Of a DNA stretch of 64,000 nt, positions 1-64,000 are shown piece after piece. The DNA is taken from the NCBI RefSeq assembly GCF_016908635.1, contig NZ_JAFBEG010000007.1:1-64000 (forward strand), given 5' to 3'. The DNA is from Sporohalobacter salinus (GTDB lineage: Bacteria > Bacillota > Halanaerobiia > Halobacteroidales > Acetohalobiaceae). Within the stretch, counting starts at the first letter, position 1. Each line of letters opens with the position of its first letter. The translations under genes were made by a program, and so were the position numbers. The notes below the pieces were generated by a model. It saw only the letters and a list, made by a program, of their open reading frames with translations, was not told the origin of the DNA and did no database searches.

Positions 1-119
1 CCTCTCCTTTCTTTGTAGTTATGTTTTAGTGGGTTAAAACTATTATACTCCTAGGAAGGAGAGGGGTTCAAGTTTCATATAACTTAACAGAACTATTAAA
101 ATTGAAAGGAGCATAGTCA

Positions 120-1364
120 ATGGAGATTAAAAGTAGTTTAAGTGTGTTACTGCTGGTTATAATTTTAATGAGTTTGAATATAGGATTGGTAAAAGCTAAT
201 ACTTTTGAGAAAGAACAGGAATATATGGTAGTGAAATTGAAAGTATATAATGGGTCAACTGATAAGGAAGAGAATTTAGTTGAAGATAATTCAGATGATG
301 GAGCAGAAAATTTTCCTGTGGCTTGGATTAGTAGAGAACCTGCTATGCCTGATTTGAGAGTGGTAATGGATCCAAAAGATAAGTTAGGAGATTATATGAT
401 TAAATTAAAACTAGAAATAAATTATCAAGTTGATCGATATCCTTATGGGAATCCTAATGCAGATGATAATGATTATGGGCAGGATGATTGGCATAAAAAT
501 AGAGATGATACAGATAATTTTCCTGATACAGGTTGGCATAAAATGTGGTCTAATGAAACTAAAAAATGGGATGTTGATTTAGGAGAAAAATTTTGTGGAG
601 AGATAGCAATATTAAAGTGGAAAATAGTATCCGAAAATCTTGAAGTTATAGCAGATGGAGAGTATAAATTTTATATTAGAGGGAAAAATCCAGCTGTAAC
701 TGTAGTTGAAAATTACATAGATGATTTTAACCCTTCAAGATGGTATTATAAACCAATAGTTCGGCATGAATCAGGAGTAACAGTAGCTCTTCGTGATTAT
801 CCTAGTGGATCCGTAATTGACGAAGATGGTTATAAACAGTTTAATTCTTGGTTTGGTAATTTAGGACCTAATAATTTTGGAGGTGCTCCTAATTGGGGAG
901 GGCCTGACGGCTGGGGCTTAATGCAGTTAGATCCACCACCTAATAAAAAGGTGCTTTGGGATTGGAAGGCAAATGTTGCTGAAGGTATAAATCGTTTAGA
1001 ATCTAAAAGACAAGCTGCAAAGAATTATTTTGAAGCGATAGAAAGGACTTATCCTAATGCATATGAAGATCCTCCGGATTCGTATACTGTTTCAGATACT
1101 ACTTTGACTGCTTTGGAAGCAGCTGCAATACAGTTATATAATGGGGCTGGAGTTAGAAGGAGACTTTATGTAGAAGGTGTAAATGCAAATGAATATGGAG
1201 ATATCAGTGATCTTTCTCCTGAGCAAAAAAGTGATTTAACGAGACTGTTTTTGTTTTGTTGGGAATTTAATCCAAATGCTGGTTCAGATAATAAGTGGAG
1301 TTTTGATGTGAATAGTGAAAATTATGTAGAAAAACTAATTTCAGAATATGAAAGTAACAATTAA
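120..1364 (+). CDS. Secreted lytic-transglycosylase-like protein
   Basis: A 414-residue exported protein. It has an N-terminal hydrophobic signal segment (about residues 7-25, ending near VKA). The N-terminal half (about 30-190) is acidic, rich in D/N/W, and not recognised. The C-terminal half looks like a lysozyme/SLT-type fold: a candidate catalytic Glu217 in RHESG, then GWGLMQL about 55 residues later and a helical segment beginning WDWKANVAEGI, the usual order in soluble lytic transglycosylases. The likely role is cleavage of peptidoglycan or another polysaccharide outside the cytoplasm. The start is ATG at 120 with AAAGGAG about 8 bases upstream. It stands alone and is followed by an intron relic. 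The family assignment is inferred from motifs only; the N-terminal half is unknown. Confidence 0.6.
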   Translation: MEIKSSLSVLLLVIILMSLNIGLVKANTFEKEQEYMVVKLKVYNGSTDKEENLVEDNSDDGAENFPVAWISREPAMPDLRVVMDPKDKLGDYMIKLKLEINYQVDRYPYGNPNADDNDYGQDDWHKNRDDTDNFPDTGWHKMWSNETKKWDVDLGEKFCGEIAILKWKIVSENLEVIADGEYKFYIRGKNPAVTVVENYIDDFNPSRWYYKPIVRHESGVTVALRDYPSGSVIDEDGYKQFNSWFGNLGPNNFGGAPNWGGPDGWGLMQLDPPPNKKVLWDWKANVAEGINRLESKRQAAKNYFEAIERTYPNAYEDPPDSYTVSDTTLTALEAAAIQLYNGAGVRRRLYVEGVNANEYGDISDLSPEQKSDLTRLFLFCWEFNPNAGSDNKWSFDVNSENYVEKLISEYESNN

Positions 1365-1370
1365 GGGCTT

Positions 1371-1480
1371 GTTAATCTGGTAGGAACATATTTGAATTGC
1401 CGTAAATAGTTTGTACGAATTGCCACTTGTCGAAAGGTACGAGTGGTGTGAGAGGACGCGGAGGAACTCCGCCTCCTACT
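1371..1480 (+). mobile_element. Relic 3' end of a group II intron (domains V and VI)
   Basis: The sequence resembles the end of bacterial group II introns. A domain V-like hairpin is closed by CCACTTGTC, a GAAA loop and an imperfect partner ending GAGTGG (about 1421-1446). It is followed by GTGTGAGAGGACG and a domain VI-like hairpin (GCGGAGG, AACT, CCGCCTCCTAC) that ends at about 1480. The preceding GCTTGTTAATCTGGTAGGAA resembles the stretch that follows intron-encoded reverse transcriptases. No reverse transcriptase gene and no 5' end are present, so this is a truncated scar. Confidence 0.65.
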
Positions 1481-1485
1481 GATTT

Positions 1486-1516
1486 AAAAAACTACTCTAA
1501 AAAAGGTAGTTTTTTA
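1486..1516 (+). terminator. Intrinsic terminator
   Basis: AAAAAACTAC pairs with GTAGTTTTTT across a short A-rich loop. The A/T flanks on both sides would let it act in either direction. Confidence 0.6.
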
Positions 1517-1611
1517 AACAGATATATGTTAAAATTAGTATTGGCTAGCAATTATTACATTTTGAATTATTAAATTAGCTAATAATTTATTTATAATGGA
1601 GGTAGATAAGG

Positions 1612-3510
1612 ATGAAAAAGAAATTATTACTTATAATGATGTTGGGGCTTATATTGTCTTTTACTCTAAATTCAGTAGTAATGGCTAAAACTAATTCTGA
1701 AAAATTACTTAAGCAAGCTCCTAGTAAACAGGAATATCCTGAAGCTGGTGGTATATATTTAACAGAAAAAAAGATAGCAGATCATACCTTAGATAAAACT
1801 AAAATTAGATATCGGAAAGTAATTAAAGTATTCAATAAACGGGGAGTAGAAGATTATGGAGAATTTAAGATTCACTTTAATAAGTCTAATGAAGATATAA
1901 AAATAATAGAGGCTAAAACAATTAAGCCGGATAGCTCAGTAGTTAAACCTAAAAAAGATGCTATCAATGAAATTACGACGCCTGAAGCTGCTAATGTTAG
2001 TATGTATTCAGATGCTCGGATTAAAGTGATTTCTATGCCAGGAGTTAAGCCGGGGAGTATTGTAGTTTGTGAGTATGTGAAAACTAAAGATGAATATGCT
2101 ATTGAGGATGAATTTTGGAATTATGATTTATTCCAGTCAACAGATCCAATTAAAAACAAGAAGTTAGTAATTAAAATTCCGGTAAATAAAGAAATAAACT
2201 ATAAAGTAAGAAATGGGAACTTAAAACCTAAAATTGAAAAGAAAGATGATGCGAAAATATATACTTGGCAGCAAAGTGATATTCCCGGAATTACTAAAGA
2301 AAATAATATGCCGTCATTAATTAATCTTGCCCCTTTAGTACAAATTTCTACTTTGGATAACTGGAGTCAGGTAAGTAGTTGGTATCAGGGATTAATTGAG
2401 AAACAGTATAAAGTAAATAAAGAGTTGAAAAATAAGATTAAGGAATTGACCCAAGGAAATGAAACTAAAGAAGAAAAAGTGAAAAGTCTTTATAATTATG
2501 TAACTTCTAGGATTAGATATATTGGTTTACAGTTTGGAGAAAGTGGTTATAAACCTTATTCAGCAGTAGAGACTTTTAAAAATAAATATGGAGTGTGTAA
2601 AGAAAAAGCTACTTTATTAATTGCTATGTTAAGAGAGATAGGAGTAAAAGCGGAACCAGTTTTAATTCGACGCGGCTCAGGAGCAGTAGATTTAGATATA
2701 GTTAGCCCTATTTTATTTAATCATATGATTGTTTATTTGCCTGACCAAGATAAATATTTAGACCCAACTAGTAAAGGAACGGCTTATGGAGTTTTACCTG
2801 GAGACCAAAATAAAAACGTTCTACTGCCTGAGAGTGATATATTAAGCAAAACTCCAATTAGCCCTGCTAATAGTAATCTTGCTTTTCTAAAACAACAAGT
2901 TGATTTGAAACAAAATGGAAAAGCTAATATAGTCTATCAAGAAGAGAAAAGTGGTGTTTATGGCTATGCTTATCGGAAAGGCTATCAGAAATATACACCG
3001 CGCCAGCAGAAAAGAATTGTTAAACAAGGCATAAGTAAAGGTTTTTCTAATGCTCAAGCAACAGGAATTCAATTTGCTGGAATTAAAGATTTGAATCAAA
3101 ATTTTAGTTTAAAGATTTCTAATTTACAGGTTAAAAGTTATGCTAAAAGAATGGGAAATTTACTATCTTTTAAGCCTTTACGATATCCTATCAAGTTAAG
3201 TCAATTAGTCGCTGCTGAAGAAAGAAGTTATCCTTTCCATCTTGGTTTTAAAAGAAAAGATCATCGTAAAATTGAGATTGATATACCTTCAAATTATCAA
3301 GTTAATTATTTGCCTGAGGATATAAGTTTCCAAAATGAAGTAGGTAGTCTTGAAGCTACTTATAAGCAGCAAAATAATAAAGTTGTATTAGACTTTAACC
3401 TAATAGTAGATCAGTATCAATTAGAAGTTAGTGAATATCAGGCTGCTAGAGAATTATTAAATCAGGCTGAAGGAGTTGCTCAAAACCAGATATTATTGAA
3501 GCGACAGTAA
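1612..3510 (+). CDS. Exported DUF3857 / transglutaminase-like protein
   Basis: A 632-residue protein with a clear signal peptide (about 1-26, cleavage after VVMA). An N-terminal beta-rich DUF3857 domain (about 45-220) precedes a transglutaminase-like core. That core has the expected Cys-His-Asp triad: Cys329 in YGVCKEKA, His371 in FNHMIVYL and Asp384 in YLDPTSKG. A C-terminal beta-rich region (about 420-630) follows. Family members are exported and often sit near envelope functions, but their substrates are generally unknown; protein cross-linking or peptidase activity is only inferred from the fold. The start is ATG with GGAGGT upstream. It appears monocistronic. The domain call is firm; the biological role is not. 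Confidence 0.82.
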   Translation: MKKKLLLIMMLGLILSFTLNSVVMAKTNSEKLLKQAPSKQEYPEAGGIYLTEKKIADHTLDKTKIRYRKVIKVFNKRGVEDYGEFKIHFNKSNEDIKIIEAKTIKPDSSVVKPKKDAINEITTPEAANVSMYSDARIKVISMPGVKPGSIVVCEYVKTKDEYAIEDEFWNYDLFQSTDPIKNKKLVIKIPVNKEINYKVRNGNLKPKIEKKDDAKIYTWQQSDIPGITKENNMPSLINLAPLVQISTLDNWSQVSSWYQGLIEKQYKVNKELKNKIKELTQGNETKEEKVKSLYNYVTSRIRYIGLQFGESGYKPYSAVETFKNKYGVCKEKATLLIAMLREIGVKAEPVLIRRGSGAVDLDIVSPILFNHMIVYLPDQDKYLDPTSKGTAYGVLPGDQNKNVLLPESDILSKTPISPANSNLAFLKQQVDLKQNGKANIVYQEEKSGVYGYAYRKGYQKYTPRQQKRIVKQGISKGFSNAQATGIQFAGIKDLNQNFSLKISNLQVKSYAKRMGNLLSFKPLRYPIKLSQLVAAEERSYPFHLGFKRKDHRKIEIDIPSNYQVNYLPEDISFQNEVGSLEATYKQQNNKVVLDFNLIVDQYQLEVSEYQAARELLNQAEGVAQNQILLKRQ

Positions 3511-3663
3511 TTAGATTTATTGTTGGAGTTAATGAAAATAAGGTGAATTCACTATATGGGACTGCCGAGGGGTTGGCTTTATAAATATGGTGAGTGATTT
3601 TTGATGGAATTATTTTTTCATAAGAATAAAAAATAACTCTTTAGGAGAAAATAAATTAATTAT

Positions 3664-3700
3664 AAAAGCTAGGGTCAAGTGCTCTAGCTTTTGTGGTTTT
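3664..3700 (+). terminator. Terminator-like hairpin with a recurrent tail
   Basis: AAAAGCTAG pairs with CTAGCTTTT, followed by TTGTGGTTTT. The hairpin and its tail TAATAAAAAGGAA recur at 6498-6550, so this may be part of a short repeated intergenic element. Between the preceding gene and this point there is also an imperfect hairpin (TCACTATAT at 3549-3557 with ATATGGTGA at 3585-3593) enclosing a GC-rich loop of unknown meaning. Confidence 0.45.
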
Positions 3701-3751
3701 CTTGTAATAAAAAGGAAATAAATTTAAAATGTACGGATGCTAGATGTTATT

Positions 3752-3948
3752 TTTTTAATAGCAGGTAAAAATCTAGATGTAGCTGCTAAAGCAGGAGGTA
3801 ATCTTTAGCTTCAAGTTCAAAAGCTGTTGTACAAGAAAAGCCTAGCCATCAAAAAGAGGAGAAAGGATTTTTTGACTCACTTTTATAATTAGGACTTGAT
3901 GTGTCAGGTGCTGAGAAATTAACCAAAAAATCATGCAGTAGAGACTAA
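3752..3948 (+). pseudogene. Relic of a hemagglutinin-repeat (FHA/CdiA-like) exported protein
   Basis: No intact frame remains, but the translation is recognisable. One frame gives IAGKNLDVAAKAGGNL. A one-base shift then gives SSSKAVVQEKPSHQKEEKG followed by FFDSLL, a stop, and LGLDVSGAEKLTKK. This pattern (xAGKNLxLxAGGNLxLxASK, then a helical segment) is typical of the last hemagglutinin repeats of filamentous-hemagglutinin or contact-dependent toxin proteins. The piece has at least one frameshift and one in-frame stop. It lies directly upstream of another broken gene. Identification is by pattern only. Confidence 0.5.
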
Positions 3949-3978
3949 ATTATATTAGTTAGGAGGACTAAATTAAGA

Positions 3979-4480
3979 ATGAAAAGTAAAAGTTTAATCT
4001 TAATTTTAATTTGTATTGTAATATTATTAAGCTACTGTAATTCAGCTCCACCAAGTGATGAAACTTTGATTAATAATTTCAGGGAAAATAAAAGTGATTT
4101 TAAGAAGTTAATTACAATATTTAAAGAAGATAAGAGATTAGAATATATTTCTCGAAATATGATTTCCCCTATGGAAGCAATAGGAAAGAAGAGAGAAAAA
4201 GAGTATCAGCGGTTATTTAAAAAGCTTAATAGTAAAACAAATGAAATCTTATAATAAGCAGCAAAGTATTTCTATTACTGTTTATGCTGCGGGATTGGGT
4301 ATTACAGGAGCGGCGAAAGGATATGATTATTGGGAAGAACGAGTACCCTCTCATTTAGATATAGTAAAAAATCTGGACAAATCTTATCAGAAAGAACGAG
4401 CTAAAGATAAACCGCTAGCTTTTTATAAATTGCGTCATATAGAAGGGAATTGGTATTTATCTTATAGTGTTGATGATTAA
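3979..4480 (+). pseudogene. Small lipoprotein-like gene split by a frameshift
   Basis: Two overlapping frames look like the halves of one gene. The first (3979-4254, 91 codons) has a signal segment with a lipobox-like LLSYCNS, then PSDETLINNFRENKSDFKK and ends after EYQRLFKKLN. The second (4241-4480, 79 codons) continues with SISITVYAAGLGITGAAKGY and ends HIEGNWYLSYSVDD. Uncharacterised small bacterial lipoproteins have the same order in one chain: DExLIxxFxxxxxxF, then a GLxxxGxxKGY motif, then a closing NWYLYYE-type end. A single-base change near 4240-4256 would restore one chain of about 165 residues. Function is unknown. A sequencing error could also explain the break. Confidence 0.6.
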
Positions 4481-4619
4481 TTTAAAGAGGTGAAAATCTA
4501 GAGGGAATGATAACTTACTATAGTAGAAAAAATTACAATATAAAAGTATATGAATAGAAACGAGATTGAAAAAGAAGATGATAGAAAGATTAATATTTAT
4601 ATATGGAGGGAATTAAAAC

Positions 4620-5135
4620 ATGAAAAAACTAACAAGAGTATTAATTAAAATTCTTGCAATTTATATTTTCTTTCGATTTATGTTTTTTGAAGCATCATTT
4701 TTTTGGGCGATAATTAATTTACCAAGAAGTAAAACCTCGAATTATATACTTTTTTCAAATATAATTGCTAATTTTTCAGTTTTAGTTTTAGCGATTTTAT
4801 TATGGTTTTATTCAAAGAATATAGCAAGTTATATTGTAAAGGATGATGAAAATATATTATTAGAAAGCATTGAAATAAAAGATTTACAAGCAGCAGGAAT
4901 ATTTGTTGTAGGAATAGGTTTAATATCCATTTCTATCACTGATTTACTTAGGAATATTTTTTTATTATTAGATGAAAATATTTTTAGTGATTTAATAATT
5001 AATATATATTTGCCTAAATTAATAAAAATAACAGCAAAAATAATAATTGGAATATGGTTTGTTCTAAAAAATATTGAAATTATAAATCGGATATCAAAAT
5101 TAAATAGTATTTTAAGGGGAAATAAGGAAATATAG
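4620..5135 (+). CDS. Small integral membrane protein, unknown function
   Basis: 171 residues with about four hydrophobic segments (near 5-33, 43-65, 90-112 and 128-150), separated by short charged loops; one loop contains IEIKDLQAAGIF. No catalytic motif is visible. The start is ATG at 4620 behind GGAGGG. It lies between a frameshifted lipoprotein gene and a chemoreceptor relic, and base composition is even more AT-rich than the neighbours. Similar small four-helix membrane proteins with a 'xxDLQAxxF' central motif occur widely without assigned function. I do not recognise a specific family. Confidence 0.6.
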   Translation: MKKLTRVLIKILAIYIFFRFMFFEASFFWAIINLPRSKTSNYILFSNIIANFSVLVLAILLWFYSKNIASYIVKDDENILLESIEIKDLQAAGIFVVGIGLISISITDLLRNIFLLLDENIFSDLIINIYLPKLIKITAKIIIGIWFVLKNIEIINRISKLNSILRGNKEI

Positions 5136-5204
5136 TAAAATATTTTTATTCCAATTTATTAAAATTTATTATATAATAAATTTTAATATCATGAATGAAT
5201 AATT

Positions 5205-5559
5205 TGCTTGCAAGTTTACACTGCAGCACGAAAAGTGATTGAGAAGTTAGAAAAAGAAGGAATGTATTTTTTTATGGGGTTTTTGATAAAAAAAGAAGGT
5301 ATATGGCAATTAATGAAGAAATATAATGATAAGTTAAAATATAAAGATTTATTAAAAAGTTAGGACAAGATTTTGCAGTAATGACAAGTGAAATTAAAGA
5401 TAGTTTTATTGTAATTTAGGGGAGGGTAAAGGATAGTGATAAAGTTCTGAATATTCAGAATAAATTGAAACTATGGTTTTAGAAATGACTCATCTTGCCC
5501 AGAAATTATCTAGTAAAGTTCAGGGGCTAGGCAATTTAGTTGAACAATTCGAAATATGA
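5205..5559 (+). pseudogene. Decayed sensory/chemoreceptor gene fragment
   Basis: This stretch has no long frame but carries recognisable scraps. One is VFDKKRRYMAINEEI, resembling the core of a PAS sensor domain. After several stops comes VLEMTHLAQKLSSKVQGL followed by GNLVEQFEI, which resembles the extreme C-terminal tail of methyl-accepting chemotaxis proteins. Multiple stops and shifts separate the pieces. It directly precedes a periplasmic solute-binding protein gene. Identification is tentative. Confidence 0.35.
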
Positions 5560-5586
5560 ATTTCTATAAAAGGGGGAGTTATAGTT

Positions 5587-6363
5587 ATGAAGAAATTAGC
5601 AGTTGTTTTGGTTGGGGTCTTTCTTTTTAGTTCAGTAATGATGTTGACAACTGGGAATAAGGCTTTTGGAGCAGATAAGTTAACTATAATAACAGAAAAT
5701 TTTCCACCTTTAAACTATGAAAAGAATGGTAAGCCAATGGGGATTTCAGTAGAGATAGTTAAAGAACTTCAGAAAAGAGTAGGCTCTAAGAGTAACATAA
5801 AAGTATTACCGTGGGCAAGAGGATATAAAATGACTTTACAAAAACCTAATACGATATTATTCTCTACTACTCGAACTAAAAAAAGAGAGGAATTATTTAA
5901 ATGGGTAGGTCCTTTAGCAGAAATGAAATGGATCTTTTTAGCTAAAAAAGATTCTAATTTTAAACTTGATAGTTTAAAAGATGTTAAACAAGTAGGGTCA
6001 ATAGGGACAGTATTAGAAGATGTTAGTGAACAAACTTTAAAAGATCTTGGTTTTAAAAATTATTCGAGCACTTCTAAAAAGATTTCTAATCCTAAAAAAT
6101 TATTAAGTGGAAGAATTGATCTATGGTTTACAAGTGCTATAACAAGTAAGGAACTTTGTAAACAAAATAATATAGATTATGATAATTTCAAACCTGTTTA
6201 TACATTAAAAAGTTCTCAATTATATATTGCATTTAACAAAAAGACTTCTCAAAAGACAATTAATAAATGGCGTAAAGCTTATAAGCAAATAAGAGAAGAA
6301 GGTATTATAAAAAAAATAATGAAAAAACACAATTATGAAGTTTTATATCCACAAAAAAAATAA
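5587..6363 (+). CDS. Family 3 extracellular solute-binding protein
   Basis: 258 residues. There is a signal peptide (about 1-29, cleavage near KAFGA) and then a bilobed SBP_bac_3 domain. The strand LTIITENFPPLNYEKNGKPM opens lobe 1, followed by GISVEIVKEL, a basic segment with LPWARGYKM, and a C-terminal helix near REEGIIKKIMKKH. Family members bind amino acids or other small polar ligands outside the cytoplasm. No ABC permease or ATPase genes adjoin it, so it may be an orphan receptor; the relic chemoreceptor just upstream hints at a former sensory pairing. The start is ATG with GGGGGAG upstream. A strong terminator follows. The ligand cannot be read from the sequence. Confidence 0.8.
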   Translation: MKKLAVVLVGVFLFSSVMMLTTGNKAFGADKLTIITENFPPLNYEKNGKPMGISVEIVKELQKRVGSKSNIKVLPWARGYKMTLQKPNTILFSTTRTKKREELFKWVGPLAEMKWIFLAKKDSNFKLDSLKDVKQVGSIGTVLEDVSEQTLKDLGFKNYSSTSKKISNPKKLLSGRIDLWFTSAITSKELCKQNNIDYDNFKPVYTLKSSQLYIAFNKKTSQKTINKWRKAYKQIREEGIIKKIMKKHNYEVLYPQKK

Positions 6364-6371
6364 TAAATGAT

Positions 6372-6405
6372 CCCCCGCAATTAAATTGGCGGGGGTTATT
6401 TTTTG
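6372..6405 (+). terminator. Intrinsic terminator
   Basis: CCCCCGC pairs with GCGGGGG across an AT loop, followed by TTATTTTTTG. It sits 9 bases after the solute-binding protein stop codon. Confidence 0.85.
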
Positions 6406-6497
6406 TAAGTGAGATTCTAGCTGTGAGACCGATTTTTCCTTTATCGATAATTTAAAAAGCAAGAAGGAGTGCAGTTAAAGTTGTTGATATCATGAGT

Positions 6498-6550
6498 CAG
6501 GGCCAAAGTTGCCCTGGCTTTTGTGATTTTACTATAATAAAAAGGAATTA
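6498..6550 (+). repeat. Second copy of the hairpin-plus-tail intergenic element
   Basis: CAGGGC pairs with GCCCTG, followed by GCTTTTGTGATTTT and TAATAAAAAGGAAT. The tail matches the one after the hairpin at 3664-3692. The rest of the 335-base interval before the next gene holds no recognisable gene. The element may be a terminator plus a recurrent spacer. Confidence 0.4.
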
Positions 6551-6698
6551 TTTAGTTCTTGAACAAAACTGTATAATAGACAACCTAAATTTGGAAATCA
6601 TTTCTCTTAAAAAACTAATGGAATAAGATATAGATGATTTGATCCCTATTTATTTTTTAAATATTTAATTATATTAAATTAAGAAAAGGAGGATTTCT

Positions 6699-7733
6699 TT
6701 GAGATTTATTAAATTTGTTTTAATTATTTGTCTACTTGTTACTGTAAGTGCTTGTAGTTTTAATAATCGTAAAGTGAATAACAGTTTTTATTATTGGCAG
6801 TCAACTTTTGATATGAATACTCAAGAGATAAAAAAATTGAATAAGTTAAACATAACTAATCTATATATTAAATTTTTTGATGTAGTATGGGATAATCAGA
6901 TAAATAGCCCCAAACCAGTTTCTAGTATATTTTTTAAAGACCAAATACCAAATAAAGTAACAGTTATTCCTACAATTTATATTACAAATCAAACTTTACG
7001 TAAGTTGTCTCAGGATCAAGTGTCATTATTAGCAGAAAATATTTATAAAAAAATAAATAATATCTTAAATAAGAACAATTTAAATAAACCACCAGAAATT
7101 CAATTAGACTGTGATTGGACAGAAACAACCAAGACAAAATATTTTAAGCTTCTACAATTTATAGATGAAAAGCTGGAAGCTAATACTAGGTTATCAGCTA
7201 CTATTCGACTGCATCAGGTAAAGTATATTGAGAGAACTGGTGTTCCACCAGTAGATAGAGGAGCTTTAATGTTTTATAATCTTAATCATCCTGGGAAATT
7301 GGATGTAAAAAATTCAGTTCTAGATTTAGAAGTAGGTAAACAATATTTAAATAAATTATCTAGTTATCCCTTGGAGTTAGATATTGCCTTGCCTATTTAT
7401 TCTTGGGGAGTTTTATTTCAAGAAGATAATTATATGGGATTAATTAAAAATTTAACCGAAGAACAATTGAGTAATAATTCAGCTTTTTCAAAAGTGAAAG
7501 AAAATACTTATTTAGCAGAGCAAAATAGTTATGTGCAGGGGACTTATGTTTATAAAAATGATCGAATTAGGGTAGATGAAAGTGAATATACAGAGCTTTT
7601 AAATACAGCTAAATATATTTCTAAAAGGTTGTCTACTCATAAGACTAACATAATGCTTTTTCATTTAGATGAAAATTTATTAAGGAGGTTTGAAGATGAA
7701 CAATTACAAAAAGTCTTTTCTACTTTTAATTAG
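6699..7733 (+). CDS. DUF3142 lipoprotein
   Basis: 344 residues, starting at TTG with AAAGGAGG upstream. A short signal with a lipobox-like VSACS predicts lipid anchoring at about Cys19. The mature part opens with FYYWQSTFDMN and matches the pattern of DUF3142 proteins (LYIKFFDVVWD, VIPTIYITNQTL). Successive strands end in IQLDCDW, LSATIRL, GALMFYN and DIALPIYSWG, which looks like a TIM barrel with acidic residues at strand ends, as in some glycoside hydrolases. Enzymatic activity is inference. It overlaps the next gene by 38 bases, and the two probably form one transcription unit. Its substrate is unknown. Confidence 0.72.
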   Translation: MRFIKFVLIICLLVTVSACSFNNRKVNNSFYYWQSTFDMNTQEIKKLNKLNITNLYIKFFDVVWDNQINSPKPVSSIFFKDQIPNKVTVIPTIYITNQTLRKLSQDQVSLLAENIYKKINNILNKNNLNKPPEIQLDCDWTETTKTKYFKLLQFIDEKLEANTRLSATIRLHQVKYIERTGVPPVDRGALMFYNLNHPGKLDVKNSVLDLEVGKQYLNKLSSYPLELDIALPIYSWGVLFQEDNYMGLIKNLTEEQLSNNSAFSKVKENTYLAEQNSYVQGTYVYKNDRIRVDESEYTELLNTAKYISKRLSTHKTNIMLFHLDENLLRRFEDEQLQKVFSTFN

Positions 7734-10086
7734 TTTGCTGGTGGTCTTTTTAATGATTCCTCAACAGGTTGAGGGTTGTACTCATAGCATGTCTGAATAC
7801 ATAACGGAGCATGATTTGTTACCTACAGATATAACTTTTGTTTTGTCCAATGTAGGGTATGATCCTTTTTTGGAAAAGTATTTTTATGTAACTGCTGATA
7901 TGTATAAAGAAGATGAACCGCCAGGTCCTCCTGAGATAGATACAGTTTTGGCTGATATGTTTATTAAGGATGAAGATGAATTGAAAGATTATAGACCTAT
8001 GACTGATAAAGAAGTTAACTTAAAAGAATGGCAGGAATTTATTGGAGTTGATTTATTTAAAGAGGATATTAGTTTGGTAATTTATTCAACTCCTCTATCT
8101 ACGCTAAAGTCTTTGTCACACTCTTTACAGCAACATTCCAAATCTGTTGATGAAATACCTGGTTCCTATAATAAGTTTTTGCGCTATATTTATAACAATA
8201 ATTTATTTAGTGTACTAGAATATATTATTTATGCCAAAAAATGCGAGCCAATAGCTACTTATCAGCCGCCTCGTTGGGGAGAAGAACAAAATAAAAATCC
8301 ACGTGATCCTAAGAAGATAAAGCAGCTAATTGAACAAGGATTTGAGCAATATAAAACTACTGAGGATGATTTTTTAAAATTACGGTATGGTTATCAAATT
8401 GTGCGTTTAGCAAATTATAGTGATAAATATGAGGCTTGTATTAATTATTATAATCAATTAATTGGCAATTTGAATGTGAATAGTGTTTATAGGTATCACG
8501 CTTTGCGTCATAAAACAGGTGCTTTATTAAAAAGTGGACAGACTGCTAAATATTTATTATTAACTTCTTTAATTTTTGATCAATGTCCTCAATTAATGAA
8601 TAGAGCGCGAAAAGATTTTTTTGTACCTCGTCCAGAAGAATGGAAGGGAACGCTTAAACAAACTAATAGTGATCACCGTAAAGCTACTTTGTGGTTATTG
8701 AGAGCTATAGAAACAGCACCTCGAATTAATTTAAAAACTTTAAAAAAGCTATATCAATTAGAACCTAACAGCTCAAGACTAGAATTTTTATTACTTTTTC
8801 AATTAAATACAATTGAAAAGGAATTATTAACCTCTGAATTTTTCTTTGCTACTGATCAACCTAATCAATCTGCTGTGGAGTATATAAAAGATTTAAATAC
8901 TTTTGTAACTGATGTAGATACTAGTAGAGTTAGAAGACCTGAAGTGTGGTATTTAACAGCGGGATATTTAAATATTTTATTACATAAATTTGATAAAGCT
9001 AATAATTATTTGCAGCAGGCTGAAAAAGTGGCGGGAGATGAGCTAATAGAAAAGCAGATTGATTTATTATATAATTTATCTGCTTTAGTCCAAACTGAAG
9101 TTGTATCTTCTAAATTAGAAAATGATGTTGTATCATCTTTAACTTGGCTAAATTCTTTAGAAGAAAGATACAATCATACTATGGTTTATCGATCTATATT
9201 AATTTTGTTGGCTCAGAAATATTTTGAAGAAGGGAAAGTAGCTAAAGGATATTGTTTAATTGATCGGACAGGTTATTCTAATTTAGCACGTGAATTTTTA
9301 GTCGATTACTGCAGTCATAATGATTTAAAAAATATTATTAGTTTTTTAGAAAAACCTAATAAAAATAGATTTGAAAAATTTATTACTACAGATTTAAATT
9401 ATTCTCTTGATTATATGTATTATGCTAATGGAAGTAAATATTTAAACGAAGGCAAATTTGAACAAGCATTGAAGAATTTAAAGGAAAGTACTATTAATTC
9501 TAAAAATTCTATTCATACTAGTTTTAAGACTAATTATTATGATAGTCAAACAGGTCTTTATGATTATTCTGATGGTGGATTTAAGGCATATAATAAATAT
9601 TCTTTCACCAAAGAAGTATATCAGTTGAGGAAGAAAGCTCAAGAAAATCCTGATCAAGCAGGGAGATATTATTATCAAATTGCTAATGGTTATTTTCATA
9701 GCCCAGATTGGTGGTATTATTATGGGGGAAATGATATTTTAATGTATTCTAAAGATAATCCTAAATATCCTTTTTATGTAGAAGAAATTATGAATAAAGT
9801 TAGAGATTTTGATTCATGGTATAGTGTATATAATCCAACTCGAACAATTGCCTGGAAATACTATGATAAAGCTATGAGAAAAACGGAAGATAAAGAATTA
9901 GCTGCTAAATGTTGTTTTTTAGCTGCTGCAGCTCAAACAGAATTTTCTGGTTATGATAGCTTTGAACCGCAAAAGAAGAATAGAGAATATTATTATCGAA
10001 TGCTAAATGAAAAATATTCAGATACTAAATTTTATCAGGAAGTAATTAAAGAATGTACTACTTTAAATGAATTTTTAAACAATTAA
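7696..10086 (+). CDS. Secreted helical-repeat protein paired with DUF3142
   Basis: 796 residues from the ATG at 7696, which lies 7 bases after AAGGAGG; a TTG six bases upstream is too close to that site. A signal peptide (about 1-27) ends near VEGC, followed by a Cys that could be a lipobox. The first 170 residues are acidic and unrecognised. From about 215 the chain is alpha-helical with TPR-like spacing (LRYGYQIVRLANYSDKYEAC, later EVWYLTAGYLNILLHKFDKA). The last 200 residues are unusually rich in Tyr and Trp. Similar long exported proteins are known beside DUF3142 genes. Function is unknown; a partner or scaffold for the DUF3142 lipoprotein is inferred from overlap and shared export. Confidence 0.6.
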   Translation: MNNYKKSFLLLISLLVVFLMIPQQVEGCTHSMSEYITEHDLLPTDITFVLSNVGYDPFLEKYFYVTADMYKEDEPPGPPEIDTVLADMFIKDEDELKDYRPMTDKEVNLKEWQEFIGVDLFKEDISLVIYSTPLSTLKSLSHSLQQHSKSVDEIPGSYNKFLRYIYNNNLFSVLEYIIYAKKCEPIATYQPPRWGEEQNKNPRDPKKIKQLIEQGFEQYKTTEDDFLKLRYGYQIVRLANYSDKYEACINYYNQLIGNLNVNSVYRYHALRHKTGALLKSGQTAKYLLLTSLIFDQCPQLMNRARKDFFVPRPEEWKGTLKQTNSDHRKATLWLLRAIETAPRINLKTLKKLYQLEPNSSRLEFLLLFQLNTIEKELLTSEFFFATDQPNQSAVEYIKDLNTFVTDVDTSRVRRPEVWYLTAGYLNILLHKFDKANNYLQQAEKVAGDELIEKQIDLLYNLSALVQTEVVSSKLENDVVSSLTWLNSLEERYNHTMVYRSILILLAQKYFEEGKVAKGYCLIDRTGYSNLAREFLVDYCSHNDLKNIISFLEKPNKNRFEKFITTDLNYSLDYMYYANGSKYLNEGKFEQALKNLKESTINSKNSIHTSFKTNYYDSQTGLYDYSDGGFKAYNKYSFTKEVYQLRKKAQENPDQAGRYYYQIANGYFHSPDWWYYYGGNDILMYSKDNPKYPFYVEEIMNKVRDFDSWYSVYNPTRTIAWKYYDKAMRKTEDKELAAKCCFLAAAAQTEFSGYDSFEPQKKNREYYYRMLNEKYSDTKFYQEVIKECTTLNEFLNN

Positions 10087-10103
10087 ATAGTGTATACTCA
10101 ATT

Positions 10104-10133
10104 AACGAGCCAAATCTTTTGGCTCGTTTTGTC
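10104..10133 (+). terminator. Intrinsic terminator
   Basis: ACGAGCCAAA pairs with TTTGGCTCGT, followed by TTTGTCTTATT, just after the helical-repeat gene. Confidence 0.88.
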
Positions 10134-10184
10134 TTATTATGTCTAATCTATACTTCGGTGGAAATAATTAAATAATTTTGCAGG

Positions 10185-10202
10185 ATAATCAAGCTTGATT
10201 AT
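10185..10202. promoter_or_regulatory. Perfect 18-bp palindrome upstream of the type II secretion operon
   Basis: ATAATCAAGCTTGATTAT is a perfect palindrome about 50 bases before the gspK start. It is a candidate operator for the secretion operon; no regulator is identified. Confidence 0.35.
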
Positions 10203-10253
10203 AGAAAACGCTAAAAAGAGTAGAACTGTATTTTTAAAATTGGGGTAATTGAT

Positions 10254-11390
10254 ATGAAAAGACAAGAAGATGCATATGCATTAATAGTTGTACTGTGGTC
10301 TATTTTAATTTTGACTATTATTTTTGTTAATTTAATTGATGAGGCAAAATTAAATAATTTATTAGTGAGAAATAATATTGCAAATAAAGAATTGCATCAA
10401 GCGGCAGTTAATGGAGTGCAAAAGGGGATTAATGACTTAGAAAATGATAAGACTGTGAGTGATACTAGCAAGGACGAGTGGGTTGAGACTAAAAGGTATG
10501 AAATGTCTAAAGATCTAACTTGTCAAGTAGAGATAAGTGATATAGGTAGTAAATTAAATATTAATTATAGTTCAGAAAAATTACTTAGAGGATTACAAGA
10601 AGAGTTTGAATGGAAAAAGATAAAGTGGGACAAGTTAGCTGATAGACTTGCTTGGGAGCAAGAATTATCTTCAGCTGATAGAGAAGAAAAAATAGGCTTA
10701 GTAGCTAATTTGAAAATGTTTAAATCAGAGTTTGAGTCTAAAAAAGATTATCAGCTATTTAAAGAGTTATTTACTACATATGGTCAATTTAATATTAATG
10801 TTCATAACGGTGAATCTTTAAGGAAATTATTATATTTTTTAAAAGAAAAGTCTGATTTATATCAATTAAATCAAAAAAGAATTGCGAATGTTGTTAAAGC
10901 TTTGGATAAACAAGGTAATTCAGGTTCAAAAAAGGTGAATGGAGCTGATGATAATTTAGACCTAGTTAAAAATTTTTTAGAACAAGCATTTCCTACGCGA
11001 TCTACACTTCGTAAAAAAATAAAACCTTATTTAACTGTCAATTCGAGAATTAATATTAATTTTGTAAATCAGAAGGTATTGCAGGTATTATTAAAAAAAA
11101 TAGCTAAGGATGGATCTTCTGGGAAATATAAAAAAACTGCTCAAAAAATTGTAGATTATTGTGCTGATAATAAAGTAGAAAAATTATCTAAATTAAATAC
11201 TATTGGAGTAGGATTGATTGCTAAAGAGTTAGAAGATTATGTTGCTACTCATTCTACTTATTTATTAATCGAGGCAACTGCTTTTAATAATGTTACTCAA
11301 CAGGAGAAAAAAGTGAAAGTAGTAGTAAAAAAGATTATAAAAGATAAAGACGAATTTAAATTGCAAGTTATAGATTGGTGGGAGAATTAG
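10254..11390 (+). CDS. gspK: Type II secretion minor pseudopilin GspK
   Basis: 378 residues. A short basic leader is followed by the hydrophobic N-terminal helix ALIVVLWSILILTIIFV typical of pseudopilins. A large periplasmic part carries helix-hairpin-helix-like stretches (for example NINFVNQKVLQVLLKKIAK and KLSKLNTIGVG), characteristic of the GspK family (T2SSK). GspK caps the pseudopilus tip together with GspI and GspJ. The usual Glu5 of the mature helix is not obvious, as expected for GspK. It is the first gene of the operon, with ATG behind GGGG. Placing K first and D last is unusual compared with proteobacterial C-to-O operons. Confidence 0.8.
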   Translation: MKRQEDAYALIVVLWSILILTIIFVNLIDEAKLNNLLVRNNIANKELHQAAVNGVQKGINDLENDKTVSDTSKDEWVETKRYEMSKDLTCQVEISDIGSKLNINYSSEKLLRGLQEEFEWKKIKWDKLADRLAWEQELSSADREEKIGLVANLKMFKSEFESKKDYQLFKELFTTYGQFNINVHNGESLRKLLYFLKEKSDLYQLNQKRIANVVKALDKQGNSGSKKVNGADDNLDLVKNFLEQAFPTRSTLRKKIKPYLTVNSRININFVNQKVLQVLLKKIAKDGSSGKYKKTAQKIVDYCADNKVEKLSKLNTIGVGLIAKELEDYVATHSTYLLIEATAFNNVTQQEKKVKVVVKKIIKDKDEFKLQVIDWWEN

Positions 11391-11411
11391 TGGGAGTAAG
11401 GAGGGAACAAG

Positions 11412-11942
11412 TTGTCTCTAAAATTGATTAAGTTATTACAGTTAGTTTTGCTTGTCTGTTTGTTATTTAGTTTATACCAAGGGAGCACTTTAGGATATCG
11501 GTTGTTAATTAAAGATGCAGCAGTTGATACTGTGGATTTTAATCTTAAAGAAATAGAAAAAGAACTAGCCAATATTTCAGTAGAGGAAAGTAATCATCAA
11601 TTTGTTGTTAGAAAAAATAATTGGCAGCAAATTGAAACTGATAAATTATTTCCAATTAAGAAACAGGTTAAGCATAAGACTAAGAAGCAGAAAGTACAAC
11701 CTCAAACTACCAAAAATTTTAAAGCAGAAGAACCGTTTGTTTTAGTAGCTACTTCGGTATTTACAGAACAGGGAGTTAATAAAGCTGTTGTAGCTGCCAA
11801 AGATGGGGAAGAAACATACATAGTACAGGCAGGTCAAAAAATAAATGGATATCAAATAACGGAAATTAAAGCTAATAAGTTGCTGTTAGAAATTAATGGT
11901 CGTTCTATCACGCTAAACCTTGGGGGAGATAAGGAGCGGTAA
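11412..11942 (+). CDS. gspC: GspC/PilP-like inner-membrane clamp protein
   Basis: 176 residues, TTG start behind GGAGGG. A single N-terminal membrane helix (about 8-22) is followed by a basic, Lys/Gln-rich linker (about 70-95). A C-terminal beta domain follows (about 105-172: FVLVATSVFTEQGVNKAVVA, YIVQAGQKINGYQITEI, LEINGRSITLNLGG), matching the homology region of GspC or the PilP fold. In type II secretion this domain touches the N-terminal domain of the secretin and links inner-membrane platform to outer-membrane channel. Sequence is divergent, so the symbol rests on fold pattern and operon position. Confidence 0.65.
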   Translation: MSLKLIKLLQLVLLVCLLFSLYQGSTLGYRLLIKDAAVDTVDFNLKEIEKELANISVEESNHQFVVRKNNWQQIETDKLFPIKKQVKHKTKKQKVQPQTTKNFKAEEPFVLVATSVFTEQGVNKAVVAAKDGEETYIVQAGQKINGYQITEIKANKLLLEINGRSITLNLGGDKER

Positions 11943-11943
11943 A

Positions 11944-13458
11944 ATGACTGATTATGAAATAGATACTGAATTGTTAAATGATTTTTCGCGTGAATTTTTA
12001 CGAGAGCATTGTTTGCTGCCTATAGAACAAACAGAAAAAGAAATTCAATTTATAACTTCTGAATCGCTGTCATTATCGGTCACAGATGATTTGAGAACTT
12101 ATTGTAATCGAAAAATTAAAATTAAATTACTAGATGATGAATTAATTAGCGAATTGATAAATGAGTATTTAGGAGCTCCTGTGGATACTGTAGAGGGGAT
12201 GATGGATGATTTAAACTCTTTTGAGCTAGACCAGTATTCTGATTTTGAGTTGGATAATAATGTAGAGGATTTAGAAGATTTGGCTCAAGAAGCGCCGATT
12301 ATTCGTTTAGTAAATGTAATTATTACGAATGGCCTAAAACAGGGTGCTAGTGATATTCATATTGAGCCTTTTGAAGACGATATTCGGATTAGGTATCGTA
12401 TTGATGGAGTATTGTATGAGACTGAATCTCCGCCGAAAAATGTTTTACCGGCGATTATTACGCGAATTAAAATCATGGCTGATTTAGATATTGCTGAGCG
12501 AAGGTTGGCTCAAGAGGGTAGAATTAGGATTAAGGTATTAGGTAGGCAGTTAGATATTCGGGTGTCTATTACGCCTACTTTAGAAGGGGAAAGTGCTGTT
12601 TTGAGATTGTTAGATAGAGCTGAGGTATTGTTAAATCTTGATAATTTAGGGTTTGATGAGCAAATCTTAGATAGATATTTAACGGCAGTAGAACAGCCTA
12701 ATGGGATTTTGTTAGTGACTGGACCGACAGGAAGTGGAAAAACAACTACTTTATATGCTACTTTAAATTATTTGAGATCTACAGATAAAAAGATTATTAC
12801 GATTGAAGATCCTGTGGAGTACCAATTAGATGGGATTAATCAAATTCAAGTGAAACCTGAAATAGATTTTACTTTTGCTGAAGGTCTGCGGTCAATTTTG
12901 CGTCAAGATCCAGATATAATTATGGTGGGAGAAATAAGAGATTTAGAGACGGCAGAAATTGCTATTCAAGCTGCTTTAACTGGACATTTAGTCTTGGCTA
13001 CGCTGCATACCAATGATGCAGCGGGAGCAATTAATAGATTGTTAGATATGGGAGTTGAAAATTATTTATTGGCGTCTACGCTGAATGGAGTATTGGCTCA
13101 AAGATTGGTGAGGCGCTTATGTTCTGAATGTAAGGAAAGTTATCAACCTGATGAAAGTCAGTTAGAAATCCTAAATAAGCAGGTAGATGATTTAGATCAA
13201 GCTTATCAAGTAGTAGGTTGTGAAGAGTGTAATGATATTGGATTTGCAGGGCGAATAGGAATTTATGAACTAATTACAGCAGATCAGGATATTAAATCAG
13301 CTATTAGTGGGGGACAAAGAGTAGAAGATATTAGAAAATTAGCTAGAAATAAAGGGATGGATAGTTTATTTGCTTCTGGTTGGGAAAAATTAAAATCAGG
13401 AATAACAACTATTGATGAAATTATTAGAGTAACTAGGAATAATGATAGGGGGAGTTAA
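11944..13458 (+). CDS. gspE: Type II secretion ATPase GspE
   Basis: 504 residues from ATG at 11944, behind AAGGAGCGG and 1 base after the gspC stop. The N-terminal GspE_N domain (about 10-75) is followed by the ATPase core. Walker A is GPTGSGKTTT at about residue 260; Asp-box residues lie in SDIHIEPFEDD and Walker B in DPDIIMVGEIRD; a His box follows in LATLHTND. A four-cysteine zinc element is present (CSEC near 393 and CEEC near 426). GspE is the cytoplasmic hexameric motor that drives pseudopilus assembly. It is complete and has all catalytic motifs. Confidence 0.95.
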   Translation: MTDYEIDTELLNDFSREFLREHCLLPIEQTEKEIQFITSESLSLSVTDDLRTYCNRKIKIKLLDDELISELINEYLGAPVDTVEGMMDDLNSFELDQYSDFELDNNVEDLEDLAQEAPIIRLVNVIITNGLKQGASDIHIEPFEDDIRIRYRIDGVLYETESPPKNVLPAIITRIKIMADLDIAERRLAQEGRIRIKVLGRQLDIRVSITPTLEGESAVLRLLDRAEVLLNLDNLGFDEQILDRYLTAVEQPNGILLVTGPTGSGKTTTLYATLNYLRSTDKKIITIEDPVEYQLDGINQIQVKPEIDFTFAEGLRSILRQDPDIIMVGEIRDLETAEIAIQAALTGHLVLATLHTNDAAGAINRLLDMGVENYLLASTLNGVLAQRLVRRLCSECKESYQPDESQLEILNKQVDDLDQAYQVVGCEECNDIGFAGRIGIYELITADQDIKSAISGGQRVEDIRKLARNKGMDSLFASGWEKLKSGITTIDEIIRVTRNNDRGS

Positions 13459-13460
13459 AA

Positions 13461-14675
13461 ATGGCCCAGTTTGATTATCAAGCGCTTGATAATCAAGGTC
13501 AAACTGTGAATGGAGTTATTGAGGGCCGAAATTTGCGGGAAGCAAAAAATAAATTGCAGAGTAGAGACTTACATGTTTTTGAGATTGATAAACAAGAGTC
13601 TCAGGAAGAAGATAACAATAGCTTTTCAGGACAGCTTAATTTATTCAATAATGATAATTTGATTTCTTTTACTAAACAGTTAGCTAATTTATTAGGGGCT
13701 GGGATTCAATTAGGAGAAGCTTTACAAATTATTAGTAACTTAATGTCTGGCACAGAGTTTAGTAAGGTAGTAACTGATATTTATAAATCAATCAAAGGAG
13801 GGCAGAGTTTTGCTGAAGCTCTTCAAGAACATCCTCAGCATTTTTCAGCTTCTTATTGTGGGATGATTAAAGCAGGAGAAGAAGGAGGATTTTTAGATTT
13901 AACTTGTCAGCGTTTGAGTCAAAATTTAGAGAGCAGCAAAAAATTAAAGTCTTTTATTATAACTAGTTTAATTTATCCTTTTGTGTTGGTGGTTGTGACT
14001 ATTTTAGCTGTGATTATAATGTTGACTTATGTATTACCCAAGTTTGTTTCGATTTATGAGAACTATGGAAATAACTTACCGTATTTGACTAAAATTTTAC
14101 TTGATATAAGTCAATTTATTTCTCACTATGGTTTGCTTATTTTATTAGGGATAGGAATAATTGTTATTGGTAGTTATTTTTATTATCAAACCAATGCTGG
14201 AAAGAAAAAAGTTGACAATTGGATTTTGGAATTACCTGTTATAGGAGAATTGATTTCTATAGTTAGCATTGCTAAAATTGCCCGTAATTTAGGGACAATG
14301 CTAGAAAGCGGCGTCCCTTTATTGAAGGGATTAAAATTTAGTCAGCATGTGACTAATAATATAATTATTAAAGAAGCGTTGCAGAAATCAGCTACTCGAG
14401 TAAAAAAAGGAGGTAATTTAGCTGATGCATTAGAGAAAAATAATATTTTCCCTGCAGTGGCAGTTCAAATGATGGGAGTTGGCGAAAGAACTGGTAAATT
14501 ATCTGAAATGTTGTTGCAATTAGCAGATAACTTTGAAGAAAATTATAAGGAAACTTTAGAAAAATTAATGAAAATTTTTGAGCCAGTTATAATTTTAGTT
14601 ATGGGGTTAATTATTGGTGTTATAGTGGTAGCTATGTTAATGCCGATACTTGGTATGAATACTATTTCATTATAG
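13461..14675 (+). CDS. gspF: Type II secretion platform protein GspF
   Basis: 404 residues, two tandem T2SSF cytoplasmic domains (about 70-190 and 270-385) and three membrane helices (about 168-195, 220-242 and 373-397). The N-terminal segment FDYQALDNQGQTVNGVIEG is typical of GspF/PilC proteins. The protein is the polytopic inner-membrane platform that couples GspE to pseudopilin assembly. The gene follows gspE by 2 bases, behind GGGGGAG. It has the family's usual length and no defects. Confidence 0.94.
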   Translation: MAQFDYQALDNQGQTVNGVIEGRNLREAKNKLQSRDLHVFEIDKQESQEEDNNSFSGQLNLFNNDNLISFTKQLANLLGAGIQLGEALQIISNLMSGTEFSKVVTDIYKSIKGGQSFAEALQEHPQHFSASYCGMIKAGEEGGFLDLTCQRLSQNLESSKKLKSFIITSLIYPFVLVVVTILAVIIMLTYVLPKFVSIYENYGNNLPYLTKILLDISQFISHYGLLILLGIGIIVIGSYFYYQTNAGKKKVDNWILELPVIGELISIVSIAKIARNLGTMLESGVPLLKGLKFSQHVTNNIIIKEALQKSATRVKKGGNLADALEKNNIFPAVAVQMMGVGERTGKLSEMLLQLADNFEENYKETLEKLMKIFEPVIILVMGLIIGVIVVAMLMPILGMNTISL

Positions 14676-14687
14676 GAGGAGAATATA

Positions 14688-15125
14688 ATGCAGAACAGGA
14701 TAAAGGGTCAACAGGGATTTACTTTAATCGAAATTTTAATAGTTGTAGTAATTTTAGGTTTTTTAGCTTCGACAGTAGGTCCCCAGTTGTTTAATAAAGT
14801 TTCTCAAGCTGAAAGAACAAGTGCTGGAAATCAAATAGATGTTTTTGCAACAGCTTTGGATAGTTATAGATTGGATAATAGACATTTTCCATCTACCGAG
14901 CAGGGTTTAGAAGCTTTAATTAAAAAGCCATCTGGTTCGCCCGAAGCTAATAATTGGAATGGGCCTTATTTAGAGAAAAAAGAAATTCCTAAAGATCCGT
15001 GGGGCAATGAATATCAGTATAGGTGTCCTGGGGAACACAATAAGCACAGCTATGATTTGTGGAGTAAAGGAGCGGATAATGCTTCTGGAGGTGAAGGAGA
15101 GGCAGCTGATGTTACTAATTGGTAG
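14688..15125 (+). CDS. gspG: Major pseudopilin GspG
   Basis: 145 residues. The prepilin peptidase site QQG/FTLIEIL is followed by the hydrophobic helix, with Glu5 conserved. The C-terminal part has the GspG signature: HFPSTEQGLEALIKKP, NNWNGPYLEKKEIPKDPWG and DLWSKGADNASGGEGEAADV, where the last segment supplies calcium-binding acidic residues. It is the main building block of the pseudopilus. No prepilin peptidase gene lies in the window, so processing depends on one elsewhere. The gene overlaps the next start by 17 bases. Confidence 0.95.
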   Translation: MQNRIKGQQGFTLIEILIVVVILGFLASTVGPQLFNKVSQAERTSAGNQIDVFATALDSYRLDNRHFPSTEQGLEALIKKPSGSPEANNWNGPYLEKKEIPKDPWGNEYQYRCPGEHNKHSYDLWSKGADNASGGEGEAADVTNW

Positions 15126-15543
15126 TAATAAGGGATTTACTTTAATTGAAATATTAATAGCAGTAGTTTTGATTGGTGTAGTAGTAGGGATTACTCTGCC
15201 TAATTTTGCCGGATTGATGAAGACGATTGATTTTAAAACCACTAGCCGCAAGGTTATTAATTTATTTAATAAATTGAGTGTTAAGGCCATTACTGATGGG
15301 CAAAAACAAGAAGTTAAAATTGAAAAAAATCAATTAATATATCGCAGTCCTAGTGGGCGGAAGCAGGTTTTCGGAAAAGAAATTAGAGAAATTAAATTAA
15401 GTAAAGGAAGAACTCCTATTTGTTTTTATCCTAATGGGAGTAGTTCAGGGGCTAACTTACTATTAGTGACTAATGAAGGGCAAAAAATAGAAGTAACTAT
15501 TGACAAAATTACAGCTGAAGCTGCGGTAGTTGATAGTAAATGA
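15109..15543 (+). CDS. gspH: Minor pseudopilin GspH
   Basis: 144 residues if ATG at 15109 is used. That start lies 8 bases after GAAGGAGA and gives a very short leader MLLIGSNKG before the processing site G/FTLIEILIAVVLIG. Starts further upstream would put over 30 residues of gspG-frame overlap before the leader and are unlikely. The C-terminal half resembles the GspH domain (VKAITDGQKQEVKIEKNQL, FYPNGSSSGANLLLVTNEGQ). It is a minor pseudopilin at the tip or in the fibre. Translation is probably coupled to gspG. Confidence 0.85.
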   Translation: MLLIGSNKGFTLIEILIAVVLIGVVVGITLPNFAGLMKTIDFKTTSRKVINLFNKLSVKAITDGQKQEVKIEKNQLIYRSPSGRKQVFGKEIREIKLSKGRTPICFYPNGSSSGANLLLVTNEGQKIEVTIDKITAEAAVVDSK

Positions 15544-15890
15544 GATTTGAAAAGGGATTTACTTTATTAGAAGTTTTAATTGCAATGACAATTTTAGGGA
15601 TTAGTATTTCAATATTAGTGTCAGGTTTTTCTGAAGTGAGTGACTCAATCATTAAAGGACAAGAATATACTTATTTATCTACTTTTGCTAATAGTAAATT
15701 GAGAGAAGTAGCAATAGGATTAGAATTGTCATATAGTGGGTATGTAGATTATCAGGGACAGAGTTATCGCTGGTATATCAATACTTCTTATCCCGAGGAA
15801 AGAAATTTAGAAAAACTAGAATTAATCATTCAATCCCCCACAGGAAATCAAGTGTATTCTGTAGAGCGGTTAATCTGGGTTAAACAATAG
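15540..15890 (+). CDS. gspI: Minor pseudopilin GspI
   Basis: 116 residues. The start overlaps the gspH stop (ATGA), which implies coupled translation. Leader MRFEKG precedes the processing site and the helix FTLLEVLIAMTILGISISIL, with Glu5 present. The remainder has a small beta domain typical of GspI (a short type II minor pseudopilin). GspI is thought to start pseudopilus assembly with GspJ and GspK. Confidence 0.85.
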   Translation: MRFEKGFTLLEVLIAMTILGISISILVSGFSEVSDSIIKGQEYTYLSTFANSKLREVAIGLELSYSGYVDYQGQSYRWYINTSYPEERNLEKLELIIQSPTGNQVYSVERLIWVKQ

Positions 15891-15903
15891 GAGTAGATGT
15901 TAT

Positions 15904-16512
15904 ATGAAAGAACAGGGATTTACTTTAGTTGAGATTTTAGTAGCAGTTACGATTACAGGAATTGTGTTAGTGTCTGTATTTTCTCTGTTACAGCGAAGTT
16001 TTCAATTATGGGATACCGTAGGAGCTAATAATCATTGGGAACAGAACTTTAGAGTTTTAGAAACTGAATTGAAAAGAGATTTACATAATTTGTTTGTATC
16101 ACCTTTAGCAAAAGAAAATTTATTTGAAGGTTCTAGTCAGAAACTTGAGTTTTATAAATTGAATAATAATGGTAAGATGACTAAAATAACTTATTATTTT
16201 GATGATTATAATAATAAATTCACAAAAAAGATTAGTTATCCTAAGCAAGACAAGAAAGCTAGAACAATTGAGTTTTTCTCTCAAATGAAGATTAAAAGAG
16301 TAGAATTTCAATTTTATGATCGAGAAGCTGAGTATTTAAAATCTTATTGGTCACAGCAGGAAATAAAAAAAGAGGTTATAGAAGAAAGAGGTCCTGAGCA
16401 ATTAAAGAAGTTTCTGCCGCAGGCTGTCAAGTTAGAAATAGAATTAGAAAAAGTAAACTTACCTCCTTTAGTGATCGAAAATTTTATTGGTAGAGAATAT
16501 GGAGGGGAATAG
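15904..16512 (+). CDS. gspJ: Minor pseudopilin GspJ
   Basis: 202 residues, ATG behind AGGAG. Leader MKEQG precedes the processing site and the helix FTLVEILVAVTITGIVLVSV. The following beta-rich part (for example FRVLETELKRDLHNLFVSPL and an AVKLEIELEK strand near the end) matches the GspJ domain. It is part of the tip complex. It overlaps no annotated start once gspL is taken to begin at 16514. Confidence 0.87.
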   Translation: MKEQGFTLVEILVAVTITGIVLVSVFSLLQRSFQLWDTVGANNHWEQNFRVLETELKRDLHNLFVSPLAKENLFEGSSQKLEFYKLNNNGKMTKITYYFDDYNNKFTKKISYPKQDKKARTIEFFSQMKIKRVEFQFYDREAEYLKSYWSQQEIKKEVIEERGPEQLKKFLPQAVKLEIELEKVNLPPLVIENFIGREYGGE

Positions 16513-16513
16513 A

Positions 16514-17758
16514 ATGAGATGGAGTAATATTTTTAATAAATCAGAAACTTATTTGGAAGTGGGAGAAGAACAAATTCAATTGGTGCAAAGTAAAGCAGGA
16601 GAAATAGTTAGTAATCAATCTTTTGAGCGCCAAACAGAAGAGTTAAGTCCTTACTTAAATAAACTTAAGGACTTTCCTCAGCAAGTTACATTATTAATAC
16701 CAGCGGTTAAAACTTTTACTAGAGTTTTAGATTTGCCGCGGGAAGCAAAAGAAAGATTAGCAGAGATTATTCACTTTCAATTTTTAGAGCAACTGCCTTG
16801 TGCTGCAGATGATTTATATTTTACTTATTATATAGCACGAGAAGAGGAAACAAGGATTAAAGTATTAGCTTGTGCAGTAGTTAAAGAATATGTAGATCAG
16901 ATGATTGGTTTGTGCCAACAAGCGGAAGTAGAGGTTGCATCTATTGTACCTGCCCCCTTAGTCTTTTATTTACTGCATCAAAATTCACCTGCTGATAGAG
17001 AGAAAATGTTATATGTGGATTCGGGATTGGATTATTTCAATTTTACTTTTTTAAGCACTGATAATATTTATATTAGGAGTAGTAAAATTAAAGATATCAA
17101 AGAGACTTTATTTTATTTGGATCAAGAATATAATTTAGAAGCTATTAACCCCAGTTTATTGAATCAAGAAGAAATTGATTTTGTTAAAGAAACTCAGGAA
17201 CGGCCTTCTGAATTTTGGTTTAAAATTAATGAAGCAGCCGAAATAATATCTAAACAGCCATTAATTGATTCGTCAGAGCAAGTTAAAAGTGGATTTTGGA
17301 AAAAAGTTGTAATTACTGCTTCGGTATTAGGATTAGTACTTATAATTAATTTTATTTTTCAGTGGAATTTAAAACAGCAAAGGCTGAATGATTTAGAAAG
17401 AAAATTGAACCAAGTCCAACCTGCAGTAAGAAGAGTCAATCAATTAAAGCAGCAAATTTTCACAAGCAGAAAAAAGATGGATAATATGGAGAAAGAAATA
17501 AATTGGCGTAATAGCTATTTACCTTGGTTACAGGAGTTAGCTAAGATTTTAGGATCAGAAGTAAGAATTAAGAAAATTAATTTCAAAAATGATCAATTGG
17601 TATTATTATCAGGAATTGCTCCATCGGCTAGTAAAGTGATGGATAGTTTAGAGCACTCGCCATATTTTGAAAATTTAAGTTTTTCCGGTAATATTGAAAA
17701 TTTAGCTGAGGGAGAAAGATTTAAGATTGTAGGTGATTTGGATAGTGAAATTAAATAA
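16514..17758 (+). CDS. gspL: GspL-like protein (PilM-PilN type fusion)
   Basis: 414 residues from ATG at 16514, 7 bases after GGAGGGG; an in-frame start 27 bases earlier overlaps gspJ and lacks such a site. The cytoplasmic part (1-250) has an actin-like fold similar to PilM/GspL (VTLLIPAVKTFTRVLDLP, IHFQFLEQLPCAADDLYFTY, MLYVDSGLDYFNFTFL). One membrane helix follows (about 262-280), then a coiled coil with LNQVQPAVRRVNQLKQQI and a ferredoxin-like PilN domain. GspL recruits GspE to the membrane. It overlaps the next gene by a few codons. Confidence 0.78.
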   Translation: MRWSNIFNKSETYLEVGEEQIQLVQSKAGEIVSNQSFERQTEELSPYLNKLKDFPQQVTLLIPAVKTFTRVLDLPREAKERLAEIIHFQFLEQLPCAADDLYFTYYIAREEETRIKVLACAVVKEYVDQMIGLCQQAEVEVASIVPAPLVFYLLHQNSPADREKMLYVDSGLDYFNFTFLSTDNIYIRSSKIKDIKETLFYLDQEYNLEAINPSLLNQEEIDFVKETQERPSEFWFKINEAAEIISKQPLIDSSEQVKSGFWKKVVITASVLGLVLIINFIFQWNLKQQRLNDLERKLNQVQPAVRRVNQLKQQIFTSRKKMDNMEKEINWRNSYLPWLQELAKILGSEVRIKKINFKNDQLVLLSGIAPSASKVMDSLEHSPYFENLSFSGNIENLAEGERFKIVGDLDSEIK

Positions 17759-18329
17759 GAGAGAGTTTAGATTATTGATTTTAGCAGTTATAATTGTGGG
17801 CGGTGGTTCTCTAATTAAATGGGGGATTTTGCCTGTGGTAGTACAGTATCAAACTATGGAACAAAAAGTAAAAATGAAAGAACAAAAGTGGGAGAATAAA
17901 CAAAGACTGCTAAAGAAAAGAGAAAAATATAAGAAAACTTTGGAACAGACTAAAGGAGAAGTTAAACAGTTAAATTCATTAATTTTTACAGGAGATATTA
18001 ATCAAGCTCAGTTAAGGGCTTTAGAAATTTTAGATCATCAGCTTAAGAAAAGCGGTATAAAAGTTGATAGTAAGAGTGTTCGTGTGGTAGAAAAGGAAGA
18101 TGTTAATTATAAAGTAATGGTTTATGATTTTTCTTTGCAGGGTTATTTTAATCAGTTAATAGAGTTTTTAAATAATATAAATCGTAATCAACAGTTATTG
18201 ATGATTAATAAATTGCAGTTGCGGAGAAATAATGAAGAAACTAAGCAATTGCAGATTAATTTAGGATTAAAGATAATTGTTAAATCACAAGGTATTAGTG
18301 TTGAAAACAGAGACTTAGCGGACAAATAA
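17745..18329 (+). CDS. gspM: GspM/PilO-like inner-membrane protein
   Basis: 194 residues from GTG at 17745 (AGGTGA 8 bases upstream); a GTG four codons earlier is also open. One N-terminal membrane helix (about 8-25) is followed by a long basic coiled coil (WENKQRLLKKREKYKKTLE) and a C-terminal ferredoxin-like domain (YKVMVYDFSLQGYFNQLIEF, LMINKLQLRRNNEE). This is the layout of GspM and PilO, which pair with GspL and PilN in the platform. Identification rests on layout and position. Confidence 0.72.
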   Translation: MKLNKREFRLLILAVIIVGGGSLIKWGILPVVVQYQTMEQKVKMKEQKWENKQRLLKKREKYKKTLEQTKGEVKQLNSLIFTGDINQAQLRALEILDHQLKKSGIKVDSKSVRVVEKEDVNYKVMVYDFSLQGYFNQLIEFLNNINRNQQLLMINKLQLRRNNEETKQLQINLGLKIIVKSQGISVENRDLADK

Positions 18330-18342
18330 AGGAGAGATATTT

Positions 18343-20124
18343 GTGAAAAGAAGATTAATGATATCAGTAATATTAGTTTTAATGATAGTAAGTTTAATTT
18401 CACAAAATGGACTAGCCAAAAATGATAAATTGGTTACTGTACAGGTTAGAAGAGTAGAAATCACAGATGTATTGACAATGATTACAGACCAATTGGGGAT
18501 AAATATGGTGCCTGATGAAACTGTCAAAGGAAAAGTTAGCCTTAATTTAAAAGAGGTTGAACTAAAACAAGTATTAGAAGTATTAAATAAGGTGTATGGT
18601 TACCGCTTTAATCAAGTTAGTAAAAAAATCTATTTAGTTAGTAAAAAACAGCCAAAAGATAAAATAAAAGCTAGGGTAAAGAACAATCAATTGACTTTAC
18701 ATGTTCAAAAGAGAGAGATTAGAAAAGTATTAAAGAAAATTTCTAAGCAAGCTGATATTAATTTGATTATGGATGATAAAGTAACTGGGGTGGTGTCAAT
18801 TGATTTTGAAAGTGTTCCTTTAGATTTAGGGTTAATTAATTTATTACAGGCAAATGGTTTTTCTTTAAGTAAAAGTAATAATATTTATCGAGTTAATAAG
18901 GCAGGAGACAATAAAAGAGATAATAATCTATCTGTTTCTGTGGTAGATGGAAAGGTATCAATAGATGTAAAAGGTGCTAATATAGTGAAAGTTTTACGGA
19001 ATATGTTTAGCCTAGCAGATAAGGATATGGTTTTATTTGGTCAATTAAGAGGTAGAATTGATTTAAAGTTAAAAAAAGTAAGTATTGAGGAAGCATTAGA
19101 TATCCTTTTATCAGGAACTAGGTTTACTTATAGAAAAAAAGAAGGACGTTATTATATTGGAGATAAGAATCCTAATAATCCTGCGTCTTCCTTATTTACT
19201 GTTACGAAATTAATTCCAATTGAGCATGTTAAAGTTACTCAAGTACCAAAATTATTACCTAATTCAACTCGTAATGTAGAAGTTAAAGTTCTTAAGAAAC
19301 AGAATGCTATTTTAGCTACTGGTACGACTCAAGATATTAAAAATTTAAAGAGCTGTATTTCTAGAATAGATAGAAAGATTCCTCAAATTGTAGTTGATGC
19401 TTTGATTATTGAGGTTTCTCGTAATAATCAGCAAGACCCAATGTACAAATTAGGGATGGACTATGATAATGAAGATGGGACTACCTCATTTGATAGTAGT
19501 TTAGGTAAATTAACTTATAAGTCAGTATTAGATTTGCCGTCTGATTTTTATTTAAAAATTCAATCTTTAGTTAATAAAGGACAGGCTACTATTAAAGCTA
19601 ATCCTAACATTACTACTTTGAATGGTCAGGAAGCAAATATAAATGTAGGAATGGTACAGTACTATAAGACAACTAGATATGATGAAGATGATAATACAGA
19701 AGTGGATGAATACCAAAGTGTTGATGCCGGAGTAAATTTAAGTGTTACTCCTTGGGTGGGGAGCTCAGGAGAAATTAATCTTGAGTTAGAACCATCAGTC
19801 AGTAATATTAGTGGTGCCTCAGCAGAAGGGCCCCCTGAAATTAGTGAGCGAGAAGTTAGTACTAATGTGCGAGTTAAAGATGGAGAAACAATAGTTATTG
19901 GAGGATTAATCCAGGATGTAGGTTCAGAATCAGTTTCAAAAGTGCCAGTGTTAGGAGATATTCCTATTTTGGGAAGATTATTCATATCTGAAAATAACGA
20001 TGTAGATAAAAGAGAATTGATTATTTATATTACTCCACATATTTTAGGAAATCAAAGTCAAAAAGCTGAAGAAAGTAAGAAGAAAATGTTAGAGAAAGCA
20101 AATCAGAGAATAGAGGATAAGTAA
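18343..20124 (+). CDS. gspD: Type II secretion secretin GspD
   Basis: 593 residues, GTG start behind GGAGA. A signal peptide ends near GLA (residue 25). Three successive N0/STN-like modules are visible (about 30-105, 115-187 and 197-278), then one secretin_N module (about 288-345) and the C-terminal secretin barrel (about 350-575) with the signature VPVLGDIPILGRLF. The protein forms the outer-membrane exit channel, so its presence implies a second membrane. Tandem STN-like modules are more typical of PilQ-like secretins than of classic GspD. No pilotin gene or TonB-like anchor is seen nearby. Confidence 0.92.
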   Translation: MKRRLMISVILVLMIVSLISQNGLAKNDKLVTVQVRRVEITDVLTMITDQLGINMVPDETVKGKVSLNLKEVELKQVLEVLNKVYGYRFNQVSKKIYLVSKKQPKDKIKARVKNNQLTLHVQKREIRKVLKKISKQADINLIMDDKVTGVVSIDFESVPLDLGLINLLQANGFSLSKSNNIYRVNKAGDNKRDNNLSVSVVDGKVSIDVKGANIVKVLRNMFSLADKDMVLFGQLRGRIDLKLKKVSIEEALDILLSGTRFTYRKKEGRYYIGDKNPNNPASSLFTVTKLIPIEHVKVTQVPKLLPNSTRNVEVKVLKKQNAILATGTTQDIKNLKSCISRIDRKIPQIVVDALIIEVSRNNQQDPMYKLGMDYDNEDGTTSFDSSLGKLTYKSVLDLPSDFYLKIQSLVNKGQATIKANPNITTLNGQEANINVGMVQYYKTTRYDEDDNTEVDEYQSVDAGVNLSVTPWVGSSGEINLELEPSVSNISGASAEGPPEISEREVSTNVRVKDGETIVIGGLIQDVGSESVSKVPVLGDIPILGRLFISENNDVDKRELIIYITPHILGNQSQKAEESKKKMLEKANQRIEDK

Positions 20125-20149
20125 ACTTGAAAATTAAGGAGATGAAAAA

Positions 20150-20192
20150 TAAAAAACAGGGGATAATAATTTTCCTCTGTTTTTTATTTTTT
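20150..20192 (+). terminator. Intrinsic terminator ending the secretion operon
   Basis: AAAAAACAGGGGA pairs with TTCCTCTGTTTTTT, followed by ATTTTTTT. Confidence 0.85.
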
Positions 20193-20209
20193 TAATTATT
20201 ATATATTAA

Positions 20210-21571
20210 CTGAGTTTAAAAGTAGAAAATAAAACAACACTGGATACAATTAATTATCAAGCAACTATTCCTGAATTAGCTAGTAAAAGAATTTCGATTT
20301 CGTATGTGGCAGCAACAGAAGAAGATGCAGAGACTATTAAATCTTATTTACCTGATAGTTTACCAGCTCATTTAATTGATGTTAAACCACAGATACGAAT
20401 TGATGGAGAAGTAAAAGCAACTGGAGATGCAGTAACAATGGGAGCCAGACAGAATTTCCAGATGAACTTCTCTTATCCGGATCAAATAGGTATGGGCAGT
20501 GATACAATTAATAATGAAGTTACTGCAGGAGCGCAGTATGTAGTTACTCTTGATACAGGGAGAGTAAGTCAAAAACAAGCTAAGTTAAAAGAAACAAAGC
20601 AAAATTTAGAGAATGAGAATTTTGATCAAGTTCAATCAGAAGCTTTAACAGGTGATATTTTGCATACAATTGGATTATCTTATTTTGCTGAATTGGATAT
20701 GTTTGGTAGTTTGCTAGAACAAAATCATAAAGTAAAAGCAACGCGGATAACTTCGGTAGCGATAACAGCAGCAAAGTTAAATGTAAGTTATATGTTTGGT
20801 CAACCGCGGACTGCTTCGCCAGGTGGATTGTCAATTGATGTAGACCGAGATTTAAATGTTGTAAAAAGTGTAATGGGTGATAATGAGAAAGAAAAGTCTT
20901 ATAATAAGACTACTGGGATGATTAGCTCTTATCTTGAGAAAAGTATATTTGAACAGACCTTTGGGGGCGAAGCTGTTAGTACAATGCATATTATTAATCA
21001 TGCAAATCAAAACGGAATCAAGGTTTATACTATTAATCAAGATAATGTTGATAGTGTCTTACATCAGTTAGAGTATAGTGCAGATAAGAAGCAAAATTTT
21101 AGAAACCTGATTAATAAAGGTAAAGTAATTACTGTGCCTAAGAAGGAAGTAACAATCAATGGCTGGCAAGGAACTGGTTATATAGTAGAGAATCCTGATG
21201 ATGGTACGGCAGCTTATATGATTAGTGGTGGATTGAATGGGGGTCAAATGACTATTCCACAGGTATTAGCATTAACTGTGGCTATAGTTTGTTTCTCTAT
21301 TCTTGCAAGTTTTGCTGTTGTTGGGTTGATAGCTAATATTCCAACTATACTTGGAGGATTAGCAACAGCAATGGGCTATGAAACGATAAAATTATTACTT
21401 TTTGATGTTGCTTTCAATAGGGGTAACAAAAGCCTTAAATCAATTATGGCATCCTTATAGCAGGTAAAAATCTCAAGGATATACTTGGCTGGCTTATACC
21501 CGGCTTGATAATGGGGCCATTTGGTGTAGGAGGAATACTTGATTTTTTATCTTTAAAAAATTAGAGTATAA
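20210..21571 (+). pseudogene. C-terminal fragment of a large exported transglutaminase/toxin-like protein
   Basis: An open frame runs from 20210 to 21460 without a convincing start; the first usable codon, GTG at 20306, has no ribosome binding site. The text resembles the mid-to-C-terminal region of very large exported proteins that carry transglutaminase domains: DSLPAHLIDVKPQIRIDGEV, then LSYFAELDMFGSLLEQN, TASPGGLSIDVDRDL, VYTINQDNVDSVLHQL, NGWQGTGYIVENPDDGTAAY and ISGGLNGG. A hydrophobic segment follows (about 21270-21370). After the stop at 21458 a shifted frame continues with IAGKNLKDILGWLIPGLIMG and ends at 21571, so the 3' end also looks frameshifted. The N-terminal part is missing. 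Probably not functional. Confidence 0.6.
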
Positions 21572-21650
21572 TTTTAAACCTAAAAAATATCAATATGCAT
21601 AATTTTAAAGTCAATAAGAATACGATTTTGGTTAAAAAGGTGGTTACAAT

Positions 21651-21860
21651 ATGATGAAAAATAAAATAGTTTTTATTATAGTAAGTGCTTTTATATTAAT
21701 CGTAGGAGAGTATTTTTTAGAAAATATTTTTCAGTTAAATAACATATTTATCCTAATGTTTGGGATGGGATATTTTTGTACTTCGATTTTAATTGTAAAT
21801 AAATTATTTTCTAAAGGTATCTCTATAAAAGATAGTATTATTTTGATCATTATAATTTAG
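21651..21860 (+). CDS. Small hydrophobic protein, unknown
   Basis: 69 residues with two or three hydrophobic segments (about 6-24, 31-48 and 60-69). ATG at 21651 is preceded by AAAAAGGTGG with acceptable spacing. No family is recognised. It lies inside a relic-rich zone and could be an immunity-type membrane protein, a decayed fragment, or a chance frame in AT-rich DNA. Confidence 0.35.
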   Translation: MMKNKIVFIIVSAFILIVGEYFLENIFQLNNIFILMFGMGYFCTSILIVNKLFSKGISIKDSIILIIII

Positions 21861-22004
21861 TATAATCCCCTATTCTTTGAGAAAAAGTATCCAATTGTTT
21901 TCCAATTGTGATATTATATATGCTAGTGTTAAAATCCCAATGATATTTATTTTTATTATTACTTTTAGAAATCATGTAAATTAAAGTTTAAGTTTAACAG
22001 GGCC

Positions 22005-22190
22005 AAGCTTACAGCTTTGACTCAAGTTTCATTATTGATAGTTTTATATCGTGAGTCAGGTATTCCAATTTTATATGCTTATGAAATAGTCAGAGTTTCA
22101 ATTGAGCAGGTTAAAAATTTTTTTGGAAAGATGATTAAATTGCTTTAATTGGACAAATAGCCTTAGATTTTATGAATATAAATTAAAAAA
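22005..22190 (+). pseudogene. Possible relic of a pre-toxin region
   Basis: One frame reads TALTQVSLLIVLYRESGIPI and then LYAYEIVRVSIEQVKNFFGK before a stop. A one-base shift continues with ALIGQIALDFMNIN. The ending resembles the ALDFIPGVG-type segment that precedes toxin tips in polymorphic toxins. Fragmentary and tentative. The 784-base interval 21861-22644 holds this relic and the immunity-like relic that follows; I see nothing else in it. Confidence 0.3.
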
Positions 22191-22267
22191 AGATTATATG
22201 ATAAATTAGATCATATGCTACTTTAATATCTGAGGCTACTGACCATGTGAAGTAGAGGTGATATTAA

Positions 22268-22632
22268 ATGAGTGTAGAAATTTTAAATGGTTTTGTTGGA
22301 AAAAGATTAAAAAGAGTTAGAATACAGTCTTTTTATAGAAGGAGAATTAGAATTAAAATATAACTTGATATATTTGAAATTTGATAATTGGATTTCAGTG
22401 AGTTCAATTGATGGAAGAACTAAGGATTGCGAAGAAAAGAAACCTAAGATTAAAACTAAAGATGAGTGTTAAGGAATGTTTAAATATCCTATTAGAGATT
22501 GTTCAAACGATATTAATTTTAAGCAATTAATAAATAAAAAATTAATAGATTATAAAGAATTAGTTTGGAAGAAGATATAAACCAATGTTATGGAGTGTTT
22601 TTTTACTTTGAAAAAGTAGAAATAATTAATTG
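22268..22632 (+). pseudogene. Broken small immunity-protein-like gene
   Basis: ATG at 22268 behind GAGGTG starts MSVEILNGFVGKRLKRVRIQ and is soon out of frame. Shifted frames continue with FLIEGELELKYNLIYLKFDN and WISVSSIDGRTKDCEEK, then after a stop FKYPIRDCSNDINFKQLINK, KLIDYKELVWKKI, and finally CYGVFFYFEKVEIINC. Joined, the pieces give one protein of about 120 residues with alternating beta strands like small immunity proteins found beside polymorphic toxins. At least two frame changes and a stop are needed, so it is dead. Confidence 0.45.
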
Positions 22633-22644
22633 TTTTTGTTAAAT

Positions 22645-24750
22645 TCAAAATGGAATTTTTATTTTTTGATTTGGGTAAATTAAATTTTTATTAGGGATAT
22701 TATTTAATTTAACTAGTTTTTTAATTGTGGTATTGAAACGATTAGCAATTTGAGATAAAGTATCATTAGCTTTAACATTATAATATAAATAATTTTTATT
22801 ATGTCTGTTATTGCTTTCTTTGATTTCTAGTGTAGTTTTAGACTTTAATGTAGGGGAATTAAAGTGACTAATTGGCTCATTTTTAAGTATTTGCTGCATA
22901 TAATCTCCCCATAATTTAGATGCCTCTTGACTAGAAATAATTTCTGTATGATTATTTTGTAGTTTATATTTCATTCGTGTGGGTTTATCTTCTCCAATCC
23001 AAACGCCAGTAACTAAATTTGGGGTATAACCTATAAACCAAGCATCAGTATAATTAGAAGTAGTACCAGTTTTACCAGCTGCTGGCCTGCCAATACTGGC
23101 TTTTTGTCCAGTACTCCAGATTTGTGGATCCGGAGAAAGAACGGATTTTAACATAGTATTAACTGATTGAGTTGTTTTTTGATCTAAGACTATTTTTTGA
23201 GATGAATCATTTTTTAGAATAGTATTTCCATATTTATCGTACACTTTTAAAATGGCTGTTGGTTCTACTTTAATTCCTTGGTTAGCTAAGATTCCATAAG
23301 CTGAAGTTATTTCAAGGGGAGTTACTCCTTTAGTTAATCCTCCTAAAGCTAAGGAAAGAGTACAATCATTTTTTCTACCTTTTTCTATAATACTAGAAAT
23401 CCCCATTTTTTTAGCTGTTTCAATTGTATCTTTAATACCTACCTTTTTTAGTAATTTAACTGCCATTACATTGATTGATTTAGCTAGCCCCACTTTTAAA
23501 GTAGTTGGTCCTAGGTATTTGTCATTATAATTATGAGGCATCCAAACTTCTTTTTGCTTAGAACCTATTCGGTAAGCAGTGGGGGCATCATTGATTGTTG
23601 AGTTAGGAGAAAAATTTTCTTGAATAGCTCTAGTATATACAAAAGTTTTAAAAGCTGATCCAGGTTGTCGGTAAGCTTGAGTAGCTCGGTTATATTTATC
23701 ATTTTTTCCGCGGCCTCCAATCATTGCTTTAATATGTCCGGTTTGTGGTTCGATAGTTATAAGAGCTACTTGAGGCTGAGGAGGGGTTTGTTTTTCACTT
23801 CTATAAATTGTAGGTAGATAACTTTTAAAAGCTTGCTTGACAGTTTTTTGTGCTTTAATTTGCATATCATAATTTAATGAGGTATAGACTCTTAAACCAC
23901 CAGTATATACAGTTTGTGAACCATACATATTAATTAATTTTTTGCGAATATAACGAATAAAATGAGGGGCAGGATTTTTTCTTTGGAGACCATTTTCCAA
24001 ATTAATAGGTTTCTGTTGGAGCTTTGCGGCTTTAGATTTAGTTATATAATCATATTTAGCCATTTGACTTAAAACAATATTTCGTCTCTGTTTAGCTATT
24101 TTAGGATTATTATATGGTGAATATTGGTTTGGTGATTTTGGTAACCCAGCTAAGAGTGCGCTTTCAGTTAAAGTTAAATCTTGAAGATCCTTGTTAAAAT
24201 AATATGTAGCTGCAGTTTGCACTCCGTAAGTATTATGACCTAAATATATTTCATTTAGATAAAGTTCTAAAATTTCTTTTTTAGTATACCTTTTTTCAAG
24301 TTGGATAGCTAAATAAGCTTCTTGGATTTTGCGGCGAAAAGTTCGTTCATTAGTTAAAAAAGCATTTTTGACTAATTGTTGAGTTATAGTACTACCTCCT
24401 TCGATAATATTTCCATGGATAATATTAACTGATAAAGCTCTAATAATTCCCCAAATATCTATTCCTGAGTGTTCATAAAAGCGATTATCTTCAATAGATA
24501 TTATAGCATTTTGCAGTTTTTTTGGAATTTTAGAGATAGGAGTATAATTTCGATTTTCCTTATAAAGTCGTGCTAATAATTTACCATTTTCAGAATAGAT
24601 CATTGTTGCTTCCTTAGGTTTCCAGTGATTTTGAGATATATCAGGAGCTTGGATAATAGTTGAATTAATAAAGCTAATTCCAAAACCAATAAGGATAAAA
24701 ATTAATATTATAATACCAGTATGGAGAAAATTCTTAATTCGTTTAATCAT
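22645..24750 (-). CDS. Class A penicillin-binding protein with C-terminal LysM
   Basis: 701 residues from ATG at 24750, which follows AAAGGAGAG; an in-frame ATG 27 bases earlier lacks a site. One membrane helix (about 10-33) precedes the glycosyltransferase family 51 domain (EDNRFYEHSGID, GSTITQQLVKN, EIYLGHNTYGVQ). The transpeptidase domain follows, with SAFK in PGSAFKTFVYT, SIN in AKSINVMAVK and KTGTTSNYTDAWF. The last 45 residues form a LysM motif (NDTLSQIANRFNTTIKKLVK). The enzyme polymerises and cross-links peptidoglycan outside the cytoplasmic membrane. A LysM tail on a class A PBP is uncommon and could help it hold existing wall. Confidence 0.93.
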   Translation of the reverse strand: MIKRIKNFLHTGIIILIFILIGFGISFINSTIIQAPDISQNHWKPKEATMIYSENGKLLARLYKENRNYTPISKIPKKLQNAIISIEDNRFYEHSGIDIWGIIRALSVNIIHGNIIEGGSTITQQLVKNAFLTNERTFRRKIQEAYLAIQLEKRYTKKEILELYLNEIYLGHNTYGVQTAATYYFNKDLQDLTLTESALLAGLPKSPNQYSPYNNPKIAKQRRNIVLSQMAKYDYITKSKAAKLQQKPINLENGLQRKNPAPHFIRYIRKKLINMYGSQTVYTGGLRVYTSLNYDMQIKAQKTVKQAFKSYLPTIYRSEKQTPPQPQVALITIEPQTGHIKAMIGGRGKNDKYNRATQAYRQPGSAFKTFVYTRAIQENFSPNSTINDAPTAYRIGSKQKEVWMPHNYNDKYLGPTTLKVGLAKSINVMAVKLLKKVGIKDTIETAKKMGISSIIEKGRKNDCTLSLALGGLTKGVTPLEITSAYGILANQGIKVEPTAILKVYDKYGNTILKNDSSQKIVLDQKTTQSVNTMLKSVLSPDPQIWSTGQKASIGRPAAGKTGTTSNYTDAWFIGYTPNLVTGVWIGEDKPTRMKYKLQNNHTEIISSQEASKLWGDYMQQILKNEPISHFNSPTLKSKTTLEIKESNNRHNKNYLYYNVKANDTLSQIANRFNTTIKKLVKLNNIPNKNLIYPNQKIKIPF

Positions 24751-25116
24751 ATAATCTCTCCTTTCAGCACTTAACATTTTTATAAGAGGCTAAGTAATAT
24801 GAATTATATTAATAAATTTATATGTTAATTTATTTACAATGTTGATTTTCTTAGATGATTTATTTATTTATTTTTTTATAATTAATTTTATTAAATTATG
24901 AACTACATAAATATGTTATTAAAATTAAGCTAAGAAGAGCTTTAGAGAATTGATAAGTAAGATTATAAAATGTTTATGTAATGAAAAGAAGGTTTAATAA
25001 TATAATAAAAGAAATTAATGATATTAAGTTTTTTATAAATCTTATAATATAGTTAGAAAGTAAATAGATATTATAAGTTGTTTAATAATAGTAAGAAGTG
25101 AGGGATAATAAAAAGT
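24751..25116. other. Divergent AT-rich intergenic region
   Basis: 366 bases between the divergent penicillin-binding protein and yhaO genes, almost entirely A/T. A TATAAT at about 25045-25050 could be the -10 of a yhaO promoter, but no good -35 is at the right distance. No gene or clear structure is seen. Confidence 0.4.
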
Positions 25117-26466
25117 ATGAAATTAAAATTTATTCATGCAGCTGATATCCATTTAGGAAGCACCCTTCATTTGAGCAATCAACCTCCCAAAGAATATAAA
25201 GAATTATTTGAGGAGGCTATCTTTAATGCCTTCAAAAGAATAGTTGATAGAGCAATAAAAGAGGAGGTTGACTTTATTCTGTTAGCTGGGGATGTTTATG
25301 ATAAAGAAGAAAGATCAATTAAGGCAGATCGCTTCTTTAAACAACAGTGTCATAGGTTGAATGAAGAAGGGATTGCAGTTTACATGATTGCCGGTAACCA
25401 TGATCCCATGGAATCTTGTAGAGAAATATTTGCTTTACCGGAGAATGTTTATAATTTTAGCTCTGAGAAAGTAGAAGAAAAAGCTATTACTGACAGTAAT
25501 GATCAGATATTAGCTCAGATTCTTGGACAATCCTATCATACTAAGTTTGAATCACAAAAGATGTATTTAGATTTTTCTCCTTCTAATAAAGATAGATTTA
25601 ACATAGGTTTGCTGCATACACAGCTCGGCTCTATGAATAATAATTATGCTCCGGCTTCTAAAGCTGAACTTAAAGAAAAAAATGATATTGATTATTGGGC
25701 ATTAGGACACATACATCAATGTCGAATTGAAAATGAATTTAATCCTGTCATTGCTTATTCTGGAATTCCTCAAGGGCGAAAGTTTGGAGAAATAGGGTTA
25801 GGAGGTTGTTTGATAGTAGAAGTAGATTATAGTCATAATATAGAATATAAATTTATTCCAACCTCTTCTCTTGTCTGGAAGCGATTAGAGATAAAAATAG
25901 ATGAAGATCAGAATGATATTCCAAGTAATTTGGCAGATTTAGAAAAACTGATCAATGATAGAGTAGAGGAATTGACAGAACAGCTCCCTATAATTCCTGA
26001 AAGTTTAGAAACAACGAATGATGATTGGCAAGATTATTTTTCAGGTTATATTCTTAAGTTAGTAATTAAAGGTCGAGGAGAGATACATAAACTGTTACAA
26101 GAACAAAAAGAAGAGGCTGTTCAATATTTAATTAAGAATTTACAGCAAAGGAATTTTAGTTCGTCTTTTTTGGTTTGGGTTGATTCAATTAAGCTTAGAA
26201 CTTCAGCTTCTTTACCTGATTTTGATACATTACAACAGGAAGATGATTTAGTTTTTACAGAATTATCGAACTTATTGGATTTATGTAAAGAGAAAGAAGA
26301 GTGGAAAGATAAGTTAAAGGACGAATTAGGTGAAATCTGGACTACAGAAGTCGATCATGAAGATTTAGATCCAGAAAAATTTCAGCTTACTGATAAAATT
26401 TATAATGAAATTTTAGAAGAAGCAAAAAATTTAATAATAGAAAGAATTGTAGAAGGGAGGGATTAA
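25117..26466 (+). CDS. yhaO: YhaO/SbcD-like exonuclease subunit (Mre11 family)
   Basis: 449 residues. The metallophosphoesterase core holds all metal-binding motifs: FIHAADIHLGS, LLAGDVYDKE, IAGNHDPME and LGHIHQ. The C-terminal third (about 260-449) is acidic and helical, resembling the capping region that contacts an SMC-like partner. Mre11/SbcD enzymes are Mn-dependent double-strand exonucleases and single-strand endonucleases. The gene is followed after one base by an SMC-like ATPase gene, the same layout as Bacillus yhaO-yhaN. The start is ATG at 25117 behind a GTGAGGGA sequence. Confidence 0.87.
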   Translation: MKLKFIHAADIHLGSTLHLSNQPPKEYKELFEEAIFNAFKRIVDRAIKEEVDFILLAGDVYDKEERSIKADRFFKQQCHRLNEEGIAVYMIAGNHDPMESCREIFALPENVYNFSSEKVEEKAITDSNDQILAQILGQSYHTKFESQKMYLDFSPSNKDRFNIGLLHTQLGSMNNNYAPASKAELKEKNDIDYWALGHIHQCRIENEFNPVIAYSGIPQGRKFGEIGLGGCLIVEVDYSHNIEYKFIPTSSLVWKRLEIKIDEDQNDIPSNLADLEKLINDRVEELTEQLPIIPESLETTNDDWQDYFSGYILKLVIKGRGEIHKLLQEQKEEAVQYLIKNLQQRNFSSSFLVWVDSIKLRTSASLPDFDTLQQEDDLVFTELSNLLDLCKEKEEWKDKLKDELGEIWTTEVDHEDLDPEKFQLTDKIYNEILEEAKNLIIERIVEGRD

Positions 26467-26467
26467 A

Positions 26468-29353
26468 GTGAAAATAGAAAGACTAGATATTAATGATTTT
26501 GGTATTATTTCTAATCAGACATTGAAAGATATAAATTCAGGTATTGTAGTAATTGGAGGTTTAAATAGAGCAGGGAAAACAACTATGTTTCAGATATTGC
26601 GGCATTTGGGATATGGATTTTCTAAAAAAAATTCTTTACCTTCTGCTAGAAATCGCTATCAGGTAGGGGCTGATATAAGATTAGATAATGGAGCAAGGTA
26701 TAATATAAGCTTAGATGGTTATAAAGAACCTAAACTCAATAAGTTGGATAATGCAATTGATAAAGTAGAGATTAGTTGTAGAGATATTTATAAAAATTTA
26801 GACTTTTTTACTTATCAGCAGCTTTTTACGATTAGTTTAGATGAATTACAACAGGTACCCCAAGAAAATAGTCAACAAAAGAGGCTTCAATCAATTTTAT
26901 TAGGAGCAGGTCTATCGGATATAATTGAAATTCAAAGTATTAGTAAGAATTTAAAGGGGAAAGCAGAAAATATTGGAGGGAAAAGGGGAGCCTGTAATGT
27001 CTATGATTTTAAGCCTTATAATAAGCAGATTAGGCAGGGGCTTAAGTTACGACAAGAGGCTTTACAGGAAATTGAAATTTATCAACAAACAGATAAGAAG
27101 ATAGAAGAAATTGAGAAGAGAATAACAGATAAAGAAAGAGAAATTAGTTATTTGAAGGCTAAAATAACAGTTCTTGATATTCTAAAGAATAAATTTGAAA
27201 TTTGGCAGGAAAAGAAAGAGCTTGAATTAAAATTAAAACAATATAATGAAGAAATTTTAGAACAGAAATGTTATAGTAAAGAAACTTTAAGACAAGCTGA
27301 ACTTCTAAAAGATGATTATCAAGCAGCAAATAACGAATATACTGAACAATTGAATAAATTTAAAGCTGAAGTGGTCAAAGAAGATATTGATATAGTTCAA
27401 GATAAGCTTTTAGAAGTTAGAGAACAATTATCCTATTTTTATGAAAAATCGTCCGGTTTTAAAGAAAAGATTAATAATATCATAGAGCAAAAAAAAGATA
27501 ACCAACAGAAAAAAGTTAGAATCATTAAGAAAATACAACAACAGAATAATGCTTGGAAGGATTTTGATTCTATATTAAGTATTGAGACTGATCAGATTGC
27601 TGAGGATAATTTAAGTCAGCTAATTAATCAGCAGAAAGAATTAAATAGAAAACTGAAGACTGCGGAAAGTAGCTTGCAAGATTTAGAGGAAGAGAAGGAT
27701 AGAATTGAAGACAAAATTGATAGTATAACAGATATTAGTCTAGTTAAAGCTATGAATCGTTATTACTTTATTGGGGCAGGATTTATTGGTTTAGGATTAA
27801 TCTTATTGTTGATGATAAATAATTGGGTTGGAATAATTATTGGATTAGCTGGAGTTATTGGAAGTGGATTAACTTATTTAACTAATTACTTAGCAAAAAG
27901 TAAAAGTATTAACTATAAGCAGGAACTAGAATTAGATTTGAAGGAGATAATTAGCAAAATTTCTGCTAAACAGGAAAGTATTCAAAATCTTAATAGAAAT
28001 TTAGAATCTCTAAATGAAAAAATAGATAAGTATCGTCAATTATTTGATTTACCTGAAAGATGTAATCCGGATTTAATAAAAGATACTTTTCGATTTCTTC
28101 AAGATATTAAAGAAAGGATTAGAGATTTAAGGGCTAAAAATAAAAGATTAAATACAAAGAAAAAAAGAGTAAAGTCAGAATTGAAAGAATTACATAAATT
28201 AATAAATGATATTTCAGTCTATTTTTATGAGGATAAAGTTGATTGGAATGAAGAAGCTATAATTCATACAAAGGATAAATTATTTACTTGCTTGAAAGAA
28301 ATTTATAATTTTATCGAGTTAGCTGTTGAATTAAATAAAGCTAAAATACATAAAGAAGAATTAGAAGTTGAAGTAAGGGAATTGATACCGGAGAGAGATA
28401 AACAGACTGACTTGGAGAGCAGTTTAAATGTTTTTATTGATAAATGTAAAAAGGCCCATAAATTTAAACAGTTGAAGAAAGAAATTAAAAGACTAAGAGT
28501 AAATATTATTTCTTCTCTAACTACTGATCGAGTAAAGAAAGCTTTTGTGACTTTAGATGAACAGGATTTTAGAAATGGTTATGATAAACAGAAGCTTTTA
28601 ACTAGTTTTAATTCATTTTTTGAACAATATACTTCCTTAGAAGATGTCACAAAAGATTATGAAATGGAAGTAAATCAATTGGATCTTTTAATTGATGAAT
28701 TGAACGAATTGAAGAATGAACGTCAGAGTTTACTGGATAAAAAGGAAGAATTGGCTACTAGTGATAAATTAAAAGAAGCTCAACAACAGATTGATCAGAC
28801 TCGAGCTAGTCTAAAACCGCTAGCTGAAAAGTTTGCTATCAATAAGGCTGCCGCCTTTATTTTGGATAATGTGAGAGAAAGATGTATAAATAAGGTTAAA
28901 GAAGAATTGCTAAGTCCTGCTAGTAATATATTAAGGAAGTTAACAGAAAATGAATATAAAAAGATATTACCTCAGAATAATTTAAGAGAAGTTGATTTTA
29001 AATTAAAATCAAAGAATGAAGATGTACAGTCTACAACTGATATTTTAAGTAGAGGTACTAAAGAACAGGTCTTTTTATCAGTAAGACTAAGCCGAATTAA
29101 AGAAATGGAAGGATCTTTACCAGTAATTTTAGATGATTCACTTGTTAATTTTGATTCTTACCATTTAATTCAGGCAGTGAATATTTTGATTGAATTAGCT
29201 AAAGATCATCAAGTTTTTGTTCTTACTTGTCATGCAGAATTAGTTAAGTATATTTCAGATCAGACAGATAATGTTCAATACTGGAAGTTAGATGAAGGTG
29301 AATTCAATTTGTTTAATAGCAGTCAGCAGCTAATTAATCATTTATCAGTATAG
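26468..29353 (+). CDS. yhaN: YhaN-like SMC/Rad50-family ATPase
   Basis: 961 residues, GTG start behind GGAGGG. Walker A is LNRAGKTTM near residue 35. Long coiled coils occupy about 180-420 and 470-800. A hydrophobic pair of segments (about 430-470, YFIGAGFIGLGLILLLMI) interrupts the coil. The C-terminal ATPase lobe has the signature LSRGTKEQVFLSVRL and Walker B LPVILDDSLVNFD. The central membrane-like segment is typical of YhaN and absent from SbcC. With YhaO it is predicted to form a DNA-end-processing complex; the physiological role of this pair is not well defined. A terminator follows. Confidence 0.87.
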   Translation: MKIERLDINDFGIISNQTLKDINSGIVVIGGLNRAGKTTMFQILRHLGYGFSKKNSLPSARNRYQVGADIRLDNGARYNISLDGYKEPKLNKLDNAIDKVEISCRDIYKNLDFFTYQQLFTISLDELQQVPQENSQQKRLQSILLGAGLSDIIEIQSISKNLKGKAENIGGKRGACNVYDFKPYNKQIRQGLKLRQEALQEIEIYQQTDKKIEEIEKRITDKEREISYLKAKITVLDILKNKFEIWQEKKELELKLKQYNEEILEQKCYSKETLRQAELLKDDYQAANNEYTEQLNKFKAEVVKEDIDIVQDKLLEVREQLSYFYEKSSGFKEKINNIIEQKKDNQQKKVRIIKKIQQQNNAWKDFDSILSIETDQIAEDNLSQLINQQKELNRKLKTAESSLQDLEEEKDRIEDKIDSITDISLVKAMNRYYFIGAGFIGLGLILLLMINNWVGIIIGLAGVIGSGLTYLTNYLAKSKSINYKQELELDLKEIISKISAKQESIQNLNRNLESLNEKIDKYRQLFDLPERCNPDLIKDTFRFLQDIKERIRDLRAKNKRLNTKKKRVKSELKELHKLINDISVYFYEDKVDWNEEAIIHTKDKLFTCLKEIYNFIELAVELNKAKIHKEELEVEVRELIPERDKQTDLESSLNVFIDKCKKAHKFKQLKKEIKRLRVNIISSLTTDRVKKAFVTLDEQDFRNGYDKQKLLTSFNSFFEQYTSLEDVTKDYEMEVNQLDLLIDELNELKNERQSLLDKKEELATSDKLKEAQQQIDQTRASLKPLAEKFAINKAAAFILDNVRERCINKVKEELLSPASNILRKLTENEYKKILPQNNLREVDFKLKSKNEDVQSTTDILSRGTKEQVFLSVRLSRIKEMEGSLPVILDDSLVNFDSYHLIQAVNILIELAKDHQVFVLTCHAELVKYISDQTDNVQYWKLDEGEFNLFNSSQQLINHLSV

Positions 29354-29366
29354 GATATAAAAGTAG

Positions 29367-29400
29367 AAAAGAGGTTGGCTATATAGCCAACCTCTTTTTA
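29367..29400. terminator. Bidirectional terminator between yhaN and ferritin
   Basis: AAAAGAGGTTGGCT pairs with AGCCAACCTCTTTTT around ATAT. The A-run on one side and T-run on the other serve both convergent genes. Confidence 0.9.
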
Positions 29401-29409
29401 AGTTAATAT

Positions 29410-29925
29410 TTATTCTTCTTCCTCAGCAGCAGGATCAAAAGTTCTTTGAGCAAGCTCTTTATCTAACATGAAAATTCCTTGCCCTTTTTCGCCTAAGCGT
29501 TCTATTTTTTTGATGAGTCCTTCCATAGTATCTTCTTCTTCAACCTGTTCAGTAACGAACCAATCAAGGAAGTTGACTGTAGAATATTCACTTTCTTCAT
29601 TAGCAATATCCATTAAATTATAGATCCTTTTTGTTACTTCTTGTTCATGTTCCAAAGCGGTCTCAAAGACATCTTTTAGAGAATCAAAATCATTTTGTGG
29701 TTTTGGAATAGCATCAATTACTGCTCTTTCTCCTTTTTCATTAATAAAGTTATAGAACTTTTCAGCATGGAATCTTTCTTCTTCAGCTTGTACCCAGAAA
29801 AAATGAGCAAAACCTTCAAAGTCCTGTTCATCACAGTAAGCTGCCATGGCTAAATAGTAGTGAGCTGATGAAAACTCAAAATTCATTTGGTCATTTAAAG
29901 CTTTTAATAATTTTTCTGATAACAT
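29410..29925 (-). CDS. ftnA: Ferritin
   Basis: 171 residues, non-haem ferritin. The four-helix bundle carries the ferroxidase ligands: Glu in NFEFSSAHYYLA, the EEERFHAEKFYNFI motif (Glu and His), then Glu in the third helix (ALEHEQEVTKRI) and EQVEEEDTMEG. It oxidises and stores iron in the cytoplasm. The acidic C-terminus (AAEEEE) suits a halophile. The start is ATG behind AAGGAGGC. A near-consensus promoter and an inverted repeat lie upstream. It is convergent with yhaN and near other oxygen-defence genes. Confidence 0.95.
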   Translation of the reverse strand: MLSEKLLKALNDQMNFEFSSAHYYLAMAAYCDEQDFEGFAHFFWVQAEEERFHAEKFYNFINEKGERAVIDAIPKPQNDFDSLKDVFETALEHEQEVTKRIYNLMDIANEESEYSTVNFLDWFVTEQVEEEDTMEGLIKKIERLGEKGQGIFMLDKELAQRTFDPAAEEEE

Positions 29926-29960
29926 TTTCTAGCCTCCTTAAGGATTGCTCTTATAACTTT

Positions 29961-29990
29961 ATTATATTTTATAATTCCCCATTTGGTCAA
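29961..29990 (-). promoter_or_regulatory. Ferritin promoter
   Basis: On the minus strand TTGACC (29985-29990) and TATAAT (29961-29966) are 18 bases apart, upstream of the ferritin ribosome binding site. Confidence 0.75.
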
Positions 29991-29996
29991 GTGAAA

Positions 29997-30020
29997 TTCA
30001 AATTATTATAGTTATTTGAA
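29997..30020. promoter_or_regulatory. Inverted repeat upstream of the ferritin promoter
   Basis: TTCAAAT and ATTTGAA flank a 10-base AT core just upstream of the -35 box. The position suits an activator or repressor site. It does not match a 7-1-7 Fur/PerR box. Confidence 0.4.
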
Positions 30021-30190
30021 CTTTTTCTCAAATTATATCGTTTTTTATAATTAAAAATTTAATTATAAAGGAATTATTGGTTGAATTATAGAAATATATC
30101 AAATGAGGGAAATTATAAATAACTTCTAAAATTAATTTAGTTATAATTAGTTTCCATATAGGGTATAATTCATTAACAAATATCAGAAAA

Positions 30191-31000
30191 TTAAATTAAT
30201 AACAAACTTATAGCCATGACTCCCATTCCTGCTAAGAATCCATATATTACTTGGTGTCCTTTACCATATTTTCTTGAAGTAGGTAGTAATTCATCAATAG
30301 AGATAAAGACCATTATTCCCGCTACACTTCCAAATAAAATACCAAAAGTTAAATCATTAAAGAAGGATCTAAAAATGAAATATCCTAATATTGCTCCGAG
30401 TGGTTCTGATAATCCAGATAGAAAGGAATAAATGAAAGCTTTGTTTTTATTGCCCGTAGCATGATAAATTGGAACTGAAACTGAAATTCCTTCAGGAATA
30501 TTATGAATGGCAACAGCTACAGCTATAGTAACACCTAAACTAGGATTTGATAGAGCAGAAGCAAAAGTAGCTAGTCCTTCTGGAAAATTATGAATAGTAA
30601 TTGCCAAAGCTGATAAAAATCCCATTCGTAATAATTTAGGTTTATCATTTGTTTTCTTTTCTTTTAAATGATTAATTTCTTTTTTATCTCTTGGAGAGTG
30701 TGGGTTATTAAATTCAGGTATTAATTTATCAATTAAAGCAATTATTGAAATTCCAAGAAAGAAAGATCCTACTGTAACCCATTCACCTGTTTGTGGATTT
30801 AGAGCAGAGGTTAAATATTCTTTAGATTTAGGCATAATTTCTACAAATGAAACGTAAATCATCACTCCAGCTGAAAACCCTAATGAAGTGGCAAGAAAAG
30901 AAGTATTAGTTTTTTTGGTAAAGAAAGCCAAAGCACTTCCGATTCCAGTAGATAACCCAGCAAATAAAGTTAATAGAAAAGCTATTGTTGTATTGTTCAT
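30191..31000 (-). CDS. zupT: ZIP-family metal transporter
   Basis: 269 residues, eight hydrophobic segments. The two ZIP metal-site helices carry HNFPEGLATFASAL and HNIPEGISVSVPI, and a charged variable loop with several Lys/Glu (about 95-120) lies between helices III and IV. ZIP/ZupT proteins take up zinc and other divalent metals across the cytoplasmic membrane. It is transcribed divergently from the desulfoferrodoxin operon. ATG at 31000 lies behind GGAGGTG. Substrate (Zn, Fe or Mn) cannot be fixed from sequence; the iron-rich neighbourhood makes iron a possibility. Confidence 0.88.
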   Translation of the reverse strand: MNNTTIAFLLTLFAGLSTGIGSALAFFTKKTNTSFLATSLGFSAGVMIYVSFVEIMPKSKEYLTSALNPQTGEWVTVGSFFLGISIIALIDKLIPEFNNPHSPRDKKEINHLKEKKTNDKPKLLRMGFLSALAITIHNFPEGLATFASALSNPSLGVTIAVAVAIHNIPEGISVSVPIYHATGNKNKAFIYSFLSGLSEPLGAILGYFIFRSFFNDLTFGILFGSVAGIMVFISIDELLPTSRKYGKGHQVIYGFLAGMGVMAISLLLI

Positions 31001-31134
31001 TAATTTATAGACACCTCCATTTTAGGAAGAGTATATTAAATACGTTATTCAAGGTAAGATTATTTTAATAGTAAAATCAAATAGTAATTAATAGTAATTA
31101 TATAATAATTTTTTAATTAAAACAAATTTAAAGC

Positions 31135-31163
31135 TTGACACTCTAAAGATAGTCTGCTATATT
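31135..31163 (+). promoter_or_regulatory. Promoter of the desulfoferrodoxin-rubrerythrin operon
   Basis: TTGACA (31135-31140), 17-base spacer, TATATT (31158-31163). About 115 bases separate it from the first start codon. Confidence 0.8.
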
Positions 31164-31178
31164 ATAATTAGTAATTAT
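31164..31178. promoter_or_regulatory. Candidate PerR/Fur-family operator (7-1-7 palindrome)
   Basis: ATAATTA-G-TAATTAT is a perfect 7-1-7 inverted repeat directly after the -10 box. The spacing is that of Fur-family sites and the sequence is close to the PerR consensus (TTATAAT-N-ATTATAA type). Binding here would block transcription start, fitting peroxide- or metal-responsive control. Confidence 0.6.
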
Positions 31179-31277
31179 TATTGATAATATGAAAGGGTTT
31201 GATAATGAAAAAATTATAAGTTAAAAGAAAATGTAGATTAAGAAATATAAAATATATTAAAAGGAGGAGATTAAATT

Positions 31278-31652
31278 ATGGAAATTAGAGAAATATTCAA
31301 GTGTGACATTTGTGGAAATGTTGTAGAATTAGTTCAAGCTGGTGCACCGGCTTTGGTGTGTTGTGGGGAAGATATGAAGAAGCTAGAAGCACAAACTGAA
31401 GATTCATCTGTTGAAAAACATGTACCAGTAGTAAAAGAGAATGAAGGTGGAATTGAAGTAGTAGTTGGATCTACACTGCATCCTATGGAAGCTGATCATT
31501 TGATTAAGTTTATTGAAGTATTAACTGAAGATAAAGTTTTAAGAGCAGAACTAGAATCTGGCGAAGAACCAAAAGCATCATTTAATATTGATAAATCTAA
31601 AGTAATTGAGGTTAGAGAGTTTTGTAATGTGCATGGGTTATGGAAGGCATAG
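31278..31652 (+). CDS. dfx: Desulfoferrodoxin (superoxide reductase)
   Basis: 124 residues. The N-terminal rubredoxin-like iron site has CDIC near residues 10-13 and VCCGE near 28-30, giving four cysteines. The catalytic centre has the usual ligands: His in VEKHVP, His in STLHPMEADH, and Cys and His in REFCNVHGLW. It reduces superoxide to peroxide in the cytoplasm without making oxygen. The start is ATG behind AAGGAGGAG. It is followed 46 bases later by rubrerythrin, which can remove the peroxide product. Confidence 0.96.
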   Translation: MEIREIFKCDICGNVVELVQAGAPALVCCGEDMKKLEAQTEDSSVEKHVPVVKENEGGIEVVVGSTLHPMEADHLIKFIEVLTEDKVLRAELESGEEPKASFNIDKSKVIEVREFCNVHGLWKA

Positions 31653-31698
31653 AAATAATAATTAAATAGTTAAATTAAAAATATAAGGGGGATTAAGA

Positions 31699-32274
31699 AT
31701 GTCAGAATTAAAAGGAACAGAAACAGAGAAGAATTTATTAAAAGCATTTGCAGGTGAATCACAAGCACGAAATAGGTATACTTATTTTGCTTCGCAGGCT
31801 AAGAAAGAAGGGTATAATCAGATATCTAATATTTTTAAAGAAACTGCTCGGAACGAAAAAGAGCATGCTAAGAGATTCTTTAAATTCTTAAAAGGCGGTG
31901 AAGTTGAGATTACGGCTTCTTTTCCGGCTGGTGTAATTGGCAATACAGCTGAAAATCTAAAAGCAGCAGCTGCTGGAGAGAATTATGAGCATACAAGTAT
32001 GTATCCTGGATTTGCTGAAGTAGCTGAAGAAGAAGGCTTTACAGAGATTGCAAGAGTCTTTAGAGAAATTGCTGAAGTAGAGGAAGAGCATGAAGAGCGA
32101 TATTTAACTTTATTGGATAATGTAGAGAAAGATAAAGTCTTTAAGCGAAAAGAAGAGGTACGTTGGAAATGTGGTAATTGTGGTTATGTTCATGAAGGAG
32201 AAGAAGCACCAGAAGCTTGTCCTGCTTGTGCTCACCCACAATCTTACTTTGAATTAAAAGAAGAAAATTATTAA
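31699..32274 (+). CDS. rbr: Rubrerythrin
   Basis: 191 residues. The ferritin-like di-iron domain (1-140) carries [21 protein letters not shown] and [15 protein letters not shown]-terminal rubredoxin domain (about 152-185) has [10 protein letters not shown] and CPACAHPQ. Rubrerythrin is an NADH-linked peroxidase in anaerobes. It is complete and the second gene of the dfx operon, behind AAGGGGG. Confidence 0.96.
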
Positions 32275-32284
32275 TTAGATTTTT

Positions 32285-32321
32285 AAAGCCTATTCGGCTT
32301 ATAAGCCGAATAGGCTTTTTT
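32285..32321 (+). terminator. Intrinsic terminator after rubrerythrin
   Basis: AAAGCCTATTCGGCTTA pairs with TAAGCCGAATAGGCTTT, followed by TTTTAGTTTTTTT. Confidence 0.93.
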
Positions 32322-32436
32322 AGTTTTTTTAAATCTTCTTACAAAATAAGACAGGTAATTAATTGTTATATGTCTAATTATTATAATAGCATAGAAAGAT
32401 AGGTTTATAGTATAGTTCTAAAAGGAGGCTATCATT

Positions 32437-35409
32437 TTGAGAGATAAATTGAAGAGAATTATTTTATTTTTAATTATAGCTATGATATCATTAAGTTTTG
32501 TTGTTTATGCTAATAATGATTATAAATCACTTTTGTTTAAAGGGATAAAGATGAATGATTTAACAAAAGTCAAAAGAGCTTTAAAAGAAGGAGCAGATAC
32601 TACTGTTAAAAATAAGAAAGGAGAAACTCCTTTAAAGTTAGCAGCATCTCAAGGATATTTTCGATTGGTAAAGTTTTTACGTCAGAATGGAGCTAAAATC
32701 AATACAAAAGATGATAATGGATTGACTCCTTTAATGGAAGCTGCTTTTGATGGTAATTTAGAACTAATAAAGTATTTAGTAGATGAAGGAGCAAAAATTG
32801 AAGATAAAGATAATGACGGATGGACAGCATTGAAATATGCAGTCAATCAGGGTCATATAAAAACAATGAAATATTTGCTAAATATTGGAGCTGAGATTAA
32901 TACTAAAGATAAAAAAGGACGGACGCCTTTAATGACAGCTGTAGATAATGGACAGCTTAAAGTAATTAGGTATTTCACAAGAGAATATTTGGTCAGATTA
33001 TCAGTTATTAACACTCAGGATAATCGCGGCTGGACTTCTCTGATGATAGCAGTACATAAAGGAAATCTGCAAGCAGCTCAATATTTAGTGGAGGCTGGAG
33101 CTTATCTCGATACTCAGGACTACGAAGGTTGGTCTCCTTTAATGGAAGCGGCTTATAGAGGGCATTTAGATGTAGTAAAGTTTTTGGTGAATAGAGGAGC
33201 AGAAATTAATTTAAGAAGTAATAAAGATTGGACAGCTCTAATGAAGGCTGCTTATGAGGGACATGATAAAATAGTTAATTATTTAATTGAAGCAGGAGCT
33301 AAAATTAATGCAAAGGATAGAAATGGCTGGACATCTTTAATGAAAGCAGTAGATAGGAATAATCTATCAATAGTAAAAAGATTAGTAGAATCAGGAGCAG
33401 ATGTTAATGTTAAAAATAATAATAGCTGGACTCCATTAATGAAAGCTGCTTATAATAATCACCCAAAGATGGTAGATTATCTGATTCAATCTGGGGCTGA
33501 TGTTGGAGATAAGAATAAAAATGGCTGGACAGCCTTAATAGAAGCAGCTTATAAAGGGCATTTACAGATAGTAAAGAGATTAGTAAAAGCAGGTGCTTAC
33601 ATTGGTATGAAGAATGATAGCGGTTGGACTTCTTTAATGGAAGCAGCAAATGAAGGACATCTTGAGGTAGTTGATTATTTAGTAAAACAGGGAGCAGATG
33701 TTAATGTTAAAAATAATAACGGTTGGACTCCATTAATGAAGGCTGCTTATCAAGGTCATTCACAGGTCGTAAAGCACTTAATAGAAGCAGGAGCAGATAT
33801 TAATGCTAAAAACAATAATGGTTGGACTCCATTGATGTCAGCTATATATAATAAAGAAATTAAGATAGTAAAGTTATTGACTCAAAAGGAAGTTGATTTT
33901 ACTATCAGAGATAAAAGAGGTTATACGGCTTTGAGAATGGCCGTTTTAAATGGTAGATTGCAGATGGTTAAGACTTTAGTAGAAGCAGGTAGCAAAGTTA
34001 ATATTAAAGATTATAATGGTTGGCCCGTCTTGAAATCTGCTGTTATGAAAGGAAATTATGAAATAGCTGATTATTTATTAAATGCAGGAGTAGATATTGA
34101 TGCTAAGAATAAAGAAGGATGGACAACATTAAAATTAGCTGCAGCTAAAGGGAAACTAAAAGCAGTAAAGTATTTAGTTGAGAATGGAGCTAAGGTTAAT
34201 GTTAGTGATACTCAGGGATGTACACCTTTAATGGAGGCAGTTGCTTCAGGACATAAGCAGATAGTAGATTATTTAATAAAAAAGGGCGCAAAAATTGAAG
34301 CGCGAAATAAAGCTGGTCAAACTTCATTACATTTGGCAGCAAAAGAAGGAAAGATAGATCTAATAGATTATTTTCTTGCTAAGAATATAAATATTAATAT
34401 TAGAGATAAAAAAGGACGAACTCCTTTATTGACAGCTTTGAATAAAAGGAATTTAGAGGTAGTAGATTTTCTTTTAAAGGAAGGAGCAGATATAGAGGCA
34501 AAGACTAATCAGGGAGTAACTCCACTAATATTTGCTGCTTCTAACGGTGATTTAAAAATGATTAAATTCTTATTGGCGCGCGGAGCAGATTTAGAGATTA
34601 AAGATAATCAAAACTGGACACCGTTAATGGCAGCTGTAGCTAAAGGTAGATTAAAGATAGTTAAATACTTCATTTCACAAAAAAATATTGATTTACAAAG
34701 TTCAAAGGGAGAGAAATTCTTAAGGTTAGCAGCTCGCAAAGGAAAATTGCCAATAATAAAGTATTTGATAAAAAAAGAAGTTAAAATTGAGAATCAGGAT
34801 AAAAAAGGGAGAACTCCATTGATGTTAGCGGCTCAGAAGGGGCATTTGTCAATAGTCGATTATTTATTACAGAATGGAGCTAATTTGAAAGTCAGAAGCA
34901 ATAATGGCTATACTCCGCTTATGTTGGCAGCTTCTGGAGGGAATTCTAAAGTAATAAAATTTTTATTAGAGAAAGGAGCTAATATTAAAGTTAAAGGTAA
35001 AGGAAATGAAACTTTATTAATGTTAGCTTCTTATGGTGGTAATGAGGATATAGTAAAATTTTTAGTTAATCAGGGAGCAGATATTAGAGCTAAAGATAAA
35101 AGCGGTTGGTCTGCTTTAATGTTTGCTGCTTACAGCGGACATGCAAAGATAATAAATTATTTAGTAAGTGAAGGAGCTCAGATTCAGATAAAGGATAATA
35201 GCGGCTGGACTCCATTAATAGTTGCTTCTTATAATGGTCATCTTGCTGCAGTAAAGTATTTAGTAAAAGCAGGAGCAAATATTAAAGCTAAAACTAAGAA
35301 TTCACTAACTGCTTTTGAAATTGCAGTGGCTCAGGAACATTTTAAGATTGTAAAATTTCTAGAGAAGATAATAGAAGAGAGAAATCAGGAAAAATATTTT
35401 AAACTTTAA
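32437..35409 (+). CDS. Secreted protein of about 29 ankyrin repeats
   Basis: 990 residues, TTG start 8 bases after AAAGGAGG. A signal peptide (about 1-26, ending VVYA) is followed almost entirely by ankyrin repeats of 33 residues; I count 29, of the pattern GWTPLMxAAxxGHxxIVxYLVxxGA. One repeat (about residue 180-195) has a short insertion. No other domain is present; the C-terminus ends in a charged helix (KFLEKIIEERNQEKYFKL). Ankyrin repeats bind proteins, so an extracytoplasmic binding role is inferred. A second copy of the 3' end survives about 3 kb downstream. The central repeats are very similar to one another, suggesting recent internal expansion. Confidence 0.92.
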   Translation: MRDKLKRIILFLIIAMISLSFVVYANNDYKSLLFKGIKMNDLTKVKRALKEGADTTVKNKKGETPLKLAASQGYFRLVKFLRQNGAKINTKDDNGLTPLMEAAFDGNLELIKYLVDEGAKIEDKDNDGWTALKYAVNQGHIKTMKYLLNIGAEINTKDKKGRTPLMTAVDNGQLKVIRYFTREYLVRLSVINTQDNRGWTSLMIAVHKGNLQAAQYLVEAGAYLDTQDYEGWSPLMEAAYRGHLDVVKFLVNRGAEINLRSNKDWTALMKAAYEGHDKIVNYLIEAGAKINAKDRNGWTSLMKAVDRNNLSIVKRLVESGADVNVKNNNSWTPLMKAAYNNHPKMVDYLIQSGADVGDKNKNGWTALIEAAYKGHLQIVKRLVKAGAYIGMKNDSGWTSLMEAANEGHLEVVDYLVKQGADVNVKNNNGWTPLMKAAYQGHSQVVKHLIEAGADINAKNNNGWTPLMSAIYNKEIKIVKLLTQKEVDFTIRDKRGYTALRMAVLNGRLQMVKTLVEAGSKVNIKDYNGWPVLKSAVMKGNYEIADYLLNAGVDIDAKNKEGWTTLKLAAAKGKLKAVKYLVENGAKVNVSDTQGCTPLMEAVASGHKQIVDYLIKKGAKIEARNKAGQTSLHLAAKEGKIDLIDYFLAKNININIRDKKGRTPLLTALNKRNLEVVDFLLKEGADIEAKTNQGVTPLIFAASNGDLKMIKFLLARGADLEIKDNQNWTPLMAAVAKGRLKIVKYFISQKNIDLQSSKGEKFLRLAARKGKLPIIKYLIKKEVKIENQDKKGRTPLMLAAQKGHLSIVDYLLQNGANLKVRSNNGYTPLMLAASGGNSKVIKFLLEKGANIKVKGKGNETLLMLASYGGNEDIVKFLVNQGADIRAKDKSGWSALMFAAYSGHAKIINYLVSEGAQIQIKDNSGWTPLIVASYNGHLAAVKYLVKAGANIKAKTKNSLTAFEIAVAQEHFKIVKFLEKIIEERNQEKYFKL

Positions 35410-35565
35410 ATGGTTCAGTAAAGAAATTAAGCTTGTGAATATTAAGATATTTTTAATTTTTTATTTGAAGTGTTGCTTAGAGAGTATATTCAATATCGAG
35501 AATAGCAGGAGTTAAATTTTAGTGAGTTAGATGAATATTTAGGAATAATAAATAGTGAAATATAT

Positions 35566-35594
35566 AAGGGACTACTTAATTAAGTAGTCCCTTT
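35566..35594. terminator. Bidirectional terminator between the ankyrin and GH97 genes
   Basis: AAGGGACTACTTAA pairs perfectly with TTAAGTAGTCCCTT; it lies between convergent genes. Confidence 0.85.
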
Positions 35595-35620
35595 AGTTAT
35601 TTTTTAAATATTAATTAATC

Positions 35621-38032
35621 TTATTCAGAAGCAGATTCTTTTTTGGTTACCGTTATAGTTATAGGAGAAAGATTGTTTACTCTTATTTGATGGTCAGCTA
35701 CCTTAGAGGACTTAGAGCAAGAAAGGGGTATTTTTTTGTTATTTTTTGGAGCAATTCTTACTTTTTTCTTATCTACTATCTTTCCATCATAATAAAGTTT
35801 TAGTTTTTTATTAGCTATTAAATTACCTTTATTTTCAACGTTTAACGTAATTTTAAAGTTATTATTAGATTGGACAGATCTAGGTACATTCGCATATGAT
35901 ATTTTAATTTTAGGAGATTTGTATTTTGGAATTGTTGTTATCTCTTTTTTAGTTGCTGGATATAAGCGGATTGCTTGACCCCCGCTAGTAGCGAGAGAAG
36001 CTACTAAAGTATCATTATTATCAACAAGTATTTTATTAATAGAAACTATTTCTGGATTAGTTTTCCAATTAGCATTAGGGCCGTCACTGTAAATTTCTGC
36101 TACATATTTTTTATCTTGTTTTAAGAAATCAAGTTGTATATCTAAATCTCTAGCGTTTTCATCGGTAATACTTCCAATATACCATTCATCCTTATTTTTT
36201 TCTTTTCTCACAATAGTTGTATAATCGCCAATTTTAGCATTTGGTACTATAGTTTGATCCCAATTGCAGGGAACATCTTGAATGAATTTAAATTCAGGCA
36301 AAATATCTCCATTTTGATCTAGATAATTTTCTGGTAGATCAGATACCATTTGTAATGGGCTAAATAATGTTACATATAGGGCCAACTGTTTAGCTCGAGT
36401 AGTATGAACTCGATTATTAGGTTTGTTTTCTATTTCAACATCAAAAATTCCTGGCGTATAATCAACTGGTCCAGCAAGATTTCTTGTAAAAGGTAAGATG
36501 GTTGGATGTTCAGGTGGATTTCCATTACTCCAAGCATTATATTCCATTCCTCGAACTCCTTCTCTAGCTATCCAATTAGGATAGGTTCTACGTAATCCTG
36601 TAGGCTTTATTGGTTCATGAGTGTTAATCATAATCTCATACTTAGCAGCTTTTTTGACGGCATGATTATAATGGTTAACCATGTATTGTCCATGATGATG
36701 TTGTCCTTTAGGCTGATGGATTCCATTATCAGCAACATAACCACTCTTAATACTATGGATTCCTAGTCTTTGATAATCTGTATAAATTTTATCTAATTGT
36801 TTTTCGTAGTGTTTGATTCCCCCACTCGTTTCATTATGAGCAATATATTCTATATCTCTTTTTTTTCCGTAATTAACAACTTCACTTAAATCAAAATCAT
36901 TATATTCACCATCTTCGGTAAATTTAAATAAATTATAATTTTCCATCCAGTTACCATCCCAACCTTGATTCCATCCTTCAACTAAGAGACCGATTTTTTC
37001 ATTATTAGTGTTTTTAATTAAATGATTATAGGCAAAATTAATATAATGTTTTGCATTTTTTGTTGTAGCTGCATGATTATTGTTATGTTGTCCCCAATCT
37101 GACTTGCCGATGTGAATTTCCCACCAAATACCTATATATTTCATTGGATCAATCCAAGAGGTATCTTCTAGGGCAGTTGGTTGATTAAGATTAACAATTA
37201 ATTTAGATTCAATTAAGTCTCCAGCATCTTTTCCTATTTGTATTGTTCTCCATGGCGTTTTTAGAGGTAACTTAGTTTTGACTTTTGTTCCATCTGGCCA
37301 TGGTGCTAAATAACTTTTTAAAGTGTTTTTTCTTGTCTTTTTTAAGGCCATTCCAGAATAATTTATTAATGCTGCTTCATGAATACTTAGATATATTCCT
37401 TTTGGGCTCTTCATTGTAAAAGGCGTACTTACTTTTTTGACTTTACTTAAAGGGGTTTCTTTGTAAGTGTATTCATAACTATCCCAATCATTTGGGATCC
37501 ACCAAGAAGTATTATTATTTGCTAAACTAAACTCAGTATTTTCAGATGTAATTTTAATATTATCTGCTAGATTTTTTTGTTTAGGTAATTTATATCTAAA
37601 ACCTATTCCACTATTATAAACTCTAAATATTAAATTCATTTTTCTTTGAGGAGATTTTTTTTCTTTCAATTTTACAGTTAATTGTTTATAATGATTTTTG
37701 ATTTCTGATTCTTGGCCCCAAACAGGTTTCCAAGTGTTATTAAATTCTTTAATAGAAATTTTTAATATTTTAAAATTCTTATTTAATGGTTTTTCTTTTG
37801 TGAACTTGAACCCTAATGAAGATGAATTGATAAGATTAATTTTTTTACGGAATACTTTATAACAAGGTACTCCATTGTTAAGTTGAAAAACTAAACGGAT
37901 TTTACCATTTGGTGAAGTTACTGTTTTATTTTTTATTTTATTATTAGAAATCCCTTGAGCACTTACTGTTATTGAGAATGAAAGAGCTAAGGTTAAAATT
38001 AAAACTAGTATAGAGATTCTTTTTTCAAACAT
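35621..38032 (-). CDS. Secreted GH97 glycosidase with C-terminal CARDB-like domain
   Basis: 803 residues from ATG at 38032 behind GGAGGT; an ATG 15 bases earlier overlaps that site. A signal peptide ends near VSAQ. The N-terminal beta-sandwich (about 35-290) begins with SPNGKIRLVFQLNNGVPCYK. A TIM barrel follows (about 295-560: KYIGIWWEIHIGKSDWGQ, GLLVEGWNQGWDGNW, IMINTHEPIKPTGLRRTYPN, REGVRGMEYNAW), then a C-terminal sheet. This is the GH97 (alpha-glucosidase/alpha-galactosidase) layout. The last 95 residues look like a CARDB adhesion module. Conserved Glu residues in GWNQ, NTHEPIKP and VRGMEYNAW regions suggest the inverting type. It lies directly downstream of a relic PTS permease on the same strand. 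Substrate inferred to be an alpha-glucan. Confidence 0.87.
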   Translation of the reverse strand: MFEKRISILVLILTLALSFSITVSAQGISNNKIKNKTVTSPNGKIRLVFQLNNGVPCYKVFRKKINLINSSSLGFKFTKEKPLNKNFKILKISIKEFNNTWKPVWGQESEIKNHYKQLTVKLKEKKSPQRKMNLIFRVYNSGIGFRYKLPKQKNLADNIKITSENTEFSLANNNTSWWIPNDWDSYEYTYKETPLSKVKKVSTPFTMKSPKGIYLSIHEAALINYSGMALKKTRKNTLKSYLAPWPDGTKVKTKLPLKTPWRTIQIGKDAGDLIESKLIVNLNQPTALEDTSWIDPMKYIGIWWEIHIGKSDWGQHNNNHAATTKNAKHYINFAYNHLIKNTNNEKIGLLVEGWNQGWDGNWMENYNLFKFTEDGEYNDFDLSEVVNYGKKRDIEYIAHNETSGGIKHYEKQLDKIYTDYQRLGIHSIKSGYVADNGIHQPKGQHHHGQYMVNHYNHAVKKAAKYEIMINTHEPIKPTGLRRTYPNWIAREGVRGMEYNAWSNGNPPEHPTILPFTRNLAGPVDYTPGIFDVEIENKPNNRVHTTRAKQLALYVTLFSPLQMVSDLPENYLDQNGDILPEFKFIQDVPCNWDQTIVPNAKIGDYTTIVRKEKNKDEWYIGSITDENARDLDIQLDFLKQDKKYVAEIYSDGPNANWKTNPEIVSINKILVDNNDTLVASLATSGGQAIRLYPATKKEITTIPKYKSPKIKISYANVPRSVQSNNNFKITLNVENKGNLIANKKLKLYYDGKIVDKKKVRIAPKNNKKIPLSCSKSSKVADHQIRVNNLSPITITVTKKESASE

Positions 38033-38063
38033 TTTATAACCTCCCATAAATTATTATAGTTAC

Positions 38064-38265
38064 TTATTGCTTTTCTTCACGACCTAATGTAGCAAAGTCG
38101 AATTTTAAAATTAAATAGCGAAAGATAAAGAAGCAAATTGCTGTAGAGCATAAACCAATTATAATTGGACTTATATAAATATATGGATAATATTTTAATA
38201 ATAGAAGTTAGTTTTTGAGATAGCCATTCAATTAATCCATCATTAAAGTTTCTTATGATGACTTC
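38064..38265 (-). pseudogene. Relic C-terminus of a PTS glucoside/maltose permease (EIIC)
   Basis: Read on the minus strand, one frame gives NFNDGLIEWLSQKL, and after a frame change IIIGLCSTAICFFIFRYLIL then KFDFATLGREEKQ and stop. This matches the end of a glucose-family EIIC domain, where the last helix is followed by KFNFKTPGRE. The intact EIIC in this window ends with a comparable FDFKTPGRG. Only the last 65 or so codons remain. The rest of the 497-base gap (38266-38439) shows no other gene. Confidence 0.6.
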
Positions 38266-38439
38266 AAATACACATGCTATAGACAGGTGATTTTATGTCA
38301 AAATTATATCTCTATAATGAAAGAAAACATTATCCTAAGTTAGATAGGTAACTTAAGATTTTAAACAGGTACGTGCTTCTGCTTTTTTGCTAATGCTATA
38401 GGAGTGCTAATTGACGAAATGCGGTAACTCAGGGATAAG

Positions 38440-38531
38440 TTAAGATTGTAAGATTTTTGAAGAAGATAATAGAAGAGAGAAACCAGAAAAAATATTTTAA
38501 ACTTTAGATGATTAAGTAAAGAAATTAAGTT
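38440..38531 (+). pseudogene. Relic 3' end of a second ankyrin-repeat gene
   Basis: These 92 bases match 35342-35433, the end of the intact ankyrin gene and its downstream flank, with about ten mismatches and no gap. The translation is KIVRFLKKIIEERNQKKYFK plus L and stop, against KIVKFLEKIIEERNQEKYFK plus L in the intact gene. Upstream repeats are gone. The match stops at the stop codon of the convergent CoA-disulfide reductase gene. Confidence 0.85.
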
Positions 38532-39876
38532 ATAGTTTTTTCTTTGCTACCATTCCCAAGACAGCCACTGGGTCTTTTGGTGAGGAATAAGGAGGTGCAT
38601 AAGCTAAATCAATTTGGAATAGATCATTGGCAGTAAGTTTGCTGTAAATAGCTGTACTTAAGACATCGATTCTTTTATCTACTCCCTTTTGACCTATAAT
38701 TTTAGCTCCGATAATTCTGCTAGTTTTTCGATCAAAGATTCCTTTAATATGGAGTTTACCTGCTTCGGGATAATAGTGAGCATGGTTAGCTGCCTTAATA
38801 TTTATTTCTATTGGATTAAATCCATTTTCTTCAGCTTCTTTACTAGTTAAGCCTGTTCTAGCTGTAGTTAGATCAAAAATCTTGGCAATGCTAGTTTTAA
38901 GAATTCCTTTATGTTTAGTATTACCACCAGCAGCATTTTCGCCAGCAGTTCTGCCTTGCTTATTGGCAGTGGAACCGAGTGGTACCCAGGCTGGTTGTTT
39001 AGTAATTAGATTAGTACTTTCAGCACAGTCTCCAGCAGCATAGATATCCGAAATAGAAGTTTCTAATTTTTCGTTGACAGCAATAGCTCCAGTAGGACCT
39101 ATTTTAATTCCTGATTCTTTAGCTAAATTAACTCTTGGCTTAATTCCAATTGATAATAGAGCTAGGTCTGTTTCTATTTTCTTTTCTTTTTCAGTTATAA
39201 TCGTTTTTACTTTATTGTCACCAGTAAACCTTTTAACTCCATCATTGAGAACCAATTCTATTTTTTGATTTTTTAAGTGTTTTTCGATAATTTCTGCCAT
39301 TTCGGAACTGAAGGCAGGTAGAATATGAGACTGCTTTTCCACGACAGTAACATTTAAACCAGCTTCGATAAATGATTCTGCCATCTCTAATCCTATTAGC
39401 CCGGCTCCGATGATAGTTGCTTTGTTAATTTGATTGCTATGTACTCTTTTTTTGATTTGATCAGCATCGGCTACTGTTCTTAGAGAAAAGATATTATTTA
39501 ATTCTATTCCTGGAATTGAAGGTTCGATAGGGGTAGCACCAGTAGAGATAATTAGCTTGTCATAGTAATATTCTCCAGTACTATTTGAATCTAATCGTCG
39601 AAAGAGTATTTTCTTGTCTTGAGTGTTAATTTCAGTAACTTCAGTTCTAATCTGGACATTAATATTATACTTCTCTTCAAAAGTACTAGCTGTATTTATG
39701 ACTACTGCTGTTCGATCTTCAATTACTTCGGAAATATAGTAAGGAAGTCCACAACCTGCATATGAAATGTTCTGATCTTTCTCAAAAAGAGTTATTTCTG
39801 CTTTAGGATTTTGACGTCGAGCCTTAGCAGCAGCACTAGTACCAGCTGCTACTCCGCCTATAACTGCAATTTTCAT
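38530..39876 (-). CDS. cdr: CoA-disulfide reductase family flavoprotein
   Basis: 448 residues from ATG at 39876, behind GGGGTGAT; an in-frame start 33 bases earlier is less likely. FAD-binding GGVAAGTSAAA opens the chain. The single redox Cys42 in SYAGCGLPYYIS, in place of a CxxxxC pair, is the mark of CoA-disulfide reductase and NADH oxidase relatives. The NAD-binding motif is GAGLIGLEMAES, and the second FAD motif is DIYAAGDCAES. The C-terminal dimerisation domain has two Tyr in LAYAPPYSSPKDP. It reduces CoA disulfide or polysulfide with NAD(P)H, helping thiol balance. No rhodanese domain is attached. Confidence 0.88.
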   Translation of the reverse strand: MKIAVIGGVAAGTSAAAKARRQNPKAEITLFEKDQNISYAGCGLPYYISEVIEDRTAVVINTASTFEEKYNINVQIRTEVTEINTQDKKILFRRLDSNSTGEYYYDKLIISTGATPIEPSIPGIELNNIFSLRTVADADQIKKRVHSNQINKATIIGAGLIGLEMAESFIEAGLNVTVVEKQSHILPAFSSEMAEIIEKHLKNQKIELVLNDGVKRFTGDNKVKTIITEKEKKIETDLALLSIGIKPRVNLAKESGIKIGPTGAIAVNEKLETSISDIYAAGDCAESTNLITKQPAWVPLGSTANKQGRTAGENAAGGNTKHKGILKTSIAKIFDLTTARTGLTSKEAEENGFNPIEINIKAANHAHYYPEAGKLHIKGIFDRKTSRIIGAKIIGQKGVDKRIDVLSTAIYSKLTANDLFQIDLAYAPPYSSPKDPVAVLGMVAKKKL

Positions 39877-40100
39877 TTGATCACCCCATTTATATTTGAT
39901 AATTTTCATCTAATTATATTATAGCTTTATATAGCCGTTAATGTTGCTTTTAGAGGCTAATTTTTCATTCAAAATAATGATTAAATATTTATAATAAATG
40001 AATCTTAATATCCATATAGAGTATAATTAAAGTGATTAACTGATTAAATAATGGTAAACTAGTAAAATAATTACTCTAATGACTTCCTGGTTTATAGCAT

Positions 40101-41105
40101 TTATTCTTCGATTTTGCCATCATAGAATAAGTCTAAAAAGATTTCTCCAAACTCTGGATCGAATTGAGTGCCGAGATTATTTTCTATTTCTAAGGCAGCA
40201 TCTTTTGGATTCATTGGTGAACGATATGGACGATTAGAAGTCATAGCATCATAACTATCAGCAATAGCAACAATTCTGGAACCAAGGGGAATTTCTTCTC
40301 CTTTAAGCCCGTCAGGATAGCCAGTGCCGTCATATCTTTCATGGTGATGCCTTACCATTTTAGTAATAGGTTTAAATTTTTTTATTGGAGAGAGGATTTC
40401 TTCACTCATAATTGGATGTTTTTTAATATGGTTAAATTCCTTCTTACTTAAGCTGCTTGGTTTATTTAAAATAGCTTCCTGAGTACCTACTTTACCTATG
40501 TCATGTAACTTACCAGCTAGTTTTATTTTTTTAATTTCATTAGAAACATTATATTTAGATTTAGCTAATTTAACAGCAATTTCACAAACGCGTAGCGAAT
40601 GACCTTTAGTATAAGAATCTTTAGCTTCTAGAGTTTTGACTAAACTGGTCATTGAAGAAATAAAAAGATCTTGTAGTTGTCTAGTCAGGGTATCTACTTG
40701 TTGTTCTAATTGATGTAATGATTTGGCTTTTTTTTCTTCAAATTCAGTTTGAGAGGTTTTGTCACTTAGAATCTGCATAGTTCCAATATAATTGTTATTT
40801 TCATCTCTTAAAGGGGCATAAGTGGTATTCAGATATTCATTTTTATCTTGGTTGGCAATTATAGTAGTGAATTGATTGATATCTTTTTTTTGTAAAGATT
40901 CCATAATTCGTTTAATCTTATCTTGAGTATCATTAGGATGGATTGAAGCTATATTTTGACCTATTAATTTTGTATGTGGGATATTTTGGATCTGGGTAGC
41001 TTTTTTGTTAGCAAAAATAATTTCATTATTATCATTAGCAATTATTATAGCTTTTGAAATTTGCTTTAAAGCTGCATTTAGTAGTTCATAATTGTCTACT
41101 GTCAT
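40101..41105 (-). CDS. PAS-HD-GYP protein, predicted cyclic-di-GMP phosphodiesterase
   Basis: 334 residues from ATG at 41105 behind AAAGGGAGTG. An N-terminal PAS domain (about 5-115: NAALKQISKAIIIANDNNEI, TTYAPLRDENNNYIGTMQIL) and a short coiled coil (about 118-145) precede the HD-GYP domain (about 150-334). All metal and signature motifs are present: HSLRVCEIAVKL, LHDIGKVG, HHERYDGTGYPDGL and VAIADSYDAM. The enzyme is predicted to hydrolyse cyclic di-GMP in response to a small-molecule or redox cue sensed by PAS. It is a single gene; no diguanylate cyclase is in the window. Confidence 0.92.
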   Translation of the reverse strand: MTVDNYELLNAALKQISKAIIIANDNNEIIFANKKATQIQNIPHTKLIGQNIASIHPNDTQDKIKRIMESLQKKDINQFTTIIANQDKNEYLNTTYAPLRDENNNYIGTMQILSDKTSQTEFEEKKAKSLHQLEQQVDTLTRQLQDLFISSMTSLVKTLEAKDSYTKGHSLRVCEIAVKLAKSKYNVSNEIKKIKLAGKLHDIGKVGTQEAILNKPSSLSKKEFNHIKKHPIMSEEILSPIKKFKPITKMVRHHHERYDGTGYPDGLKGEEIPLGSRIVAIADSYDAMTSNRPYRSPMNPKDAALEIENNLGTQFDPEFGEIFLDLFYDGKIEE

Positions 41106-41391
41106 GAAATTCACTCCCTTTAATTTAAGTTCAAACTGCAATTAATACTATCAATAAAGTTAAAATTATTATCATTACTTTAAACACTTCTTGATTAATT
41201 ACTGGTATCCTGCCCGCATAAATGAAAAAATGTTTAAATTTGATGAAAAAGGACGAATTCTATTTTGGTTTAATTTATAAATATTAAAAAAGAAGGAGAA
41301 TTTTTTTGAGGCTTAAAATAGTATAAATATGAGGTTTTGGATTTGCAGATAATATAATAGTAATGTATTTTATATTTAGAGGGTGATGCAT

Positions 41392-42174
41392 ATGGGGAGG
41401 AAACCTACAATAGGACTAGCATTAGGAGCAGGTGCTGCTAAAGGAATTGCTCATATTGGAGTATTACAGGCATTAAAAGAGGAAAATGTTAATATAGATT
41501 ATTTAGCGGGTACTAGTATAGGAAGCATGATAGGTGGTTTTTATGCAGCTGGTCTTGATCTTGAGTGGCTGGAAAGTATAGCTTATCAGATCAATTGGGA
41601 TCTTTTAACAGATTTAACAGTACCTCGGAAAGGATTAATAGCTGGTGATAAAGTTAAAGAATTTGTTCAATTATTAACCAAAAGTAAAAAGTTTTCAGAT
41701 TTAGATATTCCATTTGCAGCAGTAGCTACTGATATTGAAAAAGGAGAAGAAATAGTTTTACAAGAGGGTTTAGTGGCTGAAGCTATTCGAGCCAGTACTT
41801 CAATTCCTGGAGTTTATGTTCCTTATCAAATTGGTGATAGATTATTAGTTGATGGGGCAATTTTAAATAGAGTTCCTGTTAATGTAGTTCAGAATTTAGG
41901 GGCAGATATTATTATTGGAGTTGATGTAAGCTTTGATTTTCAGGGAAATGAAGTCAATAATATATTTGATGTAATTTTAACTTCTATAAGAATTATGGAA
42001 CAAGAAGTATATAATACAAGAATTATAGAAACAGATGTCTTAATTAAACCTGAAGTAGGGCATATTGCTCCGCAAGATTTAGATCGAGCTGAAGAATGTG
42101 TAGCTGCAGGGATTGAAGCAGCTCAAAAAGCATTACCTCGAATTAGGGAGTCAATTGAAAGGTGGGAAGATTAA
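41392..42174 (+). CDS. Patatin-like phospholipase (RssA-type)
   Basis: 260 residues from ATG at 41392, 6 bases after AGAGGGTG. It has the patatin oxyanion motif GAGAAKGIAHIG, the nucleophile elbow GTSIGSMIGG with the catalytic Ser, and the catalytic Asp in LLVDGAILNRVPV. No signal peptide is seen, so it acts in the cytoplasm or at the inner face of the membrane. Bacterial members are small esterases or phospholipases of uncertain role. Its stop overlaps the start of the ylbL gene by one base, and this pairing is common in Firmicutes. Confidence 0.9.
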   Translation: MGRKPTIGLALGAGAAKGIAHIGVLQALKEENVNIDYLAGTSIGSMIGGFYAAGLDLEWLESIAYQINWDLLTDLTVPRKGLIAGDKVKEFVQLLTKSKKFSDLDIPFAAVATDIEKGEEIVLQEGLVAEAIRASTSIPGVYVPYQIGDRLLVDGAILNRVPVNVVQNLGADIIIGVDVSFDFQGNEVNNIFDVILTSIRIMEQEVYNTRIIETDVLIKPEVGHIAPQDLDRAEECVAAGIEAAQKALPRIRESIERWED

Positions 42175-43190
42175 TGGTTGATTTTAAGAGTAGAAGAACA
42201 AAACGTATTTTAACTATTAGTTTAATTATTTTAGCAGTAGTTGTGCTTTCATCAGTTTGGCCAACAGATTATTATTTAGAGTCTCCAGGAGTAGCAAAGG
42301 ATTTATCTCCATTAGTAGAAGTAGAAAATGATTATAGTCAGAATATAGAAGGTCAGTTTAGATTGACAGCCGTTTCATTAGAACCAGCTAGTTTACTTGA
42401 GTACTATTATGTATCTTTTTTTGGAGGGGAAGGGGTTAGTTTAACTCCTCTTAAGCGTCAATTGCCTTCGGGAGTAGATCCTAAAGAGTATTTTGAGATG
42501 ATGAAGGATGTTATGCATGAGAGTCAACTGAAGGCTCAAGCAGTAGCATTGCGTCAGGCAGGTTATGAACCTAAGGTTACAGGAAAAGGAGCAAAAATTG
42601 TTGAGGTGTTAGAGGATAGTAATGCACGTGGTAAACTAAAGAAAAATGATGTAATTATTAAAGTAGATGGAAAAGATATTAACCTATTAACAGAAGTAGT
42701 TAATGAAATTAGGGCTAGAAAAATTGGAGAATTAGTTAAGATAAAAATTAAACGTGGTAAAAAAGAACTAGATTATAAAATTAAAACTAAAGAATTAGAA
42801 GAAAATCCAGGTCAGCCGTCATTAGGTGTTTTAATTTCTTCCTATCAGCGGTCATATGATTTTCCAATCGAGATCAAAGTTGATGCTGGAGAAATTGGGG
42901 GACCATCGGCAGGACTTATGTTTACTTTAGAGATATTAAATCAAATAACTCCAACTGATTTAACACATGGCTATAATATAGCAGGTACCGGAACCATTGG
43001 TCTAGATGGAAAAGTAGGAAAGATTAGTGGTGTAAAACAGAAAATTTTAGCTGCAGAGAAAGAAGAAGTGGATATCTTTTTAGCACCGGCTGAGAATTAT
43101 GAAGCTGCTAAAGAGGCTGCTAGTAAAGTAAAAGTTGTATCTGTAAAAGATATCCAAGAAACAGTTCGATTTCTTAATTCTTTAGAATAA
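42174..43190 (+). CDS. ylbL: YlbL-like PDZ and Lon-type membrane protease
   Basis: 338 residues from ATG at 42174, sharing an A with the patatin stop (TAATG), with GAAAGGTGGG upstream. One N-terminal membrane helix (about 13-32) anchors the protein with the rest outside. A PDZ domain (about 140-215, KIVEVLEDSNARGKLKKNDV) is followed by the Lon-type S16 protease domain. The Ser is in GEIGGPSAGLMF and the Lys in SGVKQKILAAE. In Bacillus the homologue is a membrane protease in the DNA-damage recovery pathway. The 3' end overlaps the convergent ylbM gene by 17 bases. Confidence 0.92.
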   Translation: MVDFKSRRTKRILTISLIILAVVVLSSVWPTDYYLESPGVAKDLSPLVEVENDYSQNIEGQFRLTAVSLEPASLLEYYYVSFFGGEGVSLTPLKRQLPSGVDPKEYFEMMKDVMHESQLKAQAVALRQAGYEPKVTGKGAKIVEVLEDSNARGKLKKNDVIIKVDGKDINLLTEVVNEIRARKIGELVKIKIKRGKKELDYKIKTKELEENPGQPSLGVLISSYQRSYDFPIEIKVDAGEIGGPSAGLMFTLEILNQITPTDLTHGYNIAGTGTIGLDGKVGKISGVKQKILAAEKEEVDIFLAPAENYEAAKEAASKVKVVSVKDIQETVRFLNSLE

Positions 43191-44442
43191 TTGGTTTTCT
43201 GTAGTCTTGGCCACCATGGCGGAATTCTTCATTATTATACCCTAGAGAATAGATGTTAGTTGCTCTGATATCTGCTGCTAGCATCTTTTCTTTTAATGAT
43301 TGGGGAGGATAACTACTTTGATAATGATTAGCTACTCGGTTAATCAAAGGTAATTCTCCTTTGTTACTGATTACAGATAATAATTTTCGTCCTTGTTGAT
43401 TGAAACCTAAGATTCTTAGATATTGTGGGCCTCCAGTATTATCAAATTCATAGAGGTTTTTTTGTTGTAAATTTAATAGAGAATGAAATAGAATGCGTTG
43501 GATTCGTGTTTGAGTAAAGCGTTTAGTTTTAATTAAATTAATTAATTCTGATAAAGATGCTGTCTTAGTGGCAGCATCTTTAATTCTATTTTTTAATCCT
43601 GCTTTGACATCTTCAAATTTAGTTAATTCTTTTTTTGAAGCACGGCGTAAAATACTTAATATTGTTAAATTAAAGTTTTGAATAGTAACAGGGGCTCGGC
43701 CATTGTTAATTTCTTTTGTAATAATATTATTTGTATAAGCAGGAATTTTGGTACTTAGATCGTGTCCTAGTTTGTCATTTAGAATTTTATTTCGAATAGC
43801 AGTAGCACTTACGATTTGAGTTTCAATATCTTTTTGATGGTAATCTGCTCCCCGACGTTTAATAGTTAAAGGTTGAATAGAACTTTCAGTTCTGGATAAA
43901 GCCTTGATATATTCAAGACCTAAAATATTATTAGGGCTGCTTATTATTTTTCGAATTTTTTTCGGGGCTAATTTAGTTTCAGTTTGAGAAAAGTAATCAA
44001 TTAAAGCATTAGCTCTGGCTTTAGGAAAAGAAATTCCCTTTTTTAAATTCGATTGGATTAAGTGTGAAAGTTTAGATGGTTCGTCAGCTAATACTTTTCC
44101 TATCGTTAAAAGAGGAGTAATACTCCCAACTTCACTGCCAAATACTAACTGGTCTACTATCTTTGTTTTATTTAAAAGCTGGACTGCACCATAAGCAAAA
44201 TGTTCTGCACTACGGAGGGCATAAGTAACGGGTAATTCTAAGATAAGATCTATACCTGCCTTTAGAGCCATGCGAGTTCTACTCCATTTATTACAGATTG
44301 CAGGTTGCCCGCGTTGGACAAAGTTACCACTCATAATACAGATGCTGTAATCAGCTTCAGTTAATTTAAGTGATTTTTCAAGATGGTATTTGTGTCCATA
44401 ATGAAAAGGATTATATTCAGCGATAAGACCTACTACTTTCAT
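43174..44442 (-). CDS. tmcAL: YlbM, tRNA(Met) cytidine acetate ligase
   Basis: 422 residues. The N-terminal nucleotidyltransferase motif is VVGLIAEYNPFHYGHKYHL (the HxGH-type ATP site), followed by GNFVQRGQPAI and LPVTYALRSAEHFA. The C-terminal helical domain binds tRNA. The enzyme activates acetate with ATP and makes N4-acetylcytidine at the wobble base of elongator tRNA(Met). ATG lies behind a modest AGGAG. It is convergent and overlapping with ylbL, a frequent neighbour in Firmicutes. Confidence 0.92.
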   Translation of the reverse strand: MKVVGLIAEYNPFHYGHKYHLEKSLKLTEADYSICIMSGNFVQRGQPAICNKWSRTRMALKAGIDLILELPVTYALRSAEHFAYGAVQLLNKTKIVDQLVFGSEVGSITPLLTIGKVLADEPSKLSHLIQSNLKKGISFPKARANALIDYFSQTETKLAPKKIRKIISSPNNILGLEYIKALSRTESSIQPLTIKRRGADYHQKDIETQIVSATAIRNKILNDKLGHDLSTKIPAYTNNIITKEINNGRAPVTIQNFNLTILSILRRASKKELTKFEDVKAGLKNRIKDAATKTASLSELINLIKTKRFTQTRIQRILFHSLLNLQQKNLYEFDNTGGPQYLRILGFNQQGRKLLSVISNKGELPLINRVANHYQSSYPPQSLKEKMLAADIRATNIYSLGYNNEEFRHGGQDYRKPIILKN

Positions 44443-44632
44443 AATAATCGACTCCTATAAATTTAATTAGATTGCTTTCTTTTAATTCTATATAGTTCTG
44501 TAATAGATAGTAAATTCCTGTAAAGTTGGAGAAACTATAATTTCTTTTTACATATTATTTCCTTTTAAGTGTTATTTATATGAAAAATTTTAAAAATCAT
44601 ATCTTAATTTTCAAATAATTTTTTTTTATTTC

Positions 44633-44661
44633 TTGACATTAATTATGTAAGTTATTATAAT
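44633..44661 (+). promoter_or_regulatory. Promoter of the glcT-pts cluster
   Basis: TTGACA (44633-44638), 17-base spacer, TATAAT (44656-44661), a consensus sigma-A promoter about 40 bases before the first RAT element. The rest of the 415-base interval before glcT holds only this promoter and the antiterminator/terminator leader. Confidence 0.88.
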
Positions 44662-44700
44662 ATAATTAAACTGAATGTTATATTGAATAATTTTTCGTCT

Positions 44701-44797
44701 GGCGTGTTACTGTTTATACAGGCATAAGCTAGGGGAGATATAAGTATATCATTATTTTTAGTAGGATGGTATATTTATATCTTTTCCTAGTTTTTTA
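44701..44797 (+). promoter_or_regulatory. RAT antiterminator and terminator in the glcT leader
   Basis: GGCGTGTTACTGTTTATACA followed by GGCATAAGCTAGG closely resembles the GlcT-bound ribonucleic antiterminator of Bacillus ptsG (GTGTTACTG...CAGGCAT). Its 3' half overlaps a long terminator: CTAGGGGAGATATAA pairs with TTATATCTTTTCCTAG, followed by TTTTTTAT (44728-44797). GlcT binding would favour read-through. Confidence 0.85.
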
Positions 44798-44857
44798 TAT
44801 GTTATAATAAAAAAAGGGGGGTTAGACAATTTTATAGTTAATAGGGGGAACTTTGAA

Positions 44858-45721
44858 ATGACTGGATCTAAGAAAAGGAAATACAAAATAAAAAAAGTTT
44901 TTAATAATAATGTAGTATTGGCAATTAAAGAAGGTAATTTTCAAAATGAATCTATATTATTAGGAAAAGGGATTGGTTTTTCAAAAAGTAAAGGAGATAT
45001 TATTAAAGCCGATAAGGTGACTATTGAAAGAAAATTTACTCCAGTTACTGATGAAAAAAAAGAAGTTTATCAACAATTACTAACTAAGGTTGATGAAAAA
45101 GTAATTGGGGTAACTGAAGAAATTATAGCTATAGTTTCTTCTAAATTGGATGAAAAACTTGATAGCCATATTCATATTGCTTTAGCAGATCATATTAGCT
45201 TTTCATTAAAAAGGATTCAAGAAGGAATGGATGTTGTCAATCCTTTTTTACATGAAACTAAGACTTTATATAGCGAAGAATATGAATTAGCCAAAGAAGC
45301 AGTAGGCATGATTGAGGAGAGATTTGATCTTTCTATTCCTGAGGAAGAAATTGGGTTTATTACCCTCCACATTCATTCAGCTAGAGAAAATAAAGGAGTT
45401 TCTAAAACAGTAAAGTATACTTCGCTAATTAAAAAAATGGTAGATAAAGTTGAAGAAGAATTAGAGGTAGAATTTTCTTATGAAAGTTTAAATTATGCTA
45501 GATTAGTTACTCATTTAAAATTCGGATTAGAAAGAATAGAACAGAATGAAGTTAATCAAAACCCTTTATTGGACATTATAAAGACTAATTTTCCTCAAGC
45601 TTATAAAATGGCTGTTAATTTATCTAAAATTATAGAAAGAGAGTTAGACCTTGAAGTACCAGAAGATGAGATTGGTTATTTAGCGATGCATTTACAAAGA
45701 TTAAGAAAAGAATTAGATTAA
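44858..45721 (+). CDS. glcT: PTS transcription antiterminator GlcT (BglG family)
   Basis: 287 residues. An N-terminal RNA-binding CAT domain (1-60: KIKKVFNNNVVLAI, ILLGKGIGFSKSKGD) precedes two PRD domains (about 75-175 and 185-287). Conserved PRD histidines are seen in DSHIHIALADHI, ITLHIHSARE, THLKFGLERI and LAMHLQRLRK. The protein binds RAT RNA and stops termination when glucose transport leaves its PRDs in the right phosphorylation state. It is the first gene of the cluster, with ATG behind AGGGGG. A RAT stands in its own leader as well as before ptsG. Confidence 0.92.
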   Translation: MTGSKKRKYKIKKVFNNNVVLAIKEGNFQNESILLGKGIGFSKSKGDIIKADKVTIERKFTPVTDEKKEVYQQLLTKVDEKVIGVTEEIIAIVSSKLDEKLDSHIHIALADHISFSLKRIQEGMDVVNPFLHETKTLYSEEYELAKEAVGMIEERFDLSIPEEEIGFITLHIHSARENKGVSKTVKYTSLIKKMVDKVEEELEVEFSYESLNYARLVTHLKFGLERIEQNEVNQNPLLDIIKTNFPQAYKMAVNLSKIIERELDLEVPEDEIGYLAMHLQRLRKELD

Positions 45722-45788
45722 TCAAGTAATATTTGAATTATTTATTAGTAATCTTGCTGAAAACAATTACAATTAAATATTTTAACGA

Positions 45789-45885
45789 CTAGCGTGTTAC
45801 TGGTTAAACAGGCATTAGCTAGGAGAAGGTGTAAATTTATTCTTGTTAGAGAATGATTTATATCTTTTTCTAGCTTTTTTTATTT
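45789..45885 (+). promoter_or_regulatory. RAT antiterminator and terminator in the ptsG leader
   Basis: CTAGCGTGTTACTGGTTAAA followed by CAGGCATTAGCTAGG is the second RAT. The overlapping terminator pairs AGCTAGGAGAAGGTGTAAAT with ATTTATATCTTTTTCTAGCT, then TTTTTTATT. No strong separate promoter is seen after glcT, so it may also be reached by read-through from the upstream promoter. Confidence 0.85.
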
Positions 45886-45925
45886 GTAAAAATTATTTTT
45901 ACAATATTAAAGAAGGAGGATTTCA

Positions 45926-47353
45926 ATGAGGTTTTTCAAAAAATTACAAAAAATTGGTAAGGCTTTAATGACTCCAGTTTCAGTTTTGCCGGCAGCGGGT
46001 ATTTTAATAGCAGTTGGCCGAATGTTGCAAGAAGAAAGTGGCTTAGTTTCTAATATAGGTAAAGTAATATTTAATGGTGGTATTTCCATTTTTGAAAATT
46101 TAGCTTTAATATTTGCTATTGGGGTTGCTATTGGATTTGCTAGTGAAGCAGTGGCAGCATTAGCAGCAGGAGTTGGGTTTTCTGTTTATAGTAAAGTATT
46201 AGGTACAATGGCTGGAATTATTAAGATTAGCGAACAAACTGGTGGAAGCATTGAATCTATTAATACAGGAGTATTTGGTGGGATTCTTGTTGGTGTTATA
46301 GCATCGCAGATGTATAAGAGATTTCATGATACTGAATTACCCCCCTACTTAGGTTTTTTTGCTGGTAAACGTTTAGTACCGATTGTTACAGCGGCTGCTT
46401 CTTTGATTGCAGGTGTTTTATTAGCTTTTATTTGGCCGCCAATTCAAATTAAAATTAATGAATTTGCAAGATTTGCAATGAATTCTCAGATTGGTCCAGC
46501 ACTTTATGCAGCAGGTAAGAGAGCTTTGATTCCAGTAGGGCTACATCATGTTTATTATCCACCATTTCTTTATGAATTTGGCAGATTTACAACAGAAGCT
46601 GGTCAAGTATTAAGAGGTGAAACAGCACGATATTTTGCTGGTGATCCTACAGCTGGATATTTTATGGCAGCTGAATTTCCATTGATGCTATTTGCTTTAC
46701 CAGCAGCTTGTTTAGCAATGTATTTAAGAGCAGAGCCAGATAAAAAAGCAAAGGTTGCAGGAGTTATGTCTACAGCAGCATTAACTTCAATTTTAACTGG
46801 GATTACTGAACCAATTGAATTTTCATTTATTTTTGTTGCTCCACCATTATATCTTTTTCATGTTTTAGGTGGTTTTTTATCTGGATTATTAACTAAATTT
46901 TTTGGAATTAGATTAGGATATACTTTTTCTGCTAGTACAATTGATTATATTTTAGGAATTAATAATGCAGGGCATCCAATTAAGTTTTGGTTTATTGTAG
47001 GGCCAATTATGGCAGTACTATATTTTGTAGTTTTCTATTTTGCAATTCCAATATTTGATTTTAAAACCCCAGGTCGTGGTGACAATAATGATGAAGATAA
47101 TGATGAGGTTTTTGAAGGGGATGAAAAAGCAGAACAAGTTTTAAAAGCTTTAGGTGGAGCTGAGAATATTGAAAGTATCGATGCTTGTATTACTAGGTTA
47201 AGATTAGAAGTTGTCGATCCTGATAAAGTTAATGAAAAAAGTCTTAAACAATTGGGAGCTTCTGGTGTAATGAAATCTGGTAGTAGTAGTGTGCAAGTAG
47301 TATTTGGTCCTGAGTCTGATACTCTTAAAACGAAAATTGAAAAGTTAATGTAA
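45926..47353 (+). CDS. ptsG: PTS glucose permease EIICB
   Basis: 475 residues. The membrane EIIC domain (1-375) begins with KKLQKIGKALMTPVSVLPAA and carries the glucose-family motif GITEPIEFSFIFVAPPLYLF, with VGLHHVYYPPFLYEFG in the substrate region. After an acidic linker (DNNDEDNDEVFEGDEK) comes EIIB (about 400-475), with phosphorylation site Cys421 in SIDACITRLRLEV. There is no fused EIIA; a separate EIIA gene follows. It transports and phosphorylates glucose or a close analogue. ATG lies behind AAGGAGG. RAT control matches the glucose class. Confidence 0.93.
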   Translation: MRFFKKLQKIGKALMTPVSVLPAAGILIAVGRMLQEESGLVSNIGKVIFNGGISIFENLALIFAIGVAIGFASEAVAALAAGVGFSVYSKVLGTMAGIIKISEQTGGSIESINTGVFGGILVGVIASQMYKRFHDTELPPYLGFFAGKRLVPIVTAAASLIAGVLLAFIWPPIQIKINEFARFAMNSQIGPALYAAGKRALIPVGLHHVYYPPFLYEFGRFTTEAGQVLRGETARYFAGDPTAGYFMAAEFPLMLFALPAACLAMYLRAEPDKKAKVAGVMSTAALTSILTGITEPIEFSFIFVAPPLYLFHVLGGFLSGLLTKFFGIRLGYTFSASTIDYILGINNAGHPIKFWFIVGPIMAVLYFVVFYFAIPIFDFKTPGRGDNNDEDNDEVFEGDEKAEQVLKALGGAENIESIDACITRLRLEVVDPDKVNEKSLKQLGASGVMKSGSSSVQVVFGPESDTLKTKIEKLM

Positions 47354-47470
47354 AATTGAATAAAAATAAAGATAGATATTTATCAGTTGAAAATGATTAA
47401 TTATAAAATTATGAAATCATAATTACTAAACTATAATAAGAACTGATAAAAGTTAAGGAGGAAATTAAAT

Positions 47471-47956
47471 ATGTTTAATATCTTTAAAAAAAATAAAGAA
47501 GTTAAATTATTTGCTCCATTAACGGGAAAAATTATTGATTTATCCGAGGTGCCCGATGATGTATTTGCTAATAAAGTAGTTGGAGATGGGGTAGCTATTG
47601 AACCAACAGATAATATTCTAGTATCACCAATAACAGGAGTTATTAAACAAATTTTTCCTACCAAACATGCTGTGGGGCTTGAAACTTCTCAAGGGGTTCA
47701 AATATTAATGCATATAGGCATTAATACTGTAGATTTAAATGGGAAAGGCTTTGAAAAATTGATTGAAGAAAAATCTGAAGTAGAATTAGGAGATAAGTTA
47801 ATTAAATTTGATCCAGAGTATATTAAAGAAAATGCTACTTCTTTGATTACTCCAATTCTTATTACTAATGTGGATGGGGTTGGAAATATTGAAGTCACGG
47901 ATGTTGATGAAGTAGCTGCTGGAGAAGATGAAATAATAACAGTTAATAATATTTAA
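47471..47956 (+). CDS. crr: PTS EIIA (glucose type)
   Basis: 161 residues, soluble EIIA of the Crr/glucose family. The active-site His81 is in LMHIGINTVDLNGKGF and the assisting His66 in FPTKHAVGLET. APLTGKIIDLSEVPDDVFA opens the domain. It relays phosphate from HPr to the EIIB domain of PtsG. ATG lies behind AAGGAGG. It completes the split IICB + IIA arrangement of the cluster. Confidence 0.94.
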   Translation: MFNIFKKNKEVKLFAPLTGKIIDLSEVPDDVFANKVVGDGVAIEPTDNILVSPITGVIKQIFPTKHAVGLETSQGVQILMHIGINTVDLNGKGFEKLIEEKSEVELGDKLIKFDPEYIKENATSLITPILITNVDGVGNIEVTDVDEVAAGEDEIITVNNI

Positions 47957-47993
47957 ATAAAAACAAATTTATAAAACAGGGGTGTATTGTATA

Positions 47994-48257
47994 ATGAAAA
48001 AAGAAACAGTAACAGTCAATAATGATACAGGAATTCATTCAAGACCAGCTTCAATGCTTGTTCAAGAGGCAAATAAGTTTGATTCTAAGGTGTTAATTAG
48101 CAAAGATAGTCAAGAGGTAAGTGCTAAAAGTATTATGGGGATTATGGGTTTAGGTGTTAACAAAGATTCTGAAATAATTATTAAGGCTGAGGGTAATGAT
48201 GAAAAAGAAGCTGTGCAGGCATTAGTTAATTTAATTGAACAAGGATTTGATGAGTAA
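47994..48257 (+). CDS. ptsH: HPr phosphocarrier protein
   Basis: 87 residues from ATG at 47994, with AGGGGTG upstream; an upstream ATG four codons earlier adds a non-homologous MYCI. His15 in TGIHSRPASML is the PTS site. Ser46 in SAKSIMGIMGLG is the HPr-kinase site used in Firmicutes carbon catabolite control. HPr carries phosphate from enzyme I to EIIA. The usual partner ptsI (enzyme I) is not in the window, so it is encoded elsewhere. Confidence 0.95.
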   Translation: MKKETVTVNNDTGIHSRPASMLVQEANKFDSKVLISKDSQEVSAKSIMGIMGLGVNKDSEIIIKAEGNDEKEAVQALVNLIEQGFDE

Positions 48258-48307
48258 TTAAAATTAAAGGGGGGAAGATTATTAGTAAGAGTAAATTAAG
48301 TTTATTT

Positions 48308-49417
48308 ATGTTGAGTTTAGCATTGGTGTTATTTATGTTTAGCTCGGTTACTTTAGCAGCGGATATGAAAGTGAATATGAAACATTGGGGAGAAACTCAG
48401 GGAGAACAAGTTTATCTTTACACGATAGCTAATGATAATGGTATGAAAATGAAAGTTACTAATTATGGAGGTAGAATAACTGCGCTTGAAGTACCAGATA
48501 AAGAAGGGGATTTAGTTGACGTAGTTTTAGGGTTTGATAGTTTAAAAGATTATTTGAATAACCCTAATAACTTTGGGGCGGTTATTGGTAGATATGGAAA
48601 TAGAATTGCTAACGGAAGTTTTACTTTAAATAATAAGACGTATCATTTAGCTCAAAATAATGGTGACAATCATTTACATGGTGGATTTGTAGGCTTTGAC
48701 CAAAGAGTTTGGAATATTAAAGCAGTTGAAAAAGATGATGAAGTGTCTCTGGTTTTAACTTATTTAAGTGAAGACGGTGAAGAAGGATATCCAGGAAATT
48801 TAAATGTTAAAGTAACTTATACTCTTACTAATGATAACGCTTTACGAATAGATTATCAAGCAAAGACAGACCAACCTACTGTTTGTAATTTAACTAATCA
48901 CTCTTACTTTAATCTCAATGGAGTGAATAGTTCAGCTATGGATCATCAATTGATGATAAATGCAGATCATTATACCCCCATAGATGAAGAATGGATACCA
49001 ACTGGGGCTATTGAATCTGTAGCTAATACTCCAATGGATTTCCGGAACCCAACTAGAGTTGGTAAAAGAGCCAAGCAAGATTTTTGGCAATTGGAGAATG
49101 GGGTTGGATATGATCATAATTATGTGCTTAATACTAACGGAGATTTAAATCAACTAGCAGCTACTCTTTATGAACCTTCTACTGGCATTTTTATGAAAAT
49201 GTATACTGAAGAACCGGGAGTACAGTTGTATGCAGGTAATTTTCTTGATGGTTCTATAACGGGTAAAGACGGCAAAACATATAAAAAGCATTATGCTATT
49301 TGTTTAGAAACGCAGCATTTTCCTGATTCGCCTAATGTTTCACATTTTCCATCTACAGTATTAAAACCAGATGAGACTTATACTACTACTACTATTTATA
49401 AATTTAGTACTAAATAA
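48308..49417 (+). CDS. galM: Exported aldose 1-epimerase (mutarotase)
   Basis: 369 residues from the ATG at 48308. GalM fold: VTNYGGRITALEVPDKEG, RYGNRIANGSFTLN, NHLHGGFVGFDQRVW with a catalytic His, LTNHSYFNLNG with a second His, and the catalytic Glu in ICLETQHFPDSPN. The N-terminus is a signal peptide (SLALVLFMFSSVTLAADM). From ATG 48308 it lacks a basic n-region and a ribosome binding site. Extending in frame to an ATT at 48281 adds ISKSKLSLF and places the start 3-4 bases after AAAGGGGGGAAG, so an ATT start is likely. It interconverts sugar anomers outside the cytoplasm, feeding the glucose PTS. Confidence 0.88.
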   Translation: MLSLALVLFMFSSVTLAADMKVNMKHWGETQGEQVYLYTIANDNGMKMKVTNYGGRITALEVPDKEGDLVDVVLGFDSLKDYLNNPNNFGAVIGRYGNRIANGSFTLNNKTYHLAQNNGDNHLHGGFVGFDQRVWNIKAVEKDDEVSLVLTYLSEDGEEGYPGNLNVKVTYTLTNDNALRIDYQAKTDQPTVCNLTNHSYFNLNGVNSSAMDHQLMINADHYTPIDEEWIPTGAIESVANTPMDFRNPTRVGKRAKQDFWQLENGVGYDHNYVLNTNGDLNQLAATLYEPSTGIFMKMYTEEPGVQLYAGNFLDGSITGKDGKTYKKHYAICLETQHFPDSPNVSHFPSTVLKPDETYTTTTIYKFSTK

Positions 49418-49434
49418 AAAGAAAGATTTACTTA

Positions 49435-49490
49435 TAAGAGGCTTCTCTTTAATTTCTTAAAATAGAAAAGAGGAGCCTCTTTTCTATTTT
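49435..49490 (+). terminator. Terminator of the glucose PTS cluster
   Basis: AAGAGGCTTCTCTT pairs with AAGAGGAGCCTCTT across an AT loop, followed by TTCTATTTT. Confidence 0.8.
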
Positions 49491-49565
49491 GTAGGTTATT
49501 ATAATAATATTTCATATATTATATGTAATGGATAATTGTAGAATAAATGAGCTTAATTTAAATTC

Positions 49566-49594
49566 TTGACATTTTTCTAACAATTTTATATAAT
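49566..49594 (+). promoter_or_regulatory. Promoter of ackA copy 1
   Basis: TTGACA (49566-49571), 17-base spacer, TATAAT (49589-49594): a perfect consensus promoter about 300 bases before the start codon. Confidence 0.85.
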
Positions 49595-49656
49595 TAATGT
49601 GATAAGTTCAAATAATAAATATTAGATTATTTAAGAAAATAATTAGAATTTATTAA

Positions 49657-49806
49657 AACTTAATTTTTTAAGCTCAATTAATAGTACAAGCATTGAGCTT
49701 AAAAAATTAAGTTAGTGAGTGCGAATTCATTATAATGAATTTAATAAGACGATGGAAAAGAGCGGTAGTGTAGATATATAATTACTGTGACAGCAATTAC
49801 AGTAGT
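49657..49806 (+). other. Structured untranslated leader before ackA copy 1
   Basis: Three elements lie in the transcribed leader. First, a perfect 22-bp stem (49657-49678 with 49692-49713; arms begin AACTTAATTTTTTAAGC) with a 13-base loop. Second, an 18-bp palindrome AATTCATTATAATGAATT (49723-49740). Third, a hairpin TACTGT...ACAGTA near 49783-49804. Only the last 85-90 bases of the leader are shared with ackA copy 2, so these structures belong to copy 1 alone. No known riboswitch was recognised. Confidence 0.5.
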
Positions 49807-49896
49807 ATAGGCTGCTTTTTAAGATAAGTAAAGAGCTAATTTAAATTATAAAAATTAGTTGAACTAATAATTAAATTAGAGGGGGAAAGTATTAAA

Positions 49897-51096
49897 ATGA
49901 AAGTTTTAGTTTTGAATTGTGGTAGTTCATCTCTTAAGTATCAATTAATGAATATGGAAGATGAATCATCTTTAGCTAAAGGGCTGGTAGAAAGAATTGG
50001 AATTGATGGTGCTTTTTTAGAGCATGAACCAGCTGAGGGAGAAGAAGTTACAATTGAAAATGAGATTCCTGATCACAGCGTAGCAATTAAGATGGTAATT
50101 GATGCCTTATTAGATGATGCTCATGGAGTAATTGATGATATGGATGAGATTAGTGCTGTAGGTCATCGAGTAGTTCATGGGGGCGAAGAGTTTTCAGATT
50201 CTGTTTTGATAGATGATGAGGTTTACGATGCTATAGATGGCGTAAAAGACTTGGCTCCACTACATAATCCGCCTAACTTATTAGGTATTGAAGTTAGTCA
50301 AGAATTAATGCCAGAAACTCCTGATGTAGCTGTTTTTGATACTGCTTTCCATCAAACTATGCCAGCGAAATCTTACCTATATGCATTACCTTATGAATGG
50401 TATAAGGAGCACGATGTACGCCGTTATGGTTTTCATGGAACTTCCCATAAGTATGTATCCCAACGAGCCGCTGAATTGTTAGATAAGCCGATTGAAGATT
50501 TAAAGATAATTACTTGTCATCTGGGAAATGGAGCTAGCGTAGCTGCTATTGATGGTGGTAAAGTAGTAGATACCAGTATGGGTTTAACTCCTCTAGAAGG
50601 TTTAGTAATGGGAACTCGTTGTGGAGATATAGATCCTGCGATTGTACCATTTATGATGGAAAAAGAAGATCTATCTCCTGCTGAAATTGATAATATTTTA
50701 AATAAGGAAAGCGGGGTAGCTGGAATATCTGGTGTTAGTAGTGACTTTAGAGATTTAGAAGAAGCTGCTCAAGAAGGTAATGAACGAGCTAAGGTAGCAA
50801 TTGATGTCTTTTGTCAGCGCGTTAAGAAGTATATCGGTTCTTATTCGGCAGCATTAGGAGGAGTAGATGTAGTAGTCTTTACTGCTGGTATTGGTGAAAA
50901 TGCTATTGGAATTCGAGCCGAGATTTTAGAGGATCTTGCTTATTTAGGATTTACTTTAGATGAAGAGAAGAATGATGTACGAGGAGAAGAAAGTATAATT
51001 ACAACAGATAATTCTGATAATATTGCTATGGTAATTCCAACTAATGAAGAACTAGTGATTGCTCGTGATACCAAGCGTTTAGTTATTAAAGCGTAG
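49897..51096 (+). CDS. ackA: Acetate kinase, copy 1
   Basis: 399 residues, complete. Motifs: [16 protein letters not shown] (phosphate loop), [36 protein letters not shown] with the catalytic His, [21 protein letters not shown] and [10 protein letters not shown]. It makes ATP and acetate from acetyl phosphate, or the reverse. ATG lies behind AGAGGGGG. No phosphotransacetylase gene is adjacent. It is nearly identical to copy 2 except for a short C-terminal patch. It has its own promoter, a 300-base leader and a terminator. Confidence 0.97.
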
Positions 51097-51134
51097 ATAT
51101 TGTTATTTAAACATTAAATCTTAATTTAACTTTT

Positions 51135-51166
51135 AATCCCTTGGGATTTATCCCAAGGGATTTTTA
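51135..51166 (+). terminator. Terminator after ackA copy 1
   Basis: AATCCCTTGGGAT pairs with ATCCCAAGGGATT, followed by TTTAATT. Confidence 0.92.
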
Positions 51167-51364
51167 ATTATAAAAAAGTCTCTTAACCACTTGACATTAA
51201 GTTAAATTTTAAGTATCATTTTCAAGAAAGATAAACTAAATTTTTGTATGATCAATTTAGAATGTCCAAGATTATATAATATCTTTTAGTTTAAAGTAGC
51301 TAAAATAAATAGAGAAGTTTAAATTTCATATAATTTAATAGAACTATTTAGGTGGTGAGGGGAA

Positions 51365-52114
51365 ATGAATAAATTTTTAAAATTATTTATTAAGGGAATT
51401 CCTATTGGAATATCTAATACGTTACCAGGAGTTAGTGGTGGAACAATGGCTTTAGTATTAGATATTTATGATGATTTAATCTCAGGTATAAAGAAAATCA
51501 GATTATCAATAGTTGGGCCAATATTTTTTGGAGCTATGATTGGAGTATTAGGGAGTTCTAAAATAATTACTTCTTTACTAGAGAGTTATCCTAATTTAAT
51601 AAAGGCTTTTTTATTAGGGTTAATTTTTGCTTCAAGTAAAGTGACTTTTAAACAAGTAAAAAAAATTAATTTAAAAACAATTAGTTTATGTTTAGTAGGA
51701 TTATTATTAGCTCTTATGTATTCAGTAGAACTTGATAGCGTTACAAAAGCAGGGGCTTTATCATATTTCAAAATATTTTTTGGTGGAGTAATTGGTAGTG
51801 TAGCTATGATTTTGCCAGGAGTTAGTGGTGGTACGGTATTAATTATGCTTGGATTATATGAAGGAGTTTTGGAAGCAATTACTACTTTTAATTTATCAGT
51901 TATAGCTATTTTTGGTTTAGGAGTAGGAAGTGGATTATTGATTTTTTCCCAAATTTTATTTTTCTTGTTAAATAATTTTCGGTCCTTATTAATGGCCTTT
52001 TTAACTGGTTTAATTTTAGGATCAATGCGTAGTGTTATTTCATTTCAATTAGGGATAGGAGTGGTGATCAGCTTTATTTTAGGTGTAATAATTATTCAGT
52101 TATTATCAGAATAG
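51365..52114 (+). CDS. DUF368 membrane protein
   Basis: 249 residues with about eight hydrophobic segments. Two related motifs, NTLPGVSGGTMALVLDIYDD near the N-terminus and MILPGVSGGTVLIMLGLYEG in the middle, mark the DUF368 family and suggest an internal duplication. DUF368 and the related DedA-like and PopT proteins are implicated in envelope lipid (polyprenyl phosphate) translocation; a flippase role here is inference. The start is ATG behind GGTGGTGAGGGG. It is placed between two acetate kinase genes with no functional link evident. Confidence 0.85.
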   Translation: MNKFLKLFIKGIPIGISNTLPGVSGGTMALVLDIYDDLISGIKKIRLSIVGPIFFGAMIGVLGSSKIITSLLESYPNLIKAFLLGLIFASSKVTFKQVKKINLKTISLCLVGLLLALMYSVELDSVTKAGALSYFKIFFGGVIGSVAMILPGVSGGTVLIMLGLYEGVLEAITTFNLSVIAIFGLGVGSGLLIFSQILFFLLNNFRSLLMAFLTGLILGSMRSVISFQLGIGVVISFILGVIIIQLLSE

Positions 52115-52340
52115 TCATAGTAAGGAATTGTAATTTCATATAAAAGTTCTTTAATTTTCTTTCTTAAGGCGATAAAATATTTAAGATTTCTAGATTATTA
52201 TAAGTTAAATAGATTATTTGTCAGTAGTAATAATGAATTTTACATTTTTTGAGTATTATTTTAAAAGAGAAGATATTAAAAAGGAATTCGATTAGCTAAA
52301 GAGAATAAAGAAAATAAGCGATAATAAAGGAGGATGATAA

Positions 52341-52625
52341 ATGAGTATTTTTGAAGCACTTATGTTAATCTGCTTTGGTGCTGCTTGGCCAGCATCAATT
52401 TATAAGTCATATGCTTCTCGAAATAATTCAGGTAAAAGCCTCTGGTTTATGGTTATTGTTTTAATTGGTTATATTTCTGGGGTTACACATAAGTTACTTT
52501 ATAGTTATGACCTTGTTATTTATTTGTATATTTTAAATGGATTGATGGTTTCTGTTGATATATTGTTTTATTATCGGAATTTTAAAATTAATAAAAAAGA
52601 GAAAAATAAAGAAGTGAGTTTATAA
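52341..52625 (+). CDS. SemiSWEET / PQ-loop family small membrane protein
   Basis: 94 residues, three membrane helices (about 3-22, 31-50 and 58-78). The PQ-loop-like segment FGAAWPASIYKSYASRNNSG is followed by KSLWFMVIVLIGYISGV. Such three-helix proteins dimerise to form sugar or metabolite facilitators. The canonical Pro-Gln is replaced by Pro-Ala here, so the substrate class is uncertain. ATG behind AAGGAGGAT. It stands alone with a terminator 20 bases downstream. Confidence 0.75.
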   Translation: MSIFEALMLICFGAAWPASIYKSYASRNNSGKSLWFMVIVLIGYISGVTHKLLYSYDLVIYLYILNGLMVSVDILFYYRNFKINKKEKNKEVSL

Positions 52626-52645
52626 AAAGTAATTTTCAATTTATT

Positions 52646-52686
52646 AAAGCCTAAATTTAGATTTTAATCTAAATTTAGGCTTTTTT
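52646..52686 (+). terminator. Terminator after the SemiSWEET-like gene
   Basis: AAAGCCTAAATTTAGATT pairs with AATCTAAATTTAGGCTTT, followed by TTT. Confidence 0.9.
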
Positions 52687-52868
52687 GGATTTGAAGTGAA
52701 TATATTTAGCCGATATTAGCTGAAAATTAATTATATTCAGAAAATATATTCTTTAATATAATTATGTAAAAAAACAAGGGGAAAAGACATAATATATAGT
52801 AATATACATATTGGCGATTAAAATTGATAATTTTTATGAACATCAATTATAGCAGTGAAAGTTACAAA

Positions 52869-54147
52869 TTGCTTTTTAAAGACAAGTAAAAGATAATTTA
52901 AATTATAAAAATTAGTTGAACTAATAATTAAATTAGAGGGGGAAAGTATTAAAATGAAAGTTTTAGTTTTAAATTGTGGTAGTTCATCTCTTAAGTATCA
53001 ATTAATGAATATGGAAGATGAATCATCTTTAGCTAAAGGGTTAGTAGAAAGAATTGGAATTGATGGGGCCTTTTTAGAGCATGAACCAGCTGAGGGAGAA
53101 GAAGTTACAATTGAAAATGAGATTTCTGATCACAGCGTAGCAATTAAGATGGTAATTGATGCCTTATTAGATGATGCTCATGGAGTAATTGATGATATGG
53201 ATGAGATTAGTGCTGTAGGTCATCGAGTAGCTCATGGGGGCGAAGAGTTTTCGGACTCTGTTTTGATAGATGATGAGGTTTATGATGCTATAGATGGCGT
53301 AAAAGACTTGGCTCCACTACATAATCCGCCTAACTTATTAGGTATTGAAGTTAGTCAAGAATTAATGCCAGAAACTCCTGATGTAGCTGTTTTTGATACT
53401 GCTTTCCATCAAACTATGCCAGCGAAATCTTACCTATATGCATTACCTTATGAATGGTATAAGGAGCACGATGTACGCCGTTATGGTTTTCATGGAACTT
53501 CCCATAAGTATGTATCCCAACGAGCCGCTGAATTGTTAGATAAGCCGATTGAAGATTTAAAGATAATTACTTGTCATCTGGGAAATGGAGCTAGCGTAGC
53601 TGCTATTGATGGTGGTAAAGTAGTAGATACCAGTATGGGTTTAACTCCTTTAGAAGGTTTAGTAATGGGAACTCGTTGTGGAGATATAGATCCTGCGATT
53701 GTACCATTTATGATGGAAAAAGAAGATCTATCTCCTGCTGAAATTGATAATACTTTAAATAAGGAAAGCGGTGTAGCTGGAATATCTGGTGTTAGTAGTG
53801 ACTTTAGAGATTTAGAAGAAGCTGCTCAAGAAGGTAATGAACGAGCTAAGGTAGCAATTGATGTCTTTTGTCAGCGCGTTAAGAAGTATATTGGTTCTTA
53901 TTCGGCAGCATTAGGAGGAGTAGATGTAGTAGTCTTTACTGCTGGTATTGGTGAAAATGGAATAGAAATTCGTGAAAATATACTAGATGGGCTAGAATTT
54001 TTAGGTATAAAAGTTGATTCTAAAAAGAATAATATTCGTGGGAAAGAAGGAATAATTACAACAGATAATTCTGATAATATTGCTATGGTAATTCCTACTA
54101 ATGAAGAATTAGTGATTGCTCGTGATACTAAGCGTTTAGTTACAGCA
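52869..54147 (+). repeat. Duplicated segment carrying ackA copy 2 and its proximal leader
   Basis: From about TTGCTTTTTAAAGACAAGTA to the end of the gene this region repeats 49810-51088. The last 85 or so leader bases before the start codon are almost identical. Upstream of this, 52687-52868 is AT-rich and unlike the leader of copy 1, without a clear promoter or gene. Confidence 0.85.
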
Positions 54148-54150
54148 TAA
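52954..54150 (+). CDS. ackA: Acetate kinase, copy 2
   Basis: 398 residues. All catalytic motifs of copy 1 are kept. Outside one patch it differs at only a few residues (for example P/S in ENEISDHS and V/A in GHRVAHGG). A block of 33 residues after FTAGIGEN (bases 53959-54050) has 17 differences; the sequence then becomes identical again. The enzyme makes ATP from acetyl phosphate. ATG lies behind AGAGGGGG in a leader shared with copy 1. No dedicated terminator is seen before yceD, although that gene has its own promoter. Confidence 0.96.
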
Positions 54151-54168
54151 ATTAAATATTTCTAATGC

Positions 54169-54197
54169 TTGACAACAGAACACCTCTATATTATAAT
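54169..54197 (+). promoter_or_regulatory. Promoter of yceD-rpmF
   Basis: TTGACA (54169-54174), 17-base spacer, TATAAT (54192-54197). The start codon follows only 28 bases later. Confidence 0.85.
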
Positions 54198-54224
54198 TAA
54201 TATGGTAAACATGAGGTGAAATAT

Positions 54225-54710
54225 ATGAAAATTAATGTAGATGATATTAAAGAAGAGATTGGAGCATTCAAAGAATTAAGTTTCAAGGAAGAGATTGAAG
54301 ACATTGAATTTCAGGGGCGGGATATTAAAGTAGTTAAACCGGCTAAAATGGATTTTCAAGTATTTACTACCGATGAATCTTTTTTAGTAACTGGAAGTAT
54401 TAATTTAGAATTGAATGTAGCTTGTAGTAGATGTCTAGAAAGATTTAATTTGCCATTAACTATTCAAATAGAAGAAGAAGTGGATAAGGAAGAAGTTGAA
54501 TTAATCGATAATCAAACTATAATTGATATTACAAAAGAGATCGATGATAATATTATGTTAGCAATTCCAATGCAACCAGTTTGTGATGAAGACTGTTCTG
54601 GTCTTTGTCCAAATTGTGGTCAGAATTTAAATGAAGCAGATTGTGACTGCTTTATGCATACTGTTGATCCGAGATTAGCTAAATTAGAAAAATTACTGGA
54701 TAAGGAGTAA
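54225..54710 (+). CDS. yceD: YceD family protein (DUF177)
   Basis: 161 residues from ATG at 54225, 6 bases after GAGGTG; a GTG inside that site is not a good start. The conserved DUF177 core has [14 protein letters not shown] with CxxC, and a second cysteine cluster [20 protein letters not shown] near the C-terminus, likely a zinc site. YceD is almost always directly upstream of rpmF. In plants and E. coli it is linked to 23S rRNA accumulation. It is co-transcribed with rpmF. Confidence 0.93.
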
Positions 54711-54751
54711 GTTTTATAGGCAGTTGTAATGATTTAAAGGAGGTGTTAGGA

Positions 54752-54919
54752 GTGGCAGTACCTAAGCAACGAACTTCAAAAAGTAGAAAAAGAAAAAGAA
54801 GAACTCACTGGAAGTTGAATGCACCTAACTTGGTAGAATGCTCTCAATGTGGTGAATTTAAGTTATCCCATAGGGTTTGTGGTGAATGTGGATATTATAA
54901 TGGACGACCTGTTAAGTAA
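54752..54919 (+). CDS. rpmF: Ribosomal protein L32
   Basis: 55 residues, GTG start behind AAAGGAGGTG. The sequence [20 protein letters not shown] is the hallmark N-terminus of L32. Four cysteines (ECSQC and VCGEC) form a zinc ribbon, the C+ form of the protein. It is part of the large ribosomal subunit. It sits between yceD and the fatty acid genes as in most Firmicutes, and is followed by a terminator. Confidence 0.96.
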
Positions 54920-54933
54920 ATAGATTTGATTTT

Positions 54934-54973
54934 TAAAGGTTCAGGGGATCGTCTCCTGGACCTTTAATTTTTT
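54934..54973 (+). terminator. Terminator after rpmF
   Basis: AAAGGTTCAGGGGA pairs with TCTCCTGGACCTTT around TCG, followed by AATTTTTT. Confidence 0.88.
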
Positions 54974-54981
54974 AAATTTAC

Positions 54982-55010
54982 TTGCATCTTAATTAAGTTT
55001 AATATATAAT
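54982..55010 (+). promoter_or_regulatory. Promoter of the fapR-plsX-fab operon
   Basis: TTGCAT (54982-54987), 17-base spacer, TATAAT (55005-55010), just upstream of the FapR operator. Confidence 0.8.
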
Positions 55011-55024
55011 ATCAACAGTGAAAA

Positions 55025-55042
55025 TTAGTAGCAGGTCTTAAT
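55025..55042 (+). promoter_or_regulatory. FapR operator
   Basis: TTAGTAGCAGGTCTTAAT matches the Bacillus FapR consensus TTAGTACCTAGTCTTAAT at 15 of 18 positions. It lies 15 bases after the -10 box, a position that would block transcription. Confidence 0.85.
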
Positions 55043-55069
55043 ACTAGCTATAAACTAGGTGTGATAATT

Positions 55070-55666
55070 ATGGAAAAAAAACTGTCTAAAGTAGAAAGAC
55101 AGGAAGCCTTAAAAGAAAAAATAAAAGAGAATCCCTTTTTAATTGATCGTGAATTGGCTGATATGTTTGGGGTAAGTATCCAAACGATTCGTTTAGATAG
55201 ATTGGAACTTAATATTCCAGAGGTTAGAAAGCGAGTTAGGAATTTAGCTAAAGAATCTTATCCTAAAGTCAAATCTGTTAGTAATTCTGAAATTATAGGA
55301 GAATTAATAGATATTGAATTAAATAAATTCGGTGTATCTATTTTAGAAACAGATGAAGATATGGGATTAACCAATAGTAAGATTATTAGAGGGCATCATA
55401 TATTTGCTCAGGCTAATTCTTTAGCAGTGGCTATTATCGATACTGATTTGGCTTTGACTGGTTTAACAAAGACTAAATTTGAACGTCCAGTTCATGTCGG
55501 GGAGAGATTGATTGCTGAAGCAGAAGTACAGAGTAAAAAAGATGATAAATTTGAGATTGGCGTAATGACCAAGGTAAAACAAGAACGTGTCTTTAATGGA
55601 AAATTTATTATCTTTTCCGGTGAGCAATTAAACGGGGAGGTAAAAAAGCGTGCAGATAGCTGTTGA
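55070..55666 (+). CDS. fapR: Fatty acid and phospholipid repressor FapR
   Basis: 198 residues from ATG at 55070 (AGGTGTG upstream). An N-terminal helix-turn-helix (about 15-60: LADMFGVSIQTIRLDRLEL) precedes a hot-dog domain (about 75-195) with GHHIFAQANSLAVAI and FERPVHVGERLIAEAEV. Malonyl-CoA bound in the hot-dog domain releases FapR from DNA, turning on lipid synthesis. An operator stands before its own gene, so it is autoregulated and controls the downstream plsX-fab genes. It overlaps plsX by 17 bases. Confidence 0.94.
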   Translation: MEKKLSKVERQEALKEKIKENPFLIDRELADMFGVSIQTIRLDRLELNIPEVRKRVRNLAKESYPKVKSVSNSEIIGELIDIELNKFGVSILETDEDMGLTNSKIIRGHHIFAQANSLAVAIIDTDLALTGLTKTKFERPVHVGERLIAEAEVQSKKDDKFEIGVMTKVKQERVFNGKFIIFSGEQLNGEVKKRADSC

Positions 55667-56657
55667 TGTAATGGGGGGAGATTATGCTCCCGATGAGATT
55701 ATTAAAGGAGCAGTTGAATCTATTTCAGAGATAGAAGGTAAGATTTTATTAGTAGGGCCTAAAGAAGTAATTGAAAAAAAATTAAGGAATTATAATTATA
55801 ATTTAAATAAATTAGAGATTATAGATGCACCTGATGTGATTGAGATGGGGGAGACTCCTGCCAAAGCTGTAAGACAGAAGAAAGATTCTTCTATTTCTGT
55901 TGGTGTTAAATTAATGCGAAATGGAAAAGCTGATGCTTTGGTTTCAGCAGGAAGTACAGGTGCTGTAATGGCAGCATCACTTTTGAAATTAGGTAGGATT
56001 AAAGGGGTTAAACGGCCTGCAATTGCGACTGTGATGCCTGCTTTAGAAGGAGAAACTTTGGTTTTAGATGTAGGTGCTAATGTTGATTCTACTCCGGAGA
56101 ATATGGTTCAATATGCTTTGATGGGAAATATATATGCTGAACAGATACTTCATAAATCTAATCCCCAAATTGGTTTATTAAGTATTGGAGAAGAAGCTAA
56201 AAAAGGTAATGAATTAACAAAAGAAACTCATAAATTACTTAAAAACCTTGATATTAATTTTATTGGGAATGTAGAAGGAAGAGATATATTTACTACAACT
56301 TGTGATGTGGTAGTTTGTGATGGGTTTGTAGGTAATACTATTCTAAAAACAGCAGAAGGACTGGGAAAGACAGTTTTTGAAATGATGAAAAAAGAATTAA
56401 ATAGGAGTTTTATTAATAAATTAGGGGCCTGGTTTATGGAGTCTAGTTTAAAACAGTTAAAGAAGAAGATGGATTATGCTGAGTATGGCGGAGCTCCTTT
56501 ATTGGGAGTTAATGGAGTAGTAATCATTGGTCATGGTAGTTCTAAAAATAAAGCAATTAAAAATGCTATTGATGTAGCTTGTGAATCAGTTAAAGGGCAG
56601 GTATTAGATCAGATTAAGGAAAATATCAACGAAAGGACTGATAGAGCTGATGGATAG
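55650..56657 (+). CDS. plsX: Phosphate acyltransferase PlsX
   Basis: 335 residues, GTG start behind GGGGAGG. Motifs IAVDVMGGDYAPDEIIKGAV at the N-terminus, ALVSAGSTGAVMAASL, VLDVGANVDSTPENMVQYA and GGAPLLGVNGVVIIGHGSS are diagnostic. The enzyme converts acyl-ACP to acyl phosphate for PlsY, the first step of phospholipid synthesis. It overlaps fapR upstream and fabH downstream by 8 bases. Confidence 0.96.
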   Translation: MQIAVDVMGGDYAPDEIIKGAVESISEIEGKILLVGPKEVIEKKLRNYNYNLNKLEIIDAPDVIEMGETPAKAVRQKKDSSISVGVKLMRNGKADALVSAGSTGAVMAASLLKLGRIKGVKRPAIATVMPALEGETLVLDVGANVDSTPENMVQYALMGNIYAEQILHKSNPQIGLLSIGEEAKKGNELTKETHKLLKNLDINFIGNVEGRDIFTTTCDVVVCDGFVGNTILKTAEGLGKTVFEMMKKELNRSFINKLGAWFMESSLKQLKKKMDYAEYGGAPLLGVNGVVIIGHGSSKNKAIKNAIDVACESVKGQVLDQIKENINERTDRADG

Positions 56658-57642
56658 CGAACTGAGAAAAGCAGGAGTTACCGGAGTTGGTTCTTATGTT
56701 CCAGAAAAGGTAGTAACAAATTATGACTTAGAAGATATAGTCGATACTAGTGATGAGTGGATTAGATCTAGAACAGGGATAGAAGAACGGAGAATTGCTA
56801 AAGAAGACGCTACTACCTCTGATTTGGCTTATAAGGCAGCAGAGTCTGCTTTAAATGATGCTGATCTATCTCCGGAAGAGTTAGATTTAATCTTAGTAGC
56901 AACTGTAACTCCTGATATGATGTTTCCATCTACAGGTTGTTTATTACAGGACAGATTAGGTGCTACAAATGCAGCTGCTTTTGATTTGGAAGCTGGCTGT
57001 TCAGGCTTTGTATATAGTATTTCAGTAGCTACTCAATTTGTCAGGACCGGAGCTTATGATAATGTATTAGTTATTGGTGCAGAAACATTGTCTAAGATTA
57101 TAAATTGGGAAGATAGAAATACTTGTGTATTATTTGGTGATGGTGCTGGTGCTGCAGTAGTGCAGCCAGTAGAATCTGGAGGTGTTTTATCTACAGTTTT
57201 AGGGGCTGATGGTTCAGGTGGTGAATTATTAAAGATGCCTGCTGGAGGTTCAAAACGACCAGCTTCTTTAGAAACTGTTAAAGAAAATTTACATTATATC
57301 CATATGGAAGGTAATTCTGTTTTTAAGTTTGCTGTTCGAGCAATGGGAAAAGGAGCAATGAAAGCATTGGAAAAAGCAGATTTAGAAAAGAAGGATGTAG
57401 ACTTTTTAATTCCTCATCAGGCTAATATTAGAATTATAGATGGTGCTGCTAAACGTTTGAACCTTGATAATGATGATGTGTTTGTTAATCTTGATAAGTA
57501 TGGTAATACTTCGGCTGCTTCTATTCCGATAGCATTGGCTGAGGCTGCCGAAGCAGGTAGGATTAATAGTGGTGATAATGTAGTAATAGTTGGATTTGGA
57601 GCCGGTCTTACCTGGGCAGCAAGTGTTATAGAATGGTCATAA
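56650..57642 (+). CDS. fabH: 3-oxoacyl-ACP synthase III (FabH)
   Basis: 330 residues. The catalytic triad is Cys117 in LEAGCSGFVYS, His in IPHQANIRII and Asn in YGNTSAASIPIAL. It condenses acetyl-CoA (or a branched acyl-CoA) with malonyl-ACP to start fatty acid chains. ATG overlaps the plsX end. Full length and all motifs intact. Confidence 0.96.
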   Translation: MDSELRKAGVTGVGSYVPEKVVTNYDLEDIVDTSDEWIRSRTGIEERRIAKEDATTSDLAYKAAESALNDADLSPEELDLILVATVTPDMMFPSTGCLLQDRLGATNAAAFDLEAGCSGFVYSISVATQFVRTGAYDNVLVIGAETLSKIINWEDRNTCVLFGDGAGAAVVQPVESGGVLSTVLGADGSGGELLKMPAGGSKRPASLETVKENLHYIHMEGNSVFKFAVRAMGKGAMKALEKADLEKKDVDFLIPHQANIRIIDGAAKRLNLDNDDVFVNLDKYGNTSAASIPIALAEAAEAGRINSGDNVVIVGFGAGLTWAASVIEWS

Positions 57643-57653
57643 GGAGGAATAAT

Positions 57654-58601
57654 ATGTTAAAGACGGAATTGTGTGAACTATTAGGGATAGAATATCCTAT
57701 TATTCAAGGAGGCATGGCTTGGATTGCTACTGGAGAGTTAGCGGCTGCTGTTTCAAATGCTGGTGGCCTAGGAGTTATAGGTGCCGGTCATGCTCCAGCT
57801 GAAGTAGTAAGATCAGAGATAAAGAAAGCAAAAGAATTGACGAATAAGCCTTATGGAGTTAATGTGATGTTGCTTTCGCCGCATGTAGAAGAAGTTATTG
57901 AAGTTGTTTATGAGGAAGAAGTACCAGTAATTACAACTGGCGCTGGTAGCCCTGGTAAGTATATTGATAAATTAAAGGAAGTAGGGACTAAGATTATACC
58001 AGTAGTACCTTCGGTAGCATTAGCTAAACGAATAGCTAGATTAGAAGTAGATGCTATTATTGCTGAAGGAACTGAATCGGGAGGACATGTTGGGAATTTA
58101 ACTACAATGGCTTTAGTTCCTCAGATAGTAGATGCTATAGATTTACCGGTAATTGCAGCTGGAGGAATTGCTGATGGGCGTGGTTTATCTGCAGTTTTGG
58201 CTTTAGGAGCAATAGGCGTTCAGGTTGGTACTCGATTTGTTTGCGCTGAGGAATGTACGGTTCATCCTAATTATAAAGAAGCAATTATTAAGGCTAAAGA
58301 TCGTGATGCAGTAGTAACAGCTAGATCTACAGGACACCCGGTGCGGAATCTTAAGAATAAACTAACTCGCCAGATGGATAAACTAGAGAGTAATGGAGCT
58401 AGTAAAGAAAAATTAGAAGAATTAGGTGTTGGTAGATTGCAGCATGCTGCTGAAGAAGGAGATGTAAAAGAAGGAAGTGTTATGGCTGGTCAAATAGCTG
58501 GAATGGTTGAACAAGAACAGCCAGCAGCTGATATTATTCAAGAATTTATTCAACAGGCTGAGGGAGTGTTAAAGGAAAATATAGAATTAATAGGCGAGTA
58601 A
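57654..58601 (+). CDS. fabK: Enoyl-ACP reductase II (FabK)
   Basis: 315 residues from ATG at 57654, 7 bases after AAGGAGG. FMN-binding TIM barrel of the FabK/nitronate monooxygenase family: PIIQGGMAWIATGELAAAVS, VNVMLLSPHVEEVIEVV, EGTESGGHVGNLTTMALVPQ, VIAAGGIADGRGL and GVQVGTRFVCAEECTVHPNY. It carries out the last reduction of each elongation cycle with NAD(P)H. The location between fabH and fabD strongly supports the FabK assignment over nitronate monooxygenase. A second family member lies after acpP. Confidence 0.93.
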   Translation: MLKTELCELLGIEYPIIQGGMAWIATGELAAAVSNAGGLGVIGAGHAPAEVVRSEIKKAKELTNKPYGVNVMLLSPHVEEVIEVVYEEEVPVITTGAGSPGKYIDKLKEVGTKIIPVVPSVALAKRIARLEVDAIIAEGTESGGHVGNLTTMALVPQIVDAIDLPVIAAGGIADGRGLSAVLALGAIGVQVGTRFVCAEECTVHPNYKEAIIKAKDRDAVVTARSTGHPVRNLKNKLTRQMDKLESNGASKEKLEELGVGRLQHAAEEGDVKEGSVMAGQIAGMVEQEQPAADIIQEFIQQAEGVLKENIELIGE

Positions 58602-58621
58602 CTGTAATAAGGAGGATTAAA

Positions 58622-59554
58622 ATGTCAGAAAGAACTGCATTTCTCTTTCCAGGACAGGGTGCTCAAAAAGTAGGTATGGGAGCTGAATTAGTTAAGAATT
58701 ATTCAATAGCTAAAGATATATTTCAGGCGGCTGATGAAGCTTTAGGTTTTGAAATATCAAAGTTATGTTTTGAAGGACCGGCTGATAAATTGAAGCGGAC
58801 CGAGAATACACAGCCTGCTATTTTGACTATGAGCATAGCAGCTTATGAAATTTTGAAAAAGAAAGGGATTCAACCTGATATGGTAGCTGGTCATAGTCTT
58901 GGAGAATATTCTGCTTTAGTAGCAGCTGGAGCATTGGATTTCAAATCAGCAGTTAAATTAGTTCATAAGCGAGGTCAATTTATGGAAGAAGCAGTTCCAG
59001 CAGGTAAAGGAGCTATGGGAGCTGTTATTGGTTTAAAAAGAGATGGAGTAGAAGAAGTTGTAAAAGAAGGAAGTCAATTTGGTACAGTAGAACTTGCTAA
59101 TTATAATACTCCGATTCAGACAGTAATTTCTGGGAGTAAAGAAGCAGTAGAAAAGACACTTGAATTGGCTGAAGATGCTGGAGCTAAAAAAACAGTCTTA
59201 CTTAATGTGAGTGGCCCTTTTCATTCTAGTTTAATGAAACCAGCAAGTGAAAGATTGGCGGCTGAATTAGAAAAAGTGGAAATTTCACAGCCAGATTTAC
59301 CGATAATCGCTAATGTAACGGCTGATTATGTTGAGACTTCCGATGAGATTAAAAAAGCACTTATTGATCAGCTCAGTGGTTCAGTCTATTGGGTAGATAC
59401 TATTAAACAGATGATAAATGATAACGTTAATAAAGTTATTGAAGTAGGGCCCGGTAGGACATTGAAAGGTTTTATGAGACGAATTGATCGCAGTATTGAA
59501 GCTTTAAATGTACGTGATTTATCATCTTTAGATAGAATATTACAGAAATTATAA
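58622..59554 (+). CDS. fabD: Malonyl-CoA:ACP transacylase (FabD)
   Basis: 310 residues. FLFPGQGAQKVGMG opens the chain; the nucleophile is Ser92 in AGHSLGEYSALVAAG; His is in VSGPFHSSLM. It transfers malonyl groups from CoA to ACP. ATG behind AAGGAGG, 20 bases after fabK. Normal length. Confidence 0.96.
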   Translation: MSERTAFLFPGQGAQKVGMGAELVKNYSIAKDIFQAADEALGFEISKLCFEGPADKLKRTENTQPAILTMSIAAYEILKKKGIQPDMVAGHSLGEYSALVAAGALDFKSAVKLVHKRGQFMEEAVPAGKGAMGAVIGLKRDGVEEVVKEGSQFGTVELANYNTPIQTVISGSKEAVEKTLELAEDAGAKKTVLLNVSGPFHSSLMKPASERLAAELEKVEISQPDLPIIANVTADYVETSDEIKKALIDQLSGSVYWVDTIKQMINDNVNKVIEVGPGRTLKGFMRRIDRSIEALNVRDLSSLDRILQKL

Positions 59555-59609
59555 AAATTAGTATAAATTATATTGAGCTTAATGATACTAGGTAAAGGAA
59601 GGTGAGAAG

Positions 59610-60359
59610 ATGGAGTTAGCAGATAAAGTGGCAGTAGTAACCGGGAGTTCTCGAGGAATTGGAAGAGCGATTGCTTTAGCTTTAGCTAAGAAAGGGGCCT
59701 CTATAGCGGTAAATTATCCTGTTGAAGCAGAAAAGGAAGATGCCCAAGAAGTTGTTGAGGAGATAGAAGATTTAGGTCAAAAGGCTATTAAAGTTGAAGC
59801 TGATGTTACTGAATTAGAGGAAGTAAAAGAGATGATGAAGCAGGTTAAAGGTGAATTTGGTTCTATAGATATTTTAGTTAATAATGCTGGTATAACTAAT
59901 GACAACCTTTTACTTAGGATGAAAGAAGAAGAGTGGGACTCTGTAATTGATGTTAACTTAAAGGGAGTCTTTAATTGTACAAAAGCAGTGACTAAAATAA
60001 TGATGAAGCAGCGGAGCGGTAAGATTATCAATATTGCTTCCGTAGTAGGATTAATGGGAAATGCCGGTCAGGCAAATTATTCTGCTTCTAAAGCCGGAGT
60101 CATTGGGTTTACTAAATCAACAGCAAAAGAATTGTCTAGTCGAGGTATAACAGTTAATGCTATTGCTCCAGGATTTATTCAATCTAAGATGACTGATGAA
60201 TTATCGGAAGAAGTAAAAGAGAAGATGTTAGAAGCTATACCATTAGATGAATTTGGTAAGCCAGAAGATGTAGCTAATGCAGCATCTTTTTTAGCTACTA
60301 AAGAAGCAGATTATATTACTGGTCAGGTTATTAATGTTGATGGTGGAATGGTAATGTAA
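59610..60359 (+). CDS. fabG: 3-oxoacyl-ACP reductase (FabG)
   Basis: 249 residues, short-chain dehydrogenase. NADP-binding [14 protein letters not shown], structural NNAG in [12 protein letters not shown], catalytic Ser in [20 protein letters not shown] with the YxxxK (YSASK) motif, and VDGGMVM at the end. It reduces 3-oxoacyl-ACP with NADPH. ATG behind AAGGAAGGTGAG. Followed by a 140-base gap holding a hairpin before acpP. Confidence 0.96.
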
Positions 60360-60425
60360 GAGAATTCAAAGCAAATTTACCTGTGTATAGATTCATTATT
60401 TTAACAGGAAGAATAGATTTTGGTT

Positions 60426-60459
60426 TGTAAACAGCGATGAAGTTTTATTACTGTTTACA
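60426..60459 (+). other. Hairpin in the fabG-acpP gap
   Basis: TGTAAACAG pairs perfectly with CTGTTTACA across a 16-base loop, upstream of the acpP ribosome binding site. There is no T-run, so it is more likely a processing or mRNA stability element than a terminator. Confidence 0.5.
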
Positions 60460-60502
60460 GATATTAGTTTTATAGTAATACTTGAAAGGAGGTGAAGTGG
60501 AG

Positions 60503-60733
60503 ATGTCAGTTTTAGATGAAGTTAAAGAGATTGTTGTAGAAGAGTTAGCTGTTGAGCCAGAAGAAGTAACAGAAACTGCTTCTTTCATTGATGACTTAGG
60601 AGCAGATTCTTTAGATATTGTGGAGTTAGTTATGGCTTTTGAAGAGGAATTTGAGATTGAAATTCCTGATGAAGATGCAGAAGATATTGGAACAGTAGAG
60701 GATGCTGTTGAATATATTGAAAGCCATGCTTAA
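60503..60733 (+). CDS. acpP: Acyl carrier protein
   Basis: 76 residues from ATG at 60503, 9 bases after AAAGGAGGTG; an upstream in-frame start lies at that site and is unlikely. The phosphopantetheine attachment Ser36 is in [12 protein letters not shown]. Very acidic, four-helix ACP fold, full length. It carries the growing acyl chain. Hairpins stand on both sides of the gene, which may let it be expressed above its operon neighbours. Confidence 0.97.
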
Positions 60734-60755
60734 TAATTATTTACATAGAAGGAGA

Positions 60756-60787
60756 GTCTCTTGAGGGACTTTCCTTCTCAAATATAT
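60756..60787 (+). other. Hairpin after acpP
   Basis: AGAAGGAGAGTC pairs with GACTTTCCTTCT allowing wobble pairs. There is little T-run after it, so it is at best a weak terminator or a 3'-end protecting structure. Confidence 0.5.
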
Positions 60788-60836
60788 TGTATAAAGAAGA
60801 TTATTTTATTTAATAAGCATTTCTGGAGGGATTAGC

Positions 60837-61811
60837 TTGGATTTACCACGATTGAAAATAGGAGACTTAGTAGCTGAAATTCCAATTGTACAGGGAGGAA
60901 TGGCTGTTAAAGTATCAACAGCTCCTTTGGCAGCGGCAGTAGCTAATGAAGGAGGGATTGGCTTAATAGCTGGTTCCGGCATTTCGACTAATGAACTGAA
61001 AGCTGAAATTAGGCGGGCTAAGGAGTTGACAGAAGGGATTTTAGGCGTTAATATTATGGTGGCTGCCAGTGAATTTAAAGAACTGGTGCAGGGTTCTATT
61101 GCAGAAGGAATTGATTTGATTGTAGCTGGAGCAGGATTTTCTAGAGATTTATTTGATATGGGAAAAGAGAGTGATGTAGAGATTGTTCCTATTGTTTCTT
61201 CGGCTCGATTGGCTAAGATTTCAGAGAAATTAGGTGCTTCAGCTGTAGTGGTTGAAGGGAAAGAAGCCGGGGGGCATTTGGGTACTGATCGTCCAATGAA
61301 GGATATATTAGAGGAAGTTAATGATGAAGTAGAGATTCCAATAATTGCTGCTGGTGGTATCATTGATGGAGCTGATATTGCTGAGACTTTACAGCTAGGT
61401 GCAGATGGCGTGCAGATGGGTTCTCGTTTTGTTGCTACTGAAGAATGTGAGGTTGATGATAAATTTAAACAGTTATATATGGATGCAGAACCTGAAGATA
61501 GTGTTATGATTAAGAGCCCAGTAGGATTACCAGGCAGGGCTTTACGTAATAAATTTTATGAGCGTTTAGGATCAGGGGAAGTAAAGACAGGGGCAGAGTG
61601 TGACTATATTTGCTTAAAAGATTGTTCACGTGTTTATTGTATTATTAAGTCTTTAATTAGAGCTAAAGAAGGAGATATGGCTAATGGTTTAGTTTTTGCC
61701 GGAGAAGAAACGCACAGAATTAATGATATTCTATCGGTTAAAGAGGTTATTAATAATTTAGTTGATAAAGCAAAAAGTTTATTAGATCAGGAGGAATCTA
61801 TAAATGAGTAA
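60837..61811 (+). CDS. FabK-like / nitronate monooxygenase family flavoprotein
   Basis: 324 residues, TTG start behind GGAGGG. Same FMN-barrel family as Fab[50 protein letters not shown] and [18 protein letters not shown]. It differs in its C-terminal part, with a cysteine-rich segment [15 protein letters not shown] that FabK lacks. It sits between acpP and fabF in the fatty acid operon and overlaps fabF by 8 bases. It may be a second enoyl-ACP reductase, a related lipid oxidoreductase, or a nitronate monooxygenase. The exact activity is not settled by sequence. Confidence 0.8.
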
Positions 61812-63045
61812 TCGGGTTGTAGTAACAGGGATGGGAGTCATTTCTCCTGTAGGTATTGGGTTAAAAGACTTTTGGTCAGCATTGGTAGCAGGAGAATCAG
61901 GAATAGATAAAGTTACAAACTTTGATGTAACTGAAATTGATTCTAAAATCGGCGGTGAAGTAAAAGATTTTAATGTGAAAGATTATATGAGTCGAAAAGA
62001 TGCTAAACGAATGGATAAATTTGCTCAGTATGCTGTAGCAGCAGCAAAGTTAGCTGTAGAGGATTCAGATTTAGAAATTAATGATAGTAATGCTGAAGAT
62101 GTAGGTGTTTTAGTCGGTAGTGGAATTGGAGGAATGGAGACGTTTGAAAATCAAACTAAACGGCTAATTGAACGCGGACCAGGTCGAATTAGTCCTTTCT
62201 TCATTCCTAAGATGATATCTAATATGGCTGCTGGTCAGGTTTCGATTCAGTTAGGTGCTAAAGGTCCAAATGCAACTACTGTTTCAGCTTGTGCTTCAGC
62301 GACTCATGCTATTGGTGATGCTTTGGATATTATTCGTCGTGGAGATGCTGATGTTATGGTTACTGGCGGTTCAGAAGCAGCAATTACAGAACTATCTTAT
62401 GCAGGATTCTGTTCTATGAAAGCTTTATCTACTAGAAATGATGAACCTGAAAAGGCTAGTAGACCATTTGATGATGAGCGGGATGGTTTTGTAATGGGAG
62501 AAGGTTCTGGAATTTTGATTTTGGAAAGTTTGGAAAGTGCTCTTGAACGCGGAGCCAAAATTTATGGCGAAGTAATAGGATATGGCATGTCTGGTGATGC
62601 ATATCATGTTACAGCACCTGATCCTGAAGGTGATGGGGCAGCTAGATCTATGCAGATGGCTATTGATAATTCTGGTTTAGATATTGAGGAAATAGATTAT
62701 ATTAATGCTCATGGTACATCTACACCTCCGAATGATAAATTGGAGACGAAGGCTATAAAAAATGTATTCGGGGATTTAGCTTATGATTTAGCAGTTAGCT
62801 CTACTAAATCAATGACTGGACATTTATTAGGAGCCGCTGGCGGTATTGAGGCTATTGCCTCGTTAATGGCAATTGATAATGGAGTGATTCCACCAACGAT
62901 TAATTATGAACATGAAGACCCGGAATGTGATTTAAATTATGTGCCTAATAAAGCAAAAGAGTTAGATGTAAATGTTGCATTATCTAATTCTTTAGGTTTT
63001 GGCGGACATAATGCTACATTAATATTTACTAAGTATCAACAATAA
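61804..63045 (+). CDS. fabF: 3-oxoacyl-ACP synthase II (FabF)
   Basis: 413 residues. Cys163 in [16 protein letters not shown], His in [12 protein letters not shown] and His in [13 protein letters not shown] form the Cys-His-His active site; [14 protein letters not shown] closes the chain. It elongates acyl-ACP with malonyl-ACP. ATG behind AGGAGG, translationally overlapping the preceding flavoprotein gene. Normal length. Confidence 0.97.
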
Positions 63046-63063
63046 TTTAAGGTTGTGAGAAGT

Positions 63064-63768
63064 ATGATTACTGCTGAATATGAAAAAAAACTTGAAGAAC
63101 TACAGAGTGAGATAGAAGTTTATTTTACTGATTTGAACTTACTTCAAAGGGCATTAACACATAAGTCCTATGCTAATGAAAATAGAGACTTAAATTTAAA
63201 GGATAATGAACGGCTTGAATTTTTGGGCGATTCAGTATTGGATATTATAGTTAGCGAATATATGTTCAATAGATATCCTAACTATCCTGAAGGAAAATTG
63301 GCTAAAATGAGGGCTTCCGTAGTTAGTGCCCCAACATTAGCTGATAAAGCAAAGAAATTGAATTTAGGTAAGTACCTATTATTAGGTCGCGGTGAAGAAA
63401 TGACTGGAGGCCGCAAAAGAAGTTCAATTTTAGCTGATGCTTTTGAAGCTTTAGTTGGTAGTATTTATTTAGATCAAAATTTGGAGACAGCTCGAGGTTT
63501 TATTATGAAATTAATGAAGACTGATATTGAAAATGCAGAAGCCGGTGAACATATTCGGGATTACAAAACTACTTTGCAGGAAATAATTCAGAAAAAATCT
63601 AATTCTCGTCCTGAATATAATGTAATTGAAGAGAAAGGACCTGATCATAGTAAAGAATTTACTGTACAGGTTAAGTTTGATAATCGTTCTTTAGGAAAGG
63701 GAACTGGTTCTAGTAAAAAAGAAGCTCAACAACAGGCTGCAAAAAATGCTTTACAGAAATTACAGTAG
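63064..63768 (+). CDS. rnc: Ribonuclease III
   Basis: 234 residues from ATG at 63064; a GTG three codons upstream is possible but crowds the AAGG site. The catalytic domain has NERLEFLGDSVLDIIVSEYM and the second acidic motif DAFEALVGSIYLD. A C-terminal double-stranded RNA-binding domain (about 160-232) ends with GTGSSKKEAQQQAAKNALQK. It cleaves double-stranded RNA in rRNA and mRNA processing. The fab-acpP-fabF-rnc order is common in bacteria. Confidence 0.95.
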   Translation: MITAEYEKKLEELQSEIEVYFTDLNLLQRALTHKSYANENRDLNLKDNERLEFLGDSVLDIIVSEYMFNRYPNYPEGKLAKMRASVVSAPTLADKAKKLNLGKYLLLGRGEEMTGGRKRSSILADAFEALVGSIYLDQNLETARGFIMKLMKTDIENAEAGEHIRDYKTTLQEIIQKKSNSRPEYNVIEEKGPDHSKEFTVQVKFDNRSLGKGTGSSKKEAQQQAAKNALQKLQ

Positions 63769-63802
63769 CTCGTAGTTAGTAAGCGGGCTACTTTTAATTT
63801 TT
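63765..63802 (+). terminator. Terminator overlapping the rnc stop
   Basis: GTAGCTCG pairs with CGGGCTAC (one G-T wobble), followed by TTTTAATTTTT. The stem begins within the last codons of rnc. Confidence 0.7.
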
Positions 63803-63816
63803 ATAAGGAGGTAATT

Positions 63817-64000
63817 ATGGAAAGACAAGCACAGGTGATTGTTGTCGGCGGTGGTCCGGCTGGAATGATGGCTGCTGGTATTGCTGCTTATAAAGGAGCA
63901 GAAGTCTTATTGTTAGAGAAAAATGAACAGTTAGGTAAGAAGTTACTGATAACTGGTAAAGGTAGATGTAATTTAACTAATGATTGTCAAATTGAAACAA
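63817..64000 (+). CDS. HI0933/YhiN-family FAD-dependent oxidoreductase (cut by window end)
   Basis: The first 61 codons only. ATG is behind AAGGAGG. The N-terminus QVIVVGGGPAGMMAAGIAAY is a dinucleotide-binding fold with GxGxxG. It is followed by LLEKNEQLGKKLLITGKGRC and NLTN, the signature of the HI0933/YhiN/BaiN flavoprotein family. The function of these aminoacetone-oxidase-like proteins is not well established. The rest lies beyond the window. Confidence 0.85.
   Translation, partial: MERQAQVIVVGGGPAGMMAAGIAAYKGAEVLLLEKNEQLGKKLLITGKGRCNLTNDCQIET

Follow-up and report, generated by a model that had tools for sequence, protein, structure and literature searches.

We identified two putative GlcT-dependent antitermination gates that appear to lie in series on a single transcript of a glucose-PTS operon in Sporohalobacter salinus, one before glcT itself and the other before ptsG. 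As judged from sequence, autogenous antitermination is very probably the best reading of this arrangement. It fits the identity of the regulator as GlcT, the GlcT type of both RATs, terminators that are mutually exclusive with them, a promoter found only before RAT 1, and a glcT leader that is conserved in two families of the order as well as in other Bacillota. The locus lies within the window, the 64,000-nucleotide stretch of S. salinus DNA that was analysed, and contains the following regulatory elements:

44633-44661, forward strand: sigma-70-type promoter of the glcT-ptsG operon, TTGACA-17-TATAAT, matching 12/12 consensus positions
44699-44732, forward strand: RAT 1, antiterminator hairpin in the glcT leader; covariance model 46.8 bits, structure showing covariation
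44727-44796, forward strand: terminator t1 with its U-tract; 28 bp, -29.1 kcal/mol, hairpin z = -7.2
45789-45822, forward strand: RAT 2 in the glcT-ptsG intergenic region; covariance model 50.5 bits
45818-45881, forward strand: terminator t2 with its U-tract, overlapping RAT 2; 27 bp, -29.3 kcal/mol, z = -7.9

The original prediction described two RATs with a nearly identical core, each overlapping a terminator, and this description is borne out. The 55-nt blocks around RAT 1 and RAT 2 are 82% identical and spaced 1090 nt apart. Their pairing reads CTGGC-GTG-TTA-CTG-TTTATA-CAG-G-CAT-AA-GCTAG at 44699-44732 and CTAGC-GTG-TTA-CTG-GTTAAA-CAG-G-CAT-TA-GCTAG at 45789-45822. In each case, GCTAG forms the 3' strand of the RAT lower stem and doubles as the 5' foot of a long hairpin with a tract of 6-7 U behind it. 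Because GCTAG is common to both folds, RAT and terminator are mutually exclusive at either element. Folded alone, the RAT segments reach -14.8 and -12.7 kcal/mol and the isolated terminators -27.7 and -28.9 kcal/mol (-29.1 and -29.3 kcal/mol with the stem base included), all single-sequence energies at 37 °C without salt effects for an organism that is probably halophilic. The terminators thus outweigh the RATs, suggesting that termination is the default and that a RAT needs protein to win. The hairpin z-scores (-7.2 and -7.9) compare the isolated hairpins with dinucleotide shuffles. Neither hairpin was found by a generic terminator scan (loop of 3-8, at most 20 pairs), since the stems are too long for its loop and stem limits; folding shows both clearly. 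The terminators are AU-rich, which makes their efficiency uncertain. With glcT flanked by two RAT/terminators and a PTS permease gene downstream, the layout is that of a bgl-type two-gate operon.

Both elements combine a conserved TGTTACTG/CAGGC core with a covarying lower stem. A search of the 2.68-Mb genome for the exact core, TGTTACTG-N2-10-CAGGCA, gave two occurrences, both at the glcT-ptsG locus, while a reversed-pattern control gave zero in the same sequence. Rfam returned no family at gathering score, with chance matches only at a relaxed threshold, and so offered no curated RAT model to lean on. Our covariance model, R1, was built from 51 RATs of GlcT loci from many Bacillota, including both RATs of this locus. 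It yields E-values of 2e-10 for RAT 1 and 1.8e-11 for RAT 2 over 97 kb, scores that arise partly by construction as both are model rows; no such effect bears on the count of exact patterns or on the shuffle controls. Across the 51-RAT alignment, 93% of cells are paired, the covariation score is 0.384 versus 0.158 in shuffles (0/500 as high), and 82 cells are double-changed versus 23 in shuffles. Slid registers of the alignment score at most 0.105, none close to 0.384, a comparison that leans in favour of the structure because it was written from the sequences themselves. Over the whole genome, the model gives two credible RATs, both at the glcT-ptsG locus. A third RAT-like match (G000:C9:75391-75435, 24.2 bits), inside a coding sequence reading like a BioY-type protein, was rejected as chance.

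The promoter and the two RAT/terminators are associated with four genes:

44858-45721, forward strand: glcT, antiterminator protein, CAT-PRD1-PRD2, 287 aa; NF047357 335.3 bits, CAT_RBD and two PRD stretches
45926-47353, forward strand: ptsG-like EIIBC, 475 aa; best NCBIfam match TIGR02002 (glucose IIBC), 538 bits, below the cut-off of 592
47471-47956, forward strand: glucose-type EIIA (crr-like); TIGR00830, 155 bits, above the cut-off of 97.5
47994-48257, forward strand: HPr (ptsH-like); TIGR01003, 105.5 bits, above the cut-off of 47.9

The score of the regulator against NF047357, the NCBIfam GlcT equivalog, exceeds the cut-off of 320, while its 240 bits against the LicT model fall below the cut-off of 300, and the BglG and LacT cut-offs are also not reached. 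Pfam assigns an N-terminal CAT_RBD (57.7 bits) and PRD in two stretches (179.3 bits), and the B. subtilis GlcT structure 3rio aligns over CAT-PRD1 with E = 5e-44. The candidate PRD histidines H104, H171/H173, H219, and H278 are invariant in 10 members of the order, and their phosphorylation is predicted. A search of the genome found GlcT as its sole CAT-domain protein, which rules out any other such protein as the RAT ligand and leaves GlcT as the only plausible one.

RNA binding, the chain of phosphorylation steps, the strength of the feedback, and the use of the glcT promoter for ptsG are all proposed here by analogy with B. subtilis GlcT and the bgl operons. Transcription would start constitutively at the 44633-44661 promoter. 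Without active GlcT, t1 would take the 3' strand of RAT 1 and stop transcription before glcT, and t2 would do likewise before ptsG. In B. subtilis, GlcT is inactivated via PRD1 by phosphorylated EIIBC as long as glucose is lacking, and it is freed from this inhibition on glucose uptake (PMC12445079). During glucose uptake, EIIBC-Glc would hand its phosphate to the sugar and not to PRD1 of GlcT, and the unphosphorylated GlcT would dimerise, its CAT domain stabilising the RAT hairpins. Read-through of t2 would then extend into the ptsG, EIIA, and HPr genes, and read-through of t1 into glcT would constitute positive feedback. Read-through into both glcT and ptsG had been predicted and gains support from the anatomy and conservation of the locus, from which we infer the feedback. 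The first GlcT would be supplied by GlcT-independent read-through past t1. As both target and inhibitor of GlcT, EIIBC would add a glucose-relieved negative loop beside the positive one.

Across the dual loci, t1 is predicted to be less stable than t2 in 14/15 lineages (two-sided sign p = 0.001), although these lineages are not fully independent, with two Brevibacillus and two Alkaliphilus-type entries being related. This difference fits a leaky first gate, by which some GlcT would be kept, and a tight second gate. It could also mean that leakage at t1 makes glcT constitutive in effect, with only RAT 2/t2 working as a switch and RAT 1 adding little, as might be suggested by C. acetobutylicum bglGTH, whose carbon-source response runs mostly via the RAT downstream of the regulator (PMC12628678). 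We consider this unlikely, however, since the RAT 1 core and its paired lower stem are kept across distant clades, and since t1 and t2 are about equally stable at the source locus itself (-29.1 versus -29.3 kcal/mol), the weaker t1 being a property of the group and not of this locus.

A further question is whether ptsG is transcribed mainly from a promoter of its own between glcT and RAT 2, so that the gates would act in parallel and not in series. In B. subtilis, ptsG and glcT are separate transcription units (PMC12445079), and in Halonatronum, where an EIIA gene intervenes, a perfect promoter stands before the second RAT. At the source locus, however, only 67 nt separate the glcT stop from RAT 2, and the best promoter match before RAT 2 is 9/12, no better than shuffles (mean 8.8). 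Promoter-like sites precede RAT 1 in 20/20 dual loci, with 9-12 of 12 matches, and the mean promoter excess over shuffles in these loci is 1.95 before RAT 1 versus 0.49 before RAT 2. As this excess is found before RAT 1 and hardly before RAT 2, we take the gates to be in series on one transcript and regard a main ptsG promoter as quite improbable. Least plausible is that the terminated leader is itself the product, a short RAT-bearing RNA that would titrate GlcT and create a threshold, glcT feedback being secondary: early termination behind a perfect promoter would yield much short RNA, and the truncated ptsG leader RNA S505 accumulates in B. subtilis (PMC12445079), but a terminated leader holds the RAT 3' strand in its terminator and should bind GlcT poorly.

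A survey of glcT leaders in the order agrees with autogenous antitermination as the preferred reading. GlcT is present in 10/13 genomes of the order, and 7 of these 10, from both families, have promoter, RAT, and terminator directly before glcT. The remaining three have a RAT before a ptsG located upstream of glcT, as seen in G010 and G012 and as inferred from coordinates for G011. The leader is not indispensable, since a RAT immediately upstream is lacking from some of the order's GlcT genes, those of the Orenia type. CAT proteins and RATs occur together in 10 genomes, with exactly one CAT protein each, and are both absent from 3, a count limited to 13 related genomes in which glcT and the RATs are linked by locus. 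Because they adjoin, the association partly reflects the presence or loss of one locus. The genomes with neither are G001, which belongs to the same genus as the source, G003, and G008; two of them also have no PTS_EIIC protein, suggesting that PTS sugar uptake is patchy in its distribution.

Two loci depart from the two-gate layout. At L118 (G010:C2:388500-396500), ptsG and an EIIA gene come before glcT, which lacks a RAT immediately upstream; a terminator-like hairpin, AGAAAGAGATATAA...TTATATCTTTTTCT, is kept in the upstream sequence and may be the remnant of a lost switch. Locus b of Halanaerobium salsuginis (L048:1-325) is missing the RAT upstream of glcT, and the sequence there, where the contig starts, resembles the terminal part of a transposase gene; an insertion may have separated this glcT from its switch. 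Several Halanaerobium genomes carry two paralogous glcT-EIIBC loci with two RATs each (locus a: L035, L037, L038, L039; locus b: L042, L043, L045, L047). The four RATs differ at a few core or lower-stem positions (for example GTGTAACTG versus GTGTTACTG, GGCGTG versus GGCATG), differences that may prevent cross-talk between the two GlcT proteins. Nearly all RATs in the Halanaerobium genomes searched lie at glcT loci.

We compared 81 GlcT-like loci, namely the source locus and the 80 closest to the query, a sample that does not give frequencies for all GlcT. A RAT directly precedes glcT in 36/81, so the arrangement is not special to the source locus, and the two-gate plan is itself established for bgl operons. 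Among the 36, a RAT also precedes the downstream gene in 25, glcT is the only gene so preceded in 10, and one locus has a further RAT before an upstream EIIA gene. They come from Halanaerobiales, from relatives of Alkaliphilus, Anaerosolibacter, and Tissierellales, from Brevibacillus and the Paenibacillus glycanilyticus group, and from one Clostridium; Clostridium GlcT loci mostly have a RAT before ptsG only. The trait falls in at least three separate GlcT clades. On a quick GlcT tree with single support values it needs 7 changes versus 26.7 expected from shuffled labels, at least 5 of the 7 being forced by well-supported branches, which indicates a trait clustered by descent yet gained or lost several times. 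These state counts use the covariance model, as a regex-plus-structure filter missed the upstream RATs of L051, L057, L064, and L054. The last of these, from Clostridium sp. ZS2-4 (L054:5174-6942), has RATs before its EIIA gene and glcT and, at 21 bits, a weak one before ptsG, which may amount to three consecutive gates. Viewed by eye, the lower stem of RAT 1 in the source locus and in dual loci L033-L081 is often closed by U-A or A-U, and that of RAT 2 by C-G.

Three genomes of the order (G005, G006, and G010) contain further strong GlcT-type RATs (42-49 bits), overlapping terminator sequences, before ABC sugar-transporter genes:

L153, G005:C5:213978-214023, reverse strand: RAT
L154, G006:C1:1321975-1322020, forward strand: RAT
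L155, G010:C6:50196-50241, reverse strand: RAT
L156, G010:C1:169980-170027, reverse strand: RAT

Two of the four precede xylF-like genes, encoding a binding protein with an ABC ATPase in G005 and, in G010, a binding protein and then a chemotaxis receptor. The other two, in G006 and G010, precede CUT1-type systems with a glucose-binding-protein-like component, that of G006 being closest to the solved glucose-binding protein 2b3b (E = 1.5e-105). The NCBIfam matches of these transporters are below curated cut-offs, and the substrate assignments are tentative. Being the only CAT protein in each of the three genomes, GlcT probably regulates non-PTS sugar uptake there, and a PTS antiterminator may control non-PTS glucose uptake in these relatives. 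We further suggest, as a speculative extension, that GlcT could be a wider regulator of glucose uptake in this order than in Bacillus, acting as a serial gate on its own production and on the glucose PTS and, in certain relatives (the source genome not among them), on ABC sugar importers too via a RAT/terminator switch of like kind, with leaky-first, tight-second self-gating giving a thresholded and possibly hysteretic response.

Compared with known systems, the locus resembles B. subtilis glcT-ptsGHI in its orthologous-type GlcT, the glcT-ptsG gene order, and the GlcT-type RAT overlapping a terminator before ptsG. In B. subtilis, however, glcT is driven by a constitutive promoter of its own, with no switch described before it (PMC12445079), in agreement with the original prediction, whereas the S. 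salinus locus encodes EIIA separately and has a RAT/terminator ahead of glcT. E. coli bglGFB likewise has the antiterminator gene first, flanked by two RAT-controlled terminators and followed by a PTS permease gene, with positive autoregulation (PMC9499468). BglG suppresses both flanking terminators (PMC9499468), but it answers beta-glucosides, its RATs differ in sequence details, the promoter is controlled by H-NS and Crp, and the regulon is not orthologous. C. acetobutylicum bglGTH shares RATs before the regulator and the PTS genes, a single promoter, and AU-rich terminators of >20 bp; both gates respond, with BglG-dependent read-through at each (PMC12628678). That system is disaccharide-induced and has a LicT/BglG-type RAT, GGATTGTTACTG-N6-7-CAGGCGAGACC, in contrast to the GlcT-type CTNGCGTGTTACTG-N6-CAGGCATNAGCTAG of the source locus. 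In Enterococcus faecalis nagY-nagE, a BglG/SacY-family antiterminator binds the RAT of its own 5'UTR (Kd ~4 nM) and autoregulates (PMC9981650), but one RAT before nagY serves the whole operon plus hylA, and the response is to N-acetylglucosamine. Both SacY and NagY autoregulate (PMC9981650; PMC12502629). A search of open-access papers found no report of a RAT before glcT. The kind of circuit is already known, and the modest novelty is its presence in a regulator subgroup whose model organism is without it.

Autogenous antitermination, as known for BglG, SacY, and NagY, thus seems to be common in the GlcT subgroup too, and the constitutive glcT of B. subtilis would not be the general rule. For organisms with this leader, our reading predicts glucose-dependent glcT expression and possible threshold behaviour. 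With the covariance model, halophilic anaerobes may be searched for GlcT regulons, and some of these regulons seem to extend to ABC sugar transporters.
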